From Occallatibacter riparius (GTDB lineage: Bacteria; Acidobacteriota; Terriglobia; Terriglobales; Acidobacteriaceae): DNA of 64,000 bases. Below are positions 1 to 64,000 of this stretch, piece after piece. The DNA is taken from NCBI RefSeq assembly GCF_025264625.1, contig NZ_CP093313.1:5642001-5706000 (forward strand), in the 5' to 3' direction. How positions within the stretch are numbered: the stretch's first letter is position 1; the number at the start of each line of letters is the position of its first letter. The notes under the pieces were generated by a model. That model worked only from the letters and a program-made list of their open reading frames with translations, was not told the origin of the DNA and did not search any database. The position numbers and the translations under genes were made by a program.

Positions 1-279
1 AATACCAAGCGGTTCGCTGTCCGGCCCCGGACCGCGGGACTGTGGATCCGGATGACACTGAACGACGGCGACGAGCTTGAGGGACTCGCGGCGAATGACA
101 AATCCCTGGTGGAGGGTGCCGGGCTGTTGCTTACCCCGCCTGACCAGCGCTCCAATACACAGCGGATTTTCGTTCCGCGGCAGGCAATCCAGACGATGGA
201 AGTGTTGAGCCTCATTGGGGCGGCTAAGCGGCGGCCGGTCGCTGCCGACCAGCCCGAGCTATTTACTCCGGACATTTAG
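1..279 (+). CDS. C-terminal part of a hypothetical protein, cut by window edge
   Basis: The reading frame is open from base 1 through the stop at 277-279, so this is the last ~92 residues of a gene that begins outside the window. An in-frame ATG at 52 exists but the coding-like frame continues upstream of it (residues NTKRFAVRPRTAGLWIR), so it is probably internal. The piece is a small beta-rich-looking segment with 'DGDELEG', 'LLLTPPDQRSNTQRIFVPR' and a hydrophobic end, which resembles acidobacterial DUF6982-type domains from memory. Function unknown. It ends 51 bases upstream of the chosen lpxD start, on the same strand, so it may share the lpxD transcript. Confidence 0.6.
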   Translation, partial: NTKRFAVRPRTAGLWIRMTLNDGDELEGLAANDKSLVEGAGLLLTPPDQRSNTQRIFVPRQAIQTMEVLSLIGAAKRRPVAADQPELFTPDI

Positions 280-330
280 AAGGCGCGGGTGAGTTGGCCG
301 CACCGCAGGTGCCATTTACAATCCAAAGCG

Positions 331-1368
331 ATGAAGCTAGGCGAATTGGCAAGTGCGCTGGGTGCGGAGCTGCGCGGAGACGCAGAGCTGGAAGTAACTG
401 GCGTGAAAGGGATTGAAGAGGCTGGGCCCTCCGAGATCACCTTCGTCGCCAACCCTAAATATGCCGGCCTCGCGCGGACCACGAGCGCTGCCGCCATTCT
501 GGTTGAGCCGGAGTTTCCGGAGATCAGCGCGGCCACGCTCAGGATCAAGAATCCCTATCATGCCTTTTCACGGGCGCTGGGTCTTTTTTATCAACCGCCT
601 GCTTATCCGCCGGGCATTCATCCGACTGCCGCTATCGACCCCACTGCTGAGGTCGGACCGGAAGCTCACATTGGAGCGTATGTGGTGATCGGGCCGGGAG
701 TGAGGATCGGGACGAACGCGACCATCCTGCCGCACGTGGTCATTTATCCTGGGGCGCGGATCGGCAGCCATTTCTTTGCGCACGCCCACTCGATTGTTCG
801 CGAGCACTGCATTCTGGGCGACCATGTAACCCTTGAGAATGGAGCGGTGATCGGAGCGGATGGGTTTGGCTTCTCGAAGAACGAGCTGGGGCACTGGGTG
901 AAGATTCCGCAGTCGGGACCAGTGCTGCTGGGGGACCGGGTCGATGTACAGGCCAATGCATGCGTCGATCGCGCGACGGTGGGGGCCACAGAGATCGGCG
1001 CGGGAGCGAAGATCGACAATCTCGTTCAGGTGGGGCACGGCTCCAAGGTGGGCGAGAATACCCTGCTCTGCGCTCAGACAGGACTGGCGGGTTCTTCGGT
1101 GGTTGGCAAAAACGCCATTCTCGCGGGGCAGACCGGTGTGGCTGGGCACTGCACGGTTGGGGATGGTGTCATTCTTACGGCGCAGTCGGCGGTGTCGCAT
1201 GACATTCCGGCGGGCAAGATGATTTCGGGATCACCCGGGTTCGATAACCGCGTGTGGCTGCGGGCGGTGACCATCTTCCAGCGGCTGCCGGAGATGTTGC
1301 GCCGGCTGGACCGGTTGGAAAAGCGGGTGAACGCAGCAGAGGAATCGGGAAAGGGCGGGCAGGAATGA
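331..1368 (+). CDS. lpxD: UDP-3-O-(3-hydroxyacyl)glucosamine N-acyltransferase
   Basis: LpxD adds the N-linked hydroxyacyl chain to UDP-3-O-acylglucosamine, the third step of lipid A synthesis, in the cytoplasm. The 345-residue protein has the N-terminal uridine-binding domain (about 1-98, with 'GPSEITFVANPKY'), followed by left-handed beta-helix hexapeptide repeats (about 100-310) and a short C-terminal helical tail. The catalytic histidine is His-236 in 'IDNLVQVGHGSKVG', aligned with the 'IDNL.QIAHN' motif of the family. Length matches known LpxD (about 340). The frame also opens at a GTG at 289, but the ATG at 331 begins exactly where homologues begin (MKLGELASALGA). Its stop overlaps the start of the downstream lipoprotein gene (ATGA), indicating translational coupling. 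The gene implies a lipid A outer membrane. Confidence 0.96.
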   Translation: MKLGELASALGAELRGDAELEVTGVKGIEEAGPSEITFVANPKYAGLARTTSAAAILVEPEFPEISAATLRIKNPYHAFSRALGLFYQPPAYPPGIHPTAAIDPTAEVGPEAHIGAYVVIGPGVRIGTNATILPHVVIYPGARIGSHFFAHAHSIVREHCILGDHVTLENGAVIGADGFGFSKNELGHWVKIPQSGPVLLGDRVDVQANACVDRATVGATEIGAGAKIDNLVQVGHGSKVGENTLLCAQTGLAGSSVVGKNAILAGQTGVAGHCTVGDGVILTAQSAVSHDIPAGKMISGSPGFDNRVWLRAVTIFQRLPEMLRRLDRLEKRVNAAEESGKGGQE

Positions 1369-1724
1369 GGCTGAGCAACGTCGCTCTCACATTGATTGGG
1401 GCGGTGTGCCTGCTGGCCGGGTGCAAATCGCCGCATGTGCAGGTCACGGTGAAGAACCAGACCGGCGCGGATGTGAAACTGCTCGAGGTGGACTACCCGA
1501 GCGCCAGCTTCGGTGTGGACAAGCTTGGGGCCGATTCGGTGTATAGCTACTCGATTGCGCTGCAGGGCGAGGGACCGATCAAGGTGCAGTACACCGCACC
1601 TGACCAGAAGCAGCCTCAGGTGACGGGGCCGACGGTAAACGAGGGGCAGGCAGGCAAGCTGGAGATCGTTCTGCTGCCGGGCGGGAAGGCCGAATTCCAC
1701 CCCGAATTACATAGCGGTAAGTGA
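1365..1724 (+). CDS. small secreted lipoprotein, function unknown
   Basis: 119 residues with a lipoprotein signal peptide: basic N-terminus (MRLSNVALTLIGAV) and lipobox LLAGC, giving a lipidated Cys at residue 20. The mature part is about 100 residues, polar, with alternating beta-like segments ('VQVTVKNQTGADVKLLEVDYP', 'GPIKVQYTAPD'). No family recognised with certainty. The start ATG overlaps the lpxD stop by four bases (ATGA), which fixes the start; an upstream in-frame extension to 1254 lies inside lpxD and is ignored. The stop in turn overlaps the putative GTG start of the next gene. Placement after lpxD suggests an envelope role, but this is only inferred. Confidence 0.8.
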   Translation: MRLSNVALTLIGAVCLLAGCKSPHVQVTVKNQTGADVKLLEVDYPSASFGVDKLGADSVYSYSIALQGEGPIKVQYTAPDQKQPQVTGPTVNEGQAGKLEIVLLPGGKAEFHPELHSGK

Positions 1725-2473
1725 ACCTGATTCAGCCTTGGGGCATTACAGAAAGCCCGCGTCCAGACGTGCTAATCTGCACTTTGGTGGCCTCTCAATT
1801 TATCCCTATATTTCAGACTGAATACCGGGCGCTGCGGCCGCGTGCGCCCATGCCGCCGTTCCATATCCGATTCCGGCGGTTTGTCTCGTTGAACACGACG
1901 ATCCGGCTGCGGGAAGCGCAGATCTACGTCAGCCTTTCGGACCTGCTGGAGGGTGCGCCCGAGTCGGTGATTCGGGCGATCGCGCATATTCTGCTGGCGA
2001 AGCTCTACAGGAAGCCCATCGATGCCGCGCACAACGCGCGCTATAAGCGGTTCGCATCGAGTACAGCGGTGGCGAAGCAGACGGAGCTCATCCGGAGCGC
2101 GCGGGGGTCGAAGCGATACTTCGGGCCGCAGGGACACTACTACAACCTGGATGAGGTCTTTGACTCGCTGAACCTGCGGTTCTTCGGCGGCCTGATGGGG
2201 CGGCCGGACCTGACTTGGAGCGAGCACCATGCCAAGCGGTCGCTGGGGCATTACGATGCCGCGCACAACACCATTGTGGTGAGTCGCGTGTTTGACCGGC
2301 CGTCGTCGCCGCGGTATGCGATCGAGTACCTGCTCTACCACGAGATGCTGCACCTGAAGCATCCGGTGAAGATGAACGGGCTGCGGCGGTGCGTGCACTC
2401 GCGGGAGTTCAAGGCGGAGGAGCGGCAGTTTCCGCAGCTCAAAGAGGCGCTGGCATTTATCAAGCGGCTTTAA
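1721..2473 (+). CDS. SprT-like / M48-type zinc metalloprotease domain protein
   Basis: 250 residues ending in a SprT/YgjP-like metallopeptidase domain. The zinc site is 'YHEMLHLKHPVK' (HExxH), preceded by 'LGHYDAAHNTIVVSRVFDRP', a typical strand before the helix, and followed by 'HSREFKAEERQFP', where His is the likely third ligand. Residues 1-100 contain 'TTIRLREAQIYVSLSDLLEGAPESVIRAIAHILLAKLYRKP', typical of the N-terminal half of these proteins. The GTG start at 1721 overlaps the preceding stop; an ATG at 1850 (residue 44) is the alternative. Substrate unknown; such proteins are usually cytoplasmic. It is probably the last gene of the lpxD transcript. Confidence 0.75.
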   Translation: MNLIQPWGITESPRPDVLICTLVASQFIPIFQTEYRALRPRAPMPPFHIRFRRFVSLNTTIRLREAQIYVSLSDLLEGAPESVIRAIAHILLAKLYRKPIDAAHNARYKRFASSTAVAKQTELIRSARGSKRYFGPQGHYYNLDEVFDSLNLRFFGGLMGRPDLTWSEHHAKRSLGHYDAAHNTIVVSRVFDRPSSPRYAIEYLLYHEMLHLKHPVKMNGLRRCVHSREFKAEERQFPQLKEALAFIKRL

Positions 2474-2936
2474 TCGGACTTGAGTGGTCCGGGTTCGTGC
2501 CTGCCTTGCGTCTCTGTTTGCACCACTTGCGGTGCAGGGGCGGGGGGGGGGGGGGTACCCGTCCTGAACCCAGGTCACAGGCCGGATCGGAGGGGTTCCG
2601 ACCATCTGCCCGTCTCCTCCCAGGGGGAGGGGTGGGGGTAGTCTCTGTCCCGTGTTCCGCGGCTTGCGTCCCGCAAATCGGGGGAGGGGGTACCCTGCGT
2701 CAGCCCTCGCGATTTGCACCTTCATGGGTGCAACACCGAGGGGGGGTGGGGGGTACCCCCATGCCCCAAACGAAGAAAACTCCCGGTCTTCACCGGGAGC
2801 CTATGCAGTGACTTTAGCGCCGGACGGGATGGAAGGCTGTGACCGCAGTCACGAGTAAGATCTTTGCGGTTCGCTTTTCCGTCCGGCCCACCAAACTCCC
2901 GCAGCGCCAGTCTCATACTAATCAGGGACGTTATCC
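2474..2936. repeat. intergenic G-tract/GGTACCC repeats and a hairpin
   Basis: No gene seen. Four G-rich arrays lie at 2537-2560 (including a run of 14 G at 2542-2555), 2622-2640, 2680-2695 and 2740-2760. Three of them run into GGTACCC (2554, 2689 and 2752), and the last forms the palindrome GGGGTACCCC. Each array has three or four runs of at least three G, so it could form a G-quadruplex on the + strand. A perfect 8-bp stem with a CTTC loop (2780-2799) follows; read on the minus strand it ends in TTTTC like an intrinsic terminator, although no minus-strand gene lies to its right. Confidence 0.6.
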
Positions 2937-4634
2937 ATGCATCGCGAACATTCTGAAATGACGCAGTTCCGGATCCTCCGGCGCATCTTCCTCAATGGCC
3001 TGCTGGATTTCGAGCTGCTCTCAAGTGAGGCGGATACGTCGAGACTGGTAGGCCAGTTCGCGACCCTGCTCGCCTCGGTGAGCCTGGCTTTTACACTACC
3101 GATCCTACTCATAGGCGGCCTTCCGCAGGATGCCGCATGGGGAATGGAACACTTCCTCTTTGCCACGACGATGGCAGTCGCAGGACTTTTCGGCATGATC
3201 TCGTGGGAATCCATTTTTCCTGATCGGAAGGATCTGCTGATTCTCGGTCCCTTGCCGCTGAGCAGAACCACTCTGTTTCTTGCCAAGATATCGGCGTTGT
3301 CCAGTGCTTTGCTTGTCGCGATCGTCGCATTGAATGCATTTACGGGGCTGGGCTGGGTCATCCTGTTTGAGCCCGAGCACGGGGGTGTGTCCGGGCTGAT
3401 TCGCTGCTTCCTGGCCTATTGGCTGACCGCATTCATGGCAGGAAGCTTCATGTTTTTCGCCGTCCTGATTGCGCACGGATTGAGTTCCCTGTTGCTGCCA
3501 CGAAAGACCTTCCTCCGATGGTCGGGCTTTATCCAGGTTCTGGGATTCGTGCTGGTTTTGGCAGACTATATTCTCGAGCCGTCCATGGAGTCACTGGCTG
3601 CGCTCGCGGCACCCGCGAATCAGTTCTTGTTGCATGCCCTGCCTTCCTACTGGTTTTTAGGGGTCTTTCAGCAACTGAACGGCTCGATGCGCTTTGAGTT
3701 CGAGCCGCTGGCGCGGTTGGGCTGGCTCGGGTTCGGAGTAGCCGCCGCAGGAGCATTGTTCGCGGTCTCCATGGCCTATCGAGGAGCGTTGTCCCGCATC
3801 ATCGAAGAACCAGACGTGCGCCCGAGTAGCGCTCGCGGAAGATGGCTCCTGAACCGGGCAGGTTCTTCTCGAGGAACGGCCGTATTGTTTTTCAGCTGGA
3901 GAACGCTGCTGCGCAGCCGACAACACCGCCTGGCATTCGGCTTTTTTCTTGCGGTCGGTATGTCCGTCATGCTCTTGTCTATCGTCCTCGCTCGAGCCGA
4001 AGACGCAATGGGAAGAGTGGCGCCTGAGCATGGCATGAGCTTCCTGATTGGAACGACCATGATGATGGCGCTCTCGGTCCTGGGAGCGCGCATCGTGATC
4101 GGTATTCCCACCGCACTTAGAGCAAACTGGATTTTCCAAATAACCCAGGTGGCCTCGCCTCGCCAGTATGTGAGCGCTACGCAAAGGACACTGCTATCGA
4201 TTGGAGTGGTCCCAGCCTGGCTCGTGTGCCTGGTGCTAGCTGCGTGGGCTGGGGCCAGTTGGATTGTTGTCGCTCATATGTGCGTTCTGGCGCTCCTGGG
4301 AGTGATCGGGACCAATGCTGCCGTGTTCAGGCTCCACAAACTGCCGTTTACGTGCTCGTGGAGTCCCGGGAAGGTCAATGTCCTGGTTACCTTTTTCGGC
4401 GGGGTGATCGTGGGAATTCCGCTGACCAGCCTGTTTGCCAAATTGGAAATACGACTACTTCAGACGCCGCTGGGAATAGCAGTATTGCTGGCGTGCCTGA
4501 GCTCTCTCGCCGTGGTTTCGCAGTGGCTCATTCAGACGAGCTCTCTTGCAGTGAAGCATCTGTCTTTTGAAGACAGAGAAGAACCTGCTCTCGTCGGTCT
4601 CAATCTCAGGCAAACGAGGCCCGCAGACCTCTAG
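2937..4634 (+). CDS. polytopic membrane protein, ABC-2-permease-like
   Basis: 565 residues with many hydrophobic segments. I count roughly ten transmembrane helices, for example about 40-62, 76-95, 118-140, 158-180, 195-215, 255-280, 340-360 and 375-395, then several near the C-terminus. A central hydrophilic loop ('RGALSRIIEEPDVRPSSARG') divides it into two halves. The layout and phrases such as 'LPLSRTTLFLAKISALSSALL' resemble permease subunits of ABC-2 exporters, but no ATPase gene is adjacent, so function and substrate are unknown. Start ATG at 2937 (MHREHSEM); a second Met at residue 8 is possible. It is transcribed alone and converges with lgt, 22 bases away. Confidence 0.75.
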   Translation: MHREHSEMTQFRILRRIFLNGLLDFELLSSEADTSRLVGQFATLLASVSLAFTLPILLIGGLPQDAAWGMEHFLFATTMAVAGLFGMISWESIFPDRKDLLILGPLPLSRTTLFLAKISALSSALLVAIVALNAFTGLGWVILFEPEHGGVSGLIRCFLAYWLTAFMAGSFMFFAVLIAHGLSSLLLPRKTFLRWSGFIQVLGFVLVLADYILEPSMESLAALAAPANQFLLHALPSYWFLGVFQQLNGSMRFEFEPLARLGWLGFGVAAAGALFAVSMAYRGALSRIIEEPDVRPSSARGRWLLNRAGSSRGTAVLFFSWRTLLRSRQHRLAFGFFLAVGMSVMLLSIVLARAEDAMGRVAPEHGMSFLIGTTMMMALSVLGARIVIGIPTALRANWIFQITQVASPRQYVSATQRTLLSIGVVPAWLVCLVLAAWAGASWIVVAHMCVLALLGVIGTNAAVFRLHKLPFTCSWSPGKVNVLVTFFGGVIVGIPLTSLFAKLEIRLLQTPLGIAVLLACLSSLAVVSQWLIQTSSLAVKHLSFEDREEPALVGLNLRQTRPADL

Positions 4635-4656
4635 CTGATGTGGGCCACCGCTTGAC

Positions 4657-5451
4657 TCAGGCGGGCTTTTCGATGGCCATGGCGGATCGTTCGACGGGGA
4701 CGGTGCTGCGCTTTCCAGCCCAGAGAAGCAGAACGATGCCGGCGGCGACGCAGCCCAGGGCGGCGACCTGGGCATTGGACATGCCCCAGAGGACGTGGGG
4801 GTTGCGGCGAAGGAACTCGACGGAGAAGCGGGCCAGCCCGGTGAGGACGAGGTACTCGCCCAGGATGCTGCCGGTGGGACGGGGCTTCCCTGCCCTGTAC
4901 CAGAGCCAGAGGCCGATGATGAGACCGCAGGCAAGCTCGTAGAGGGGGGTGGGGTGGACCGGGACGTAGACTGGCTCGACGCCGTGGGGGAAGGCCATGC
5001 CCCAGGGCAGGTCGGTGGGCTTGCCATAGCAGCCGTCGCCGGAGAGGAAGCAGCCGATGCGTCCGATGCCGTAGCCCAAAGCGGCGGCGGGGGCGGCGAG
5101 ATCGAGCGTGCGGAGGGCACCGATTTTGGCGCGGATGCCCTGGATGACGAGGGCGGATATGCCGAAGACGAGTCCGCCGAACCAGGCGAATCCGCCGGTA
5201 TCCCAGAGAGCGCTCCAACCCTGGGAGCGGAAGTCCGAGGGGGTGTCGATGACGTGCCAGAGCTTGGCGCCGATGATGCCGGCCAGGACGGTGAGGAGCA
5301 CGATCATCATGGCGTCGGCGGAAATCTTGGCGCGGCGGAAGCTGCGCTCCAGCACCAGGCCGCCCACAACGGCTGCAATCCAGAGCATCAGTCCGAAGGT
5401 GGGGATGTCCTTCTGGAGGGCGCCGAGGTGGAGGTGGATATAGGGATACAT
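4657..5451 (-). CDS. lgt: prolipoprotein diacylglyceryl transferase
   Basis: Lgt transfers diacylglycerol from phosphatidylglycerol to the lipobox Cys of prolipoproteins at the inner membrane, the first step of lipoprotein maturation. The 264-residue protein has about seven membrane segments. The signature region is 'GYGIGRIGCFLSGDGCYGKP' (about residues 126-145), where family members have GRIGNF..GE.YG, and 'HPTPLYE' (about 165-171) follows. 'GIIGAKLWHVI' is also typical. Start ATG at 5451 (MYPYIHLHLG), where homologues begin. It is a single-gene unit. Numerous lipoproteins in this window (lipobox proteins near 1365, 42056 and 49982) would be its substrates. The 316-residue + strand ORF opposite is a shadow. 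Confidence 0.95.
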   Translation of the reverse strand: MYPYIHLHLGALQKDIPTFGLMLWIAAVVGGLVLERSFRRAKISADAMMIVLLTVLAGIIGAKLWHVIDTPSDFRSQGWSALWDTGGFAWFGGLVFGISALVIQGIRAKIGALRTLDLAAPAAALGYGIGRIGCFLSGDGCYGKPTDLPWGMAFPHGVEPVYVPVHPTPLYELACGLIIGLWLWYRAGKPRPTGSILGEYLVLTGLARFSVEFLRRNPHVLWGMSNAQVAALGCVAAGIVLLLWAGKRSTVPVERSAMAIEKPA

Positions 5452-5528
5452 GTCTACTTAAGTATAGACGTCGTGCGGATTAGAAGGATTCGCGGGCACT
5501 GGCTGGTTTGGCGGCTACTCGAGAACGA

Positions 5529-6077
5529 TCAGACCAATCCCTTCTTTTGGGCCTCGGCCAAGAGTTCGGGGTGTCTATGTAGAGTTGGCTGGATGAGATT
5601 GCGGTCAAGTTCCATAATGATGCCGCCAATGGCTTGCGAAATTTTCTTGAACTCATCTTCAGGCTCAGCACGTTGGCTTTGTTCAAGAACTGCCCAAAGT
5701 TCCTTATCGCATACGCTAATGGCAGAAAGCAGCTGGCGAGCCTGATCAACGTTCGAGAATAGATTGGTTGACCGCTCTATAGATCGTTCGATCTTCGTGG
5801 GCGGGTCAGTTTCACCGTCGGCCAACACACGAACCTCAGCCTTATCACCAAGAGACAAATCACCTATCTCCCACACCGAAGTTATGAAGTTCGGCTCGTC
5901 GCTGCGGTCAATCGCCTGCACGCTCAGTGATCCAGTGGAATCGTCTGCACCATCAATTGGAAAATTAAGGTGGGCGCTGAGCCACCCCTTCGAGTCGAGC
6001 GAGGCTCTGACTGGAACCCCATCGTTCACCGCAACCTGGACGCGCATAGCTCGGAGTCTATACCAGTGAGCACCCAT
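5529..6077 (-). CDS. hypothetical protein
   Basis: 182 residues, soluble and acidic, with no signal peptide or membrane segment. The N-terminal ~80 residues look beta-rich ('VQVAVNDGVPVRASLDSKG', 'GSLSVQAIDRSDEPNFI'). The C-terminal ~90 look helical ('NVDQARQLLSAISVCDKELWAVLEQ'), including 'EFKKISQAIGGIIMELDRN'. I do not recognise the family. Start ATG at 6077 (MGAHWYRLRAM); the ATG at 6047 (residue 11) is an alternative. The gene is visibly more AT-rich, with weaker third-position G/C, than its neighbours, and it is flanked on its upstream side by dispersed repeats. This suggests a transferred gene. Confidence 0.6.
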   Translation of the reverse strand: MGAHWYRLRAMRVQVAVNDGVPVRASLDSKGWLSAHLNFPIDGADDSTGSLSVQAIDRSDEPNFITSVWEIGDLSLGDKAEVRVLADGETDPPTKIERSIERSTNLFSNVDQARQLLSAISVCDKELWAVLEQSQRAEPEDEFKKISQAIGGIIMELDRNLIQPTLHRHPELLAEAQKKGLV

Positions 6078-6445
6078 CCCGGCGACTCGACGGCTAACCG
6101 GAACTTACCCCGGTTGGAAGCGCGGATCTTCCGATTGGGATCAGGATGACAGGGGCTGGCGACAGGGAAAGTGGGCGTGAAGGAGGGGCGGGGCCTTGAG
6201 AAGCAGATTCCCTGATGGGAATGACAGAAAGAAAAGCAAAGGCAAAGGCGCACCTGGGTGGGGCTCGGTGGTCTCCCGCCCTTGGCGCAAAGGCAGACGC
6301 GCCAAGGATGGGGCACCCACGGATTGGAGGCCTTGTGAGCGCCAGAAAGACAACCGCGGATCCCTCGGCTGCGCCTCGGGATGACAGGCTGGTAGGGCCG
6401 TATCGACCTAGTGGGCGGAGTTGTGGGAGGTTCTGGATGACCTGT
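6078..6445. repeat. intergenic dispersed repeat units ('gcagattccc' / 'ggatgacag' family)
   Basis: No gene seen. At least three related short units lie here: about 6119-6152 ('gcggatcttccg' then 'ggatgacagg'), 6203-6237 ('gcagattccctg' then 'gaatgacagaaagaaaa'), and 6355-6389 ('cgcggatccctc' then 'gggatgacaggc'). Each has a short imperfect dyad between the halves. A fourth copy lies at 9334-9366 directly upstream of the SnoaL-like gene. The phrase 'ggatggggcac' also recurs here (6307) and at 9921. These look like REP/MITE-style non-coding repeats. Confidence 0.55.
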
Positions 6446-7972
6446 TTAGCCGTAGGACTGGAAATTCTTCCAGAACACCGGCCACGGGGAGCGGATGTTG
6501 CGGCAGACGTAGACCTTCTCCGTGCCGCGGAAGATTTCGTTGGAGATGCCCCAGGGGTTCGAGAGTTGGACAGCAGGGCGGCATGAGGCGAAGATGCGGT
6601 CGAGTTGGTCGGGCGGGAAGCCGACGGCGATGACCACTTGGGGAGGGGGGTCGGGGTAGCCGCGGAGCCAGTTGGAGTTCATGCCGCTGATGGCTCGGGG
6701 CAGGCCGTAAGCGCTGCCGTAGAGGTTTACGGCTCCGGCTTCGCCTTCGTCGGACGCCATAATGCCGGCGGCGGCGCGGTCCGACTCGGGAAGAGAATCC
6801 CGGACCTGGGCGACTGTAGCGGCTAGTTCAGGCCAGCCGATCTGCATATTGAGCTGCCCGGTCACGGTGTCCTGCACGCGCCACCAACGGGAATTGACGG
6901 GGGCGAAGGGGAGGATGAGGCCGGCGACTACAGCGCCTCCGATCACCAGCCTGCTCCAGGGTGTGTAGTACAGGAGCCGGGTTTTCCATGATGGGGTGAG
7001 CGACGCGAAGCGATCTTCGCTCCATACTGCGCCGGCGGCGATGAGCATAGGGTAGGCCGGAGCGAGATAGTAGTCCCGCGCATTGGCCGCCATGAAGGCG
7101 ACCAAGGTGAGCACGTACATCCAGCCGATCAACCGCCAGCGGTTCCCTTCCGGCCGGGCAAAGAGGAACCAGAGGCCGGCGAGCCAGAGCGGGACGGTGA
7201 CGGGGTTGCTGGCGCTCCAGAACTGGTTGAGGAGGAAGTTTTTACCGCGGCCGAGGCCGACGTCGCGTGCGTGGATGCTGCGCATCCAGTCGAGACCGAC
7301 GAAGTGGTGCTGGTACTGCCATAAGAGGTTGGGGGCGAAGATGAGGAGCGCCAGTCCCAGGCCGCACCAGAACCACGGGCTGCGGAGATAGCGGCGGTTC
7401 GGGGTAAGCAGCATCCCGATCAGGAGCGAAATGGCGAAGAAGGCGATTGTGTACTTGGTCATGAGTCCCAAGCCGATGAAGAGGCCGATGCCCAGCCACC
7501 ACCGCGGGTCTTCGGTCTCGAGCAGGCGCACGACGCACCAAGCCACGGCGACCCACCACAGCACGTCGAAGGACATATAGGACATGAAGGAGCCGGTAAA
7601 GAAGACGGCTCCTCCGATGCTGGCCGCGAATGCCGACACGAAGATGGCGCGGCGGGAGCCGCCCATGGAGCGGGCCATGAGGCCGCTAAGGAAAGTCACC
7701 AGTCCGCAGGCTATGGCGGCGAAGAAGCGGAAGCCGAGCAGGGATGTTCCGAAGAGAATTAGCTCGACGCGGCCCAGAAACGCGGTGAGGGGCGGGTAGA
7801 CGACGTATCCCCATTGGAGATCACGCGCGTTGGAATAGGTGAGCAGTTCGTCGCGATGAAATCCGTAGCGCGTACCGGCGAGAAGATGCACCGCGGTGAA
7901 GGCGAGACCGAGAAGCCATAGGGCCGCAGTGCTGCTCGGGAAGTTCCGGCGCCAGTCAGACGAATCGCGCAT
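6446..7972 (-). CDS. membrane glycosyltransferase, GT39/ArnT-PMT-like
   Basis: Integral membrane protein of 508 residues with roughly eleven helices. The N-terminal periplasmic loop carries 'RYGFHRDELLTYSNARDLQWGYVVYPPL'-type sequence, the acidic D-E motif near the first helix that marks PMT_2/ArnT-like transferases using polyprenyl-phosphate sugars. The C-terminal ~110 residues form a soluble periplasmic domain ('VNLYGSAYGLPRAISGMNSNWLRGYP'). Acceptor and sugar cannot be read from sequence. I start it at the ATG at 7972 (MRDSSDW), because AGAGG lies five bases upstream; an ATG at 7999 in the same frame has no ribosome-binding site. It stands alone, between repeats and a DUF3303 gene on the same strand. 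Confidence 0.85.
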   Translation of the reverse strand: MRDSSDWRRNFPSSTAALWLLGLAFTAVHLLAGTRYGFHRDELLTYSNARDLQWGYVVYPPLTAFLGRVELILFGTSLLGFRFFAAIACGLVTFLSGLMARSMGGSRRAIFVSAFAASIGGAVFFTGSFMSYMSFDVLWWVAVAWCVVRLLETEDPRWWLGIGLFIGLGLMTKYTIAFFAISLLIGMLLTPNRRYLRSPWFWCGLGLALLIFAPNLLWQYQHHFVGLDWMRSIHARDVGLGRGKNFLLNQFWSASNPVTVPLWLAGLWFLFARPEGNRWRLIGWMYVLTLVAFMAANARDYYLAPAYPMLIAAGAVWSEDRFASLTPSWKTRLLYYTPWSRLVIGGAVVAGLILPFAPVNSRWWRVQDTVTGQLNMQIGWPELAATVAQVRDSLPESDRAAAGIMASDEGEAGAVNLYGSAYGLPRAISGMNSNWLRGYPDPPPQVVIAVGFPPDQLDRIFASCRPAVQLSNPWGISNEIFRGTEKVYVCRNIRSPWPVFWKNFQSYG

Positions 7973-8023
7973 GTGAACCTCTGATTTGGGCCCAATCATA
8001 GCGCGAAAGCGTGGAAGAGAGTG

Positions 8024-8305
8024 CTACTTGCCGCCGTAAATTTTGGCGAGGGCCGGGCCTGCGACATCGTCTTCGACGACGAGATGGCTATGGAGTTCGA
8101 GCACATCGGACCAGGATGCGGCGAATTCGAAGAGCTTGGCGGGGTCGTCGGTTTCATAGAGGGCGTAGCCGCCGCTGCTGTCGCTTTTGTGCCAGCGGCC
8201 CAGAAGCGTGATGCCCGCAGGCGGTGTGCCTTTGCCGGAGATGAAACGGTTGGCGGCCTCAGGAACGCAGCCGGCGCGAAGCGAGTAGGTGGACATGATC
8301 TTCAT
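8024..8305 (-). CDS. DUF3303 domain protein
   Basis: 93 residues covering the whole of a DUF3303-like domain. It begins MKIMSTYSLRAGC and contains 'GITLLGRWHKSDSSGGYALYE', then a segment ending 'ELHSHLVVEDDVAGPALAK'. These proteins are small dimeric-looking alpha/beta barrels; their function is not established. The start at 8305 is supported by GGAGG nine bases upstream. An in-frame upstream extension to 8386 lacks such support. It may be co-transcribed with the glycosyltransferase gene, 51 bases downstream. Confidence 0.8.
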   Translation of the reverse strand: MKIMSTYSLRAGCVPEAANRFISGKGTPPAGITLLGRWHKSDSSGGYALYETDDPAKLFEFAASWSDVLELHSHLVVEDDVAGPALAKIYGGK

Positions 8306-8439
8306 GGAATCGACCTCCGATTGGGATGGAAGAGTTTCTTCGAAGGGAACAAGGGGGGCAGCTAACGAAGGACCGAAGGATAGCATGCGGGCGGGGCGGC
8401 GGCAATTAGGGATCGTTGAATCATGCTGGGGGCGGAACT

Positions 8440-8570
8440 GGGGTTGAAGGGGGCGGTTGCCAGCAGGGTGTACCCGAACTGCGCGCCCGCCTGCGAGTAG
8501 GTGCCGACGGCTGAGCAGTCGTCGTTAGCCGCCCCGGTGATGACTCCGAGCCCGAAGGCGCGTGCGATTC
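8440..8570 (-). pseudogene. relic of an Nramp-family divalent-metal transporter (N-terminal fragment)
   Basis: On the minus strand, bases ~8553-8440 encode 'GLGVITGAANDDCSAVGTYS' followed by 'QAGAQFGYTLLATAPFN'. This closely matches the first transmembrane region of Nramp/MntH proteins ('GPG.ITGAADDDPSGI.TYSQAGAQFGY'). The reading frame before and after does not continue as Nramp: the expected 'YPLM...' helix is lost, and the remaining 111 bases to the DUF3303 gene show no further match. The conserved DPG/DDPS metal-site region has a Cys where Pro is usual. I read this as a decayed remnant; a database search of both flanks would show whether more is left. Confidence 0.7.
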
Positions 8571-8749
8571 CCTTGCCCGCGCTCGGAGGGGCCGGGCTCG
8601 CGGTATCGGTCCTGTTCTCCACGCGTGAGTGGATGCTGGTTCGCGTGCCGCAGTCGCTTGGCATGGTCCTGCACGGGTTTCTGCACACCGTGAGATTTTT
8701 CACATTTGGACAGATGCGGCCCTTATGTGTGGCTTGAGATACTTGAGGT

Positions 8750-9295
8750 ATGGCAACGACTGCGCTGCAAGGTCTTGAAGTCCTCTACACCCGTCAACAG
8801 ATAGCCGAACGTGTCGCCGAGATGGGCGCCGAGATTACCCGCGACCTGAAGGGCGAGAAGCTGGTGATGGTGGGGGTGCTGAAGGGGGCTGCGCCGTTTT
8901 TGTCGGACCTGGCGCGGGCCGTGCAGGTGGATGCGACATTCGACTTTGTGGCGGTGTCGAGTTACGGCAAGGGGCACAGGACGTCGGGCGCGGTGAAGCT
9001 GATCAAGGACCTGGACGAGACGGTGGAGGGCAAGAACGTTTTGATCGTCGAGGACATCTTAGATACGGGGCTGACGCTGAGCTATCTGCGCAAGCTGATG
9101 CTGAACCAGAAGCCGAAGACGCTGCGGATCGCGGCGCTGCTGGATAAGCCGTCGCGGCGGATCGAGAAGATTGATGCGGATTATGTGGGCTTCTCTATTC
9201 CGAACTTATTTGTGATTGGGTACGGGATGGATTATGCGGAGCGGTATCGGAATCTGCCGGATATCTGCTTGATGACCCCGGATCATCCGGAATGA
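8750..9295 (+). CDS. hpt: hypoxanthine phosphoribosyltransferase
   Basis: Salvages hypoxanthine (and usually guanine) with PRPP to IMP/GMP in the cytoplasm. The 181-residue protein has the PRPP-binding motif 'VLIVEDILDTGLTL' at about residues 97-110. Upstream is 'VGVLKGAAPFLSDLARAV' (the cis-peptide LKG loop), then 'SSYGKGHRTSG' (flexible loop), and 'KIDADYVGFSIPNLFVIGYG', typical of bacterial Hpt. Length is usual (about 180). The ATG at 8750 lies just after GAGGT, an unusually close ribosome-binding site. It is a single gene, divergent from the Nramp relic and DUF3303 gene. Confidence 0.95.
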   Translation: MATTALQGLEVLYTRQQIAERVAEMGAEITRDLKGEKLVMVGVLKGAAPFLSDLARAVQVDATFDFVAVSSYGKGHRTSGAVKLIKDLDETVEGKNVLIVEDILDTGLTLSYLRKLMLNQKPKTLRIAALLDKPSRRIEKIDADYVGFSIPNLFVIGYGMDYAERYRNLPDICLMTPDHPE

Positions 9296-9333
9296 GGCAG
9301 CGGGGCTGGCGGAAGCTGGATGGAAAGAACAAG

Positions 9334-9366
9334 AGCAGATTCCCTTCGCGAATGAAAGAAAGAAAA
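9334..9366 (+). repeat. dispersed intergenic repeat unit
   Basis: The 33 bases beginning 'gagcagattcccttcgcgaa' match the copy at 6203-6237 in sequence and in its trailing 'gaaagaaa' tract. It sits between hpt and the SnoaL-like gene, ending four bases before that gene's ATG, so it occupies its leader. Confidence 0.55.
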
Positions 9367-9370
9367 CAGC

Positions 9371-9772
9371 ATGGTGGATGTGAGAGAGATTCTGACGGGG
9401 GCTTATCTCGACTTTAATGCGCGGCGGCTGGATGCCGTGCTGGAGCGAATGGCACCGGATGTGGCGTGGCCGAACGGCTGGGAGGGCGGCTACGTCTACG
9501 GACATGAAGGCGTGCGAGACTACTGGACTCGGCAATGGGCGGCGATTGATCCGCACGTTGAGCCGGTGAGTATTACGGAAGAGGCGGACGGCCGGTGGGT
9601 TGTGGAGGTGCACCAGGTAGTGCGCGGGCTTACCGGCGATCAGGCGGGGCAGGTGCTGGTAGACACGATGGTTCGGCATGTGTTTCGGATGAGGGATGGA
9701 CTGATCCAAAAGATGGAGATTCAACCACCTGCGGTGGGGCTGACCGCGGCTTCGCCGCCAGACTGGGCGTGA
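9371..9772 (+). CDS. SnoaL-like / NTF2-fold protein
   Basis: 133 residues with an NTF2-like cone fold signature. It has an N-terminal helix pair ('VREILTGAYLDFNARRLDAVLERM'), then 'DVAWPNGWEGGYVYGHEGVRDYW' and 'MVRHVFRMRDGLIQKMEIQ', the last strand pair typical of SnoaL-like domains. Such proteins act as small hydrolase/isomerase-like or binding folds; no substrate can be assigned. Residues after 'KMEIQ' (PPAVGLTAASPPDWA) are atypical and probably a new tail created by a rearrangement, because a second copy of the 3' end follows at 9788-9861. Confidence 0.75.
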   Translation: MVDVREILTGAYLDFNARRLDAVLERMAPDVAWPNGWEGGYVYGHEGVRDYWTRQWAAIDPHVEPVSITEEADGRWVVEVHQVVRGLTGDQAGQVLVDTMVRHVFRMRDGLIQKMEIQPPAVGLTAASPPDWA

Positions 9773-9787
9773 GGTCTAGCCCCCTCC

Positions 9788-9861
9788 CCTGGTGGATACG
9801 AATGGTTCGGCGTGTGTATCGGATGGGGGATGGACTGATCCAAAGGATGGATATTGAATAG
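9788..9861 (+). pseudogene. duplicated 3' end of the SnoaL-like gene
   Basis: About 70 bases closely repeat 9659-9726 of the upstream gene: both encode a segment around MVR(H/R)V(F/Y)RM(R/G)DGLIQ(K/R)M(E/D)I, and here it ends with Glu and a stop (TAG 9859-9861). The copy has no start and is only the last ~20 codons. It probably preserves the native C-terminus of a tandem paralogue whose body was deleted. Confidence 0.7.
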
Positions 9862-10113
9862 GCCCCGGGGCTGGGATAGGTTCAGTGCTTTCACACCCTG
9901 TTGGCAAAAACAAAGCGACAGGATGGGGCACGGGGGTTCCAGAGCTGGGAGTGAAAATCCGGCACCTCGGAGTCGTTTTCGGCTTCTAAGTTACTGGGGC
10001 GATTCCGGGCTCGCAAGAGAGGGTACAACGGTCTATACTCTGTCCCCGGGTCTGGTCCCGGGTTGAGGGCAGATTGGACCCGAAGAGTCGTAAAGATGAA
10101 GGAGCAACGGGCA

Positions 10114-10869
<756 letters not shown>

Positions 10870-10872
10870 TCA

Positions 10873-11430
10873 ATGGCTCCCAGGTTGGGATTTCCTCAGC
10901 ACACGCCGTTTCGGCGACGGAAGGCTCGCAACTCTGCAAGCTTTACCCGGTTGAGAGAACCGAGGCCGGTCTGGACCGGGGAACCCCTTGATCTATTCGA
11001 CCGACTCGAACGACATTGGTATCCCGGGCCGGCGCGCGACGATTCCGATCGGCAGAAACGAGCGACCGAAGAAGACATCGCCAAGTTCGAAGCCGAACAC
11101 GGTGTGAAGGTTCCTGAGGACTTTCGGGAATACCTTCTGCGATTCAATGGAATCGAAGAAGATCCAGAGGTGTTCCGGTTCTGGCCGTTGCACGAGTTGC
11201 GGCCTGTTGACCTAAAATCGTTCAGGGTCCCGGATCGCGAACGATACTTCTTCTTCGCGGACTATCTGATCGAGTGCTTCTACTATGCGATTTATCTGGG
11301 CGACAGACCAGAACTGCAAAACTGGGTCGTGATTCCGTGCATGCCCAGGCAGCCGTTCGTCGCTGTCAATTTCACTGGGTTCATCGAGCTCTACCTTGAC
11401 GATGCTCGAGCCATTTATGGACCTGCCTGA
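10873..11430 (+). CDS. SMI1/KNR4 (SUKH) family protein
   Basis: 185 residues with a SUKH/SMI1-KNR4 domain at about 50-185. It has the start motif 'ATEEDIAKFEAEHGVKVPED', then 'FREYLLRFNGIEE', 'FRFWPLHELRPVD' and 'YFFFADYLIECFYYAIYLGD', all typical of the fold. Members are often immunity proteins against contact-dependent toxins, but many are single-gene proteins of unknown role. No toxin gene is visible here. The first ~35 residues are basic and not part of the domain, so the true start may differ, although no later ATG or GTG is convincing. It follows deoC by three bases. Confidence 0.78.
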   Translation: MAPRLGFPQHTPFRRRKARNSASFTRLREPRPVWTGEPLDLFDRLERHWYPGPARDDSDRQKRATEEDIAKFEAEHGVKVPEDFREYLLRFNGIEEDPEVFRFWPLHELRPVDLKSFRVPDRERYFFFADYLIECFYYAIYLGDRPELQNWVVIPCMPRQPFVAVNFTGFIELYLDDARAIYGPA

Positions 11431-11635
11431 GAAACTCACACAGCGGAAGCTGCTGTAGCTGGTTCCGGATTTGCCCAGGGAGCCCTAAAGGTATCCCTCC
11501 AGGGATAAAGCCCGAGTCATTTTTTTGGCTATTTCGGCACGACTGAAGTCGTGCCCTTTCGCGTTTTTGGCTTTATCGGTGAGACTGAAGTCGCGCCCTC
11601 TCGCAGCGCTATCAGGCCTGCAAGGCTTTTGCTGG
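11431..11635. repeat. intergenic palindromic repeats
   Basis: No gene. A near-perfect palindrome 'ggcacgactgaagtcgtgcc' lies at about 11535-11554, and a diverged second copy 'gtgagactgaagtcgcgcc' at about 11579-11597, each followed by 'ctttcgcg' or 'ctctcgca'. The two share the preceding 'ttttggct' as well, forming a tandem pair about 44 bases apart. This family is recurrent in Acidobacteria in my experience. The region separates two convergent genes. Confidence 0.55.
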
Positions 11636-12559
11636 TTACCAGAGGATACCGTCGACTGGCTGAGCGGGGGCCGGCAGTTCCGTTTCGCCCAGCATCTGCC
11701 GCAGATTGATCTCAATGGTCGTTGCGATGGCGGTCATCGGGACGTCGTGGATGCAGTTTTCGAAGGGATCTTCTAGGTCGCGTCCGATCTTCTCGAGAGC
11801 CAGGAACATGAATCCCACCAGGGTGGATCCCAGGGGGGTATACCAACCGAGGCTGGAGACCATTCCCACCGGCAGCAGCAGGCAATAAATCTGTACAAAC
11901 AATCTCGGAAAGAAGTCGAACTGCTGTGGCATGGGTGTGTTCTTGATACGCTCCAAGCCGCCCTGGGAGTCCATGAGGGACGCGAGGCTCTGATCGATGG
12001 CCTGCCATTGCCATGCGTCGAGCCAGCCGCGCTTGTGCGCTGCAATGAGTTGGGCACTCATGCGTGTCTCAATCGACAGAGCGAGGTTTTTGGTACGCGC
12101 GAGTTCGGACGTGTCTTGTTGCGGAAGCACGCGCACGAATTCGGGGACGGGATCGAGGCCGCGCAACTGCTGGCGCAATACATGAACGTACGCCACCTGA
12201 TGGAGCACGAGTTCGCGCTGGACGGCCGCAACTTCCGCCTGCTCCTGCGAGCCTGCAGCCTGTTCAGAGGAAAGCGTCGTCAATACCTGGCGGGCGAAGG
12301 TTCGGCTTCTGTTTACGATGGCGCCCCAAAGCGTGCGCGCCTCCCACCAGCGCCCATACGCTGAGCCGTTTCGGAAGCCCACAATGATGCCGATGATGGT
12401 TCCGAATGAGCCTAGCGGAAGGCTGTCGGACCCGAGCCAGGTCCAGTGGAAGACCTTGTAGAGCACAACAAATACCGTGTCCCAAAAAAGCAAGGAAAGG
12501 AGCGCTTGGCCCAACCCTCCAATCATGCGCAGCAGGCGTTCCGATTTGGCAACAATCAT
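11636..12559 (-). CDS. bestrophin-family ion channel
   Basis: 307-residue membrane protein of the bestrophin (UPF0187/YneE) family, pentameric anion or cation channels of the inner membrane. The diagnostic segment is 'IIGIIVGFRNGSAYGRWWEAR' with 'LWGAIVNRSRTFARQV' after it. The N-terminal helices ('LLSLLFWDTVFVVLYKVFHW') and the C-terminal pair ('IYCLLLPVGMVSSLGWYTPLG', 'VGFMFLALEKIGRDLEDPF') match the fold. Its start overlaps the stop of the carbonic anhydrase gene (ATGA, 12556-12559), so the two are translationally coupled. Given that partner, bicarbonate is a reasonable substrate, but that is inferred. Confidence 0.9.
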   Translation of the reverse strand: MIVAKSERLLRMIGGLGQALLSLLFWDTVFVVLYKVFHWTWLGSDSLPLGSFGTIIGIIVGFRNGSAYGRWWEARTLWGAIVNRSRTFARQVLTTLSSEQAAGSQEQAEVAAVQRELVLHQVAYVHVLRQQLRGLDPVPEFVRVLPQQDTSELARTKNLALSIETRMSAQLIAAHKRGWLDAWQWQAIDQSLASLMDSQGGLERIKNTPMPQQFDFFPRLFVQIYCLLLPVGMVSSLGWYTPLGSTLVGFMFLALEKIGRDLEDPFENCIHDVPMTAIATTIEINLRQMLGETELPAPAQPVDGILW

Positions 12560-13212
12560 GCTCCGATACCGGCTGTCGCGGTGACCGGCTCGAATGTCCT
12601 CTGGCCGTCGCGGGCGATGCGGACTGTGCCGCTCGCGATGTCATAAACCCAGCCGGAAATCGTAAGCTGGCCGCCAGCCCACGCACCGGCGACGCTGGGA
12701 TGCGTTTTCATATGGACTAGCTGGGCGAGCACGTTGACTTCGGTGAGCCGGGCAAGTTTCTCGCTCTCCCCCTCGGCGGGCCGAGCCGTGCTCTCAACAA
12801 TCTTCAGGGCGGCGCGGCCATGGTGAAGCCAATGGTCGACCGCGGGCATATCTTCTGTCGAATGGGGCTTGAGGAGAGCCTTCATTGCACCGCAATCCGA
12901 ATGCCCACAGACGACCAGGTGCTTCACCCCGAGCGCGGTCACTGCGTATTCAATGACCGCAGTTACGCCTCCGGGAGTGCCGCTGTAGGGAGGCACAAGA
13001 TTGCCGACATTCCGAGTGACGAAGACCTCTCCGGGTCCCGAGCTTGTGATGCTCTCCACGTCTACCCGCGAGTCGGCGCACGCGACGATGAGGGTGTGGG
13101 GCCTTTGCGGCCGGCTGGCCGCTAGGCGGTATTCCTCCGCTTTTGGCGTGTATACCTCTTCATGGAAGCGACGGATGCCGGCCTTCAGTTTCTCCAGTAC
13201 ATCTTCACTCAT
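12556..13212 (-). CDS. beta-class carbonic anhydrase
   Basis: Interconverts CO2 and bicarbonate. The 218-residue protein has the zinc ligands in 'VACADSRVD' (Cys, Asp-Arg dyad) and 'VVCGHSDCGAMKALL' (His and Cys), with the usual 'RNVGNLVPP' and 'GGVTAVIEYAVTALGVKHL' between. Length is typical. No signal peptide, so it is cytoplasmic. The stop overlaps the start of the bestrophin gene by four bases, giving an operon anhydrase-bestrophin. The start ATG at 13212 (MSEDVLEKLK) has GGAGGGTGAT just upstream. Confidence 0.95.
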   Translation of the reverse strand: MSEDVLEKLKAGIRRFHEEVYTPKAEEYRLAASRPQRPHTLIVACADSRVDVESITSSGPGEVFVTRNVGNLVPPYSGTPGGVTAVIEYAVTALGVKHLVVCGHSDCGAMKALLKPHSTEDMPAVDHWLHHGRAALKIVESTARPAEGESEKLARLTEVNVLAQLVHMKTHPSVAGAWAGGQLTISGWVYDIASGTVRIARDGQRTFEPVTATAGIGA

Positions 13213-13523
13213 TTATCACCCTCCTGCATCAGCAGTCATCGAAGCCTGACCCGGAACACAAGCGATGAGACTTTTCTACCGCGGGAAGATCACTTTGGTT
13301 CCCGAAATCGTGCCGGCTATTGCGCTTCAGAACAGGTAGACCACTCGTACAGGCTCCACTTCGCGGCATTTTTTCAGCAATTATTCGACTGGTTTCCTCA
13401 GCGGAACGAAAGGGCCTGACGATGATACTCGCAATCGCGTTCAAGCATGCCGGGTGAGATAACGCGCTGACACTCGCAAAATTAGCAGCGCGGGTGAATA
13501 GTAGAATTGGTTTTTCGACTCCC
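13213..13523. other. divergent intergenic region, no gene seen
   Basis: About 310 bases separate the carbonic anhydrase gene (minus) from the phosphatase gene (plus). I see no ORF with coding character, no repeat and no convincing terminator. It must hold promoters for both directions, but none is clear enough to place. Confidence 0.4.
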
Positions 13524-15335
13524 ATGTCCTCCGAGCCAAAGAATAGCCATGTCGACCACGGATTCGAGGGCGATTACCGCCCTGCCGAGATGTCGCGTAT
13601 CGACCCGGTGAACGTGCGGGTTGAGCCTGCAGATCTGACCTATCTTGTACAGCTTGCGGATGCGCTGAATACGACGCTGGACCTGCAGACGCTGCTGAAT
13701 CGCACATCAGAGCTGGTACGGGCGGTGATCAACTACCGCATCTTCGCCATCTTTCTGCTGAACGACCGCACGCATGAGCTGCGCATGCGCTTCCAGATCG
13801 GGCATACGCCCGAGGTGCAGCGGATGCGCTTTCCGCTTGGCAAGGGAGTGGTGGGGCAAGTGGCTCTGACGCGGCAGCCGATGCTGTTGAACGATGTAAG
13901 CCAGTCGCCGGCGTATTTCAATGCCAATCCCGATGTGAAATCGGAGCTGGCTGTGCCGCTGATCGCGAAGAACCGGCTGATCGGCGTGATCGATATTGAG
14001 AGCGAGGAGCTGAACCACTTCCGGCCGGAGCATCTGCACCTGCTGACGCTGACGGCGTCGCGTATTGCGCAGGCGATTGAGAATGCGCGGCTGTATGCGC
14101 GGGTGTCGCGGCAGGCGCAGACGCTGACGGTACTGAACGAGATTGCGATTGAGCTGACGTCGATTCTGGATTTGGATCCGCTGCTGGAACGCGTGGGGAA
14201 CCTTCTGCGACGGCTGATCGATTACCAGATGTTTACGGTAATGCTGCTGGATGACAAGGGCGAGGTCCTGGTGACGCGCTACGCGTGGCGGTTCGGGTAT
14301 ACGCATGCGCCGCGAAGGAAGATTCCAGTGACGGCGGGGTTGGTGGGCGCGGCGGTGCGTGAGTGGCGGGTGATCAATGCGATGGATGTGCGCAAGGACC
14401 CGCGCTATCTGGAGATGAATCCCGAGACGCGCTCGGAGATGATTGTGCCGCTGTTCTACAAGGGGCGCGTGATTGGCGTGCTGGACCTGGAGCATACGCG
14501 GACGGGGTTCTTCAACGAAGAGCACGAGCGCATGCTGGTGACGCTGGGCGCGCAGGTGGCGATTGCGATTGAGAATGCGCGGCTCTACCAGCGGGTGAGA
14601 CGGCAGGAACAGCAGTTGGAGCGTGACATCACGATGGCGCGCGAGGTGCAGCTCAGGCTGCTGCCGCCCGATCCACCGCAGCACACGAATGCGGAGGTGG
14701 CGGTGAGGTTTTTGCCGGCGCGCGCGATTGGCGGCGACCTCTACGATTTTCTGGAATATGGCGACAGCCGCAGCGCGATTGTGCTGGGGGATGTGAGCGG
14801 CAAGGCTGCGCCGGCGGCGCTGTTTGCGGCGCTGGTGAGCGGGATTATGCGGTCGGCTGCGAACCAGCGATTTGGCCCGGCGGAGATGCTGGAGCACCTG
14901 AACGAATCGCTGCAGGAGCGAAGGCTGGACTCGCAATATGTGACGATGCTGTTCGCGCTGTGGAATGACGATGAGCGCACGCTGACGGTGGCGAATTCGG
15001 GCGCGGTGCAGCCGATCATCTGCCGCGGCGGGAAGTCAACGACCGTGCGAGTGGAAGGCTTTCCACTGGGGATGTTCCCGGAAGCGTCGTATGACGAGCA
15101 GGTGATCGCGACGGAGCCGGGCGATGCGATTGTGTTTGTGTCGGACGGGATTCTGGATGCGGAGAATGCGCACGGCGATATGTACGGCGAGGAAAAGCTG
15201 GCAAGGGTGCTGTGCGGGAATCGGGATCGGCCGGCGGGGGAGATTGCTGAGGCGATTCTGCAGGATGTGAGCAAGTTCCAGGCGGGGAAAGAGCGGTTTG
15301 ATGACGAAACGATTATTGTTGTTCGCGTCAGGTGA
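13524..15335 (+). CDS. GAF-GAF-PP2C (RsbU/SpoIIE-type) serine phosphatase
   Basis: About 603 residues: two GAF sensory domains (about 45-190 and 210-370), a short coiled coil ('RRQEQQLERDITMAREVQLRLLP'), and a SpoIIE/RsbU PP2C phosphatase domain (about 400-603). The phosphatase metal-binding motifs are 'ARAIGGDLYDFL', 'VLGDVSGKAAPAALFAA', 'FVSDGILDAENAHG' and 'DDETIIVV'. Such proteins dephosphorylate an anti-sigma-factor antagonist in partner-switching networks; no antagonist or anti-sigma gene is adjacent. No membrane segment is seen, so it is a cytoplasmic sensor. Start ATG at 13524; a GTG at 13494 is in frame. The stop codon lies inside a long palindrome (15313-15350). The 409-residue ORF on the opposite strand is a shadow. 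Confidence 0.93.
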   Translation: MSSEPKNSHVDHGFEGDYRPAEMSRIDPVNVRVEPADLTYLVQLADALNTTLDLQTLLNRTSELVRAVINYRIFAIFLLNDRTHELRMRFQIGHTPEVQRMRFPLGKGVVGQVALTRQPMLLNDVSQSPAYFNANPDVKSELAVPLIAKNRLIGVIDIESEELNHFRPEHLHLLTLTASRIAQAIENARLYARVSRQAQTLTVLNEIAIELTSILDLDPLLERVGNLLRRLIDYQMFTVMLLDDKGEVLVTRYAWRFGYTHAPRRKIPVTAGLVGAAVREWRVINAMDVRKDPRYLEMNPETRSEMIVPLFYKGRVIGVLDLEHTRTGFFNEEHERMLVTLGAQVAIAIENARLYQRVRRQEQQLERDITMAREVQLRLLPPDPPQHTNAEVAVRFLPARAIGGDLYDFLEYGDSRSAIVLGDVSGKAAPAALFAALVSGIMRSAANQRFGPAEMLEHLNESLQERRLDSQYVTMLFALWNDDERTLTVANSGAVQPIICRGGKSTTVRVEGFPLGMFPEASYDEQVIATEPGDAIVFVSDGILDAENAHGDMYGEEKLARVLCGNRDRPAGEIAEAILQDVSKFQAGKERFDDETIIVVRVR

Positions 15336-15350
15336 CGCGAATAACAATAA
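15313..15350. repeat. 38-base near-perfect palindrome across the phosphatase stop codon
   Basis: Arms of 18 bases (15313-15330 and 15333-15350) match at 17 of 18 positions around a 2-base centre (gg). The TGA stop of the phosphatase gene (15333-15335) opens the right arm. It could fold as a terminator-like hairpin, but no T-tract follows. It is immediately followed by AGGGA-type repeats (15351-15376). Confidence 0.7.
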
Positions 15351-15376
15351 AGGAACAGGCAACAGGGAACAGGGAA
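15351..15376 (+). repeat. AGGGAAC-type repeat, left copy flanking the S23 gene
   Basis: The segment 'aggaacaggcaacagggaac' plus 'aggga' is a short imperfect tandem (heptad-like, ACAGGGA). An inverted copy lies at 15781-15804, on the other side of the four-helix-bundle gene. Related AGGGA/ATTAGGGA tracts lie at 17155-17182 and 19681-19712. Confidence 0.55.
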
Positions 15377-15427
15377 CCTGACCGCCCCACACGCTAAGTG
15401 CTCACGTATACGGCAGACAAGCGTGGC

Positions 15428-15829
15428 TCATTTCCTGAGTTTCGTCATTATCGCGACTAGCATGCGGCTGACCTCGTCGGAGAGCCTCTCTGCGTTTTGG
15501 CGATGTTGGTCAGAGCCGAATTTCAACCGCTTCGGTAGCATGAGCTGCGTCTGAACTTCGAAGTTTGAACCTCGAGCGTGCCCCAGGAATTGCACATACT
15601 CGCCCCTGGTGCACTTGCCATACCCCTCTGCGATATTGCTCGCGGTGGAAACCGACGCACGACGAAGCTGGTTTGTCAGCCCGAAAAGTTCCGAGTTCGG
15701 AAAATCTACAGTCAGCTTGTAAACAGCTTCGCTCAGGTCCATCGCTTTCTGCCACACGATCAAGTCTCTAAACGACTCCCTGTTGGCTGTTCCCTGTTCC
15801 CTGACTTGGTAGACTTGAGGGGAGACCAC
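15428..15829 (-). CDS. four-helix-bundle protein (S23 / 23S rRNA intervening-sequence family)
   Basis: About 110-133 residues. The core 'SFRDLIVWQKAMDLSEAVYK' then 'FGLTNQLRRASVSTASNIAEG' and 'KCTRGEYVQFLGHARGSNFEVQTQLML' is the four-helix bundle of the S23/IVP family, found within 23S rRNA intervening sequences and, as here, as stand-alone genes. Function unknown. The start is uncertain: a GTG at 15829 (133 residues) and a TTG at 15763 (111 residues) are in frame, and homologues begin just before 'SFRDL'. The 5' end runs through an AGGGAAC repeat (15781-15804), encoding 'REQGTANRE'. The gene is divergent from aroA, with 18 bases between the starts. Confidence 0.7.
   Translation of the reverse strand: MVSPQVYQVREQGTANRESFRDLIVWQKAMDLSEAVYKLTVDFPNSELFGLTNQLRRASVSTASNIAEGYGKCTRGEYVQFLGHARGSNFEVQTQLMLPKRLKFGSDQHRQNAERLSDEVSRMLVAIMTKLRK
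15781..15804 (-). repeat. AGGGAAC-type repeat, inverted right copy
   Basis: On the minus strand this reads 'tcagggaacagggaacagcc' plus 'aaca', a near match to the left copy at 15351-15376 on the + strand. The two copies therefore bracket the S23-type gene as inverted repeats about 430 bases apart. Confidence 0.55.
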
Positions 15830-15847
15830 TTCCCTTTCGGAGTCATT

Positions 15848-17149
15848 TTGGATACAGCTGCACAGGAACGCATCGTTCGGCCCGCGCGCAATATTCTTGG
15901 AAGCCTTCGCCTGCCTGGGGATAAATCCATCAGCCATCGCTATGGAATGCTCGCAGCGTTTGCCGAGGGCACGTCGCGGTTTGCCAATTTTTCGACGGGA
16001 GCGGATTGCGCTTCGACGCTGAGGTGCATGGAGGCGCTGGGCGCGAGCGTACGCAAGCTCGACGACGGCCGCGTGGAAGTGACCGGCGTGGGAGGGCAGG
16101 TGATGCCGTCGAGCGAGCCGCTCGATTGCGGCAATTCGGGATCGACGATGCGAATGATCTCGGGGCTGCTGGCGCCGCAGCAGGGGACGTTCACGCTGAT
16201 CGGCGACGCTTCCCTTTCGCGCCGGCCGATGGAGCGCGTGCGCAAGCCGCTGGCGGAGATGGGCGCGAAGATCACGCTGACCGAGGGGCATGCGCCGGTG
16301 ACGATCGAGGGCGCGGCCCTGCGGGCGATCGACTATACGACGCCGGTGCCGAGTGCACAGGTGAAGACGTGCGTGATGCTGGCAGGATTGCAGACCGAAG
16401 GCACGACGACGGTGCGTGAGGCAGTGCGGACGCGCGATCACAGCGAACTGGCGCTGCGGGCGTTCGGCGCGGAGCTGACGCGCACGATTGATTCGGTGTC
16501 GATCAAGGGACCGCAGACGCTGCATGCGATTGATGCGACGGTGCCGGGGGATATTTCTTCGGCAGCGTTCTTTCTATGCGCGGCGTCGCTGTTTCCGGGT
16601 TCGTCGCTGGTGCTGGATTCGCTGGGATTGAATCCTACGCGCGCGACGCTGCTGGATGTGCTGACCGCGCTGGGCGCGCAGATCAGCGTGCTGAATCTCG
16701 AAGAGAAGAACGCCGAACTTGTGGGCACGGTGCAGGTCTCGGCCCCGGCGGAGGGGCTGCGCTCGACGACGATCAATGGTGCGCTGGCTGCGCAGTTGAT
16801 TGATGAGCTGCCGGTGCTGGCGGCGATCGGACCGTACACGAGCGGCGGCATTCGTATTCGCGATGCGAAGGAGCTGCGCGTGAAGGAGTCGGACCGCATC
16901 GCGCTGGTGGCGAAGAATCTGCGCGCGATGGGCGCGGAGGTCGAGGAGTTCGAAGACGGGCTCGATGTGCCGGGCGGCCAGACCCTGCATGGGGCAACGA
17001 TTGACTCGGGCGGGGACCACCGCATTGCGATGGCGTTCAGCGTGGCTGCGCTCAGGGCTGAGGGCGAGACGGTGATTCAGGGAGCGGAGTCGGCGGCGAT
17101 CAGCTTTCCGGAGTTCTTTGATTTGCTGGAGCACGTGGCGGAACGCTAG
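15848..17149 (+). CDS. aroA: 3-phosphoshikimate 1-carboxyvinyltransferase (EPSP synthase)
   Basis: Joins shikimate-3-phosphate and PEP to EPSP, the sixth step of the shikimate pathway. The 433-residue protein has the substrate-binding motifs 'LPGDKSISHR' near the N-terminus, 'DCGNSGSTMRMI', 'SLSRRPMERV', 'PSAQVKTCVMLAGL', 'RTRDHSE', and 'GDHRIAMAFSVAAL' near the end. It has two EPSP alpha/beta domains and the usual length (about 430). The frame extends upstream to 15578, but that part is antisense to the S23 gene. The best start is the TTG at 15848, with GGAG six bases upstream and a normal N-terminus (DTAAQERIVRPAR). It is monocistronic and ends before a strong bidirectional terminator (17202-17229). 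Confidence 0.93.
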   Translation: MDTAAQERIVRPARNILGSLRLPGDKSISHRYGMLAAFAEGTSRFANFSTGADCASTLRCMEALGASVRKLDDGRVEVTGVGGQVMPSSEPLDCGNSGSTMRMISGLLAPQQGTFTLIGDASLSRRPMERVRKPLAEMGAKITLTEGHAPVTIEGAALRAIDYTTPVPSAQVKTCVMLAGLQTEGTTTVREAVRTRDHSELALRAFGAELTRTIDSVSIKGPQTLHAIDATVPGDISSAAFFLCAASLFPGSSLVLDSLGLNPTRATLLDVLTALGAQISVLNLEEKNAELVGTVQVSAPAEGLRSTTINGALAAQLIDELPVLAAIGPYTSGGIRIRDAKELRVKESDRIALVAKNLRAMGAEVEEFEDGLDVPGGQTLHGATIDSGGDHRIAMAFSVAALRAEGETVIQGAESAAISFPEFFDLLEHVAER

Positions 17150-17201
17150 AGGCAGGCAGTAGGGATCAGGCATTAGGGATTAGAACGCAAAAGCAAAACA
17201 G

Positions 17202-17229
17202 AAGGCCCGGAGCGTTCGCTCCGGGCCTT
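17202..17229. terminator. bidirectional intrinsic terminator between aroA and the TolC-family gene
   Basis: A 13-bp perfect stem (AAGGCCCGGAGCG / CGCTCCGGGCCTT; 17202-17214 with 17217-17229) has only TT between the arms, effectively a GTTC-type tetraloop. It is followed by TTGTTGTT on the + strand, and by TCTGTTTTGCTTTT on the minus strand. It sits between two convergent genes and serves both. Confidence 0.85.
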
Positions 17230-17247
17230 TGTTGTTGGTGCCGATGC

Positions 17248-19374
17248 TTAGCGGCCGGTTGGTGCGGGCGCCGTGGGGGCAACGTTCTGGTTGGTCGCGG
17301 GGACCATGCCGGGAACGTTGGGCACGGCACTGACCGTGCCGCTGGCCGCGTCGTTCATGTTGATGCCGTAGTGCTGCAGCGTGGTGGCCAGCGTCTGGTA
17401 GAGGCCGGCGCGGTCCTTTGCGTAGGCTGCTTCGGCAGCGATCAAATTGTTTTCCGCAGTGGCAAGGCTGCGTTCATACTGCAGAACGTTGGTTGTGGTG
17501 GAGGCGCCGAGATGGAGCTTCTTCTGCTCGGCATCGAGGCTCTGCGTGGCGTAGTCGTGGGCCGCGCGTGAGGCGAGAACCTGGGCGCGGTCGTTGGTGA
17601 GAGCGAACTGCGCGTTGACCACTTGCATGCGGATCTGCGTGTAGAGCTGCTCGAGACGCAGTTCTGACTGGCGGTATTCCATCACCGAGCGTGCCTGGTC
17701 AGCCTGCGCCGGCCGGTTGCGGAGAGGAATGTTCAACGAAAAAGCGACGCCCTTGTCGGGACCTGCTGAATCAACCAACTGGTGCAGCACGTCGCCGTAA
17801 CCAACGGAGGGAACAAGGCCTGCAGGGCACGGGATGAATTTGCCTCCGAAGACGGGATTGCAGTTCAAGTAGGGGCTTTGGGCGCCGCCTACTCCGCTGC
17901 CGCCGTAGTAGGCCTGCACATCGAACACGGGCAGTAGGGCGTTGCGCGTGCCCTTCATGCCGATGGCGTCGTTCTTGAGGGTGAGCACGGCTTGCTCAAG
18001 TTCCGGGCGCTGCTTGAATGCCGTCTGCACGAGTTCGTCGACGGGGGTCTTCTCTTCCGGCAGCTCTTCAAGGCTGATGCGATCGGTGGGAACGATGGGG
18101 GCAGCTACGAGCGCGGGATCATTGAGATTGCGCGCGATGGCCTGCTTCATGACGAGTTGCTGGTATTGGAGGATGTTCCGTGAATTGATCAGGCCCTGCT
18201 TGTCAGTAGCGACGGTGGACTGCGCGTTCACTACGTCGAGGGGTGCCATGGTGCCGATATCGAGCTGCTTGCGGGTGTCGCTCTCAAGCTGGGTGCTCTG
18301 GGCCAGGGCGCGCTCTTTCGCCTGAACGTCTTCATACGCGCTGACCAAGCCCCAGTAGATGTTCTCAACCTGGTTGGTGGTATAGAGAATCTGCTGGCGG
18401 AAGCTGGAATCGGTGATCTTGCGGTTGTTCTCAGCCTGGTACATGAAGCGCTTGTTGACGAAGATTCCAAAACCCTGGAGCAAATGCTGCGTTAGCGAGG
18501 CCTTGAAGCTGGATTGCAGAAGCGGACTGTAGCTATTGAAGGAAAGGTCGCTGGCAGCCCGGCTGTTATTGAATCCGACCTGCAATGCGGTGCCGGTGAC
18601 GAACCCCTGGTTGTAAGCGAAGTTGTAGGTATTCGTGTTCTGCGAGATCACCGGCTCGCCAGCGGAAAACAACGTGTTCGTCTGCAATTGCTTTGCATGG
18701 TCAAACTGAACGGTTCCGGTAAGCGACGGGTCGATGATCTCAGGCAGGGGACCTGCGCTCTGCGTGGACGTGACGAGACCGCCCGCGCCCGACGCGGCTC
18801 CGCCCGAGCCTCCAGTGGTACCGCCCGGGCCGCCGCCTGACACTAATGTCGATCCGCCGCCGCCCAGTGTGTTGGCAACCACGCCTGAGTTGACGCCACG
18901 CAGGGCTGAACCTGCCTTGCTGCGCAGCACGTCGGTATCGGCGATGTCGAGGTTGTAACGGGCAATCGCGATATCGTAGTTATTCTCGATTGCGAGCGCA
19001 ATCGCGTCAGAGAGGCTCAGGTAGATCTTGCCGTCCTTGACGAGGTTGTCGAGCCGGACGGAGTTGACGAAGCTGGCAGCTGAGATATCGGTCGGCGAAT
19101 ACATCTTCCAGAATTTCCCGGTGATGTCGCCTTTGGGCTGGCTGAAGTCGTGCTGGCTCTGGCGCAGCGGGGTTGCCGAGGTCGCGACGGGCTCGGGGGC
19201 CGCGGGCAGCCCGGAGGATGCCTTGGTCCGCGCTGGATTGGCAGATTGTTGAGCGAAGCCCGAGGGAACACCCGAAATAAGCGTCAGCATGACGGCGGCC
19301 GCAGCGCGCAGTGTCCCGCGCCGATTTTGTGCAGGTTGCTGGCGCTTAAACACACCTGTACCGAAAGAATGCAT
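17248..19374 (-). CDS. TolC-family outer-membrane protein
   Basis: 708 residues with an N-terminal signal peptide (basic start, 'AAAAVMLTLISGVPSGFAQQ') and two outer-membrane-efflux repeats (about 115-400 and 430-670), with the long helices typical of TolC ('RQQILYTTNQVENIYWGLVS', 'AEQKKLHLGASTTTNVLQYE'). A Gly/Ser-rich linker of about 40 residues near 175-210 (GGGGSTLVSGGGPGG...) and a Pro/Val-rich tail are unusual additions. It probably forms the exit duct of an export or efflux machine; no partner pump is adjacent. The start ATG at 19374 is well supported (GGAGAGG upstream). Confidence 0.9.
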   Translation of the reverse strand: MHSFGTGVFKRQQPAQNRRGTLRAAAAVMLTLISGVPSGFAQQSANPARTKASSGLPAAPEPVATSATPLRQSQHDFSQPKGDITGKFWKMYSPTDISAASFVNSVRLDNLVKDGKIYLSLSDAIALAIENNYDIAIARYNLDIADTDVLRSKAGSALRGVNSGVVANTLGGGGSTLVSGGGPGGTTGGSGGAASGAGGLVTSTQSAGPLPEIIDPSLTGTVQFDHAKQLQTNTLFSAGEPVISQNTNTYNFAYNQGFVTGTALQVGFNNSRAASDLSFNSYSPLLQSSFKASLTQHLLQGFGIFVNKRFMYQAENNRKITDSSFRQQILYTTNQVENIYWGLVSAYEDVQAKERALAQSTQLESDTRKQLDIGTMAPLDVVNAQSTVATDKQGLINSRNILQYQQLVMKQAIARNLNDPALVAAPIVPTDRISLEELPEEKTPVDELVQTAFKQRPELEQAVLTLKNDAIGMKGTRNALLPVFDVQAYYGGSGVGGAQSPYLNCNPVFGGKFIPCPAGLVPSVGYGDVLHQLVDSAGPDKGVAFSLNIPLRNRPAQADQARSVMEYRQSELRLEQLYTQIRMQVVNAQFALTNDRAQVLASRAAHDYATQSLDAEQKKLHLGASTTTNVLQYERSLATAENNLIAAEAAYAKDRAGLYQTLATTLQHYGINMNDAASGTVSAVPNVPGMVPATNQNVAPTAPAPTGR

Positions 19375-19748
19375 GATTCCTCTCCACGATCAGTTGAGGC
19401 ATGTGGGGTGCCATTCACAAAGACGTCCGGAGACGAACTCTGGACGCAAATTTTCGCTGCCCACAGTGGATAATCGCGTTCCAATCAACGTCCCACCCAC
19501 AAAAACGGTCTGCCGGGAGCCGGACTTGGGGGCGCGAGCACCTCACATCGGACAATACGCGCCGAGGTTGGGATTCGTTCCACAACTGCGCGACTGGTAA
19601 ATCAAGAGAATTTCGAAAAATTGAGTATATCGGACTAGGGGTTGCGGGGCGGGGCGGGGAGCGAGGTCGAGTACCCTGTTAGACACAGGCACCAGGGACC
19701 AGGGATTAGAGAAGCAGGGACGAGAGGCTAGAGGAGCCGGGCGGCGGC
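19375..19748. other. divergent intergenic region with AGGGA-type repeat
   Basis: No gene seen. It separates the TolC-family gene (minus) from truA (plus). Near its right end, 19681-19712, is an imperfect tandem 'acaggcaccagggaccaggg' plus 'attagagaag', akin to the repeats around the S23 gene and after aroA. A G-rich tract 'ggggcggggcgggg' lies at about 19645-19659. Confidence 0.45.
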
Positions 19749-20585
19749 ATGCAGAACTGGAAGGTGATCGTCTCTTACGACGGCACGGACTATAGCGGGT
19801 GGCAGGTGCAGCCGGGGCGGGCTACGATCCAGGGCGAGTTGCAGGCGGCGCTGGGACGGGTGACGGGCGAGTCGCCGCTGCCGCAGGGGTCGGGGCGGAC
19901 CGATGCGGGGGTCCATGCGCTGGGGCAGGTGGCGAGTTTTGGGCTGGCAGCGCCAATTCCAGCGGACAATCTGCGGCGCGCGCTGAACCGGACGCTGCCG
20001 GCGGCGATCCGGGTTGTGGAGACCATGGTGGTTCCGGCGGCGTTTCACGCGCGGCACTCGACCGTGGCGAAAACATACGAGTACAGGGTCTTTCTGGAAA
20101 GGCGACGGACCGGGCCTGATGAGGCCGATCCGAGCTATGCCGTGGTGTGCCCACCGTTTCTGGCACGGTATGTGTACTCGTATCCGTGGCCGCTCGACTT
20201 TGGGGAACTGGAACGAGCCGCGGCGTCGTTTGTGGGGACGCACGATTTTCTGAGCTTTGCGGCTACGGATCCGGACGAGACGACGCGCTCGGCGGCAGAT
20301 AACGAGGAAGACATGACTACGCTCGGTGCCGTGCGGACGGTTTATCGGTCCTGGTGGGAACAGAAACAGACGGACGAGGGGACCATGCTGTTCTATCGAG
20401 TCCGCGGGAACGGATTTCTGCACCATATGGTGCGGAACCTGGTGGGGACGATGCTGGACGTGGGGCGCGGATACCGGCGCGCGGAGGAGATTCCGGGGAT
20501 GATTGCGGCAAAGGCCCGGGCTGCGGCCGGGCCGACTGCGCCGCCGCAGGGGTTGTTTCTGCACTCGGTGGAGTACCCAGAGTAA
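19749..20585 (+). CDS. truA: tRNA pseudouridine synthase A
   Basis: Isomerises uridines 38-40 in the tRNA anticodon arm. The 278-residue protein has the catalytic Asp-52 in 'GSGRTDAGVHALGQV', the N-terminal strand 'VIVSYDGTDYSGWQVQP', and the late motif 'FYRVRGNGFLHHMVRNLVGT'. Length is typical. The start MQNWKVIVSYDGTDY matches homologues. The last 153 bases (20433-20585) are present a second time at 23237-23392, beyond the next gene, which makes this region a rearrangement junction. Confidence 0.95.
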   Translation: MQNWKVIVSYDGTDYSGWQVQPGRATIQGELQAALGRVTGESPLPQGSGRTDAGVHALGQVASFGLAAPIPADNLRRALNRTLPAAIRVVETMVVPAAFHARHSTVAKTYEYRVFLERRRTGPDEADPSYAVVCPPFLARYVYSYPWPLDFGELERAAASFVGTHDFLSFAATDPDETTRSAADNEEDMTTLGAVRTVYRSWWEQKQTDEGTMLFYRVRGNGFLHHMVRNLVGTMLDVGRGYRRAEEIPGMIAAKARAAAGPTAPPQGLFLHSVEYPE

Positions 20586-20733
20586 CGAGCGGGCTGATCT
20601 GCGACAGGCTCTATCTACCTGTGCGTACCCTGCCGACACTGATAGATTTCTTACCAAGCCGGAACGGCGAGCGCCGGACGCGCCAGCCGGGGAGCGCCTT
20701 CCCCAATCAGCGCCCAGGATAGGAATATCGAGG

Positions 20734-23163
20734 ATGAACAACGTGCGGCAGGATCTGAAGTATTCTCTGCGCCAGCTGCTGCGGGCAAAGGTGTTCACGG
20801 CTGCCGCTGTTCTCACGGTGTGCCTGGGCATCGGTTGCAACACGGCTATTTTCAGCGTGGTGTATGCGGTGCTGATTCGGCCGCTTCCCTTCCCCGCGGC
20901 CGACCGGCTGGTGCTCATTTACGAGCAGGCGGCGAAGTTCCCCACGCTGTCGGCCTCTTTCCAGAACTATCGCGATTGGAAAGCGCAGAGCACGTCGTTC
21001 GAGGAGTTCGGAGCCGTGCGTCCGGTAACGGTTTCGCTGACCGGCATGGGAGAGCCAGAACAGATTCCGGCGGAGATGATCAGCGGGAATCTGCTGCACC
21101 TGCTGGGAGTGGATGTGGTGACGGGGCGGGGCCTTGGCGAGGCAGACGACAAGCCGGCCTCGCCGGCCGTGGCTCTGCTGGGCTATGGAATGTGGCAGCG
21201 CAAGTTCGGCGCGTCGCAAGGAGCGCTGGGCCAGAGCATCAAGCTCAACGGCCAGGCGTATACCGTCGTCGGCGTGTTGCCCAGGGATTACGAAATGCTG
21301 CAGCAGCGGCCCGACGCTGTGATTGCGATGGCTCCGTGGGCTGCAACACTGCCCGACGATCGCTCATGGCATCCAGGGATTTTTCCGGTAGCTCGCCTGC
21401 GCAACGGAGTGTCCCTGGCCGCGGCGCAATCGGAGATGAGCGGTATTGCGAAGCGGCTTCTCAAGCAATATCCGACCGACAACATTGCGCTCGATGCCCA
21501 GGTGAAGGGCATGCACGAGCAGTTGGTCAGCAGTTCGCGGACGGTTCTGATCATGCTCTCAGTAGCGGTGGGATTCGTGCTGCTCATTGCCTGCGGCAAT
21601 GTTGCGAATCTGCTTCTGACGCGGGCCGCGGCGCGACGGCGCGAGATCACGATTCGCCGCTCTCTGGGCGCGACCACGTGGGCACTGGTGCGGCAGTTGC
21701 TGATCGAAGGGTTGGTGTTGTCCGGGATGGGAGCGCTGATCGGGATCGGCGTGGCATACGCGCTTTTGCCGTGGCTGGTGCGGCAGGCGGGCAGCGCGCT
21801 TCCGCCGAACACCCCGGTGCAGATCAATCTGCCTGTCCTGCTGTGCACCGCCGCCCTGTCTATCGCAGCGGGAGTTCTGTTCGGAATGGCGCCGGCCGGT
21901 CAGGTGCAGAACCTCGACCTGCGCGGAATCTTGAGCGAAACCGATCGCGGAACGGTAAGCCGCGGCTCGCGGATGCTGCGTGATGCGCTGGTGATTGCGG
22001 AGATATCGCTCGCGCTGCTGCTGCTAGTGGGCGCAGGATTGTTTCTGCGCAGCCTGTCGCAACTGGCTAACGTGCAGCTTGGCTTCGCCGAGGATCACCT
22101 TCTGGTGGCGGACCTGCCTGTGGGCGCGCAGTATAAGGAGGGAGCCGCGGCGCCGATGAATTTCTATGAGAATGCGATCCGCGAACTGGCTCGTTTGCCC
22201 GGCGTAAGTGCGGTTGGCGCGGCGTCGTTCCTTCCAGTTAACGGAAATGGATCGATGCTGCACTTCAACATTGAGGGCCGGCCGCCGCATAACGCTTCTG
22301 AATACATACTGGCCAACTATCGTGCGGTAAGTGGAGGGTATAAGGATGCGCTCCGCTTGCCGCTCACGGAAGGCCGCTGGGTTACGGATGCCGATCGCGA
22401 GGGCTCCCCGGCGGTTGTGGTCATCAACCAGACCATGGCGCGCACGTTCTTCCCTGGACAGGATCCGCTGGGCAAACGCATGCAGGTGGGCGCGATTCCC
22501 GATGCAACGGTGCCGTGGATGACGATCGTCGGCGTGGTCGGGGATGTGAAGCAGTCGCTGGTGGCCGACTCGGCGAGCGAGATGTACGTGCCTTATCGCC
22601 AGGCGAATGTGGTACTGCCTGTCCGCACCATGAGTGTCGTCGTACGAACGGCATACGATCCTCACGTGGTGGCGGCAGCACTTACAGACGCGGTGCATCG
22701 TGTGGATGCAAACCAGCCCGTGGTCCGCATCAGGACTATGGAAGAAAACGTGGCGCAGAATTTTGCCGCTCCCAGGTTCCGCAGTCTCTTGTTATCGATC
22801 TTTGCGGGGATCGCGCTGGTCATTGCGTGCGTTGGCATCTACGGGGTGATGGCTTACAGCACGCTGCAGCGGACAACGGAGATGGCGATACGCATGGCTC
22901 TGGGATGCAGCACTTCCAAAGTCTTTCTGATGGTGATCAAAGACGGCCTCCGCAAAATCGCGTATGGGGTCGTCATCGGGCTCGCTCTTGGACTGGTGTT
23001 GGCGCGGTCCGTCAAATCGCTGCTATTTGGCGTATCCACGACAGATAGCGTGACGCTGGCGGTATCCATATCTCTGATTGCCGCCACGGGCATGTTGGCC
23101 TGCGTGATACCGGCGATCCGGGCTGCGCGCGTACCGATCGTGGAGACGATACGGGAGAATTAA
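20734..23163 (+). CDS. MacB/FtsX-like permease, acidobacterial duplicated orphan permease (ADOP) type
   Basis: 809 residues in the classic ADOP layout. It starts 'VRQDLKYSLRQLLRAKVFT', then the first helix 'AVLTVCLGIGCNTAIFSVVY', a MacB periplasmic core domain (about 45-250), an FtsX domain of three helices (about 275-400, with 'LLTRAAARRREITIRRSLGA'), a second periplasmic domain, and a final FtsX domain (about 680-809, 'RTTEMAIRMALG'). It has no ATPase domain and no adjacent ATPase gene. Acidobacterial genomes carry many such genes of unknown substrate. Start ATG at 20734 with AGGA nearby; upstream codons overlap truA. It lies between the full truA and a truA 3' fragment. Confidence 0.9.
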   Translation: MNNVRQDLKYSLRQLLRAKVFTAAAVLTVCLGIGCNTAIFSVVYAVLIRPLPFPAADRLVLIYEQAAKFPTLSASFQNYRDWKAQSTSFEEFGAVRPVTVSLTGMGEPEQIPAEMISGNLLHLLGVDVVTGRGLGEADDKPASPAVALLGYGMWQRKFGASQGALGQSIKLNGQAYTVVGVLPRDYEMLQQRPDAVIAMAPWAATLPDDRSWHPGIFPVARLRNGVSLAAAQSEMSGIAKRLLKQYPTDNIALDAQVKGMHEQLVSSSRTVLIMLSVAVGFVLLIACGNVANLLLTRAAARRREITIRRSLGATTWALVRQLLIEGLVLSGMGALIGIGVAYALLPWLVRQAGSALPPNTPVQINLPVLLCTAALSIAAGVLFGMAPAGQVQNLDLRGILSETDRGTVSRGSRMLRDALVIAEISLALLLLVGAGLFLRSLSQLANVQLGFAEDHLLVADLPVGAQYKEGAAAPMNFYENAIRELARLPGVSAVGAASFLPVNGNGSMLHFNIEGRPPHNASEYILANYRAVSGGYKDALRLPLTEGRWVTDADREGSPAVVVINQTMARTFFPGQDPLGKRMQVGAIPDATVPWMTIVGVVGDVKQSLVADSASEMYVPYRQANVVLPVRTMSVVVRTAYDPHVVAAALTDAVHRVDANQPVVRIRTMEENVAQNFAAPRFRSLLLSIFAGIALVIACVGIYGVMAYSTLQRTTEMAIRMALGCSTSKVFLMVIKDGLRKIAYGVVIGLALGLVLARSVKSLLFGVSTTDSVTLAVSISLIAATGMLACVIPAIRAARVPIVETIREN

Positions 23164-23236
23164 CTTAGCCGTTGCCCGCTCAGGGCCATGCCGCAACCGG
23201 AGCGAGATTCTGCCCGGAATTATCCACTCCGAGGGG

Positions 23237-23392
23237 CGGAACCTGGTGGGGACGATGCTGGACGTGGGGCGCGGGTACCGGCGGGCTGAGGAGATTTTGG
23301 GCATGATCGCGGCGCGGGCGCGGGCGGCAGCCGGGCCTACGGCGCCTCCACAGGGGCTTTTTCTGCACTCGGTGGAGTACCCCGACGTTTGA
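23237..23392 (+). pseudogene. truA: second copy of the truA 3' end
   Basis: 156 bases repeat the end of truA (20433-20585) in frame, from 'RNLVGTMLDVGRGYRRAEE' through 'QGLFLHSVEYP' to a stop (TGA 23390-23392), with several mostly synonymous differences and a two-residue different end (DV versus E). There is no start and no upstream truA sequence: homology begins abruptly at 23237. The permease gene is therefore bracketed by direct copies of this segment. Confidence 0.9.
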
Positions 23393-23617
23393 TGGAATTC
23401 CCAAAACGGCACGTCCAGGCGCAGCCTTCGTTCGCCCACTGCATTTACTCAATGCAAAAATCGATGATTTCGCATAGGATTGTGCATTCAAAAGAAACAG
23501 TCCCTCCGGCGGCGGAGACCTATGTATAGATGGGCTTCTGGGCCAACTTATGGACATGGGCCAATTTTCCCAGTCTGTGAATACACGTTCGCTCGCGTTG
23601 CCGAGCGGTCGTCAGCG

Positions 23618-25918
23618 ATGAGTTTCTTGTTGCGCAGACTGCGGGTTTTCTGCGTCTCATGGATGGTCGCCGGTTGGGCAGTGGCGGCCTGGGCGGGACC
23701 TTCTCAGGAATCTCCAACGAGCTCAGGATCAGTGTCCGCCCAAGGCACGCTGACGATGCTGCGGCAGGTTGCCGCACTCGACAACTCAATAGCGAAGCAG
23801 GGCCTTCCGGTCGACTTCGAAGCAACGGTTATCTTCTCAAGGGGTTTCGAGAACCTCCTGTTTGTGCAGGAAGGCAGCGATGCCATTTTTGTGCGTCCGC
23901 CTTCGCGCGACAACTACGCACCGGGCGATCTTATCCGCATTCACGGCAAGACGCAGAACAGCTTCCGGCCGATCGCGCTGAGCGACAAGATCACCGTGAC
24001 CGGTCACGGCGAGTTGCCAAAGCCGGTGGAGGCGAGCTTCTGGGACCTGGTAAAGGCAGACCTGGATTGCCACCGGGTGACAGCGCGCGGGCGAGTGCGT
24101 TCGGCCGATATGGGCAACCCTCACGATGGCAGGGTTGATACCGCCCGGCTGCAACTGGTGACGGAGGGCGGCCACTTCGAAGTCGATGTCAACTCCGGCG
24201 ATCGAGCCGCTCTGCAAGGGCTGCTGGATGCGGAGGTTGAAGTCAGCGGCGCGGCTGCCGGGAAGTTCGACGACAAAATGCAGCAAACCGGTGCGGTGAT
24301 ATATGTAGCGCGCCTGGATGATATTCGCGTGCTGAAGCGCGACGGGAAAGCCATCAGAGACCTGCCCATTATGCCAATGGACCGGATCCTCGAAGGGCAT
24401 CGCGTAACGGATACGTCAGTGCGGGTGAAGGTGCACGGCACCATCACCTATTACCAGCCGGCTGTGGCGGTAGTGCTGCAGGATGGCAACAAAAGCTTGT
24501 GGATCGAGACGCACACACGAGACAACCTGACCATCGGCAATCAGGCGGATGCAACCGGCTATCCCGACGAGCATGACCGCATCCTGACGCTGGCGGACGG
24601 AGAGATCCGAGATCTGCAGATTCCTGGAGTGGTGAAGCCGCTCGAGGCCACCTGGGAACAGCTCGCGTTCTGGAGCACGAACACCCCCGTCGGCCATGAG
24701 AACGACCTTGTCTCGATCCAGGGGCGGCTGGTGACGAAGGTGCGCGAGCCTTCACAGGACGAATACGTGCTGGACGCAGGCGGGCGCCTGTTCTCCGCAA
24801 TCCTTCGGCATGCTGGAAGAGACGTGGCACCGATGGCGCAGTTGCCGGTCGGCGCGATGGTGCGGGTTACAGGAATCTGCACGATACCGGATTTAACGGC
24901 CATCAATCCCGGTGGCTATGTGCCTTTCGAGATTCTGCTTCGAACGCAGGAGGACTTGCTGATGATTGAGAATCCGCCGTTGCTGAGCGTGCGGAACTTG
25001 ATCATTCTGGCGGGCATTCTGCTGCTGATCGCCGTGGTGGCAATGATCTGGGGCTGGAGGCAGGAGCGCAAGGTGCACCACCAGGCCGACGCCATGGCGC
25101 AGCTGGAGCAGCGCCGCAGCGCGATCCTGGAGAGCATCAATCATGCGCGTCCGCTGGCCGAAGTGCTGGAGCATATCACGGAGCTGGTTTCCTCAAGCCT
25201 GAACGGAGCACCCTGCTGGATTGAAGTGGCGGACGGCGCAACGCTGGGGCGCAAACCGGCAGCGGGCGCGGGGCCCGCCATCACGCAGGAGCTGACCAGT
25301 CAGTCCGGCGTAAAACTGGGGAAGATTCACGTGGCAACGAAGCTTGCGGCGGGGCTGCGGGCGCTGGAGACGGGAGCGCGCGTAGCGGTGCTGGCCATCG
25401 AGACAAACCGGCTCTACGCCGACCTGACATACCGGTCTGAGTTCGATGCGCTGACGGATGCACACAACCGGTTCTCGCTCGATCGGGCATTGGACAAACA
25501 GGTGAGCCGCGCGCGGACGAATGCGACGATCTTTGGGCTCATCTATATCGACCTGGACGAGTTCAAACAGGTGAATGACGAGTACGGGCATCATGTCGGC
25601 GATCTTTATCTGCAGGAGATAGCGGCGCGGCTGAAGCGACAGTTGCGACCAGGCGATATGCTGGCGCGGCTGGGCGGAGACGAGTTCGCAATCCTGGTGC
25701 CGGATGCGCACAATCGTCGCGTTGTGGAAGAGATCGCGCGCAGGCTGGAGTCCTGCTTCGCAGCACCGGCGGAGCTTGAAGGGAATACGCTCACGGGATC
25801 GGCGAGCGTTGGCATTGCGGTGTATCCGGAAGATGGCGCGAGCAGCGACGAATTGCTGAAGACTGCCGATGCCGCGATGTACGTGAAGAAGAAGACAAGA
25901 ACCTCTGCGAAAGCCTAG
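23618..25918 (+). CDS. membrane-bound diguanylate cyclase (GGDEF)
   Basis: 766 residues. Signal/anchor at the start ('VFCVSWMVAGWAVAAWA'), a periplasmic part of about 430 residues with repeated OB-like/beta segments, one transmembrane helix near 463-483 ('LIILAGILLLIAVVAMIWGW'), a cytoplasmic GAF-like stretch, and a C-terminal GGDEF domain (about 605-766). The active-site motif 'LGGDEFAIL' (GGDEF at residue 686) is intact, so c-di-GMP synthesis from two GTP is expected. The inhibitory I-site RxxD (RPGD) lies five residues before it, so product inhibition is likely. The input signal is presumably periplasmic. Start ATG at 23618 chosen for the signal sequence; the frame is open upstream. Confidence 0.92.
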   Translation: MSFLLRRLRVFCVSWMVAGWAVAAWAGPSQESPTSSGSVSAQGTLTMLRQVAALDNSIAKQGLPVDFEATVIFSRGFENLLFVQEGSDAIFVRPPSRDNYAPGDLIRIHGKTQNSFRPIALSDKITVTGHGELPKPVEASFWDLVKADLDCHRVTARGRVRSADMGNPHDGRVDTARLQLVTEGGHFEVDVNSGDRAALQGLLDAEVEVSGAAAGKFDDKMQQTGAVIYVARLDDIRVLKRDGKAIRDLPIMPMDRILEGHRVTDTSVRVKVHGTITYYQPAVAVVLQDGNKSLWIETHTRDNLTIGNQADATGYPDEHDRILTLADGEIRDLQIPGVVKPLEATWEQLAFWSTNTPVGHENDLVSIQGRLVTKVREPSQDEYVLDAGGRLFSAILRHAGRDVAPMAQLPVGAMVRVTGICTIPDLTAINPGGYVPFEILLRTQEDLLMIENPPLLSVRNLIILAGILLLIAVVAMIWGWRQERKVHHQADAMAQLEQRRSAILESINHARPLAEVLEHITELVSSSLNGAPCWIEVADGATLGRKPAAGAGPAITQELTSQSGVKLGKIHVATKLAAGLRALETGARVAVLAIETNRLYADLTYRSEFDALTDAHNRFSLDRALDKQVSRARTNATIFGLIYIDLDEFKQVNDEYGHHVGDLYLQEIAARLKRQLRPGDMLARLGGDEFAILVPDAHNRRVVEEIARRLESCFAAPAELEGNTLTGSASVGIAVYPEDGASSDELLKTADAAMYVKKKTRTSAKA

Positions 25919-25961
25919 CTCGGCGAAGACATCGCCGCTGCTGCTACCCTGAAAAGTGGGT

Positions 25962-27230
25962 ATGCCTCTGTCGTCAGTTCCTTCCGCCTACTCTCGAGTC
26001 ACCACTCTGGCAGCCAAGCGGGCCATTCATGCGGCCTTTGCGTGGCTGCACGCCAATGCGAAGACCATACTGGATTGGCAGATGGAATTGTGCGCGATTC
26101 CAGCGCCGCCGTTTGGCGAGCAGGCGCGGTCGCAATGGATGGAGGCGCGGTTCCGGGAGATCGGCCTTGACGGGGTGACCATTGATGAGGTGGGCAATGT
26201 GCTGGGTTTATTGCCATCGCCGCACCTGAGCCCGGAGAGCACCGGACATGTGGTGGTGCTTTCGGCACATCTGGATACGGTGTTTCCTGCGGAGACTCCG
26301 CTGCAGCCTCAGGTGCGCCTGGTAGATGGAAGCGAGCGCATTGAAGCGCCCGGCTCGTGCGACAACGGTGCAGGCGTGGTAGGCATGATGGCGATTGCGC
26401 AGGCGCTGGTGAAGTCGAAGGCGGAGTTACCTGCGGCGTTGCTCTTTGTGGGCAACGTGGGCGAGGAAGGCGAAGGCGACCTGCGCGGCGTGCGGCACTT
26501 GTATCAGCAGCCAGCGCTCGCCGGGCGGATTGCGGCACACATCGTGCTGGACGGAGCGGGCTCGGACGCCGCTGTAACGCAGGCGCTGGGAAGCAAGCGC
26601 TACCAGATCACGATCAGCGGACCGGGCGGGCATAGCTTCACTGATTCGGGGACGCCGAATCCGATTACGGCGATGGGTTCGGCGCTCGCGGCACTGGCAG
26701 CTACACCGCTGCCGGATGATCCGCGGACGACGCTGAATGTGGGAACCATTCACGGCGGGACGAGCGTGAATTCGATTCCGGAGAGCGCCGTGGCGACAGT
26801 TGATTTCCGATCGACCAGCGCCGATGAGCTGGTGCGGCTGGAAGTGGCGCTGCACCGCGCGGTAGAAGATGCGGTTGAGCACTGGAACAGGCGCACGGCG
26901 CCGGCGAACCGGCTACGCGGATTACTGAGTTACAAGATCGATATGATTGGCAACCGGCCGGCAGCGATGCTGCCGGATCAATCGCCGATCCTGGAGGGGT
27001 TGCGCGCGGTGGACCGCCATCTTGGTTTGAGTTCCGGAGCGCGACTGGGCTCGACGGATGCGAATATTCCGATCTCGCTAGGGGTGCCTTCGCTCTCGCT
27101 GGGAGCAGGCGGCGATGGTGGCGGTGCGCACACGGTGGCGGAGTGGTATTCCACCAAGGATCGCGAGACAGGCCTGCGGCGCATTCTGCTGCTGACGGCG
27201 GCGATGCTGGAGTGGGCCGCCGAGCAGTAG
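25962..27230 (+). CDS. M20-family metallopeptidase
   Basis: About 422 residues, cytoplasmic, with dinuclear zinc peptidase motifs in order: 'VVLSAHLDTVFP' (His/Asp), 'SCDNGAGVVGMMAI' (bridging Asp), 'VGNVGEEGEGDLRG' (catalytic Glu pair), 'GPGGHSFTDSGTPNP' (dimerisation-domain His), 'LGSTDANIP' and 'GGAHTVAEWYS' (last His). This is the pattern of M20 peptidases/deacylases of the tripeptidase type. Natural substrate unknown. Start at ATG 25962 or GTG 25956. It lies on the same strand as the cyclase before it and the amidohydrolase after it. Confidence 0.92.
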   Translation: MPLSSVPSAYSRVTTLAAKRAIHAAFAWLHANAKTILDWQMELCAIPAPPFGEQARSQWMEARFREIGLDGVTIDEVGNVLGLLPSPHLSPESTGHVVVLSAHLDTVFPAETPLQPQVRLVDGSERIEAPGSCDNGAGVVGMMAIAQALVKSKAELPAALLFVGNVGEEGEGDLRGVRHLYQQPALAGRIAAHIVLDGAGSDAAVTQALGSKRYQITISGPGGHSFTDSGTPNPITAMGSALAALAATPLPDDPRTTLNVGTIHGGTSVNSIPESAVATVDFRSTSADELVRLEVALHRAVEDAVEHWNRRTAPANRLRGLLSYKIDMIGNRPAAMLPDQSPILEGLRAVDRHLGLSSGARLGSTDANIPISLGVPSLSLGAGGDGGGAHTVAEWYSTKDRETGLRRILLLTAAMLEWAAEQ

Positions 27231-27289
27231 CGCGCTCTACGGAGCGGCAGCGCTCTGCGGAGGGGTCGCGCTCTGCTACACTTGCGCCG

Positions 27290-29077
27290 ATGCGCGCCCA
27301 CATTCTGCTTGCTCTCGGCCTTGCACTTCCCTCTCTCGCATTCAGCCAAACCAGATCGCAGCATCGCGATTCGGGGCACGCCGGCGCTGCACAGAAGCAG
27401 TCCATCGCGCCTGACGTCATCTATTTCAATGCGGTGATCTATACGGGCGAGGGCCTGGCCGAAGACAAGCCGCAGGTGGTGCAGGCGATGGCGATTGGAG
27501 GCGGCAAGGTGCTGGCCGTGGGGACGACGGACGAGATAACGCGCATGGCCGGCCCGAAGACCAAACTGCGCGATCTTGCTTCAGCGAAGACTGGGCATTG
27601 CATCTTTCCTGGGTTCAATGATGCGCATGTACACCTTGGCGGCGCGGGCCAGACGAAGCTGAATGTGGATCTCACCGGAGCGCAGTCCCTTGGCGAGATG
27701 CTAGCGAAAGTGCAGAAGTTCGCGCAGGAGGCGTCCCTGGGGCACTGGCTTATCGGTGGCAACTGGGACCATACGCTGTGGGCGGACAAGGTGCTTCCTA
27801 CACGGCAGGATCTCGACAAGGTTACGGGTGATCATCCTGCGTTTCTCGATCGCATCGACGGGCATATCGCGATCGCAAATACCGCTGCGCTGAAAGCAGC
27901 CGGCATCACGGGGAAGACGAAGGCTCCGGAAGGCGGCGCCATCGATCTCGATGCGAACGGCGAACCTACAGGAATTTTGCGCGAGTCAGCGAAGGAACTG
28001 GTAGTGAAGGTGATTCCACCGCCTACGCATGAAGAGCGACGGCGCGGCGATGAGCTTGCGATCGCAGACGCGCTGGCGCATGGGATCACGAGTGTGCAGG
28101 ACTTCAGCGAGTGGGATGACTTTCTTGTGTATGAGGAGATGGAGAAGGAAGGCAAGCTGAATATCCGCATTAGCGAATGGCTTCCCTTTCGATTGCCCCT
28201 GGATGATTTGAAACGAATGATGGCGCATCACGATCAGCATGATCCGATGCTGCATACTGGCATGCTCAAGGGGTTCATGGATGGCTCGCTGGGATCGCAC
28301 ACAGCGGCATTGAAGGCGCCGTATGCGGATGAGTCGGGCAATAGCGGGCTGCCGCAGTTTACGCAGGAGGAGTTGAACAAGCTGGCGGTAGAGCGCGCGA
28401 AGGCTGGATTCCAAATGGGTTTTCACGCGATTGGCGATCGAGGGACGGCGATGGCCCTTGAGGCGTATCAACGCTCGTGTGAAGAACTCACAGCCATAGC
28501 AACAAACGACAAGGTCACCCGGATGGTGCCACGCTGTTCGCTTGCCTTGGCGCAAAAGCCTCGCAATCGCATCGAGCATGCGCAGGTTGTCGATCCGGTG
28601 GACATTCCTCGCTTCAAGCAGTTGGGCGTGATCGCGAGCATGCAGCCGAATCATCTGCTGACCGACATGAACTGGGCCGAAGAGCGACTGGGGCCGCAGA
28701 GGGCTGCGTATTCTTATGCATGGAAGGCGTTTCTGGATGCAGGTGTGCCGCTGGCGTTCGGAACGGACTATCCCGTCGAGCCGATCACGCCGTTTCGCGG
28801 TTTATATGCCGCGGTGACGCGCATGAATGAAGCAGGTACTAAGTCGTACTATCCTGAAAGCAAGTTGGCGCGAGGCCAGGCTCTCTACGCGTACACCCAA
28901 GGCTCTGCTTACGCTGAATTCGCCGAGCAACATAAAGGAAAGTTGGAGCCGGGATATGACGCGGACTTTGTAGTTGTCGATCGAAATCTAGACGAAGTGC
29001 CTGCTGCGGAGATACTTAAGGCGAAGGTGCTAGGTACTTTCGTTGGGGGCCGCGCAGCTTATCCGCCGGTTCATTGA
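27290..29077 (+). CDS. exported amidohydrolase (YtcJ-like, Amidohydro_3)
   Basis: 595 residues with a signal peptide ('ILLALGLALPSLAFSQTR'), then a metal-dependent hydrolase barrel of the YtcJ/Amidohydro_3 family. Visible motifs are 'FPGFNDAHVHLGGAGQ' (metal His pair), 'DGSLGSHTAAL', 'GFHAIGDRGTAMALEAY' (metal His), 'NRIEHAQVV' and 'FGTDYPVEP' (catalytic Asp). The usual C-terminal 'G.DADFVVVDR' strand closes the composite beta domain. Substrate unknown; probably periplasmic hydrolysis of an amide or cyclic amide. Start ATG at 27290; the frame continues upstream into the M20 gene. Just upstream, 'cgctctgcggag' is repeated three times with variation (27233-27275). Confidence 0.88.
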   Translation: MRAHILLALGLALPSLAFSQTRSQHRDSGHAGAAQKQSIAPDVIYFNAVIYTGEGLAEDKPQVVQAMAIGGGKVLAVGTTDEITRMAGPKTKLRDLASAKTGHCIFPGFNDAHVHLGGAGQTKLNVDLTGAQSLGEMLAKVQKFAQEASLGHWLIGGNWDHTLWADKVLPTRQDLDKVTGDHPAFLDRIDGHIAIANTAALKAAGITGKTKAPEGGAIDLDANGEPTGILRESAKELVVKVIPPPTHEERRRGDELAIADALAHGITSVQDFSEWDDFLVYEEMEKEGKLNIRISEWLPFRLPLDDLKRMMAHHDQHDPMLHTGMLKGFMDGSLGSHTAALKAPYADESGNSGLPQFTQEELNKLAVERAKAGFQMGFHAIGDRGTAMALEAYQRSCEELTAIATNDKVTRMVPRCSLALAQKPRNRIEHAQVVDPVDIPRFKQLGVIASMQPNHLLTDMNWAEERLGPQRAAYSYAWKAFLDAGVPLAFGTDYPVEPITPFRGLYAAVTRMNEAGTKSYYPESKLARGQALYAYTQGSAYAEFAEQHKGKLEPGYDADFVVVDRNLDEVPAAEILKAKVLGTFVGGRAAYPPVH

Positions 29078-29268
29078 CGAGAAATATCGAACTATGTAGA
29101 TTGGTTGTCATAGAGTCAGGCGCTTACGCCGACCGCATTTCTAATTACCAAACAAACCTTTGTACCAACTCACTGCTCTCTCCGCGGCATCCAAGTAGCA
29201 GCGTGTAGTTCTGCGCATTCCAAGTAGATCGTAAAGTGAAAGCCCTTCCTAGCGAGAGGCAGGCCCCT

Positions 29269-31398
29269 GTGAAGACGTACACCCTTCCTATATTCCTCCT
29301 GGCGTTGTTCGGAATCGCGACAGTGGTTCCAAAAGCCGAAGCAGCTTTGCCCACCGTAACCATAACGGCGCAGTACAGCACCATCTCCGCCGGCCAATCG
29401 GATGTACTCACCGTCAAGACCGGCAGCGCCGCGTCCTGCTACGTCACGGGATCTGACGGTAGCAAGTACACCCTTCCCTACTCGGGTGGGACGATCACCG
29501 TAAAACCGACTGTCACCACGACCTACACCGCCACTGTGACAAATGGAAGCGGCACTACGGCAGCGAAGACGACGATCATGGTAGGCGCGGCGAAGCCAAC
29601 AGTGTCAATCAGCGCGCAGAATAGCACGATCTCAAGCGGAAGCACCGACACGCTTACGGTGCATGCGAGCAATGCGACAAGCGTGGCGGTGACAGGAACA
29701 GACGGGAGTTCTTACGCGCTCAGCAGCACCGGCGGAACTGTGACCGTGAAGCCGACCAGCACAACTACTTATACCGCTGAAGCCAGCAACAGCAGCACAA
29801 CGGTTTCGGCGCAGACGACGGTGACGGTGGGCGCGGCGAATCCCATCAACCACGTGATCTTTATGTTGCAGGAGAATCACAGCTTCGATAACTACTTCGG
29901 CATGCTGAACCCATATCGCCATGGGAAAGGATGGGATATCGGCGCCGACGGCAAGACGTATACCGTCGATGGCATCGACGACAAGCTCACTAAAATCAGC
30001 AATCAAGACGATGAGGGTACGTCGTATCCGCTGTTCAAGCTGCGAACGACTTGCATTGACGACGACAGCTCGGCGTGGCTGGAGAGCTATGGCGATGTAA
30101 ACCGCTGGGACTTCAGCACCACGCGCGGGATCAAGATGGATGGCTTCGTGCATATCGCCGAGGGGTTTGCGAAGAGCTGCAATACTTCGGGCACGTGCTC
30201 GGGAACGTTCACAGATACTACCGGCGAACGCGCCATGGGTTACTACGACGAGGGTTTCCTCAATTGGTATTACTACATGGCATCGCAATTTGCTGTGTCG
30301 GACCGCTGGTTCTCGCCGATGTCGAGCAAGAGCATTCCGAATCGCATCGCTACGTTCTCCGGCGGCACCACGCAGGGACTGGTCTTCGATCCGGGAAGCA
30401 ACGATCACCTGCCTCAGCTCAACATCAATAACATCTTCCAGGAACTGCAGGGCGCGGGCGTGTCGTGGAAGGTCTATTACACGGTGACGCAGGGCGGGTG
30501 CACAGCGGGCTCAGCATGCGGCACCGGCAGTGGCAATATTCCGGCAACGACGTTCCTGACGTTCGCGTATTCAACCAACGTCCTGAAGGCAAACCCGACC
30601 CACGCCACGTGCCCCAGCAACATGAAGCCGTCTTCTGTGTGGGGCGACACTTCAAACTACTACTGCGTGGATCCGAACCACATCGCGCCCTTGTCGCAGT
30701 ACTACACGGACGCGAAGAACAACACCCTGCCGGCGTTTGCGTTCATCGAGTCCGGCTCGGGACGCAATGATGAGCATCCGGGATCAGGCCAGTCGGTCCT
30801 AACCGGACAGTCTGAAGTTGCCAGTGTGGTGAACGGGCTGATGACGAGCCCCTCGTGGGGTAGCTCTGCGTTCTTCCTCGCTTATGACGAAGGCGGCGGT
30901 CCGTACGATCACGTTCCGCCGGTGCCAGGACACTCGAACGCTTTCACGGATACGACGCTCGGGTCCATTCCTGACATTTCGTCGATTGCCGTGAATCCTG
31001 ACGGTTACAATCCGTGCAAGCCGACCAATGGAGTACCAACGACGCATTGCGACCTGGCCGGCATCGATCCCGGCACCAAGAGCACCGATGCGGCTGCTCA
31101 GTACGGGTTTAGAGCGCAGCTCGGATTCCGCGTGCCGAACATTGTGATTTCGCCTTACACGCGTAAGCATTATGTTTCGCATGTGCCTATGGATCACACG
31201 GCTGTCATCAAGTTTGTTGAGAACCGGTTCCTCGGAAGCTCGGTACACTTGACGGCGCGCGACGCAGTTCAGCCGAATCTGCTGGACTTCTTCGACTTCA
31301 CGAACAAGCCGTGGTCCACTCCACCAACACCGCCAGCCCCGGTTACACCATCGTCGCTTGGATACAATCCATGCGAACCGACGCTGATGGGACCGTAA
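29269..31398 (+). CDS. secreted phosphoesterase (phospholipase C/acid-phosphatase family) with N-terminal Ig-like repeats
   Basis: 709 residues from the GTG at 29269 (GTG 29236 is the alternative). Signal peptide 1-26. Two tandem Ig-like repeats of about 80 residues follow (about 28-106 and 109-188), each Ser/Thr-rich with 'GG(T)(I/V)TVKPT(V/S)TTTYTA'. From residue 194 a phosphoesterase domain (Pfam PF04185-type) begins, with 'HVIFMLQENHSFDNYFG' (metal/nucleophile region) and later 'SGRNDEHPGSGQS', 'FLAYDEGGGPYDHVPPV' and 'VPMDHTAVIKFVE'. It would hydrolyse phosphomonoesters or phospholipids outside the inner membrane; the substrate cannot be told. It is monocistronic and ends before a terminator. 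Confidence 0.9.
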   Translation: MKTYTLPIFLLALFGIATVVPKAEAALPTVTITAQYSTISAGQSDVLTVKTGSAASCYVTGSDGSKYTLPYSGGTITVKPTVTTTYTATVTNGSGTTAAKTTIMVGAAKPTVSISAQNSTISSGSTDTLTVHASNATSVAVTGTDGSSYALSSTGGTVTVKPTSTTTYTAEASNSSTTVSAQTTVTVGAANPINHVIFMLQENHSFDNYFGMLNPYRHGKGWDIGADGKTYTVDGIDDKLTKISNQDDEGTSYPLFKLRTTCIDDDSSAWLESYGDVNRWDFSTTRGIKMDGFVHIAEGFAKSCNTSGTCSGTFTDTTGERAMGYYDEGFLNWYYYMASQFAVSDRWFSPMSSKSIPNRIATFSGGTTQGLVFDPGSNDHLPQLNINNIFQELQGAGVSWKVYYTVTQGGCTAGSACGTGSGNIPATTFLTFAYSTNVLKANPTHATCPSNMKPSSVWGDTSNYYCVDPNHIAPLSQYYTDAKNNTLPAFAFIESGSGRNDEHPGSGQSVLTGQSEVASVVNGLMTSPSWGSSAFFLAYDEGGGPYDHVPPVPGHSNAFTDTTLGSIPDISSIAVNPDGYNPCKPTNGVPTTHCDLAGIDPGTKSTDAAAQYGFRAQLGFRVPNIVISPYTRKHYVSHVPMDHTAVIKFVENRFLGSSVHLTARDAVQPNLLDFFDFTNKPWSTPPTPPAPVTPSSLGYNPCEPTLMGP

Positions 31399-31423
31399 GC
31401 CGGAGCAGAACTGAAAAGAAGAG

Positions 31424-31452
31424 CGGGCGCGGCACATCGCCGCGCCCGTTTT
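31424..31452 (+). terminator. intrinsic terminator after the phosphoesterase gene
   Basis: A perfect 10-bp stem, CGGGCGCGGC / GCCGCGCCCG (31424-31433 with 31439-31448), a 5-base loop and TTTTCT lie 25 bases after the stop codon. Confidence 0.85.
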
Positions 31453-31724
31453 CTATCTGGCGGTGCTTGAATAAGGAAGAGATTAAGTTACGCAGTCGCG
31501 AGTTAGAAGACTGAGTAACTCGCAGTGAGACGGCCGCGTGAAGGGATTCGCTATTCAGCCAGAACGCGCCACTTATTGCGGCTCGGGAGCGACCGTGTGA
31601 GGTGCGGAGCAAAACACGGAGAGCGCCGGGAAGCACCTGGCGCTCTCTACGTGCACACGATCAGCCACTGCGGCTGATCTAGCTCCCCCTTGAAAGCCAC
31701 ATCGCTATATTGAGAGCGCAGAGC
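31453..31724. other. intergenic region with a hairpin, no gene seen
   Basis: I see no coding frame. A second perfect hairpin lies at 31619-31647 (9-bp stem GAGAGCGCC / GGCGCTCTC, 11-base loop) without a T-tract. It might end transcription from either side or be a repeat remnant. Confidence 0.4.
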
Positions 31725-31928
31725 TCAGGCCACCATGGCCGTGACATAGGAATAGCTCTGATGCGGAACCTGAACCTCTTCCGCTACCTCTCGATTGAGA
31801 ATGCCTGCAAGACCCATCAGCACCTCCGAGGCGCATGCTGGGCAGCGGCGCGAGCAGTTGCTTACGCAGTTGCAGTCCTGGCAAAGATAGGCAGAAGTCA
31901 ACGGTATATGGAGCGGCATGGCGGGCAT
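31725..31928 (-). CDS. small cysteine-rich (zinc-ribbon-like) protein
   Basis: 67 residues beginning MPAMPLHIPLTSAYLCQDC. The Cys pairs 'CQDCNCVSNC' and 'RRCPACASE' suggest a zinc ribbon, followed by a short helix 'VLMGLAGILNREVAEE'. The ATG at 31928 has AGGTG seven bases upstream, better than the in-frame codon at 31964. I recall similar small proteins in Acidobacteria but cannot name a function. It stands alone. Confidence 0.6.
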   Translation of the reverse strand: MPAMPLHIPLTSAYLCQDCNCVSNCSRRCPACASEVLMGLAGILNREVAEEVQVPHQSYSYVTAMVA

Positions 31929-32233
31929 AGGTTCACCTGTTCGTTTTGATATGAGAGACAACATAGAGGTTCACCTGCGAACTGCGCTGTGCCGGAGCTA
32001 GCTACCCCTTCGGGTGGCACACCACAATTGATGCTGCAAAGCTCCGGAAAGTTGCTTTCTGGTTCGGTTTCCGGGGACCCAGATGAGAGAGTGTAGCGCG
32101 AAACCTGCGCGATGTGAACACGTTGAAGTGGGGGAGTGCGGTGATTTGTGACAGAGGAGTGGAGCCGCAGGGTTACTTTGGGGTGCGTGGCGCATCCAGC
32201 TTATTCAGGATGGCGCCACGCTGCTTGAGCGGA
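31929..32233. other. intergenic region, nothing recognised
   Basis: About 305 bases between two small minus-strand genes. No coding frame, hairpin with T-tract or repeat was recognised. Confidence 0.35.
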
Positions 32234-32434
32234 TCAGTTGGATCCGATGTTGGAGAACTGATTGGCTCCTTCGTCGAAATCCTGTTGCGTTTTGTTAGCT
32301 TTATGAGCAGCGCGATCGGCCATGCGCTCCATCTTTTCGTGCCGTTGTTCCTGCGGGTCTGTAGTGTTGTCGATGACTGTTGGGGTTTCCTTCGACGGCC
32401 TTTTCGGCGGTATTGCTTTCATGTTTTCCGTCAT
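32234..32434 (-). CDS. small hydrophilic protein, function unknown
   Basis: 66 residues, strongly charged, with no hydrophobic segment: 'MTENMKAIPPKRPSKETPT', then 'EQRHEKMERMADRAAHKANK' which looks like one amphipathic helix. GGAG lies 11 bases before the ATG. Probably a real small gene; DNA- or RNA-associated or stress-related roles are possible but not shown. Confidence 0.5.
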   Translation of the reverse strand: MTENMKAIPPKRPSKETPTVIDNTTDPQEQRHEKMERMADRAAHKANKTQQDFDEGANQFSNIGSN

Positions 32435-32676
32435 GGATTTTTCACTCCAACAAAATTCGATGCCCCTGGTGAAGGCTCAAGATGCATTTGCGCGCTGCGT
32501 AACTCCTCGGATGCGTTCTGCAATTTATGTCAGTTGCTGAAGATTCAATTGCTCCGCGCTGATTCTTCTGAGTTTGGGTAGATCGACGACTAAAGGTTGG
32601 GTGGCGCACGAGTTGCGGTTCGCGGCGAGGCGCGTCTAAGACCTCAAAGAGCCTAGAATCAAGTCTGAGGTATTTC

Positions 32677-33984
32677 GTGCGTCTCCCTCCAATTGTGCTG
32701 ATGATCGCCCTTGCTGCAATTCCCTGCACCGCGCAGGACCAGGCTCCCGCTGCCGCAGTTCCGAGCGCGGAGAACGCGGACGCGAAGCTGGTGGCGCCTG
32801 AGGTAGCAGATGCTGAAGCGGCGATCGTCAAGTCAGATTGGAAGACAGCGGAGTCAAAGCTCTCGGCATATCTCGCCGCGCATCCTGAGGATGCGCGGGC
32901 TCTGTTCGACGCAGGCTACGCCGCGGACGCGTTGAACCAGCTTGACCAAGCGGCAGGTTTCTATCTGCGTGCGGTTAAGGTAGATCCGAAGTCGTTTGAG
33001 GCGCAGTTGTCGCTGGGGCTGCTGCTTGCTCGGCAAGGCAAGCAAAAGGAAGCGAAGCCGGCGCTGGAAACGGCAACGAAACTGGAAGCGGGCGAGGCCG
33101 GTGCGGTGGCGAAGGCGCGGGCATGGCGCGCGCTGGCGCAGATCGACCGCGCGGATGATCCAACGAAGGCGTCAGATGATCTGCTGGAAGCTCTCAAGCT
33201 GACGCCGGAGACGCCGCGGGACACCTTGCTTGCTGCGGAACTGGCTACTGCTGCGAATCAGCCGGATGCAGCCGAGGCTGCGTATAGGCGCGTGCTTGCG
33301 AAAGACCCGGCAAATCTCGAGGCCGAGGCCGGGCTGGCTCACGTGCTGATCGCGAAGAAGCAGTATGCGGAGGCGGAAACCTTCGCGCGCAAGGCTCTGG
33401 AGCAGTCTCCGGAAGATCCGGCATTGACGGCACAGCTTGCCACCGCGCTGGTGGCTCAGGACAAGGCGGAAGCGCTGCCGCTGCTGCAGAAGCTCCATGA
33501 AGCGCACCCGCAGGACGAGAACATTACCCGGATGCTGGCTGACGTAACCGCTCAGTCGGGAGACGCAGCCGGCTCCGACAAGCTGTACGCGCCGCTGCTG
33601 GCGGCGCACCCCGCGGATGCGGAGTTGCAGGTCGCGCACGGGCAGAACCTGATACGGCAGCTCAAGTTCGCCGAGGCGTTCGAGGTCTTCACACGGGCTA
33701 CCCAGCTGGCGCCGACGGACCCGGATGGCTGGACCGGATTGGCGTTTGCGGCGTCGAAGACCGGGCAGCATTCGGTGGCACTGCAGGCCCTTACAGCACG
33801 GTCAAAATATCTTCCAGACAACCCATCTACGTACTTCCTTTGGGCGACATCCTATGATATGTTGCACGACCGGAACTCGGCCATCGCGTACTACCATCAC
33901 TTCCTGGAGGCATCGGCCGGCAAGTTCCCAGACCAGGAATGGCAAGCCCGGCAGCGGCTTCTCCTGCTCGAGAAGAAGCGATAA
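32677..33984 (+). CDS. exported TPR-repeat protein
   Basis: 435 residues with a signal peptide (MRLPPIVLMIALAAIPCTAQ) and about ten tetratricopeptide-like helical hairpins along the rest, for example 'ARALFDAGYAADALNQLDQA', 'FEAQLSLGLLLARQGKQKEA', 'EAEAGLAHVLIAKKQYAEAE' and 'DGWTGLAFAASKTGQHSVAL'. It is likely a periplasmic scaffold for protein contacts; partners unknown. The start is a GTG at 32677, consistent with the signal peptide. It is divergent from the small minus-strand gene at 32234. Confidence 0.88.
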   Translation: MRLPPIVLMIALAAIPCTAQDQAPAAAVPSAENADAKLVAPEVADAEAAIVKSDWKTAESKLSAYLAAHPEDARALFDAGYAADALNQLDQAAGFYLRAVKVDPKSFEAQLSLGLLLARQGKQKEAKPALETATKLEAGEAGAVAKARAWRALAQIDRADDPTKASDDLLEALKLTPETPRDTLLAAELATAANQPDAAEAAYRRVLAKDPANLEAEAGLAHVLIAKKQYAEAETFARKALEQSPEDPALTAQLATALVAQDKAEALPLLQKLHEAHPQDENITRMLADVTAQSGDAAGSDKLYAPLLAAHPADAELQVAHGQNLIRQLKFAEAFEVFTRATQLAPTDPDGWTGLAFAASKTGQHSVALQALTARSKYLPDNPSTYFLWATSYDMLHDRNSAIAYYHHFLEASAGKFPDQEWQARQRLLLLEKKR

Positions 33985-34223
33985 ACGGGCAAAGACATAC
34001 ATAAATGGAGCAACGTGCCAGCATTAAAGAGTCCAGAAGGACCGGCTGTAACTTTTTTGTTGCATCCTTTCTTCAAAACTCCTATAGTCTCGGCTCAAGA
34101 GTGCACCAGGTCTCTGGTATCGATAGGCCCGGCATTTAGAGCGGATTGGTCCTAAATGCATCCTGAATGCAGGGCTTAGGGGTATGCAGAGGCTTCAGTC
34201 GAACCGTGTCAGGGGGGTTCGTC

Positions 34224-34679
34224 ATGCGCATCGCTCGATATATCTCGATAATGGTCCTAAGCGCACTCTGTGTTCCTGCCTTCGGAGCCTCGTTCGACAA
34301 TAAGGCACCCGACGAGCAGACGATTACCGCCTTAGAACAACGCGCCTCTCAAGCTCAGCCCCGCGAACAGTGCTTCCTCTACGCACAGCTTGTGCACGAA
34401 ATGATCGAATTCAGTGCGCAGCAGTATGCGGCGGGCGAAGCTGACAAGGCCACCGGCTGGATGAAGAAAGCCCTGGATTTGGCGCACAAGCTACCCGGCG
34501 TTCTTGCAGTGAACGACAAGAAGCTTAAGGACGCGCAGATCCTGCTGCGGCACACCGCATTCCGGCTTACGGAACTGCTGCACTCCGGTAATTCCGATGA
34601 TCAGGAATTGGTGCAGCAGACCCTAGCCCAGTTGAACAAGGCGCAGAACGAGGCCATGATGCAGGTCTTCAAGAAATAG
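34224..34679 (+). CDS. exported hypothetical protein
   Basis: 151 residues with a signal peptide (MRIARYISIMVLSALCVPAFGAS). The mature part is helical ('ITALEQRASQAQPREQCFLY', 'ADKATGWMKKALDLAHKLPG', 'ILLRHTAFRLTELLHSG'). No family recognised. The start at 34224 is chosen because AGGGGGG lies six bases upstream; a start at 34167 would give a non-signal-like N-terminus. It is followed 108 bases later by another exported helical protein on the same strand. Confidence 0.75.
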   Translation: MRIARYISIMVLSALCVPAFGASFDNKAPDEQTITALEQRASQAQPREQCFLYAQLVHEMIEFSAQQYAAGEADKATGWMKKALDLAHKLPGVLAVNDKKLKDAQILLRHTAFRLTELLHSGNSDDQELVQQTLAQLNKAQNEAMMQVFKK

Positions 34680-34787
34680 CGCCCCGCCGGGCCGCGAAGG
34701 CTCAGCCACACCAACACGAATTGATTGCTGGCAGTTCCCTGCCCACCGCGCAGTGTGCTCAAATGAGAGCCGTCGGGGGGCATCGCT

Positions 34788-35324
34788 ATGGCCAGCAGGG
34801 CTTGGTTTCTCGTTCTGATTTTGCCGCTCTTCGTCGCCGGGGGTGCGGCGGCACAGAAGGAACAACGCCAGACTCTTACCGAGGCGCAGATCGAGAAGAT
34901 ACGCGAGGCGGGGATCGATCCAAATGAGCGCATCAGGCTCTATACGCAGTTCCTGGACGAGCGCGCGGATACCATCAAGGGGCTGACGAACCGTGGCAAG
35001 TCGGCTGCCCGCGCCAAGCGGCTCGATGATGAACTGCAGGATTTCGTCGCGCTCACGGACGAAATGGGATCGAACCTCGATCAGTATTCTGAGCGCAAGG
35101 CCGACATGCGCATTGCGCTGAAGAAGCTGAATGACCTGACGCCGAAGTGGCAATCGATCCTGAGGGCTCTGCCAGGCGAACCGGGGTTCGACGAGGCCCG
35201 CAAAGAAGCGCTGGAAGCATGGGACGATCTGGCGGACCAGGCCAAGCGCCTGCTGAGTGAGCAGACAGAGTACTTCGCGCTGCACAAGGAAGAGAAGGGG
35301 CAGGAACGGACCGAGCCGAAGTAG
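34788..35324 (+). CDS. exported helical hypothetical protein
   Basis: 178 residues with a signal peptide (MASRAWFLVLILPLFVAGGAAAQ) and a highly charged, helical or coiled-coil mature part ('LTEAQIEKIREAGIDPNERI', 'RAKRLDDELQDFVALTDEMG', 'ARKEALEAWDDLADQAKRLL'). No family recognised. 'GGGGGG' before the ATG acts as ribosome-binding site. Its partner is probably the similar exported gene just upstream. It converges with the methyltransferase gene, 7 bases away. Confidence 0.75.
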   Translation: MASRAWFLVLILPLFVAGGAAAQKEQRQTLTEAQIEKIREAGIDPNERIRLYTQFLDERADTIKGLTNRGKSAARAKRLDDELQDFVALTDEMGSNLDQYSERKADMRIALKKLNDLTPKWQSILRALPGEPGFDEARKEALEAWDDLADQAKRLLSEQTEYFALHKEEKGQERTEPK

Positions 35325-35331
35325 CGCGCGT

Positions 35332-36006
35332 TTACTGAATAGGCTTTGTGCCGACTACGCAGATCCAGCCCTTGTTGCGTTCCTCGCTGAACTGCACGTT
35401 GACGTATCCGGCATTTGCAAACAGTTCGCGCTGGTCCGCGGGGCTGAGGCGGCACGCGCCGAGCAGAACGCGCATGAGCGGTCCTTCCATCCATTCGAAG
35501 CGGCCGCTCTTGTAGCTCTCCGCAATGATCACCAACTTGCCGCCTGGCTTGAGCACGCGAAGGACTTCGCGCAGGTCGCCGGGCAGGTCAGGCCAGTAGT
35601 ATTGCGTTTCAATCGCCGTAATGAGATCGAATTTGTCTGCGGGAAACGGAAGCTTCGACACGGATGCTTGTTCAAGTTGGACGCGGGACTGCTCGACAAG
35701 CTCCCTGTTGTAGGCGCGCGAAGCTGCGAGGCTGCCCTGAGCATAGTCGACGCCATAAACACTGCCCTGCGCGGCAAGATGGGCGAGCTTATTGAGTGTG
35801 CGGCCGCCACCGCAGCCGATGTCGAGAATCGTGTCGTGGTCTCGGATCTCGACATGAGTGAGTCCCCAGTCTGTCAGCGTGGAATGGCTCTTGTTCATGG
35901 TGTTGGCCATGAAACGGCCCAGCCAGCGCGATGGCTTGCGGACCTGCCGCATCATGTAGCCGCCCGCCAGCAGGACAGCACTGATTCTGAGGATTTCTCC
36001 AATCAT
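35332..36006 (-). CDS. class I SAM-dependent methyltransferase
   Basis: About 224 residues with a hydrophobic N-terminal segment ('IGEILRISAVLLAGGYMM') and a Rossmann-fold methyltransferase: motif I 'DTILDIGCGGGRTLNKLA', acidic 'VYGVDYAQGSLAAS', motif II-like 'FDLITAIETQYYWPDL' and 'LREVLRVLKPGGKLVII'. Substrate unknown; the Ubie/COQ5-like layout suggests a small molecule. The start is ambiguous: ATG at 36006 (MIGEI), GTG/ATG at 36015 (MHCM) or a later Met. It lies 34 bases downstream of truB on the same strand and may share its transcript. The 253-residue + ORF opposite is a shadow. Confidence 0.85.
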   Translation of the reverse strand: MIGEILRISAVLLAGGYMMRQVRKPSRWLGRFMANTMNKSHSTLTDWGLTHVEIRDHDTILDIGCGGGRTLNKLAHLAAQGSVYGVDYAQGSLAASRAYNRELVEQSRVQLEQASVSKLPFPADKFDLITAIETQYYWPDLPGDLREVLRVLKPGGKLVIIAESYKSGRFEWMEGPLMRVLLGACRLSPADQRELFANAGYVNVQFSEERNKGWICVVGTKPIQ

Positions 36007-36039
36007 GCAATGCAATGAGTTTAGCGCTTGCGCGCTCCT

Positions 36040-36918
36040 TCATCCCATTACAACAATTGGCTGGAAGAGTGTGCCGGCTACGCGGCTGGCGATGCCGAAC
36101 AGCTCGCGCTGGCCGGCGAATACCTTGACCAGCGGCGCCTGAGAGAACTCCGGCAGGTTGGCTTGCGCGCCGTTGCGCATGCGGCCGATAGTCTGCTCGT
36201 CGGCCGTAACGCATGGCATTTCAGGCAGCAGGGTCCGTGGGTGGATGCTCACGGCCTCAAGCGCCGCGAAGTTCCCTGCAAGCGGCTGGAGGTCGGCAAG
36301 TGGACGGGCTTCGTCGAGCGTGAAGACGCCGGCGCGGGTGCGGCGCAGGCTGCTGAGGTGCGCGCCGCAGCCGAGGATTTGGCCGAGCTCGTGCGCGACG
36401 GAACGAACGTATCCACCGGCGCTTATCTTCATGGCAAACGCGGCCTGGTCACCGTCGAGCGCGGTGATTTCAAATGAGTCGATCACAACGGTTGCGGGCT
36501 TGAGATCGACCGGCTTCCCGGCGCGTGCGAGCTTGTAGGCGGGAGTTCCTGCGATCTTCTTCGCCGAGTAAGGCGGCGGCATCTGCTGCAGTTCGCCGCG
36601 GAAGCGCAACGAAGCCTCGCGAATTTCTTCGAGCGTGAACTGGGGCTGCGCGACGGGGCCGGTGGGCTCGCCTTCAGCGTCGTAGGTGTCCGTAGCGAAG
36701 CCGAAGCGGATGGTGCCCGTATACGACTTCTCCGCCGAGCTGAAGAACTGTGCGAGACGGGTGTACTTGCCGACGAGCAACGGGAGCACGCCGGTCGCCA
36801 TGGGATCTAGCGTGCCGAGATGGCCGATGGACTTCTCGCCGGTGATCTTGCGAAGGCGGCTGACCACGTCGTGGGAGGTCATGCCGCCGGGTTTATCTAT
36901 GACGAACAGCCCGTTCAC
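36040..36918 (-). CDS. truB: tRNA pseudouridine synthase B
   Basis: Makes pseudouridine-55 in the T-loop of tRNAs. The 292-residue protein has the N-terminal 'GLFVIDKPGGMTSHDVVSRLRK' and the catalytic Asp-38 in 'GHLGTLDPMATGVLPLL', then 'KSYTGTIRFGFATDTYDAEG' and 'GYVRSVAHELG', all standard for TruB. Length is usual. The usual neighbours (rbfA, infB, rpsO) are absent here. It is followed by the methyltransferase gene and preceded, 77 bases upstream, by folE on the same strand. Confidence 0.96.
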   Translation of the reverse strand: MNGLFVIDKPGGMTSHDVVSRLRKITGEKSIGHLGTLDPMATGVLPLLVGKYTRLAQFFSSAEKSYTGTIRFGFATDTYDAEGEPTGPVAQPQFTLEEIREASLRFRGELQQMPPPYSAKKIAGTPAYKLARAGKPVDLKPATVVIDSFEITALDGDQAAFAMKISAGGYVRSVAHELGQILGCGAHLSSLRRTRAGVFTLDEARPLADLQPLAGNFAALEAVSIHPRTLLPEMPCVTADEQTIGRMRNGAQANLPEFSQAPLVKVFAGQRELFGIASRVAGTLFQPIVVMG

Positions 36919-36995
36919 TGAATTACTCTAGCAGTCCTTGGCGGGGCGACTGGAGCCCATCCCCCGTGCAATCGCGCGAGGAGGGTTCACCGAGA

Positions 36996-37685
36996 TCAGA
37001 GGTATCCCTGTGCGGGGTTGCGAACGAGCGACAGGAATTCCGACCGCGTCTCCTTGCGCTGGAAGCAGCCGACCATCGCGGAAGTGACGGTGAACGAATT
37101 CTGCTTCTCGATGCCGCGCATCATCATGCAGAGGTGACGGGCTTCGATTACAACGCCCACGCCCTGCGGGGCGATCGCGTCGCTGATAGCGTCAGCAATC
37201 TGCCGGGTCATGCGTTCCTGCACCTGCAGGCGTCGTGCAAACACCTCAACCAGCCGCGCGATCTTGCTGAGTCCCACGACCTTGCCGTTGGGGATGTAGG
37301 CAACGTGCACCTTGCCGAAGAACGGCAGCATGTGATGCTCGCAGAGCGAGAACATCTCGACGTCCTTAACGATCACCATCTCGTCGTAGTCGACATCGAA
37401 CAGAGCAGCGCGCAGAATCTCCCCGGCGTCTTCCTGGTAGCCCTTGGTGAGATAGGCCATTGCCTTCTCAACGCGGCCCGGAGTGGCGATGAGGCCGTCG
37501 CGATTAGGGTCCTCCCCAAGACGCGTGATGAGCTCGCGATAGAGCTCCTGCGTACTGTGGTCTTTCAAAGAGTCCTTGTCTGCCAGGACTTTCGACATCG
37601 GCTTCGTCATCGGTACTGTTTGCGCCATACGGCGGTCCTTTCCGCTGCTTGCGTTGGAAGAACTCGCAGCCTTTCCCGGGCCCAT
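36996..37685 (-). CDS. folE: GTP cyclohydrolase I
   Basis: Converts GTP to dihydroneopterin triphosphate, the entry step of folate and tetrahydrobiopterin synthesis. The 229-residue protein has '[20 protein letters not shown]' (zinc Cys and His ligands) and '[17 protein letters not shown]' (third ligand Cys; the His dyad), so it is the zinc-dependent type I enzyme. The first ~35 residues are a non-conserved extension. GGAGG eight bases upstream of the ATG at 37685 supports the start, which overlaps the stop of the upstream PTPS gene (TGATG). It is the last gene of a three-gene pterin operon. Confidence 0.96.
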
Positions 37686-38113
37686 CAGGCCGCCTCCGCT
37701 GAGCTGGCGCCGAAGTACTGGAAGAAGTTATTCTCCGTTTCTTCCACGCGAACATACTCCAGTGCGACTCCCACCGGCACGGCGTCTTTCAGCAGCTCAA
37801 ACACTGTCCTGCATAGATTTTCTGTGGTGGGGACTTGCGAGGTAAATAACGGATCGAGGTTGAGATTGGCGTGATCAAAACGCGTGAGCACTTGCGTGCG
37901 CACCGCTGCATCCAGATCGACGAGATTGATCACCATCCCCGTGTCGGGGACGACCTCACCGCGGACCAGCACTTCAATCACGTAGTTGTGGCCGTGACCA
38001 TGGGGATTACTGCATTTGCCGTAGACGGCACGATTCTGCTCGGGCGTGAACGCGTCGGAATGCAGCCTGTGGCTGGCGCTGAGCGTATAACGGCGTCCGA
38101 AGTAGGCGCTCAT
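37685..38113 (-). CDS. 6-pyruvoyltetrahydropterin synthase/QueD family protein, paralogue 1
   Basis: 142 residues of the PTPS/QueD fold, which acts on dihydroneopterin triphosphate. The zinc and catalytic region is '[19 protein letters not shown]', with Cys followed by His-Gly-His. The Asp-His pair is in 'FDHANLNLD' and the substrate Glu in '[11 protein letters not shown]'; all catalytic positions are therefore present. The spacing C-x5-HGH-NY is that of the animal-type PTPS rather than E. coli QueD (C-x3-HGH). The stop overlaps the folE start, and the start overlaps the stop of paralogue 2 (ATGA). The product could feed pterin cofactor, folate-bypass or queuosine synthesis. Confidence 0.9.
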
Positions 38114-38571
38114 TGGCCGCCCCGGAACTTCACCCCAGGAACGAGGACCTGTTCCTGGGGACCCCGAAACTCTGCAAAGATCTCAGGCGTCTCGTAGACC
38201 CGCACTACGGCGAGGCGTGCACTATGCGCAGCAGCAATCGGCGGTTCAAGGCGGCGCCACGCGGCGATCGCGATGTTCTCGCTAGTCGGAATGGTTTTGG
38301 CGAACTCGGGAACTTCCAGGTTGAAGTGGCGGTGATCCCACGCCGCAAGCACCTCATCCTCGATGACGTCTTTCAGCCATTTGAGGTCGACGACAAAGCC
38401 TGTGACAGGATCCGGCTCGCCAGCCACCGTCACCTCGAGCGTGTAATTGTGCCCGTGCCCGTTGCGATTGGCACAGCGGCCGAACACTTCCTGGTTCTTC
38501 TCGGCCGACCAGGACTCGTTCCAGTAATAGTGCGAGGCAGCGAATGTCGCCCGCCGGGTGAGCAATATCAT
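38110..38571 (-). CDS. 6-pyruvoyltetrahydropterin synthase/QueD family protein, paralogue 2
   Basis: 153 residues, the first gene of the operon. Zinc and catalytic region: 'FGRCANRNGHGHNYTLEVTV' (Cys, then His-Gly-His), very like mammalian PTPS ('CNNPNGHGHNY'). The Asp-His pair is in 'AWDHRHFNLE' and Glu in 'VRVYETPEIFAEF'. It differs from paralogue 1 in having Asn for the first His of the HGHGH run, and a longer C-terminus. Four-base overlap with paralogue 1 (38110-38113). Both copies appear active, so they probably do different reactions or form a mixed complex. Confidence 0.9.
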   Translation of the reverse strand: MILLTRRATFAASHYYWNESWSAEKNQEVFGRCANRNGHGHNYTLEVTVAGEPDPVTGFVVDLKWLKDVIEDEVLAAWDHRHFNLEVPEFAKTIPTSENIAIAAWRRLEPPIAAAHSARLAVVRVYETPEIFAEFRGPQEQVLVPGVKFRGGQ

Positions 38572-39415
38572 GAAGACCTCAAAGCAGAGATGCTCAAGGA
38601 CTACAGGAGGTTACAGGCATCTTGATCTGCTTGAAATCCATGTTAGGGGAAGCGGGCCCTCGCGGGATAGCGTCGGCGCTGCGAGCTTCAGGAGCAACAC
38701 AGCGTGCAAAACGGCCGGAAGCAGGGTCAAAATCGTCCCACATTGCGAATCGTCGGTCGCGCCGGATCGTGCAAAAGCGACACACCCGGGCGGGAATTCG
38801 ACGTACTTTTTACAAAACCGCGAGTAGAAATTTCAGGATGCACGAACTATTTACAAGGCTGCCTGAAAAAGCGATTTTTCTGTGAAATTTGGGTTGGCGA
38901 CACCCCGTGCCGCGTGTAAGCATGACGATGTTGCTGATTCAAGTTAGTTGCCTGGACAGACAGAATCGAAGAGCGCTGGTGAGCAATATAGCTCCTGATC
39001 GAAAGAGCGTTTCCAGCAGTTCTCCTGGTTGTGTGGTGTCCTGCGGCATGGCATACCCTCTTGCTCATGCCGGATAGATAGAGGTTGCTGAGTTTACGAG
39101 CACGGGCGATTCCGCCGCTCAGAACAGCCCCCGAAACGAAGACTCCCGGCGTCGCTTTATCAGCGATGTACAGGACCCCTTGCGTCTGAACGGCGATGCG
39201 TCCGGCACGCATGGCAAGACCAGCGCAAGACACTTCACTGCTCTCGCGGTTCTGCTGTTAGATATGATGCAGCCCCGCGAAAAACAGGTTGGTTTATCGC
39301 CGAAAACCGTGAGCCCGAGTTCGAAAACTTCAAGGAGTTGATCGGGTTCCGCGAAACGACAAACAGAACACCCGGAACGCGGTCCAAGGCCGCGCCGATT
39401 CGTAAAAGGGCTCTG
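38572..39415. other. 844-base divergent intergenic region, no convincing gene
   Basis: Upstream of both the pterin operon (minus) and a secreted-protein gene (plus). Several short ORFs exist on both strands, but none has a ribosome-binding site or coding bias. At 38862-38883 is an AT-rich dyad, 'gaaaaagcgatttttc'. The length suggests regulatory sequence or a decayed gene; I recognise no riboswitch. Confidence 0.4.
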
Positions 39416-40705
39416 ATGAAACTCCTTAGATTGCTCTCTCTCCCCCTGGTGCTGTCCGCCCTCGCAGCAGTGCCCGCCTTCGCCAATCCAACCGTGACGA
39501 GCCCGTACGCTAACAGCACGGTCTCTTCTCCGTTCACTCTCACTGCCAATTCGTCCAGCTGCTCGAACCAGTCCGTCACCACGATGGGCTACTCGCTCGA
39601 CAGCAGCTCTAGCACCGTTTTCCAAAGCGGCACATACCTGCAGAAGTCGGTGTCCGCGGCCACAGGCGGGCACACCATCCACGTGAAGGCGTGGGGCAAG
39701 AGCGGCGCGGTATGCGTCACTGACGTGCCTGTCAAGGTAAGCGGAACGACATCGGGCAATCCCGGCGTGAGTTCGCCTACGAGTGGCTCTACCGTGACCT
39801 CGCCATTCAAGCTGTATGCGTCATCGTCCAGTTGCTCGGGGCAAGCGGTCGCATCCGTCGGCTACTCGATTGACAGTAGCACCTATACGTACATCGTGGG
39901 CGGAACCGTGCTGAGCACGTCGGTATCCACCGGCACGGGCGGACATACGATCCACGTGAAGTCTTGGGGCAAGAGCGGCGCCTCCTGCGTGAACAACGTT
40001 GGAGTCACAGTTTCGGGCACCTCATCTACGGTCCCGTCGAATGCTACGAACGTCAGCAACGTTCAGGTCACCGGCACCTGGGCGAGCGTTCACGACGCGG
40101 GCACTTCGGGCTGGTCGAGCGGGACATCTTCCCTTACCAGTTCTCCGTCGCGGAGCGGCAACGCGCGCCACTATAACACCAGCTATAACAACTATGGTGG
40201 TCAGCGCTATTCGACTCACATCAGCGACAACACGGCGGCGCATAACTTTGTTTACGACGTCTGGGTGTATATCAAGGACACCTCAACGGGCGTCAAGGTC
40301 CTGGAGATGGATTTGAACCAGGTGATCGCCAACGGCTGGACGGTGATCATGGGCGTTCAGTGCGATGGCTGGACAGGCACGTGGGACTTCACCACGAACA
40401 AGGGGAGCGCCACAAGCCCGAACGACACATGGGTTCACTCCAGCGCCAAGTGCAATCCGCAGAGCTGGGGCGTGAATGCATGGCATCACATCCAGTACTC
40501 GGTTTACCGCGACGACTCCGGATTCGTGACTTATCAGTGGATGTCGGTGGATGGAGCGAAGCAGACGCTCAACGCGAAGACCTTCGCCGGGTTTGCGCTG
40601 GGCTGGGGCAAGACCGTGCTCACCAACTTCCAGGTGGACGGCGGAACCAGCTATGCGTACGGATCGAATATCTTTGTCGATAACATGAATGTCTCGTATT
40701 GGTAG
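39416..40705 (+). CDS. secreted protein with two Ig-like repeats and a lectin-like C-terminal domain
   Basis: 429 residues with a signal peptide (MKLLRLLSLPLVLSALAAVPAFA). Two tandem Ser/Thr-rich repeats of about 85 residues (about 24-108 and 115-200) share 'TGGHTIHVK(A/S)WGKSGA' and two Cys each ('SSCS', 'GA.C'), probably a disulphide. The C-terminal part (about 215-429) is rich in Trp, Tyr and Asn ('SSAKCNPQSWGVNAWHHIQY', 'GSNIFVDNMNVSYW'), like concanavalin/jelly-roll domains. It has no catalytic motif that I recognise, and may bind sugars or be an extracellular matrix component. Start ATG at 39416 fits the signal peptide. Confidence 0.82.
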   Translation: MKLLRLLSLPLVLSALAAVPAFANPTVTSPYANSTVSSPFTLTANSSSCSNQSVTTMGYSLDSSSSTVFQSGTYLQKSVSAATGGHTIHVKAWGKSGAVCVTDVPVKVSGTTSGNPGVSSPTSGSTVTSPFKLYASSSSCSGQAVASVGYSIDSSTYTYIVGGTVLSTSVSTGTGGHTIHVKSWGKSGASCVNNVGVTVSGTSSTVPSNATNVSNVQVTGTWASVHDAGTSGWSSGTSSLTSSPSRSGNARHYNTSYNNYGGQRYSTHISDNTAAHNFVYDVWVYIKDTSTGVKVLEMDLNQVIANGWTVIMGVQCDGWTGTWDFTTNKGSATSPNDTWVHSSAKCNPQSWGVNAWHHIQYSVYRDDSGFVTYQWMSVDGAKQTLNAKTFAGFALGWGKTVLTNFQVDGGTSYAYGSNIFVDNMNVSYW

Positions 40706-40726
40706 ACTGCACGAATGGATGTGATA

Positions 40727-40757
40727 AGGCCGCGCTTCACCGCGCGGCCTATTTTTT
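40727..40757 (+). terminator. intrinsic terminator after the secreted Ig-repeat gene
   Basis: Stem AGGCCGCGC / GCGCGGCCT (40727-40735 with 40742-40750), 6-base loop, followed by ATTTTTTTC. It lies 22 bases after the stop, just before a convergent glycosyltransferase gene. Confidence 0.85.
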
Positions 40758-40766
40758 TCTGGTTAG

Positions 40767-41948
40767 CTATTGCTTGTAGACCCGCCCTTTCCAACTCACC
40801 TGTTTGAACACACGATGCTGAAACCAGCTCCAGTAAAGCAGGAATGCGAAGAGCGGCAGTCCCAGCGGCGACAGCAGAGAATCGAGAAACGGGAAATTCG
40901 ACTTGGCTACGCGCGTGTAGAACCGGACGAGGGTACGTAGCCACAGCAACGCGCAGACCCAACCGGGACTGATCCACTCAAGCCCGCTCATATTGAAGCG
41001 TGAATACCACAATTCAACGGCGAGAATTGGCAGCAGAAACAGCAAAGCGAAGTCGAGAGCGCGCCAGAACGCCAGCACCAGAGCATTATCGAAGAGCAGG
41101 GCCAGGTTCTTTGTCCAGCCCTCGATCATGCTCGCCGTACTCCGGTACATGCGTGTGGACACAGCGTCGGCCGCATAGCGGAAGCGCAGACCCACCCGGC
41201 GCTTCTTCGCGATGAAGGCGAGTTCCACATCTTCGAGCACGCGGTCGCGCACAGCAGCATGGCCGCCGATACGCCGATAGGCTTCGCGTTCCACCAGCAG
41301 ATATTGGCCGTTGGCAGCGGCGACGCGTTGGTTAGGGTCTGACACCTTCGCGGGCGGATAGGCCAGCGAGAGTTCGCTGAACACAAGCGGCATGAGCGTG
41401 CGTTGTGCCAGGCCGGTCACAATCTGCCGCGGTGAATAGCTGAGCATGCCGGCCTTGTGCCGTTCCGCCTCATGCATGCCGCGGCGCAGGTCGCCGGGCT
41501 CGTGGATCGTGTCGGCATCGGTAAACAGGAGCCAGCGGCCGCGCGCTTTGCGAGCCGCGGTCCACACGGCGTTCGCCTTCCCTGTCCAGCCAGGCTGAAG
41601 CTTGTCAGCCTTGATCACCGTGACACTGGGAAAGCTGCCTGCAATTGCGGCCGTTTTGTCGGTCGAGTTGTCATCGACGACGATCAGTTCCCAATCGCGG
41701 CCGAGCTGGAATATGTCCTCGGATTGTGCCGTGAGCGAGCGCAGGCAGTCGCCAAGAATGTCTTCTTCGTTGCGGGCCGGCACAATCACCGTGAGTTCAA
41801 TGAGCGGGTCCGGCTCGGGCTGATCGAACACGGCAGGGCCGCGGTACGGCAGCTTCGATGGATCGACCGGCTCGTCGCTCAGGCCGAGAATCGGCTTCCA
41901 CTCGCCGGGGGCTGCACTCTCGGGTAAGTCGTTTGGATCTCTCGGCAT
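40767..41948 (-). CDS. family 2 glycosyltransferase with membrane anchor (HpnB-like)
   Basis: 393 residues. GT-A domain from about 50: 'LTVIVPARNEEDILGDCLRS', 'WELIVVDDNSTDKTAAIAG', 'LLFTDADTIHEPGDLRRGM' (DxD metal motif as DAD) and 'RDRVLEDVELAFIAKKR' (ED motif). The C-terminal ~130 residues have about three membrane helices ('ALDFALLFLLPILAVELWYS', 'WVCALLWLRTLVRFY', 'LLSPLGLPLFAFLLYW'). The segment 'LQPGWTGKANAVWTAARKA' is like the hopanoid-associated transferase HpnB, but no squalene/hopene genes are adjacent, so acceptor and donor remain open. Start ATG at 41948 (MPRDPND). Confidence 0.87.
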   Translation of the reverse strand: MPRDPNDLPESAAPGEWKPILGLSDEPVDPSKLPYRGPAVFDQPEPDPLIELTVIVPARNEEDILGDCLRSLTAQSEDIFQLGRDWELIVVDDNSTDKTAAIAGSFPSVTVIKADKLQPGWTGKANAVWTAARKARGRWLLFTDADTIHEPGDLRRGMHEAERHKAGMLSYSPRQIVTGLAQRTLMPLVFSELSLAYPPAKVSDPNQRVAAANGQYLLVEREAYRRIGGHAAVRDRVLEDVELAFIAKKRRVGLRFRYAADAVSTRMYRSTASMIEGWTKNLALLFDNALVLAFWRALDFALLFLLPILAVELWYSRFNMSGLEWISPGWVCALLWLRTLVRFYTRVAKSNFPFLDSLLSPLGLPLFAFLLYWSWFQHRVFKQVSWKGRVYKQ

Positions 41949-42055
41949 ACGCGGCGGCGTTCCTCTTTCGCAATGCGCGGCAAATGGCCGCAGCGCCTTC
42001 GGATGGTGTGACGGATGACCTTTCCTGAAGGCTTCCCGCTCCGTATTATAAGGAC

Positions 42056-42559
42056 GTGAACTCCCGCGGCTTCCTTATGTACCGGCTGACATTAATTGCA
42101 CTGTTGTCGTTTGCACTGCTTTCCGGCTGCAATCGCGGCGCCCGCCCCGCCCAGGTTGGGAAGAAGGCTCCAGATTTCACGGTGAGCGATGGCACGAGCA
42201 CGATTCGGCTTTCCAGCTACCGCGGCAAAGTTGTTCTGCTCAATTTCTGGGCGAGCTGGTGCGGACCTTGTGTGCAGGAGACGCCGGGGCTGCAGCAGTT
42301 GCACCACGACCGGCCCGACATCGAGATCGTGGGCGTGAGCGTGGACACCGACGCCAATGCATATCAGCGCTTCCTCAAGCGCTTCCGCGTCGACACGCCT
42401 AACGTGATGGACCCCGAACAGAAGGCCGCCAAGCTGTACCACACAGACGGCTGGCCAGAGACCTACATCATCGACCGCAACGGTGTCATCCGCCGCAAGG
42501 TCATTGGCGATCCCGACTGGGGAAACCCCGAGATGCGGGCCTACCTCAAAAATCTGTGA
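42056..42559 (+). CDS. TlpA/ResA-like thioredoxin-fold lipoprotein
   Basis: 167 residues with a lipoprotein signal (ITL-rich helix, lipobox LLSGC, Cys at residue 25), then a thioredoxin/AhpC fold of the TlpA type. The active site is 'NFWASWCGPCVQETPGLQQL' (CGPC), the cis-Pro region 'GWPETYIIDRNGVI', preceded by 'VGKKAPDFTVSDG'. It probably reduces disulphides in the periplasm (cytochrome c maturation or similar). The GTG at 42056 is preceded by AAGGA, but too closely; an ATG at 42077 in frame would also give a good signal peptide. Confidence 0.88.
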   Translation: MNSRGFLMYRLTLIALLSFALLSGCNRGARPAQVGKKAPDFTVSDGTSTIRLSSYRGKVVLLNFWASWCGPCVQETPGLQQLHHDRPDIEIVGVSVDTDANAYQRFLKRFRVDTPNVMDPEQKAAKLYHTDGWPETYIIDRNGVIRRKVIGDPDWGNPEMRAYLKNL

Positions 42560-42604
42560 CGGCGTGCACGCGCCTGCCTCAAGCCACGCTGGTATTCTGA
42601 AGCC

Positions 42605-42895
42605 ATGACGAACGTTGATATCGTGTTCCGCTATGCTGCTGAGCCCACTGAGGCCGTGCTGTTTGCGCTCGCCGGGACGCGCGAGGTGTACGGCATCCGG
42701 CATCTGGCTTTCGATCGCGAAGCGAAGACGGTGCGCGTGGAATACGATGCGACGCGGCTTTCAGGACCTGTTGTCGCGGGGCTGGTCCGGCGTGCTGGAC
42801 TCGATATCGTAGAGGAAGTTTCGCTGATTCCTCCGCCGCCTCCAGAGCCCGAGACAGCGGCAGCAACGCCCCCGATGCCCGCGTCCAAGGCGTAG
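42605..42895 (+). CDS. small HMA-like-fold protein, function unknown
   Basis: 96 residues. The core 'TNVDIVFRYAAEPTEAVLFA', 'VYGIRHLAFDREAKTVRVEY' and 'LSGPVVAGLVRRAGLDIVEE' follows the beta-alpha-beta-beta-alpha-beta order of heavy-metal-associated (ferredoxin-like) domains but lacks the CxxC metal site. The tail is Pro-rich (PPPPPEPETAAATPPM). It is probably co-transcribed with the thioredoxin-like gene 45 bases upstream. Function not known. Confidence 0.65.
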   Translation: MTNVDIVFRYAAEPTEAVLFALAGTREVYGIRHLAFDREAKTVRVEYDATRLSGPVVAGLVRRAGLDIVEEVSLIPPPPPEPETAAATPPMPASKA

Positions 42896-42991
42896 CCGCA
42901 ACCGTTCGGCGCGGTTGCGCCAACCCACAATCCTTGATACTCTAAATCAGGTTCAACCTGAATCTCTTCAGGCTCTTCTGAACCGTGAAGT

Positions 42992-43068
42992 GCGCCCGTA
43001 GCTCAGCTGGATAGAGCGACTGACTACGAATCAGTAGGCCGGAGGTTCGAATCCTTCCGGGCGCACCA
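42992..43068 (+). tRNA. tRNA-Arg (anticodon ACG)
   Basis: 77 bases fold as a canonical tRNA with CCA encoded. Acceptor stem GCGCCCG with CGGGCGC, D-arm GCTC/GAGC, anticodon stem ACTGA/TCAGT with loop CTACGAA (anticodon ACG, wobble A to inosine), variable loop AGGCC, and T-arm GGAGG-TTCGAAT-CCTTC. Its 3' part (43021-43068) is the left att repeat of the element that follows. A hairpin plus TTTT at 43101-43132 probably ends its transcript. Confidence 0.95.
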
Positions 43069-43073
43069 TTGAT
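43021..43073 (+). repeat. left attachment site (attL), 53-bp direct repeat
   Basis: The 53 bases from inside the tRNA anticodon arm through the CCA and five further bases (TTGAT) are identical to 49865-49917. This is the usual footprint of tyrosine-recombinase integration into a tRNA 3' end. Recombination between the repeats would excise about 6.8 kb and leave one intact tRNA. Confidence 0.93.
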
Positions 43074-43329
43074 CTACCAAGGACTTACGAGTTATTCCCG
43101 AACCTCCGACAGTGGCCGCTGTCGGAGGTTTTGTCGTAATGGCCGCAATGACTTCTCGCTTAGCGTCGAGATATTCACTCACGTAATCCATGTAGTGAAT
43201 CAGCGATCTCGCCCCGCGCCTAAATGCAGCCGGGTTATTCGTGACGCCTGCGATCCTCCGCTTTTCGCCGAGGATGAAGCGCCGGTAGGTCACCATAACG
43301 TGACGCCTTGATGGGTGAGGGTGTGTCAT
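43024..43329 (-). CDS. small basic protein translationally coupled to the integrase
   Basis: 101 residues. The ATG at 43329 overlaps the integrase stop (ATGA), strong evidence of coupling. The sequence is basic: 'MTHPHPSRRHVMVTYRRFIL', 'GEKRRIAGVTNNPAAFRRGA', 'HYMDYVSEYLDAKREVIAAI'. The last ~16 residues read antisense through attL and the tRNA ('CARKDSNLRPTDS', a well-known tRNA-antisense string), so the stop lies inside the repeat and would be kept after excision. A terminator-like hairpin (43101-43132) lies within its 3' half, which weakens the case for the C-terminal part. Function unknown; perhaps an accessory to integration. Confidence 0.5.
   Translation of the reverse strand: MTHPHPSRRHVMVTYRRFILGEKRRIAGVTNNPAAFRRGARSLIHYMDYVSEYLDAKREVIAAITTKPPTAATVGGSGITRKSLVDQWCARKDSNLRPTDS
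43101..43134 (+). terminator. probable terminator of the tRNA-Arg transcript
   Basis: A 12-bp perfect stem (AACCTCCGACAG / CTGTCGGAGGTT; 43101-43112 with 43119-43130), 6-base loop, then TTG after the final TT (TTTTG overall). It lies 33 bases after the tRNA on the same strand, but inside the island, beyond attL. The element therefore brings or replaces the tRNA terminator. Confidence 0.65.
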
Positions 43330-44405
43330 CCGTTCACCACTAACTCGAGACCGCTGTGGCGGACGTTGAGTTGATTGACGACATCGGCGACGCCGCTGAT
43401 GTCCGGGTGCAGGTATTGCTGCGTCGTGGCGATGCTGTCGTGTCCGAGCAGGTCCTTGACGAGGGCGAGGTTCTTCGTCTCGGCGAGGATCTCGGTCGCG
43501 AAGGTGTGACGCGTCAGGTACGGTACGATGTCTCGTCCGAAGCCGGCCGCGGTGCGCGCCTTGCGGAACGCCTTCCCGATGGTGCGGCGATGCCCCTCGG
43601 CTGTTTTGCCGACGAACACCCACTGCTCCAACTGGGCCACCTTGCGAAGATCGCCTTTGGCCTTCGCCTTGACGATCGCTGCCTGCGCAGCGGCCCAGCG
43701 GCGCTTGAGAACGGCGCGGAGCCGGTCGGACATCGGAATGGGGCGTTGCTTGTTTCCCTTCCCAATGACCCACACCGCGTTCCGCTCCCAGGCGATGTTG
43801 GCCCACTTCATGCGCATGGTCTCGACGCCCGGCCGCGTGCCGCAATCGCATCCGACGATGAAGACATCGCGGACATCGCCGCGAAGATGCTTGAGCAGCT
43901 CGGCGCGTTCCTCCGGACTCAGGACGCGAGTTCGGCGGGGCGCCTTGCTGCGCTTGATCTTCGGCGCGGCCTGGATGTACTCGAGTTCGGCGGCGACGTT
44001 GAGCATGCGGGAAAGTGTCCTCTGGCCGCTCTTGGCATTATGCGGGCTCTTCGGAAATACGATGGTCGCAGCCAGGTTGCGAGTGATCTTGTGGAGCGGC
44101 ATGCCGGCGACAATGGTCTCCGACAGCAGCCCCCATCCGTGGCAATAGTCCTTGTACGTGTCCAGGTCGAGAGTCCCCGCAGCAACGCGATCTTTGTTGT
44201 ACTGCAGGAATTCCTTGCTGAATTCGGAGAGTGTGGGGATCTTCCGCACCTTCCGGTTAAGAGCTCCCTGCTGAGCCTCGGCGAGCTTGATGGCTTCGAA
44301 GGTCTCCGCACGCTTCTGATTGGTTTCCTTCGTAGTGCCCCAGTAGCGCTGGCCGTGCAGCATGAACTCGTAGTGAAAGTATCTACCGCGTTTTTTGACC
44401 GACAT
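43326..44405 (-). CDS. int: tyrosine-type site-specific integrase
   Basis: 359 residues from the ATG at 44405, where GGAGG lies six bases upstream (frame open to 44486). Arm-binding N-terminal domain ('MSVKKRGRYFHYEFMLHGQR'), SAM-like core-binding domain (about 60-170), and catalytic domain (about 180-345). Catalytic residues: Arg in 'VGCDCGTRPGVETMRMKWAN', His-x-x-Arg in 'VPYLTRHTFATEIL', His/Lys region 'KDLLGHDSIATTQQYLHPD' with the nucleophile Tyr. It would integrate and excise the island at the tRNA-Arg 3' end. The start codon lies inside a partial copy of the xis 3' end, and the stop overlaps a small coupled ORF. Confidence 0.95.
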   Translation of the reverse strand: MSVKKRGRYFHYEFMLHGQRYWGTTKETNQKRAETFEAIKLAEAQQGALNRKVRKIPTLSEFSKEFLQYNKDRVAAGTLDLDTYKDYCHGWGLLSETIVAGMPLHKITRNLAATIVFPKSPHNAKSGQRTLSRMLNVAAELEYIQAAPKIKRSKAPRRTRVLSPEERAELLKHLRGDVRDVFIVGCDCGTRPGVETMRMKWANIAWERNAVWVIGKGNKQRPIPMSDRLRAVLKRRWAAAQAAIVKAKAKGDLRKVAQLEQWVFVGKTAEGHRRTIGKAFRKARTAAGFGRDIVPYLTRHTFATEILAETKNLALVKDLLGHDSIATTQQYLHPDISGVADVVNQLNVRHSGLELVVNG

Positions 44406-44449
44406 TCTGCGCCTCCATGTTGGCTCGCACGGTTGGGCGCTTCGACGCC
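44383..44449 (-). pseudogene. partial second copy of the excisionase-like gene 3' end, overlapping the integrase start
   Basis: Bases 44409-44446 match 49396-49433 at 34 of 38 positions. Read on the minus strand in the same frame as the full gene, both encode a run like 'SKR..VRANMEA'; here it continues 'QNVGQKTR' to a stop at 44383. The int start codon (44405) is inside this frame. The fragment has no N-terminal part. Confidence 0.75.
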
Positions 44450-44613
44450 CCCAGTTTTGCTGAAGGGGGGCAATCGGCAAAAGCATACCATGTCGGGAGA
44501 ATCGGCCCCCCGCACCACTGCTTTACGCTCCCTCTCGACGAGAGCTAGGCAAAAAACGACCTGGAGTGATCGACTCGACCTGACAATCTTTGCAATGAGA
44601 AGATAGGCTTCAA

Positions 44614-45444
44614 ATGTCTATTCAAGAGAGTTTCACGCGCTACTGGGTAAGAGTCCTGCGGCGTTTCCTAGTGGACGCTACACCGTGGGCAAGGGACAAC
44701 ATCGCCTTCGCCGGGCTCGCACTCCTTCTACCGCTTGCCATCGTCTATCTACGAGACCGGCATCACCAGGTCGACTGGGAGCTAATCAAGGCGGCGCTCT
44801 TGTTCTACGCCATATCGCTGGCAGCATACGGCGGCGTGCACCTCCTCAGGACCCCCTGGAAGATGGACCGTGAACAGACCCAAGCGGTCAATCGATTGAC
44901 TGAAGAAGCCGGCAGCTTGCGCCGGCAGGCTGCTGACCGACAACCAAAACTCGCGGTTGAGCTTCGCGAGCTGCTCTTCCTGGAATCCGAGTATCCGAAG
45001 GAAGTATTCGTCCGTGTTTCTCTAGAGAATGAGCGGCCTGACTCCATCTGCACAGTGGATGAATACGAGCTTTCTTTCACTATTGGTGATCACACCTACA
45101 GATCTCGAGAGATCGTCCATGATCTGAACGATTTTGTGGCAATTGCAATTGGAGGGGGAGAAGCAGCACGGAAAACGCCCGTTTCAGAGGACCTCTCGGA
45201 TCTAGTCGCGGGGATCACCCATTCGGATCCTGTTAGATACGGAGCTCCTCGGTATGGATGGATACATTTTTCGTTTCCTGATCTTAGCAAGATGGTGAGG
45301 AGTTTCTGTTCTGCCGACCACGCTGAGATATGCGTCTTCGACCCGTTCGGCGGATGCGCTAAATCGGGATTAGATCTTAGAGCCGAGAAGCCCATTCGAC
45401 GAATCGAGAGCACGCGGTGGGATGGTACCGTGAGATGGGTTTGA
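44614..45444 (+). CDS. island membrane protein with two N-terminal helices, function unknown
   Basis: 276 residues. Two transmembrane helices near 29-46 ('IAFAGLALLLPLAIVYL') and 58-80 ('LIKAALLFYAISLAAYGGVH'), a short coiled coil ('QTQAVNRLTEEAGSLRRQAA'), and a soluble C-terminal domain of about 165 residues with mixed strands ('VFVRVSLENERPDSICTVDE', 'RYGWIHFSFPDLSKMV'). I recognise no family; the domain resembles a beta-sandwich sensor or binding fold. Start ATG at 44614. It is transcribed away from int and lies opposite in strand to the AbiTii operon. In a defence island it could be an effector or cargo gene. Confidence 0.65.
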   Translation: MSIQESFTRYWVRVLRRFLVDATPWARDNIAFAGLALLLPLAIVYLRDRHHQVDWELIKAALLFYAISLAAYGGVHLLRTPWKMDREQTQAVNRLTEEAGSLRRQAADRQPKLAVELRELLFLESEYPKEVFVRVSLENERPDSICTVDEYELSFTIGDHTYRSREIVHDLNDFVAIAIGGGEAARKTPVSEDLSDLVAGITHSDPVRYGAPRYGWIHFSFPDLSKMVRSFCSADHAEICVFDPFGGCAKSGLDLRAEKPIRRIESTRWDGTVRWV

Positions 45445-45572
45445 AGTGGAGAAGCCCAGCCCCTACCGGACAAAGGGACCGCAACCATTCGGCCCGGACG
45501 ATGTGAAACGGGAATCGAGCCAAATAGAAAAAGAAAAGCCGGAAGCAGGCCCCCAGGGCCTCGCAGGGTGGC

Positions 45573-45858
45573 CAGAAGCAACTGCAAGCCTTCAAGTCCA
45601 TCGGCATTTCTATTCAGGACATCCGGACGAAGAACCCAGCTGACCTCTTTGTCGAAATCGCGCAGAAGATGCAGGAGATGCCGAACGGCGCCACGAAGGC
45701 CGCGGCGTCGATGGAGTTGCTCGGCCGCGGCGGCGCGAACCTCATCCCCGTACTGAATGAGATCGGCGAAGCCGATGGATTCGAGATCCTGGGCAGACAA
45801 GGTCGAAGACCTCGCAATCCAGAACCGGCAGGAGAGTGCGTTGCGACACAGCAAGTAA
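45573..45858 (+). pseudogene. phage tail tape-measure protein fragment
   Basis: From 45573 the frame encodes 'QKQLQAFKSIGISIQDIRTK', 'NPADLFVEIAQKMQEMPNGA' and 'TKAAASMELLGRGGANLIPV', matching the conserved N-terminal region of tail tape-measure proteins (...LFGRSGA.LIP.L...). There is no start: a TAG lies about 50 bases upstream in frame. After 'LNEIGEADGF' the family-like sequence seems to move to another frame ('WADKVEDLAIQNRQESALRH') and stops at 45856-45858. It is phage debris, probably recombined into the island. Confidence 0.65.
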
Positions 45859-46005
45859 GGGCTGGGGCCTTGCCGAATCCCTGCGTTGCTGAACGAGTCC
45901 TGCACCGTGGTCACCGGGTTCTCACTGGTTCTTCGATTTTCTTAGAAGCTTCTTTGGATGGCTTCCGCTTGACCGTGGAGGGAAGAAAAGCTAGTCTGCT
46001 GCGCA

Positions 46006-46202
46006 TGAAAAATGAGATGTGCCCTTACAGCCAGCAGCCGGTCCCAGTGAGCTCTCAACGGAGTCCGCACAGTTCCGTCTATTGGTGGTGCGATCTTTGC
46101 CGTAAATACGTCCGAGCAAAGGACGGCGACTTCGTCGAACACCAGCTTCGATGGAGCATCCACGGCTGCGGCCACAGGTATGGCTGCGACTGCCGCCGTT
46201 AA
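46006..46202 (+). CDS. possible small cysteine-rich protein
   Basis: 65 residues with 'YWWCDLCRKYVRAKDGDFVE' and 'HGCGHRYGCDCRR', a zinc-finger-like Cys/His pattern with good third-position GC in its second half. It lacks a clear ribosome-binding site. An overlapping minus-strand frame (45942-46238) has AAGGTG before its ATG and is the competing reading. Only one, or neither, is real. Confidence 0.3.
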
Positions 46203-46707
46203 TGTCTCAACCTGCTCCTTGGGGTCGGATGGGGGCATTGCAGCACCTTAAGGGATGAGCGCTTTGGCGGTGTGCGGCGGGACCGCTTTGCCGATCTGCT
46301 TCATCACGTCTAAGAGGGTGCTGATACCCATCCAGAAAAAGTACGGGTCCTTCCACGACTCTTTCGATCACGGGTAATTCGAACCCCGATTTGTCGGCAC
46401 CGAACCACCCTAAAAACCTCGTTTCGTTTCGGTTTGGGATCGGAGGGCCATGGGCCCCAATCGGGACCCCAAAAAACCTTGTAATCGCTTCCGATTTTGG
46501 GTCGACTCGCGATTTTTTGGAGGCCGCCTCAAAAACCTTGTTTCGTTTCGGGTTTGTAAAACGGTCAAGCCCCTGGACGAGCCTCGAAAAGCGGGGCTCG
46601 ATCCGCGTCACAAGCCGCTTCGGGTTCCTACTGATGTTTGCGAAGCCGCTGTTCGGTGCGATAATTCCAGCCGTCAGCATTCTTCCTTGAAAGCTAGGGG
46701 GATTCCA
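46203..46707. other. degenerate island region with short repeats
   Basis: No intact gene. A minus-strand piece at 46249-46335 reads 'DPYFFWMGISTLLDVMKQIG' then 'KAVPPHTAKALIP' to a stop and looks like the 3' end of a lost gene. A short unit 'aaaaacctcgtttcgtttcgg' recurs in variant form at about 46410-46431, 46471-46490 and 46528-46549, so the long ORFs on both strands here are repeat artefacts. Confidence 0.45.
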
Positions 46708-46953
46708 ATGGCGCTAGCGCCGACTCATCTGTGCACACAATGCGGTTCCCAGGTTTGGCCGAAGACAATCACGCCCGGCAGCTTCCTTATGGAACTGCTG
46801 TTGTGGCTCCTCTTCCTAGTCCCCGGCGTGATCTATTCGATCTGGCGGATCGCATCCCGCTACAAAGGCTGTCCCGTTTGCGGCGGCAAATCGTGCATTC
46901 CGCTCGGGACACCGGCCGCAAATGCCATCATGGCGCACCTTGAGGTGCGTTGA
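46708..46953 (+). CDS. small zinc-ribbon membrane protein
   Basis: 81 residues. N-terminal 'LCTQCGSQVWPKTITPGS', a hydrophobic helix 'LMELLLWLLFLVPGVIYSIW', then 'RYKGCPVCGGKSCIPLGTP'. The two CxxC pairs flanking one membrane helix match a family of small zinc-ribbon membrane proteins common on phages and plasmids, of unknown role. AGGGGG lies about 8 bases before the ATG. It is followed by another small gene on the same strand. Confidence 0.68.
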   Translation: MALAPTHLCTQCGSQVWPKTITPGSFLMELLLWLLFLVPGVIYSIWRIASRYKGCPVCGGKSCIPLGTPAANAIMAHLEVR

Positions 46954-46975
46954 ACCCGTTCCGGGAGGTCCCACG

Positions 46976-47170
46976 ATGGGAGAAAGAGAACTCTTCATCC
47001 TCAGCAAGGTGATTCTGACGAACGTCGAAGATGTTCACGACGGGAAGCGCACCGATGGCGACGTTGCGCTTTTGAAGCGCATTCGCAATGCCGCTCAGCA
47101 GTACGAGAATGCCGCGGCGAGTCTGCGAGATGATTCCCCGCCGCGCATGCAGGTAACGTTTCCCCTTTAG
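46976..47170 (+). CDS. small hypothetical protein
   Basis: 64 residues beginning MGERELFILSKVILTNVEDV, helical and charged ('KRIRNAAQQYENAAASLRDD'). GGGAGG seven bases upstream of the ATG is a strong ribosome-binding site. No family recognised. It lies 22 bases after the zinc-ribbon gene, and the next ORF begins nine bases after its stop, suggesting an operon of small cargo genes. Confidence 0.55.
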   Translation: MGERELFILSKVILTNVEDVHDGKRTDGDVALLKRIRNAAQQYENAAASLRDDSPPRMQVTFPL

Positions 47171-47179
47171 GCTGGCGAT

Positions 47180-47479
47180 ATGGCAGAACCCAACGATGAC
47201 GGCATGATCTGGCAGCGCTTCGAGCCAGGCGATGAGCCGACGGTGCTCACCGCCGATCTGTGCGATGCATTCGAAGTGCAATGCTGGGCGCGGGGTGGAG
47301 TAGACGTTTGCCCGGGGCGTCGGCCCTTACGTGGTCTGACTCACACGGGCGCGCCAGCGCCGGCGGAAACGATGTTGTTCCCCAGCCCGCTTTTTTTTAA
47401 GGCTACTTTGCCTTTCAGGAGGCGGCCTGGAGCGAATCCCCGATCTAGCTTCCAAAGTATTGCTTCAGGAACTCGGTGA
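47180..47479 (+). CDS. hypothetical protein, possibly frameshifted
   Basis: Up to 99 residues, starting MAEPNDDGMIWQRFEPGDEP nine bases after the previous stop. The first ~40 residues look coding; after 'CWARGG' the composition becomes arginine/proline-rich and the 3' end runs into the convergent AbiTii gene. It may be a real N-terminus joined to out-of-frame sequence. Confidence 0.35.
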   Translation: MAEPNDDGMIWQRFEPGDEPTVLTADLCDAFEVQCWARGGVDVCPGRRPLRGLTHTGAPAPAETMLFPSPLFFKATLPFRRRPGANPRSSFQSIASGTR

Positions 47480-48350
47480 GGACCGACTGGGCAGCCGCGG
47501 CGCCGATCTTAACTCCCCCAAGTACTATCTTCGGAGCAAACTCTTTCGTCCACCGCTTGACGTGCGAGCCAAATCCCCCCTCGTCCTTCTGCATAGCGCT
47601 TTCCAGGTCATCCAACCCATGTTGAGGAACGCCCGAGTTTCGCAATGCATCCCAGAGCTGGTCGCGATTTCCAACGTCAATAGAATTCTGGGAGTTCGAA
47701 ATCGTGCTGTTAACTGATGCTCTACCTGATGCGATGACGTTCATCCCTCCAAAGATATTCGTCGTAACCGTACGATCTAAGAACTCAGCTTTTTTTGGGG
47801 AAGGTTCCTCAAAGTCAGAAGCGGATTTTAGCGAAGCCTTTATGTCCAGAGCCATATGGAGTGCACGATTTCGGATCGCATCGACAACTCCGGCCAGAGC
47901 TCCTCGGCTGATGGTCTGCCAGCCGTGAGTCAGGCAGCAGCCATTTGTGAGGCGAATTCGCCGCTGATACATCAGATCTAGATCAGCCGGCCAATCGATT
48001 TTGAACTCGTTCCCTTTTTGCCGAAGGAGTTCTTCATACGATGCGATAGGCTCCATCAACCGCACCTCAGTAGCGAAGTGCTGGTGCTGCTCCGAGAGAA
48101 GTACCGCTGCAATGGGATAATTGTTTACGCTCGAGCCGAACGGCCCTGAGAAGTATCCGTTCGCGCCGGCAGCGATGACCCGATAAGGGGGCAGAGCATC
48201 TTCTGACGTGTAAGCGTTCAGTTCCTGCATAGCCCAACTCACAAGTTGATCAGATTTGAGGCGCCTGCCGAGGATTATGCATTTCCGCAGCAAAGTCGTG
48301 ATTGATTTGCTGTCATCCGCGGCAAGATCGATTATTTCGTCAATAAGCAC
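47445..48350 (-). CDS. AbiTii-domain-like protein, candidate abortive-infection effector
   Basis: 301 residues. The N-terminal ~50 residues ('LIDEIIDLAADDSKSITTLL', 'RRLKSDQLVSWAMQELNAYT') and the helix 'LAGVVDAIRNRALHMALDIK' (about 152-171) match the AbiTii domain found in presumed abortive-infection proteins. The middle ('NIFGGMNVIASG') is a Gly/Asn-rich beta segment also typical of these proteins, followed by 'QLWDALRNSGVPQHGLDDLE' and a hydrophobic C-terminal helix 'GGVKIGAAAAQSVLTEFLKQ' that could touch a membrane. It starts nine bases after the stop of the AlbA_2-like gene, so the two form an operon. AT-rich relative to the chromosome. Activity is inferred from family only. Confidence 0.75.
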   Translation of the reverse strand: MLIDEIIDLAADDSKSITTLLRKCIILGRRLKSDQLVSWAMQELNAYTSEDALPPYRVIAAGANGYFSGPFGSSVNNYPIAAVLLSEQHQHFATEVRLMEPIASYEELLRQKGNEFKIDWPADLDLMYQRRIRLTNGCCLTHGWQTISRGALAGVVDAIRNRALHMALDIKASLKSASDFEEPSPKKAEFLDRTVTTNIFGGMNVIASGRASVNSTISNSQNSIDVGNRDQLWDALRNSGVPQHGLDDLESAMQKDEGGFGSHVKRWTKEFAPKIVLGGVKIGAAAAQSVLTEFLKQYFGS

Positions 48351-48359
48351 AGTGATTCC

Positions 48360-49292
48360 CTAATAAGCCTCTGTAATCTGGAACGTCTGCCTGTGGGCAA
48401 ACATGCCATCGCAAACGACCTCGGTTATGACCTGTGTGGCCGGCACGCCCCAAACCTTATCGTTAGGTATGCGCCTGTCTCCTAACTGCACGAGAGAGGC
48501 GATCTTCAGTGTCTCGCCTGGATACACCACATCATTTGCGCCGCCTCGTACTGTGAACCACTCGGCATTTGCGTCGGAAACCGGCCAGATCGGAAGTGGT
48601 CCAATGTGCGACGCCTGACAGATACTCAGATGGGGCAGCGCGTGTACGCGAACGGCGGGGAACCGGGCGATCCCGCGGCCATGGTTTGTCAGCATCAAAC
48701 GGATGAAGCGACACATTCGATCAGTGATATAGGGGTGGTTTGAAACAGGCGCATCGAGGTTGAGGTCGACAGTGAGGTGAGGCCGCGGCCTCACTCCGAA
48801 GCGATCGGCGATCTGGAAGTACTCCATCGGCAAGGTCCCGCTCGCGACCCGGACATAGAACTCCTTCCGATCTACCCTAGAACGCTGAGGCGTGCCTTCC
48901 CACTCAGGGATGTGGATGAGAACGAACCCAGAGGCCATCCCAGGCGCTTCCGGAACCACCTGCGCAGCTACACCCGTAATACCAGGTTCAACGCAACGGA
49001 GGATTATATCCAGAGCCTCCGACTTGACACCGTTTGCATCGGGCACCGGACAGAGATCTGACACGACGTCGGGCTGACCATCACCGCCTCGCCTTGCCTT
49101 AAGACCGATGATTATGACGCCACCGGTCGCATTCGCGAAGCCGCAGGCGGCTTTTGCAATCGTGCCTTTCCGGCCGTCGGGACGGGGCCATTCCTTGCAG
49201 TCGAAATCGGCGTCTTCCGACTCGCCGATCAACGCCTTAAGTGCTCCGGGCGCTTGTAGCTTTTCAAACAGGGCCTCTGATCTCTGGGACAT
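48360..49292 (-). CDS. AlbA_2 / Schlafen-like domain protein with C-terminal beta domain
   Basis: 310 residues. The N-terminal domain (about 20-165) matches the Schlafen AlbA_2 family: 'ESEDADFDCKEWPRPDGRKG' (acidic/Lys site like ES..EFK), 'IAKAACGFANATGGVIIIGL', 'SGFVLIHIPEWEGTPQRSRV' and 'EFYVRVASGTLPMEYFQI'. Such domains bind or cleave nucleic acid in several antiviral proteins. The C-terminal ~140 residues ('MLTNHGRGIARFPAVRVHAL') look like an Ig-type beta sandwich. Start ATG at 49292 has no strong ribosome-binding site; the upstream extension is Arg-rich and unlike protein. It is the first gene of the operon with AbiTii. Confidence 0.75.
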   Translation of the reverse strand: MSQRSEALFEKLQAPGALKALIGESEDADFDCKEWPRPDGRKGTIAKAACGFANATGGVIIIGLKARRGGDGQPDVVSDLCPVPDANGVKSEALDIILRCVEPGITGVAAQVVPEAPGMASGFVLIHIPEWEGTPQRSRVDRKEFYVRVASGTLPMEYFQIADRFGVRPRPHLTVDLNLDAPVSNHPYITDRMCRFIRLMLTNHGRGIARFPAVRVHALPHLSICQASHIGPLPIWPVSDANAEWFTVRGGANDVVYPGETLKIASLVQLGDRRIPNDKVWGVPATQVITEVVCDGMFAHRQTFQITEAY

Positions 49293-49360
49293 TTGACCAG
49301 AAGCATAGCAGGGGCGCCCGGCACACGTAGTGCGGGCACATCGGAGAGAACGCCCGCCCG

Positions 49361-49738
49361 CTATCTTACTCGGTGGTGTTTGGCCGAGGCCTGGCGCGCC
49401 TCCATGTTGGCGCGCACGGACAGGCGCTTCGACTCTTCTATCTCTCGAAGCACGTCGGCCAAAGCATAGCGCACGGATCCTTCCACTTTGTGCCAGCTCG
49501 GGCCTTTCCCTTCGCCGCGCCAGCGCCTCAAGGTCCCGCCGGGTACGGACATAAGGCACGACACCTCAAATTCCGTCAGAAGAACATAATTATCCAGATT
49601 TGGAACGCGCCCGCGGAGCCGCTGAAGGGCTTTTTCGCGGGTAGAAGCGAGGGTTTCCAACGCTTTCGCCACAGGTTCACCTCGTGTGATCAGACTGCAG
49701 TTTTCTATCGTGAATGTTGCCGTAATTTTGTCGGACAT
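49361..49738 (-). CDS. excisionase/AlpA-like helix-turn-helix protein
   Basis: 125 residues from the ATG at 49738 (a TTG at 49777 is in frame). The central part 'DNYVLLTEFEVSCLMSVPGG' with 'TLRRWRGEGKGPSWHKVEGS' and 'VRYALADVLREIEESKR' is a MerR-type winged HTH as in AlpA/Xis excisionases (HTH_17). The N-terminal ~50 residues are helical and unusual for Xis, possibly for dimerisation. It would bind the att region and favour excision or regulate int. It lies 126 bases from attR. The last ~20 codons are partly duplicated in front of int at 44383-44449. Confidence 0.8.
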   Translation of the reverse strand: MSDKITATFTIENCSLITRGEPVAKALETLASTREKALQRLRGRVPNLDNYVLLTEFEVSCLMSVPGGTLRRWRGEGKGPSWHKVEGSVRYALADVLREIEESKRLSVRANMEARQASAKHHRVR

Positions 49739-49864
49739 ACGGCGAGGATAGCGGCGTTTATCGAGGAAAATGAGCAATCCGGAAGCGTTCCATCCGTGCG
49801 AGCCTTTGCCGTAACATGCTGATTTTGTTGACGTCTAAGATAGATTTTGTGCTACTGATATCGT

Positions 49865-49917
49865 TGACTACGAATCAGTAGGCCGGAGGTTCGAATCCTT
49901 CCGGGCGCACCATTGAT
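49865..49917 (+). repeat. right attachment site (attR), 53-bp direct repeat
   Basis: Identical to 43021-43073: the 3' 48 bases of tRNA-Arg plus TTGAT. There is no 5' tRNA half here, so it is not a functional tRNA gene. Confidence 0.93.
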
Positions 49918-49981
49918 TCCCTGCCCTACAAGTGAATGACGGAGTGACGCAGCAATGTTGCGCCAATGCGGCGTACACGAG

Positions 49982-51508
49982 CTAAGGCGTCGTGTACGCC
50001 GAATTCGGCTGCTTGGCTCCCGCCTGTTGAGGCGTAGGCAATTGCGAGCGATCCCATCCGCCACCTAGCGCCTGGACCAGTTGTACTGCCGACAACATCT
50101 CCTGCACATGCAGCGTATTCAGCTCTACCTGGCTATTGAGGTACGCAGTCTGAGCAATAACTACGGTGACATAGGGATCGACGCCGAGCTTGTACCGCTC
50201 CTGTTCGAGGTCGAGGAAAGTACGCGAGGCCTCTACCGCCTGCTGCTGCGCGAGGATCTGCTGCGAGTAGATTCGGGTGGACGAGAGCGAGTCTTCCACC
50301 TGCTGGAAGGAGGTCAGCACGGCTTGCCTGTAGGTAGCCAGGTCCGCGTTGTAGATAGCCTGATACTGATGCAGCTGTGCGCGGTAGAGCCAGCCGTTGA
50401 ACAGCGTTTGCGACACGCTCGGACCGAGAGACCAGAAGCGGCTAGGAATATCGAACAGGTGCTTGAATGTCGAGCTCTCGAAGCCTCCAGCCGCCGACAG
50501 CGTCACCTGCGGGAAGAATGCTCCATAGCCGATTCCGATGGTGGCATTCGCCGCCGCCAACGTGCGCTCGGCCGACGCAACGTCAGGCCTGCGCTCCACC
50601 AATTGCGAGGGCATGCCGGTGGGGATCGTCGGTGGAGTGTAGGTCATCGGCTTCACGGGAATCGAGAAGTCCGTCGGAACCTTTCCCACCAGCATTGCGA
50701 TCGCGTGCTCGTATTGAGCGCGTAACAGGCCCACGTTGATGGCTGAAGACTGCGCGGACTGCAGCGTAGCTTTCGCCTCTACGACCGAAATGTAGTCCCC
50801 TACGCCGACATCATAGGAGCCTTGCGTCGCGTCGAGCGACTTTTTGTCGGCTTCGACCGTCTCGTTCAGGATGCTCTGCAGCATGTCCTGACCACGAATC
50901 TCAAAGTAGTACTGCGCAAGGGCGGCCTGCTCAGTGAGCTTCTCCAGTTGCAGATCCGCTGCGCTCGCCTGCGCAGCGTATTCCGTCTCGCGCACTTCGT
51001 TGCGAATCTTTCCCCAGAAATCCGGCGTCCACGTAACGTCTACCGGGATACTCCATAACGTGCCCGTGCTGCCCGTATTGGCCACCGAAGTGTTGTGCAG
51101 ATTTCCGGAACTTTTCGAGCGATTCCAACTCGCTCCCGCGGTAACCGTCGGCCAGTACTGCGAACGCGCTTGAGCGATCACGGCGCGCGCAGCCATGAAG
51201 TTGTTGAACGACACCTTTATGTTCTGATTGTTGGCGTTCAACTCTTCTTCAAGCGCGTTCAGCTCAGGCTCATTGAACACCTCCCACCAGTTGCCGCGGA
51301 TCATTGCATCCTGAGGACTCGCGACCTTCCATCCTTCCGCATCGTGGAAGTTGACGGTCGACTCCTTGAAATTAGGAGCCGTGATCGTAGGCGGCGCGGG
51401 GGCGTTGTAATGCGGGCCGACGCGGCAGCCGGAGAGCGCAATGGCTGCAAGCAGCGCGCTCCCAACTGTTAGCGTCCATCTCGTTCTGTTTGGATTGACT
51501 GTGTTCAT
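49982..51508 (-). CDS. RND efflux outer-membrane lipoprotein, NodT/OprM type
   Basis: 508 residues with a lipoprotein signal (lipobox ALSGC, Cys at residue 28), and two outer-membrane-efflux repeats with the family motifs 'WWEVFNEPELNALEEE', 'VTWTPDFWGKIRNEV', 'VERRPDVASAERTLAAANA' and 'IGIGYGAFFPQVTLSA'. It forms the trimeric outer-membrane duct of a tripartite pump. It is the last gene of the RND operon, 13 bases after the second pump gene. The stop lies 64 bases from attR of the island. Confidence 0.94.
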   Translation of the reverse strand: MNTVNPNRTRWTLTVGSALLAAIALSGCRVGPHYNAPAPPTITAPNFKESTVNFHDAEGWKVASPQDAMIRGNWWEVFNEPELNALEEELNANNQNIKVSFNNFMAARAVIAQARSQYWPTVTAGASWNRSKSSGNLHNTSVANTGSTGTLWSIPVDVTWTPDFWGKIRNEVRETEYAAQASAADLQLEKLTEQAALAQYYFEIRGQDMLQSILNETVEADKKSLDATQGSYDVGVGDYISVVEAKATLQSAQSSAINVGLLRAQYEHAIAMLVGKVPTDFSIPVKPMTYTPPTIPTGMPSQLVERRPDVASAERTLAAANATIGIGYGAFFPQVTLSAAGGFESSTFKHLFDIPSRFWSLGPSVSQTLFNGWLYRAQLHQYQAIYNADLATYRQAVLTSFQQVEDSLSSTRIYSQQILAQQQAVEASRTFLDLEQERYKLGVDPYVTVVIAQTAYLNSQVELNTLHVQEMLSAVQLVQALGGGWDRSQLPTPQQAGAKQPNSAYTTP

Positions 51509-51521
51509 TACGTATCTCGTC

Positions 51522-54500
51522 TCATGAGGTGGCCTCCGCCACCGTAGCGGGCCGCCTGTCGCGCGAACGCCCCAGCGTTCTCAGGCGCAGGCGATCCATC
51601 ATCAAATAAACCACCGGTGTGGTGTAAAGCGTAAGCAGCTGGCTTAGCAGCAGCCCGCCAACAATGGTGATGCCGAGCGGGCGGCGCAGTTCCGATCCTG
51701 TGCCGGATCCGAATGCCAACGGCAGCGCGCCCATGATCGCCGCCATGGTCGTCATCAGGATGGGGCGGAAGCGAAGCATGCAGGCCTCGAAGATTGACTC
51801 GTACGTGGTCTTGCCCTGCTCGCGTTCGGCCATCAAGGCAAAGTCAATCATCATGATGGCGTTCTTCTTCACAATGCCGATGAGCAGAATGATACCGATG
51901 ATCGAGATCACGTTGAGGTCCATGCCGAACAACATGAGCGCAAGCATCGCGCCGACGCTGGCCGATGGCAGTGTGGAGATGATGGTCAGCGGATGGATCA
52001 GGCTCTCGTAAAGAATGCCGAGCACAATGTAGACCGCGAGGAGTGCGGTGATGATCAGGTACTTCTCCGACGCCAGCGACTCTTGATAAGCCTGAGCCGT
52101 GCCTGAGAAGAAACCGTGCACGGTCGCCGGCACACCCAGATTCGCCTGCATCTCCTGTATCTCGCGCGTGGCATCGCTCAGTGCGTATCCACTCGACAAG
52201 TTGAACGATACCGTCACCGACGGGAACAGGCCCGTGTGATTCACTTGCAGCGGCGTCGTTCCGGTCTGTGGGTGCATGACGCTCAGCAGCGGAGACATAG
52301 CATTAGGCCCGCTGCGACCCGCAGCCGAGCCCGATGGAATATAGATCGTGTGCAGGCCCGATGGATCCTGCCAGAACTTCGGCGCGACCTCGAGCACCAC
52401 GTAATACTGATTGAGCTGCGTGTAGATCACCGAGACCTGCGACTGCCCAAATGCGCTGTAAAGCGAACGATCGAGCGACGACGCGGTCTGTCCCAGGCGC
52501 GCTGCCTGCGTGCGATCGAACGTGAGCATCTCGCGGAGGCCGCCGTTCTGCTGGTCGCTGTTCACGTCCTGCAGGCCCGGCAGCTTGCGCATGTTGGCCA
52601 TCAAAATCGGCCCCCAATGCGCCAGGTCAGACACGCTCTCGGTCTGGATTGTGTACTGGTATTGCGCATTACCGCCGCGACCGCCGATGCGCAGATCCTG
52701 AGCCGCCTGAAGAAACGCGGACGCAATCGGCAGACGGTTCATCTTGGGCCGCAACCGATTGATCACGTTCATTGCGTCCGTCTGTCGCACGTCGCAGCCT
52801 TTGTCAGCTTCCTTGCACGACTTGCCAAGCGGCTTAAGCGCCATGTAGATGAAGCCGCCGTTGCTCGACCCGCGCCCGCCTGAGTAGGCATTGACATGCG
52901 ACACCGCGGGATCGGCCTTGATGATGCCTACCAACTGCTGAATCGAGTAATTCATGAAGGGGAAGGACGCATCCTGTGGGCCCTGCACGCCACCCACGAG
53001 TGCTCCGGTATCCTGCTGCGGAAAGAATCCCTTGGGAATGCGAATGATGACCAGCACGTTCAGGGCAATCGTCAACGCCAACACAATCAGCACCAGCGAC
53101 GAATTGTCGAGCGCCCAGCGCAGCGACCCGCGATAGCCCGCCAGCAGTGTTGAGAACACCTTCTCGCTCGTTCGATAGAACCAGCCGTGCTCGTCGTCTT
53201 CCTCGTGCGCCTTGAGGATGTGCGCGCACATTGTCGGAGTGGTCGTAAGCGAAACGATCATCGAGATCACAATCGCTGTCGACAGCACAACTGCGAACTC
53301 CCGGAACAGCCGGCCCACAATGCCGCCCATCATGAGGATGGGAATGAACACCGCCACCAGCGACATGCTGATGGAGAAGACGGTGAAGCCAATCTCGCGC
53401 GCGCCGCGAAAGGTCGCAGCGAATGGCTCCATGCCGGCCTCGAGATGACGCGTGATGTTCTCCATCACCACGATCGCGTCGTCCACTACGAAGCCCGTCG
53501 CAACCGTGAGCGCCATCAGCGAGAGATTGTCGAGGCTGTAATCGAGCAGGTACATCACCGCGAAGGTGGCCACCAGCGAGACGGGCACGGCAACGCTCGG
53601 AATCAACGTCGCCCGCGGGCTCCTCAGGAAGAGGAACACCACTAGCACCACGAGGATGATGGACCCAATCAGCGTTGTCTCGACGGTGTGCACGGACGCA
53701 CGAATCGTCACGGTACGATCCATCACAAGCGTCGTCTTTATGCCCTGTGGCATCACCGCTTCAAGAAACGGCAACTGAGCCTTGATGCGATCAACCGTGT
53801 CAATGATGTTGGCTCCCGGCTGCCGGAAGATGATCACCGAAACGGACCTCACGCCATCGGTATAGCCCGCGGTGCGCAGGTCCTGTGCAGAATCGATTAC
53901 ATCGGCGACGTCCATCAGACGCACGGCTGCGCCATTCCGATACCCCACGATCAACGGCTTGTAATCTGCGGCATGCGATATCTGATCGTTGGTGATGATG
54001 TCCGCCGTGTACCTGCCGTCCGACAACTGACCGCGCGGGGAGTGCGCATTCTGCAGGCTCAGCACAGACTGCACGCTGCTCAGCGTGAGGCCGAAACTCT
54101 GCAGCTTCATCGGATCGACTTCCACGCGCACCGATGGAGTGGCGCCGCCGCCTGCGAACACCTGGCCCACGCCATTGATCTGCGACAGTTTCTGCGTCAG
54201 CACGGTCGATGCAAGGTCATAGACCTTCGTGACGTCGTACTTGTCTGATGTGAGCCCCAGGATCATGATCGGCGAATCGGCCGGATTAACCTTGCGATAC
54301 GACGGATTTGATGGAAGATTGGCCGGCAGATAGGTGCGCGCGGCATTGATGGCAGCCTGCACGTCGCGCGCTGCTCCATCGATGTTGCGACCCAAATCGA
54401 ACTGTAAGGTCACGCCGGTTGAGCCCAGCGAACTTGACGACGTCATCTCCGTCACGCCCGCGATGTGGCTGAACTGCCGCTCCAGCGGCGTTGCTACTGA

Positions 54501-54683
54501 CGCCGCCATGATCTCGGCACTCGCTCCCGGCAGACTCGCATTCACGCTGATGGTGGGAAAGTCCACCTGCGGCAGCGGTGACACCGGCAGAACCGTAAAC
54601 GCAATCGCTCCTGCAATCGCAAGCGCGATCGTGAGCAGCGTGGTCGCTACCGGACGCCGGATGAATGGAGTCGACAGACTCAT
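51522..54683 (-). CDS. mdtC: RND multidrug efflux pump subunit, MdtC-like
   Basis: 1053 residues, twelve transmembrane helices with two large periplasmic loops (after helices 1 and 7). Proton-relay motif '[20 protein letters not shown]' in helix 4, the N-terminal '[20 protein letters not shown]', and '[18 protein letters not shown]' near helix 11 are standard for HAE1-type pumps. With the upstream paralogue it probably forms a heterotrimer as in MdtBC. The start overlaps the end of mdtB (ATGA, 54680-54683). Substrates unknown. Confidence 0.92.
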
Positions 54684-57600
54684 GCAGGCTGCACTCCTGC
54701 GGGCGGCGGCTCATTGCGCGGAGCCGTATGCGAAGGCCTGCGGCCGGTGAGTCGCTGCCCCAGCGTGTCGAAGAAGATGTAGATCACCGGTGTGGTGTAG
54801 AGCGTGAGAATCTGGCTGAGCAGCAGGCCACCGACCATCGAAATACCGAGCGGCCGCCGCAACTCCGACCCAAGGCCAGAACCAAATGCGAGCGGGATCC
54901 CGCCGAGCAGTGCGGCCATCGTGGTCATCATGATGGGGCGGAAGCGCAGCAGGCTCGCTTCGTAAATCGCGTCGGTCGAATTCTTGCCACGCTCGCGTTC
55001 CGACTCCAGCGCAAAATCGACAATCATGATGCCGTTCTTCTTTACGATTCCGATGAGCAGGATGATGCCGATAATCGCGACCACGCTCAGGTCCTGCTTG
55101 AAAATCATGAGCGCAAGCAGAGCGCCGACACCCGCTGACGGCAGCGTGGAAAGAATCGTGATGGGATGAATGAAGCTCTCATACAGAACACCCAGCACGA
55201 TGTACACAGTCACCAAAGCGGCAAGAATCAAGATGGCTTCATTCGAGAGCGAATTTCGGAACGAAGCCGCGGTGCCCTGAAAATCCGCCTGAATGCTTAG
55301 CGGAAAGTCGAGATCATCCTTGACCTTGTCGATCTTGGTGATCGCGGTGCCCAGGGACGCATTCGGCGCCAGGTTGAACGACACCGTCACCGCCGGGAAC
55401 TGGCCCTGGTGATTGATCGACAACGCCTCGGTGGTCGCGCTCATGTGGGTGAACGCGCTCAACGGAATCGCCTTCGCGCCGACGGAGCTGGTAGCTGTGT
55501 TGGGTGTAGTTCCGGCAGTGAGTCCTCCGCTGGGAGATGATCCCGATGTCGAACTGGCTCCAGACAACACCGTAGCGGACTTGGTTAGCACATTGGCCGA
55601 AGGAGTGTACTTCACTGAAGTCGTCAGGGCGTTCGATCCGGCGGCTGCCGAGGCCGACGACGAAAACGACGTTGAAGCGCCCGCGCCGCTCGCACCTGCT
55701 GAAGCATTTGACTGGATGTACAGAGATCCCAGATTTCCTGGATTCTGCTGCCACTGAGGGGCCGTCTCAAGCACCACGTGATACTGGTTCAACTGCGTGT
55801 AAAGCGTGTTGATCTGCCGCTGACCGTATGCGTCATAGAGCGTGTTATCGATTGTCGTGGGCGCCACGCCTAGCCGCGACGCGGTCACACGGTCAATCAC
55901 CAGCGACACGGCGCGCGCACCCGTCTGCTGATCGGTGGCCACATCCTCCAGCTCAGGCACATCCTTCAGCTTCGCGACGAACTTATCAGTCCACTCGTTG
56001 AGTTCGTTGATGTCGGGATCTTCCAGCGTGTACTGATACTGCGTGCGGCTTACGCGGTCGTCGACCGTGATGTTCTGCACTGGCTGCATGTAGAGATGCA
56101 TTCCGGGAACATCGCCCAGATTATTCTGCAGGCGTCGAATCACATCGGCTGCGCTCAGATCACGCTGGTCCAGCGGCTTCAGGTTGATTGAAATGCGGCC
56201 GCTGTTTAGCGTCGTGTTCTGGCCGTCAGCGCCGATGAAGGACGACAGGCTCTCGACCGCGGGATCCTGCAGAATGATGCGCGCCAGCTCCTGCTGTTTC
56301 TCAGCCATCGCGGGATACGAGATTGACTGCGAGGCCTGCGAGATTCCCTGGATTACGCCCGTATCCTGCACGGGGAAAAATCCCTTGGGGATGATGACGT
56401 AAAGCACCACCGTCAGCACCAGCGTTCCCACCGCAACCAGAAGCGTGAGCGTCTGGAACCGCAGCACCACCTTCAACGTTCGCCCGTAGAACGCGATCAT
56501 GCGGTCGAACATGTTTTCAGACCAGCGATAGAACCGCGTCTGCTGATGCTCAGGGTCGTGACGCAAAATGCGCGCGCACATCATTGGCGTCAGCGTCAGC
56601 GACACCACCGCCGAGATGATGATGGTCACCGCCAGCGTGACTGCGAACTCCCGGAAGAGCCGCCCGACAACATCGCCCATGAACAGCAGCGGGATCAGCA
56701 CCGCAATCAGCGACACCGTCAACGACACGATGGTGAAGCCGATCTGCCCTGCGCCGGTCAGTGCCGCTTCCATCGGCGGCATGCCCTCTTCGAGATATCG
56801 CGAGATGTTCTCAATCATCACGATGGCGTCGTCGACTACGAACCCGGTAGAGATCGTCAGCGCCATGAGTGACAGGTTGTCGAGGCTGTAGCCGAGCAGG
56901 TACATCACGCCGAACGTGCCCACCAGCGACAGCGGAACGGCGACGCTGGGAATGATGGTTGCCGAAAGGCTGCGCAGAAACAGGAAGATCACCATCACCA
57001 CCAGTGCGATGGTCAGCATCAGCTCGAACTCCACGTCACTGACCGATGCCTGAATGCTGGTGGTCATGTCAGTCATCGTCGTGACGTGGATCGATGCCGG
57101 CAGGTTCGCCTCGAGCTGCGGCAGAATCTGCTGCACACGATGCACAACCGTGATCGTGTTGGCGCCAGGCTGCCGCTGAATATTCACGATGACCGCGGGC
57201 GTCAGGTTCCCGCCCATTCCCATCCACGCGGCCTGCCTTGAGTTCTCAACTCCGTTGAAGACGTTTGCGACGTCCTTCACAAAGATCGGCGCGCCATTGC
57301 TGTAGGCGACGACGACATTGTTGTAGCCCGAAGCCTCGGTGATCTGGTCGTTCGCGTCGATTTGGTAGTTCTGCCGCGGGCCATCGAAGTTGCCCTTTGC
57401 GGCATTCACACTCGCGCTCGTCAACGCTGTCCGAACGTCCTCAAGATTCAGTCCGTGCGCCGACAGCTTTGTCGGATTCACCTGGATGCGCACCGCGGGT
57501 TTTTGCCCGCCGCTGATGCTGACAAGGCCAACCCCGCTCAACTGCGAAATGCGCGGAGCCAGCCGCGTATCCACCAGGTCCTCCACCTGCGACAGCGGCA

Positions 57601-58045
57601 GCGAAGGCGATGAAATGGCGAGCGTCAATACCGGCGCGTCTGCCGGGTTCGTTTTGCTGTAAACAGGCGGCGTGGGCAGATCCGACGGCAGGAAGGTCTG
57701 CGCCGAATTCATCGACGATTGCACTTCCTGCTCGGCAACGTCGAGCCCGAGCGACAGGCTGAATTGCAGCACGATCACCGACACGCCGCCCGCGCTCGTC
57801 GACGTCATCTGGTTCAGCCCCTGCATCTGGCCGAACTGCCGCTCCAGCGGAGCCGTCACCGTCGTCGCCATCACATCAGGGCTCGCGCCGGGATAGAACG
57901 TGACTACCTGGATGGTGGGATAGTCAACTTCCGGCAACGCCGAGACCGGCAACTGCATGAATGACACAATGCCCACAAGCAGAATGGCGGCCATCAGCAA
58001 GGCAGTGGCAACCGGCCGCAGAATAAATGGCCGACTAGGATTCAT
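54680..58045 (-). CDS. mdtB: RND multidrug efflux pump subunit, MdtB-like, with Ser/Ala-rich insert
   Basis: 1121 residues, about 80 longer than typical MdtB. Twelve helices, proton-relay motif '[20 protein letters not shown]' (about 399-418), start '[20 protein letters not shown]'. The extra length is a low-complexity Ser/Ala/Gly/Thr insertion at about residues 780-858 ('[20 protein letters not shown]' and following; bases about 55472-55708), between a periplasmic strand 'SLYIQS' and 'IPLSAFTHM', where other members have only a few residues. This is in the second periplasmic loop, near the adaptor/duct docking region. Overlaps mdtA by four bases upstream and mdtC downstream. Confidence 0.92.
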
Positions 58046-59316
58046 GGGGCAGAACTCGCGGCGGGTTCTGACGTGCTCGGAATTTTGACCTTGGAGCGCA
58101 TAATTTGCGAGCCGTTCTGCAACTTTTCGAAGCTGCTGTCGGCCACTTCGTCGCCGGCGTTGATTCCCTGCACCGCGGTATCGCCGTGGTCTGAAATGCC
58201 CGACTTCACCTGGTGCTGAACGGCCTTCTCGCCCTTCGGATCTTTCTCGATGAGATACACAAAATCCTGGCTCCCGTTGTGCTGAATGGCCGATGACGGA
58301 ACCAGGACTTGGTTATCCAGCGTCTTCACGAGCAGCCGCGTATTCACAAACTGATTCGGGAAGAGCGCATAGTCCCTGTTGTCGAACTCGGCGCGCAGCT
58401 TGACGGTGCCGGTCGTCGTATCGATCTGGTTGTCGATCGAGGTCAGCTTGCCGGTTGCAAGATGTCCAGACTGCGCGCGATCGAAAGCATCCACACGAAG
58501 CCCCTTGCTACCGCGCGTTTGCTGCAGCACCTGTGGCAGATTGTCCTGCGCAATGGTGAAGACCACCGTCGTCGGCTGCTCCTGCGTCACTACTACCAGC
58601 GTCGTTGTCGAATTTGCTGTGACTAGATTGCCCGGATCGACAAGCCGCAGGCCCACCTTGCCGTTGAGGGGCGAAACGATGTGGCAGTAGCTCAACTGCA
58701 CTTTCTGATACTCGACGTTGCCCTCGTCGTTCTTGACCAGACCCTCATTCTGCGCAACGATCTTTTCCTGGTCATCGAGGGTCTGCTTTGAGATCGCGTT
58801 TTTTGCCCACGCCAACTTGTAGCGCTCCAGGTCCATCTTCGCCTGCGCCAGCACATTCTGGTCGCGCTCCAACGTGCCCTCGGCTTGCTGCACCTGCGCC
58901 TGGAACGGCCGCGAGTCGATATCGATGAGCGGATCCCCCTGGTGCACAATCTGGCCTTCCTTGTAGTGGACGGCGGTGATTGTTCCTGTGACCTGCGCGT
59001 TGATGGATACCGTGTGCAGCGGGGTCACCGTGCCAATGGCGTCAACGTAAACACCCACGCTGCCGCTGTGCGCCGTGGCTGTGGTCACGGGTACGCTTCC
59101 GCCCATCATGCCGCGGCGCCCGCCGCCGCCCCCGCCGGGAGCGCCTGGACCGGCCGCCTGTCCTTTTTGTTCGTGGTGCAGCACCCAGTAGAAAAGAGCT
59201 GCAAAAGCCAGCAGCACCACCGCCCATATCCAGCGATGGCGGCGACGGCGCGGCGGCGGAGTTCCTATGGCAGAACGGTTTGGCAGGCCTTCATTTGAAG
59301 CAGATTGTGCGTCCAT
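58042..59316 (-). CDS. mdtA: RND membrane-fusion (periplasmic adaptor) protein, MdtA-like
   Basis: 424 residues from the ATG at 59316. N-terminal membrane anchor ('[20 protein letters not shown]'), a Gly-rich linker, lipoyl half-motifs ('[20 protein letters not shown]', '[17 protein letters not shown]'), a coiled-coil hairpin ('[20 protein letters not shown]'), then beta-barrel and membrane-proximal domains. It links the RND pumps to the outer-membrane duct. It is the first gene of the four-gene operon, overlapping mdtB by four bases. A TTG-initiated extension to 59400 is in frame but has no support. Confidence 0.93.
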
Positions 59317-59592
59317 TTGTCTCGTTTGTCTTCTCGATGGAATCGTGGAGTTTTCTAGAGGCCACTCAGAGGCATCTGTTTGCGGATAAAACACTTCCAA
59401 ACCGCCAAGTTTAACATTCCGGCGATTCGTTCCGCTCAGGCTTCAAGCCTGCTCAAAGTCTTGAAAACCCAAGCCCTTCATCATTTTGGAGGCTGGAAAT
59501 CCCTTGTCTCTTGTGTGGACGTTGAAACCCAGGGGATAGTTGCAGTTTGAGGAAGTGAAACCCGGGCTGAGCGATCTCCCGGCGAGACTATT

Positions 59593-60606
59593 CTACGCAG
59601 CCGGCGTGATCCGCTGCACTTCCTCGGCCGGCTTTGTCTCCGCCTTCTCCCGCGCCAGCCTGGCCTCTACAGCTGCGGCCTCCAACTCGCTGTTGAACTC
59701 CGCTCCTAGCAGAAGCATCAGTCCCGTGATGTAAAACCACATCAGCAAAATGACAACCGCGCCGAGCGATCCGTAGGTTACCGAGTACGAATCGAAGAAG
59801 TGCAGGTACATGCGGAATCCCAGCGAAGCCAGCAGCCAACCCACGATTCCAAGCATGGCACCCGGCGTGATCCAATGCCACTGGCGCACGCGTAGATCGG
59901 GAGCCCAGTAGTAGACAGCTGCGAACGAGAGTGCCAGAAACGCCGCCGCCAGAATCCATCCGCAGATCCGTATGGCGAAGATGGTCGGGTAATTGAGAAT
60001 GTGACCGTGAAGATGGTGGCCAACCCATGCCGAGAGGAAATCGCCCGCGAACATCGAAGCCAGACAGAGAGTCACTGTGCAGATCAGCAGCATGGTGAGT
60101 CCTATCGCCTGGATACGCGCCTTGAGATACGAACGTCTTTCGGCAATCTTGTAGACCGCGTTCGTCGCGTCCTGCACTGCTGAGATACCGACGGAAGCGG
60201 ACCAGACCGCCGCCAGCAATCCCAACGTCAGCTTTCCGGTTGTCGCATGGATCGTCGTCTGGTTGAACGTCTTCATCACCATGCCGAGAGCCGACTGGGG
60301 TACAACCAGCGCCATGTATTCCAACAAGCGCCGGTAAATGTCAGTTCCGGAAAGAGCCATGAAACCGAGAATGGTTGTCGCGCAAATCAGGGCGGGAAAC
60401 AGCGCAAATAGAAAGTAGAAACCCAATTCCGCAGCGATCGAAAACAGGCGGTCCTGCAGCATCGCCTTCCACGTTCGCGTGGCGATATTCCGAATCGATA
60501 CATCGCGCAAGTCCCACAGGCTCTTGGCCGGAGACAGCGCTACGAGCTCCCAGATGTGTTTCTCGCGATGGTTCAGCTCGTCTTTTACGCCACCCGGAGT
60601 GGGCAT
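59593..60606 (-). CDS. YihY/BrkB-family membrane protein
   Basis: 337 residues with six transmembrane segments and the family motifs 'AAELGFYFLFALFPALICAT', 'WSASVGISAVQDATNAVYKI', 'WAPDLRVRQWHWITPGAMLG' and 'GSLGAVVILLMWFYITGLML' followed by 'LGAEFNSELE'. These inner-membrane proteins were once called ribonuclease BN; their transport or other role is not established. The C-terminal ~30 residues are charged and cytoplasmic. It stands between the RND operon and the outer-membrane assembly gene. Confidence 0.9.
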   Translation of the reverse strand: MPTPGGVKDELNHREKHIWELVALSPAKSLWDLRDVSIRNIATRTWKAMLQDRLFSIAAELGFYFLFALFPALICATTILGFMALSGTDIYRRLLEYMALVVPQSALGMVMKTFNQTTIHATTGKLTLGLLAAVWSASVGISAVQDATNAVYKIAERRSYLKARIQAIGLTMLLICTVTLCLASMFAGDFLSAWVGHHLHGHILNYPTIFAIRICGWILAAAFLALSFAAVYYWAPDLRVRQWHWITPGAMLGIVGWLLASLGFRMYLHFFDSYSVTYGSLGAVVILLMWFYITGLMLLLGAEFNSELEAAAVEARLAREKAETKPAEEVQRITPAA

Positions 60607-60776
60607 CTCGCACCTCAGACCGCGCCGCGGTACCCGTGCAGCTACACCGGTCGCACAGGTGTTGCGATGCCCCCAACGACCACATCGGTGGCTTCATCAA
60701 TTAATCTTGTAAAGAGCCGGAATTCACTTCTTCTGGTGCGGTCAACCCAGCCCTTTTCCCCAGCATCTACCTCGGG

Positions 60777-63700
60777 GTGGAACTACACGTTACCAGCTCC
60801 GCCGCTACCTTTCTGTATCAGCGCTCTACGGCGATTTCATTGAAGCACGCCTTCATATATAGCCTCGCTGCATTTGCCCTTGCAGTAGTAACCACCGGTG
60901 CGGTCGCCCAGCAGCCTGCGCCCTCGCAGGACCGTGCGAATCGATCCCTTCCCAAGACGACGCAAGCGGCCGAGCAGATGTTCGGCGCCTACGAAGGCCA
61001 GAACGTCGCGGCGATCGAGATTGCCGGCCAACCGGATGTGAAAACCGAGCAATATGAGCCTCTCTTCGCCCAGAAGGCAGGCCAGCCGTTCTCAAAGGAC
61101 CAGGTGAACCAGACCGCCGCGGCCATCAAGTCGCAGGGCAAATTTAGCGATGTGCGCATTCAGGTCGATCCCGATGCCAACGGCGTGCGCATCCTCTTCG
61201 TCCTTGAGCCCGCTGTCTACTTCGGTATCTACCAGTTCCCCGGCGCAACAATTTTTCCTTACTCACGCCTCATCCAGGTTGCGAACTACCCGACGGAAAC
61301 TCCCTACAGCGCCTCAGAGGTCGAGCGCGATCGACAGGCGCTCGTCACCTTCTTTCGCCAGCAGGGGTTCTTTCAGGTCGAAGTGAACCCTGAAGTCAAA
61401 GTTGAAACAACGCACGGCCTCGCGAACATCATCTTCACCACAAAGCTCGGCCGGCGCGCGAAGTTCGGCGATGTCTTTATCTCCGGCGGCCTACCAAATG
61501 ATGAGCAGCACAAGCTGGAAGAAAGTCTGAAGAGCCTGCTGGCCCGAGCACGCCAACAAGCCATACGTCCCGGCAAGACATATCACTTCTCGACTTTGAA
61601 TCGCGCCTCAACCTATCTTCAAACGCAATTGCAAAGCAAGGGCTTGCTTAGCGCGCAGGTTCAGGTTGCTGGCGCCGAATACCACGCCACCACTAACCGA
61701 GCAGACATTCACTTCACCGTGAACCCCGGACCGGAAACCAAAGTCGAGATCGACGGCGCACACCTGTGGAGCTGGGATAAGAAGAAGCTGCTGCCCATGT
61801 ACCAGGGCATCGGGGTCGACGAAGAAACCGTGCAGGAAGGTACGCGGGCCCTCACTTCCTATTTTCAGGACAAGGGCTACTTCGACGTGAAAGTCGAAGC
61901 GCAGATGGAAAAGCCTCAGGGTGACGACAAAGTCGTCTATCGCATCACGCGCGACAAGAAACACAAAGTCGAAGACATTAAGGTCACCGGCAATCAGCAG
62001 CTCAAGTCCGACCAGCTCACGCCGCACATTGCCGTTCAGAAAGAGCATTTGTTCTCGCGCGGCAAGTTCAGCCAGGAACTTCTCCGCAAAAGCGTTAACA
62101 ACCTTAAAGCGGTCTACAAGTCTGAAGGCTTCAGTTCCGTGCAGGTCGTGCCCACCGTGACCAACGAGGGTGGAGACGTGAACGTCTCCTTCGCCGTGAC
62201 AGAAGGCCCGCGCGACATCGTCGAATCCCTCCAAATCGAAGGCGCCGACACTTTCCCGGCTTCGCAATACGCACCCGGCGGCCTCAAGGTCGTTGCCGGC
62301 CAGCCCTACTCAAGCGCGCACGTCGTCGCAGACCGCACGCAGATCATGGTCAACTACCTCAAGTCCGGCTATCTCACTGCGAGCTTCCGCGAAACCGCCA
62401 CCGCAGTCTCAAAGAACGAGCCGCACCGCATCAACGTTGTCTACCACATCTATGAAGGCCCGCGCGTGCTCACCGGCGACGTCGTCACGCTCGGCCGCCA
62501 GCACACGCGCCAGACGATGATCAACGCTGACGTGTCCGACCTCAAGCCCGAACAGCCCCTCACCGAGACTTCCCTACTCGCCGCCGGCGCCAAGCTCTAC
62601 GAGCACACCGGCGTATTCGATTGGGCGGAGGTCGACCTCAAGCGTCCCATCACTACCCAGAACGTTGAAGACGTGCTGGTCAAATTGCATGAGGCGCCGC
62701 GCAACGAAATCCAGTACGGCTTCGGCTTTGAAGTCATCAATCGCGGCGGCAGCATCCCGAGCGGAACCGTGGCGCTGCCGAATCTGCCTCCGGTCGGACT
62801 CCCATCCGGATACAAAACCAGCCAGGCCACCTTCTATGGCCCGCGCGGGACGTTCCAGTACACGCGCAACAACATTCGCGGCAAAGCCGAGTCGCTTAAC
62901 CTGACCGCTTTCGGCGGACGGCTCGATCAGCGCGCGGCTCTCTACTACATCGATCCCACGCTCCGTTGGTCGAACTGGAAAGCGACCACCGGCCTCTCCT
63001 TCGAGACAAACCAGGAGAACCCCATCTACTCATCGCGCGAAGAGCTGGCCACGTTCCAGATGCAGAAACCAATCGACAGCGCCCTCAAGAACATCCTGTT
63101 CTTCCGCTACGGCTACAGCCACACCAGCATCACGCACGTGCTCATCGATGCGCTGGTGCCGGAGCGCGACCGCAACATTCGCCTCTCCACGCTGAGCGCA
63201 AATCTCACTCGCGACACGCGCGACAACCCTCTCGATGAACACCGCGGCGTGCTCGACTCTATCGAACTCGACTTCAACACCAGCAAGCTTGGTTCCAACG
63301 TTGATTTCGCAAAGCTCACAGGGCAGGCCGCCTGGTATCACGAGAAGTTCCACCACATCGTGTGGGCTGAAAGCGTTCGCATTGGACTCGCGCAGCCCTT
63401 CAGCAACAGCTTTGTGCCGCTTAGCCAGGCCTTCTTCACAGGCGGCGGCAGCACGTTGCGCGGTTTCCCGCTTGACGGCGCCGGTCCGCAGAACAGCGTG
63501 TGGATCTGCGTGAACGGACAGCCCGACTGCGCGCTCTCTGATCGCCAGCAGATTCGCGTGCCCGCCGGCGGCAATGAAGAACTGATCATCAACTCTGAAG
63601 CACGCATCCCGCTCCCCATCAAGCAGGGGCTCAGCATCGTGCCGTTCTACGACGGCGGCAACGTGTTTCCGCTCGTCGGCTTCCACGACTTCACGAAGCT

Positions 63701-63839
63701 ATACTCCAACAACGTCGGCGTCGGCCTGCGCTACGCCACGCCCATTGGCCCTGTCCGCATCGATGTCGGCCAGAACCTGAATCCCGTAAGCGGCATTAAG
63801 TCGACAAACTACTTCATCACCATCGGTCAGGCATTTTAG
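60777..63839 (+). CDS. BamA/TamA-family outer-membrane protein
   Basis: Up to 1020 residues. Signal peptide ('HAFIYSLAAFALAVVTTGAVAQQ'), then an unusually long series of POTRA-like domains (several alpha-beta units from about 70 to 640, e.g. 'VAAIEIAGQPDVKTEQYEPL' and 'VEDIKVTGNQQLKSDQLTPH'), and a C-terminal 16-strand barrel. The barrel has the loop-6 motif 'GGGSTLRGFPLDG' and ends in Phe ('NYFITIGQAF'), the beta-signal. It inserts or exports beta-barrel proteins at the outer membrane. The start is either the GTG at 60777 or a TTG at 60840 immediately before the signal peptide; neither has a strong ribosome-binding site. Confidence 0.9.
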   Translation: MELHVTSSAATFLYQRSTAISLKHAFIYSLAAFALAVVTTGAVAQQPAPSQDRANRSLPKTTQAAEQMFGAYEGQNVAAIEIAGQPDVKTEQYEPLFAQKAGQPFSKDQVNQTAAAIKSQGKFSDVRIQVDPDANGVRILFVLEPAVYFGIYQFPGATIFPYSRLIQVANYPTETPYSASEVERDRQALVTFFRQQGFFQVEVNPEVKVETTHGLANIIFTTKLGRRAKFGDVFISGGLPNDEQHKLEESLKSLLARARQQAIRPGKTYHFSTLNRASTYLQTQLQSKGLLSAQVQVAGAEYHATTNRADIHFTVNPGPETKVEIDGAHLWSWDKKKLLPMYQGIGVDEETVQEGTRALTSYFQDKGYFDVKVEAQMEKPQGDDKVVYRITRDKKHKVEDIKVTGNQQLKSDQLTPHIAVQKEHLFSRGKFSQELLRKSVNNLKAVYKSEGFSSVQVVPTVTNEGGDVNVSFAVTEGPRDIVESLQIEGADTFPASQYAPGGLKVVAGQPYSSAHVVADRTQIMVNYLKSGYLTASFRETATAVSKNEPHRINVVYHIYEGPRVLTGDVVTLGRQHTRQTMINADVSDLKPEQPLTETSLLAAGAKLYEHTGVFDWAEVDLKRPITTQNVEDVLVKLHEAPRNEIQYGFGFEVINRGGSIPSGTVALPNLPPVGLPSGYKTSQATFYGPRGTFQYTRNNIRGKAESLNLTAFGGRLDQRAALYYIDPTLRWSNWKATTGLSFETNQENPIYSSREELATFQMQKPIDSALKNILFFRYGYSHTSITHVLIDALVPERDRNIRLSTLSANLTRDTRDNPLDEHRGVLDSIELDFNTSKLGSNVDFAKLTGQAAWYHEKFHHIVWAESVRIGLAQPFSNSFVPLSQAFFTGGGSTLRGFPLDGAGPQNSVWICVNGQPDCALSDRQQIRVPAGGNEELIINSEARIPLPIKQGLSIVPFYDGGNVFPLVGFHDFTKLYSNNVGVGLRYATPIGPVRIDVGQNLNPVSGIKSTNYFITIGQAF

Positions 63840-63863
63840 CGACGGATTAAAGCGAGGATATAT

Positions 63864-64000
63864 ATGAGCACAGCACGCCCCCTGTTCCAGCCAGAGCCGC
63901 CGCCCGATCCGAATCGGAATCGCCAGCGGCCGCCATTGAAGGTATGGCAGCCGAGCCATCGCCTGCGCAAAGTCTTCGCGTGGATCAGCGGCATCACGTT
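63864..64000 (+). CDS. start of a gene cut by the window edge, possibly tamB-like
   Basis: ATG at 63864, 25 bases after the previous stop, with AGGA upstream. The 45 visible residues begin MSTARPLFQPEPPPDPNRNR and end in a basic stretch before 'VFAWISGIT', the start of a probable membrane anchor. A proline/arginine-rich cytoplasmic start plus anchor right after a BamA/TamA gene fits TamB (DUF490), but too little is visible to be sure. Confidence 0.55.
   Translation, partial: MSTARPLFQPEPPPDPNRNRQRPPLKVWQPSHRLRKVFAWISGIT

Follow-up and report, generated by a model that had tools for sequence, protein, structure and literature searches.

A complete truA gene is followed in this stretch of DNA by an ADOP-family permease gene and then by a second copy of its own 3' end, and we consider, at slightly better than even probability, that the arrangement arose when truA took up a fragment from a close relative, made up of a truA tail and the permease gene, through a homologous exchange on one side and an illegitimate join on the other. 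The preliminary description of this DNA had proposed insertion of a truA-permease segment from a relative by homologous recombination. Recombination with a relative is favoured by the mosaic structure of the repeat, its synonymous bias and the sister relationship of the two tails, but homologous recombination makes one of the two joins and the other must be illegitimate. The window is the whole 64,000 nucleotide stretch that was analyzed; the host is a soil acidobacterium.

The truA gene (19749..20585, forward strand, as are all features described here) encodes a complete tRNA pseudouridine(38-40) synthase of 278 aa (TIGR00071, 168.7 bits against a cut-off of 142.85; PF01416). As the preliminary description had stated, its 3' end recurs beyond the permease gene as a copy which starts abruptly and has diverged mainly at synonymous sites. 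The direct repeat pairs 20432-20581 with 23236-23385 at an offset of 2804, with 130/150 bases identical (blastn, 153 nt, 86.3% identity), and the displaced tail (23236..23392) comprises the codons from 229 on, with a sharp start at 23236. A whole-genome search with the TruA protein returned only truA itself and the displaced copy at E ≤ 0.001, and since the latter was matched at E = 8.7e-26 it is not a chance similarity. The displaced tail shows little decay: the reading frame is kept with no stop or frameshift inside, it has its own stop codon (23390-23392) and a PF01416 match (E = 1.1e-9), and at first and second codon positions it is no further from relatives. The 72 bp from the permease stop to the start of the displaced tail (23164..23235), which would hold the illegitimate join, had no counterpart by blastn (E ≤ 0.01) in the retrieved loci against which it was compared; there is no extended homology on this side and the join is not placed to the base. 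GC content runs without a break across 20500-25999 and is uninformative.

The longest identical run between the tails, 39 bases (20432..20470 in truA, 23236-23274 in the displaced copy), stands at the start of the repeat, and the next longest is 23 bp. In the 38 codons after this block (20471..20582 in truA) the copies differ at 16 of the 38 third positions and at 5 first or second positions, so that third positions hold 16/21 differences, with 15 codons differing synonymously and 3 non-synonymously. The identical block is anomalous when compared with pairs of relatives: 718 pairs diverge at 25-60% of third positions over codons 241-278, and every one of them also has third-position differences in codons 229-240 (0/718 without). 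For this test two loci lacking the motif (L135, L147) were set aside before 80 sequences were reduced to 66 distinct ones, and a pair had to offer at least 36 comparable codons. Outside the 718, the block was free of third-position differences in one of the four pairs with less than 25% divergence and in none of the 1423 pairs with more than 60%. The abrupt change from 39 identical bases to diverged sequence marks a recombination mosaic, and it is probably in this block that the homologous exchange, or else a conversion at a later time, took place. The latter could be the case because gene conversion occurs between the repeats of another ADOP scar in this genome, at a PadR gene.

In a tree of 50 codons, which included no close relative and does not settle direction, the two tails grouped as sisters (support 0.944 and 0.875) with G008 next, and a donor would therefore be a close, unsampled relative. 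The truA 5' part was placed nearest G008 with a support of only 0.317. Synonymous divergence and sister tails would fit an origin in a close relative. Over codons 241-278, 40 relatives were nearer the left tail, 21 nearer the right tail and five equally near, and judged from these sequences the claims of the two tails to be native appear almost equal.

The usual downstream neighbour of truA is an M20-type peptidase gene (25956..27230; PF01546 and synteny), from which truA is separated in the window by both the permease and a GGDEF (diguanylate cyclase domain) gene located after the displaced tail (23618..25918; PF00990, TIGR00254). The M20 gene comes right after truA, with no permease or GGDEF gene between, in 56 of 60 genus loci, the 56 being those in which both ends (truA and M20) were seen, and truA-M20 is the ancestral order. 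No truA 3' copy was present downstream of truA in the 60 genus loci, and close relatives with the same two copies, which would have spoken against the preliminary description, were thus not encountered. In 375 family genomes that had a match, the displaced truA tail of the window was the only one, in a survey that could miss short remnants or be misled by draft gaps; four further family genomes with two truA matches proved to have overlapping contig ends (three) or a second full-length gene (one).

The permease (20734..23163) is intact, with a TIGR03434 match of 849.8 bits against a cut-off of 622.3 covering positions 1-802 of 803, and has two MacB_PCD/FtsX halves (PF12704 and PF02687, two stretches each). 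Many ADOP genes have an N-terminal extension or a PadR partner, and this one has neither; among 61 other ADOP reading frames, 34 carry an extension that is 60 aa or longer. Other places in the same genome are at most 39% identical to it, and by this comparison it is evidently no recent in-genome duplicate. With a strict cut-off, the best match to the permease in 200 family genomes was at 51%, while a later search found orthologues at 62-63% in the relative genomes G002 and G009, not at truA. The flanks of these two orthologues appear unlike each other and unlike the window (reading frames, compared by eye), and a tblastx comparison of the two regions was muddied by other ADOP genes in those stretches. 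No genome with truA adjoining this permease was found. Terminal inverted repeats are absent at the insert ends, the three weak inverted pairs detected all lying within the permease gene, and a transposon or IS element was rejected on this basis.

Under the capture explanation the donor fragment would have carried the relative's truA tail followed by the ADOP permease, and the homologous exchange would have taken place in or beside the 39-bp block, where within the shared gene 39 identical bases pass into a divergent in-frame tail. An exchange there would have left truA whole but with the donor's tail (after about 20470). The other end of the fragment would have joined without homology, in keeping with the abrupt start of the copy at 23236, so that the recipient's own truA tail was left beyond the permease as a remnant, and the older GGDEF and M20 genes would then stand behind it. 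The simplest concrete route would be a single crossover of a donor fragment trimmed in its truA part and re-circularised; homology-facilitated illegitimate recombination (HFIR) of a linear fragment would be an alternative giving the same product. In strict HFIR recipient DNA is deleted at the illegitimate junction, whereas here the recipient tail is duplicated, and because deletion is described as the usual outcome of HFIR (PMC3240628) a single crossover of a circle is preferred. We infer that the insert is foreign, that the left tail is the donor's and the right one native, by which route the fragment came in and at what point in the sequence of events the GGDEF gene was inserted; since the search yielded neither a donor genome nor a sister strain, proof of foreign origin and of direction is lacking.

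The same tails may be read in mirror image, with the left truA wholly native, the permease already there, and a donor segment of truA tail and GGDEF gene (perhaps with M20) that became attached behind the permease by an illegitimate join and underwent its homologous exchange at a point further along. The GGDEF gene too is missing at this spot in the sampled genus loci, and the larger number of relatives nearer the left tail agrees with such a history, but an extra exchange would be needed for the 39-bp identity at the start of the remnant, hence three joins versus two, and we regard it as rather doubtful. Also unlikely is an in-place tandem duplication of truA tail and permease, after which the second permease would have been lost and the tail, being useless, would have diverged, with partial gene conversion. 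This would explain the abrupt start without a donor and would make the tails sisters, and conversion between such repeats has its precedent at the PadR scar. However, a useless tail should change at all codon positions, which is not the pattern observed, and the second permease copy has left no visible trace. Against neutral decay on one branch with equal site rates the third-position bias gave P values of 0.007-0.013, and P = 0.096 if 60% of changes are expected at third positions, with 38 informative codons only between the tails, so that decay after duplication in place would be rejected only under some assumptions. A tandem duplication of the whole of truA, which the preliminary description had named as contrary evidence, is not what is seen, as the repeat holds the truA tail only.

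Site-specific integration of a small element at the truA 3' end, with the integrase since lost, would leave the anatomy of an attachment site in a protein gene, namely a restored gene, a displaced old tail, a 39-bp core and a divergent homologous tail. Yet the insert (20471-23235) holds the permease only, a search of the genome for the core, allowing up to 3 mismatches, turned up no site besides the two truA tails, and the truA tail has no match in the phage collection. With no integrase, no reuse of the truA site in the 375 family genomes and a different sequence (the PadR/ADOP start) at the second ADOP scar, we rejected this as the leading explanation and consider it very improbable. An assembly error is scarcely credible: the arrangement is present in one genome only, but that genome is a single contig of 6.79 Mb, 100% complete, and a collapsed or doubled repeat is unlikely because the tails differ at 20/150 bases.

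The preliminary description had further suggested that such scars could explain how this permease class spreads. Among 63 ADOP genes surveyed in this genome one further comparable scar was identified (L196), an ADOP insertion of the same anatomy in which a PadR tail is displaced (spacing 2858 bp, PadR part 75 bp); it is common to this genome and a sister species, and gene conversion between its repeats was seen. Repeats flanking ADOP genes were found in 10 rows in 6 regions plus the window. One of these regions, L186, is a five-gene ADOP array with the repeats at 5' ends; flanking repeats are also present at L181, L184, L191 and L198, and a 123-aa frame over the L181 repeat had no Pfam match. 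Adjacent ADOP genes often share 5' ends and not bodies. This comparison covered 27/30 permease-search loci together with 13 regions selected because ADOP genes lie side by side in them, and disregarded identical proteins as well as pairs above 95% in the body. Gene conversion could also explain the shared 5' ends. The second scar and the shared 5' ends thus lend the suggestion limited support.

We therefore put forward only tentatively, as something that may well not hold, that 5'-anchored capture is how ADOP permeases spread and accumulate side by side in Terriglobales. An incoming ADOP gene would recombine within an upstream anchor that it shares with the resident sequence, for instance a housekeeping gene tail such as that of truA, the end of a PadR gene or the N-terminal extension belonging to an ADOP gene already in place, and would push the resident sequence behind it. 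If this were so, ADOP arrays would have a constant 5' and a variable 3' side in the manner of Rhs or T6SS effector arrays, and such capture could account in part for the dozens of diverged ADOP paralogues in each genome. The truA locus would be a readable footprint of an accessory permease captured beside a housekeeping gene, which came away unharmed with a borrowed tail and with its old tail left behind as a scar. The time and orientation of a gene capture can be read from scars of this kind, and the truA and PadR/ADOP scars together with the shared 5' ends offer a testable route for the expansion that this large and little understood family of permeases may undergo in Acidobacteria.

Prophage e14 integrates in the 3' end of icd, restoring the gene and displacing its old tail. 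The truA locus resembles this in that the gene would have regained a divergent homologous tail with the old tail displaced, but here there is no recombinase, truA is not recurrently used and the core at the second ADOP scar is different. In the paper taken from the literature on truA as an attachment site, truA figures as a typing locus only. The inserted gene is a full-length member of the ADOP family (TIGR03434) but, unlike most surveyed members, sits in a scar and is without an N-terminal extension. For the T6SS clusters of Vibrio cholerae, HFIR has been proposed, with displaced 3' effector ends and orphan immunity genes (PMC5361080); the shared 5' anchor, the illegitimate downstream join and the old 3' end and next gene pushed behind the insert are alike, but the proposal there concerns effector-immunity modules and repeated rounds, whereas here a housekeeping gene and a permease are involved, once at truA. 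In E. coli conjugation, single crossover of an end-trimmed, re-circularised molecule was reported to duplicate part of the target gene, over a length of 109-950 bp (sequences of 14 clones; diagnostic PCR product in 56/60 clones; PMC3240628). The truA case shares with this the one homologous exchange and a partial gene duplication, here of about 150 bp, but the E. coli experiments, as reported there, involved a plasmid, laboratory selection and identical homology, whereas here the setting is natural, the sequences are diverged and no plasmid genes are left. The arrangement at truA is unusual as a spot, but the kind of event is already known.

The second truA 3' end that the preliminary description placed beyond a permease gene is a real feature. 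Complete truA (19749-20585, above the TIGR00071 cut-off) is followed on its 3' side by an ADOP permease gene (20734-23163; 849.8 bits for TIGR03434 vs a cut-off of 622.3), and beyond the permease the displaced truA tail starts abruptly (23236-23392). A GGDEF gene (23618-25918) lies between this tail and an M20 peptidase gene (25956-27230, PF01546). The displaced, or right, tail was identical at 130 of 150 bases to the left tail inside truA (20432 on), and a TruA search of the whole genome returned truA and the displaced tail as the sole matches at E <= 0.001.

The comparison of truA neighbourhoods that had been proposed was made at 60 genus loci, one per genome, out of 79 other genus genomes (80 with that of the window). 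No second downstream truA tail was found at any of the 60 within the stretch examined per locus. The M20 gene was downstream of truA in 56 (gaps of 23-2020 bp), none of which had a permease or GGDEF gene in between, and at loci L099, L102, L106 and L118 both genes were absent from the 1034 to 6000 bp examined beyond truA. The GGDEF gene was likewise missing at this site in the sampled loci, and its closest match in the genus search was 55% (G011). A complete Phd/YefM-ParE toxin-antitoxin pair was present in 15 of the 56 truA-M20 gaps (e.g., L112:6104-6819) and half of such a pair in 2 others; since these genes occupy several gaps, the interval also receives accessory genes in other members of the genus. 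When the 57-residue TruA C-terminus was searched against 398 family genomes, 375 matched and no further displaced tail was confirmed among them, in a survey blind to very short remnants and draft gaps. Four genomes besides the window's had two matches; three (G073, G274, G340) were rejected as overlapping contig ends with 95-98% identity, and in G124 the second match was a different full-length gene.

Bases 1-39 of the displaced tail repeat truA 20432-20470 without mismatch, the second-longest identical run being 23 bases. Across codons 241-278 the tails differ at 16 of 38 third positions and 5 of 76 first and second positions (the affected codons being 15 synonymous and 3 non-synonymous). The relatives supplied 66 distinct sequences, and 718 pairs of these, which are not independent, differed at 25-60% of third positions in codons 241-278. 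Since none of these comparable pairs lacked third-position differences in codons 229-240 (mean there 0.42 to 0.50), the 39-base block and the remainder of the tail have separate recent histories; a simple count gives 0.0014 for zero differences in 12 codons.

No stop or frameshift was found upstream of the displaced tail's own end. At first and second positions the right tail was no more distant from the relatives than the left (mean difference in matches -0.20), while at third positions the left tail had 1.97 more matches; 40 relatives were closer to the left tail, 21 to the right, and 5 were tied. Residue 255 is K in the left copy and R in 50 relatives, and residue 249 is L in the right copy and P in 50 relatives. 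Under free drift of one branch with equal site rates, the chance that at least 16 of the 21 differences fall at third positions is P = 0.007 to 0.013; where 60% are expected there, it is P = 0.096. The displaced tail is probably not a decayed duplicate; its sequence favours divergence of the two tails as functional genes, the third-position bias not being decisive.

The 44 stretches surveyed for ADOP genes in the window's genome (63 genes, 502 kb) contained the same anatomy at one other place, L196 (G000:C1:6309500-6323000). Here a complete PadR gene (PF03551) and an ADOP gene are followed by an abrupt 168-bp copy, at 98.2% identity, of the padR 3' end (75 bp) together with the 5' end of the ADOP gene (97 bp; 4 bp overlap), and this copy forms the start of a second ADOP gene. 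After the first 60-column block the two ADOP bodies are only 13-45% identical per block. The same locus, again with both copies, is present in a second species, G002 (L248, G002:C1:4317500-4327500). Because the copies are 98.2% identical within the window's genome (92.5% within G002) vs 91.7-92.8% between genomes, this scar is old, its copies having been homogenised in the window's genome by gene conversion. The PadR/ADOP scar cuts two ways: insertions of this type are seen more than once at ADOP genes, and repeat identity may be secondary. Elsewhere, G+C-rich repeats of 70-76 bp (81-88%) at L201:569-642 / 3444-3519, about 2.9 kb apart, and at L198:2254-2323 / 7196-7265, about 4.9 kb apart, may be intergenic repeats interspersed in this genome.

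The ADOP genes whose N-terminal extension reaches 60 aa or more were compared for identity over the 60 residues preceding the core. Five of seven adjacent tandem pairs in the window's genome (four of the five in one array) reached at least 0.60, with bodies at 0.30-0.35, vs 3/548 non-adjacent pairs outside that array. In four other genomes 8/12 adjacent pairs reached 0.60, as did 1/11 non-adjacent same-stretch and 1/159 different-stretch pairs; some loci are orthologous across genomes (at least L196 and L248), so independent cases are few. Either 5'-anchored capture or local gene conversion remains as the explanation. Neighbours in arrays L186 (G000:C1:2068500-2087500), L244, L245, L247 and L249 often had extensions at about 0.6-0.9 identity, and their bodies were as diverged as those of unlinked ADOP genes. 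ADOP matches numbered 45-71 per genome in the window's genome and four others (at E <= 1e-30, 57 in G002, 45 in G005, 71 in G008 and 60 in G009).

The general nature of the feature had been well read as insertion of a relative's truA-permease segment, but homologous recombination inside truA accounts for one junction and the other has no visible homology. Because homology covers one junction only, and a product known from E. coli matches the anatomy, we somewhat prefer capture at truA of a relative's truA-tail-permease fragment, which would have taken a single homologous exchange together with a single illegitimate join. No truA-permease neighbour fit as donor was found in the genomes searched; permease orthologues (62-63% identity) in G002 and G009 are not near truA, and the other ADOP places in the window's genome (65 at E <= 1e-20, window permease included) are at most 39% identical to it. 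Separate phylogenies, another suggestion of the preliminary description, paired the two tails with each other (support 0.944 for codons 229-278, 0.875 for 241-278) and placed G008 as the next closest (0.649 and 0.716); the truA 5' part is also closest to G008 (support 0.317). Capture in the mirror direction is an unlikely reading of the same arrangement, and duplication in place with conversion slightly more so. Site-specific integration is improbable, and misassembly of this 6.79 Mb, one-contig genome very improbable.

The arrangement is a further example of a known event type. In an E. coli conjugation study (PMC3240628), 56 of 60 recombinants selected for an assay of homology-facilitated illegitimate recombination gave the PCR product of a partial target duplication, and 14 sequenced duplications measured 109-950 bp. 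They were attributed there to a single crossover of a circle missing part of its homologous end. According to that study, recipient DNA is usually deleted in homology-facilitated illegitimate recombination proper. That single-crossover product has the same anatomy as truA-permease-tail here, and a related 3'-end displacement has been proposed for Vibrio cholerae T6SS effector arrays (PMC5361080).
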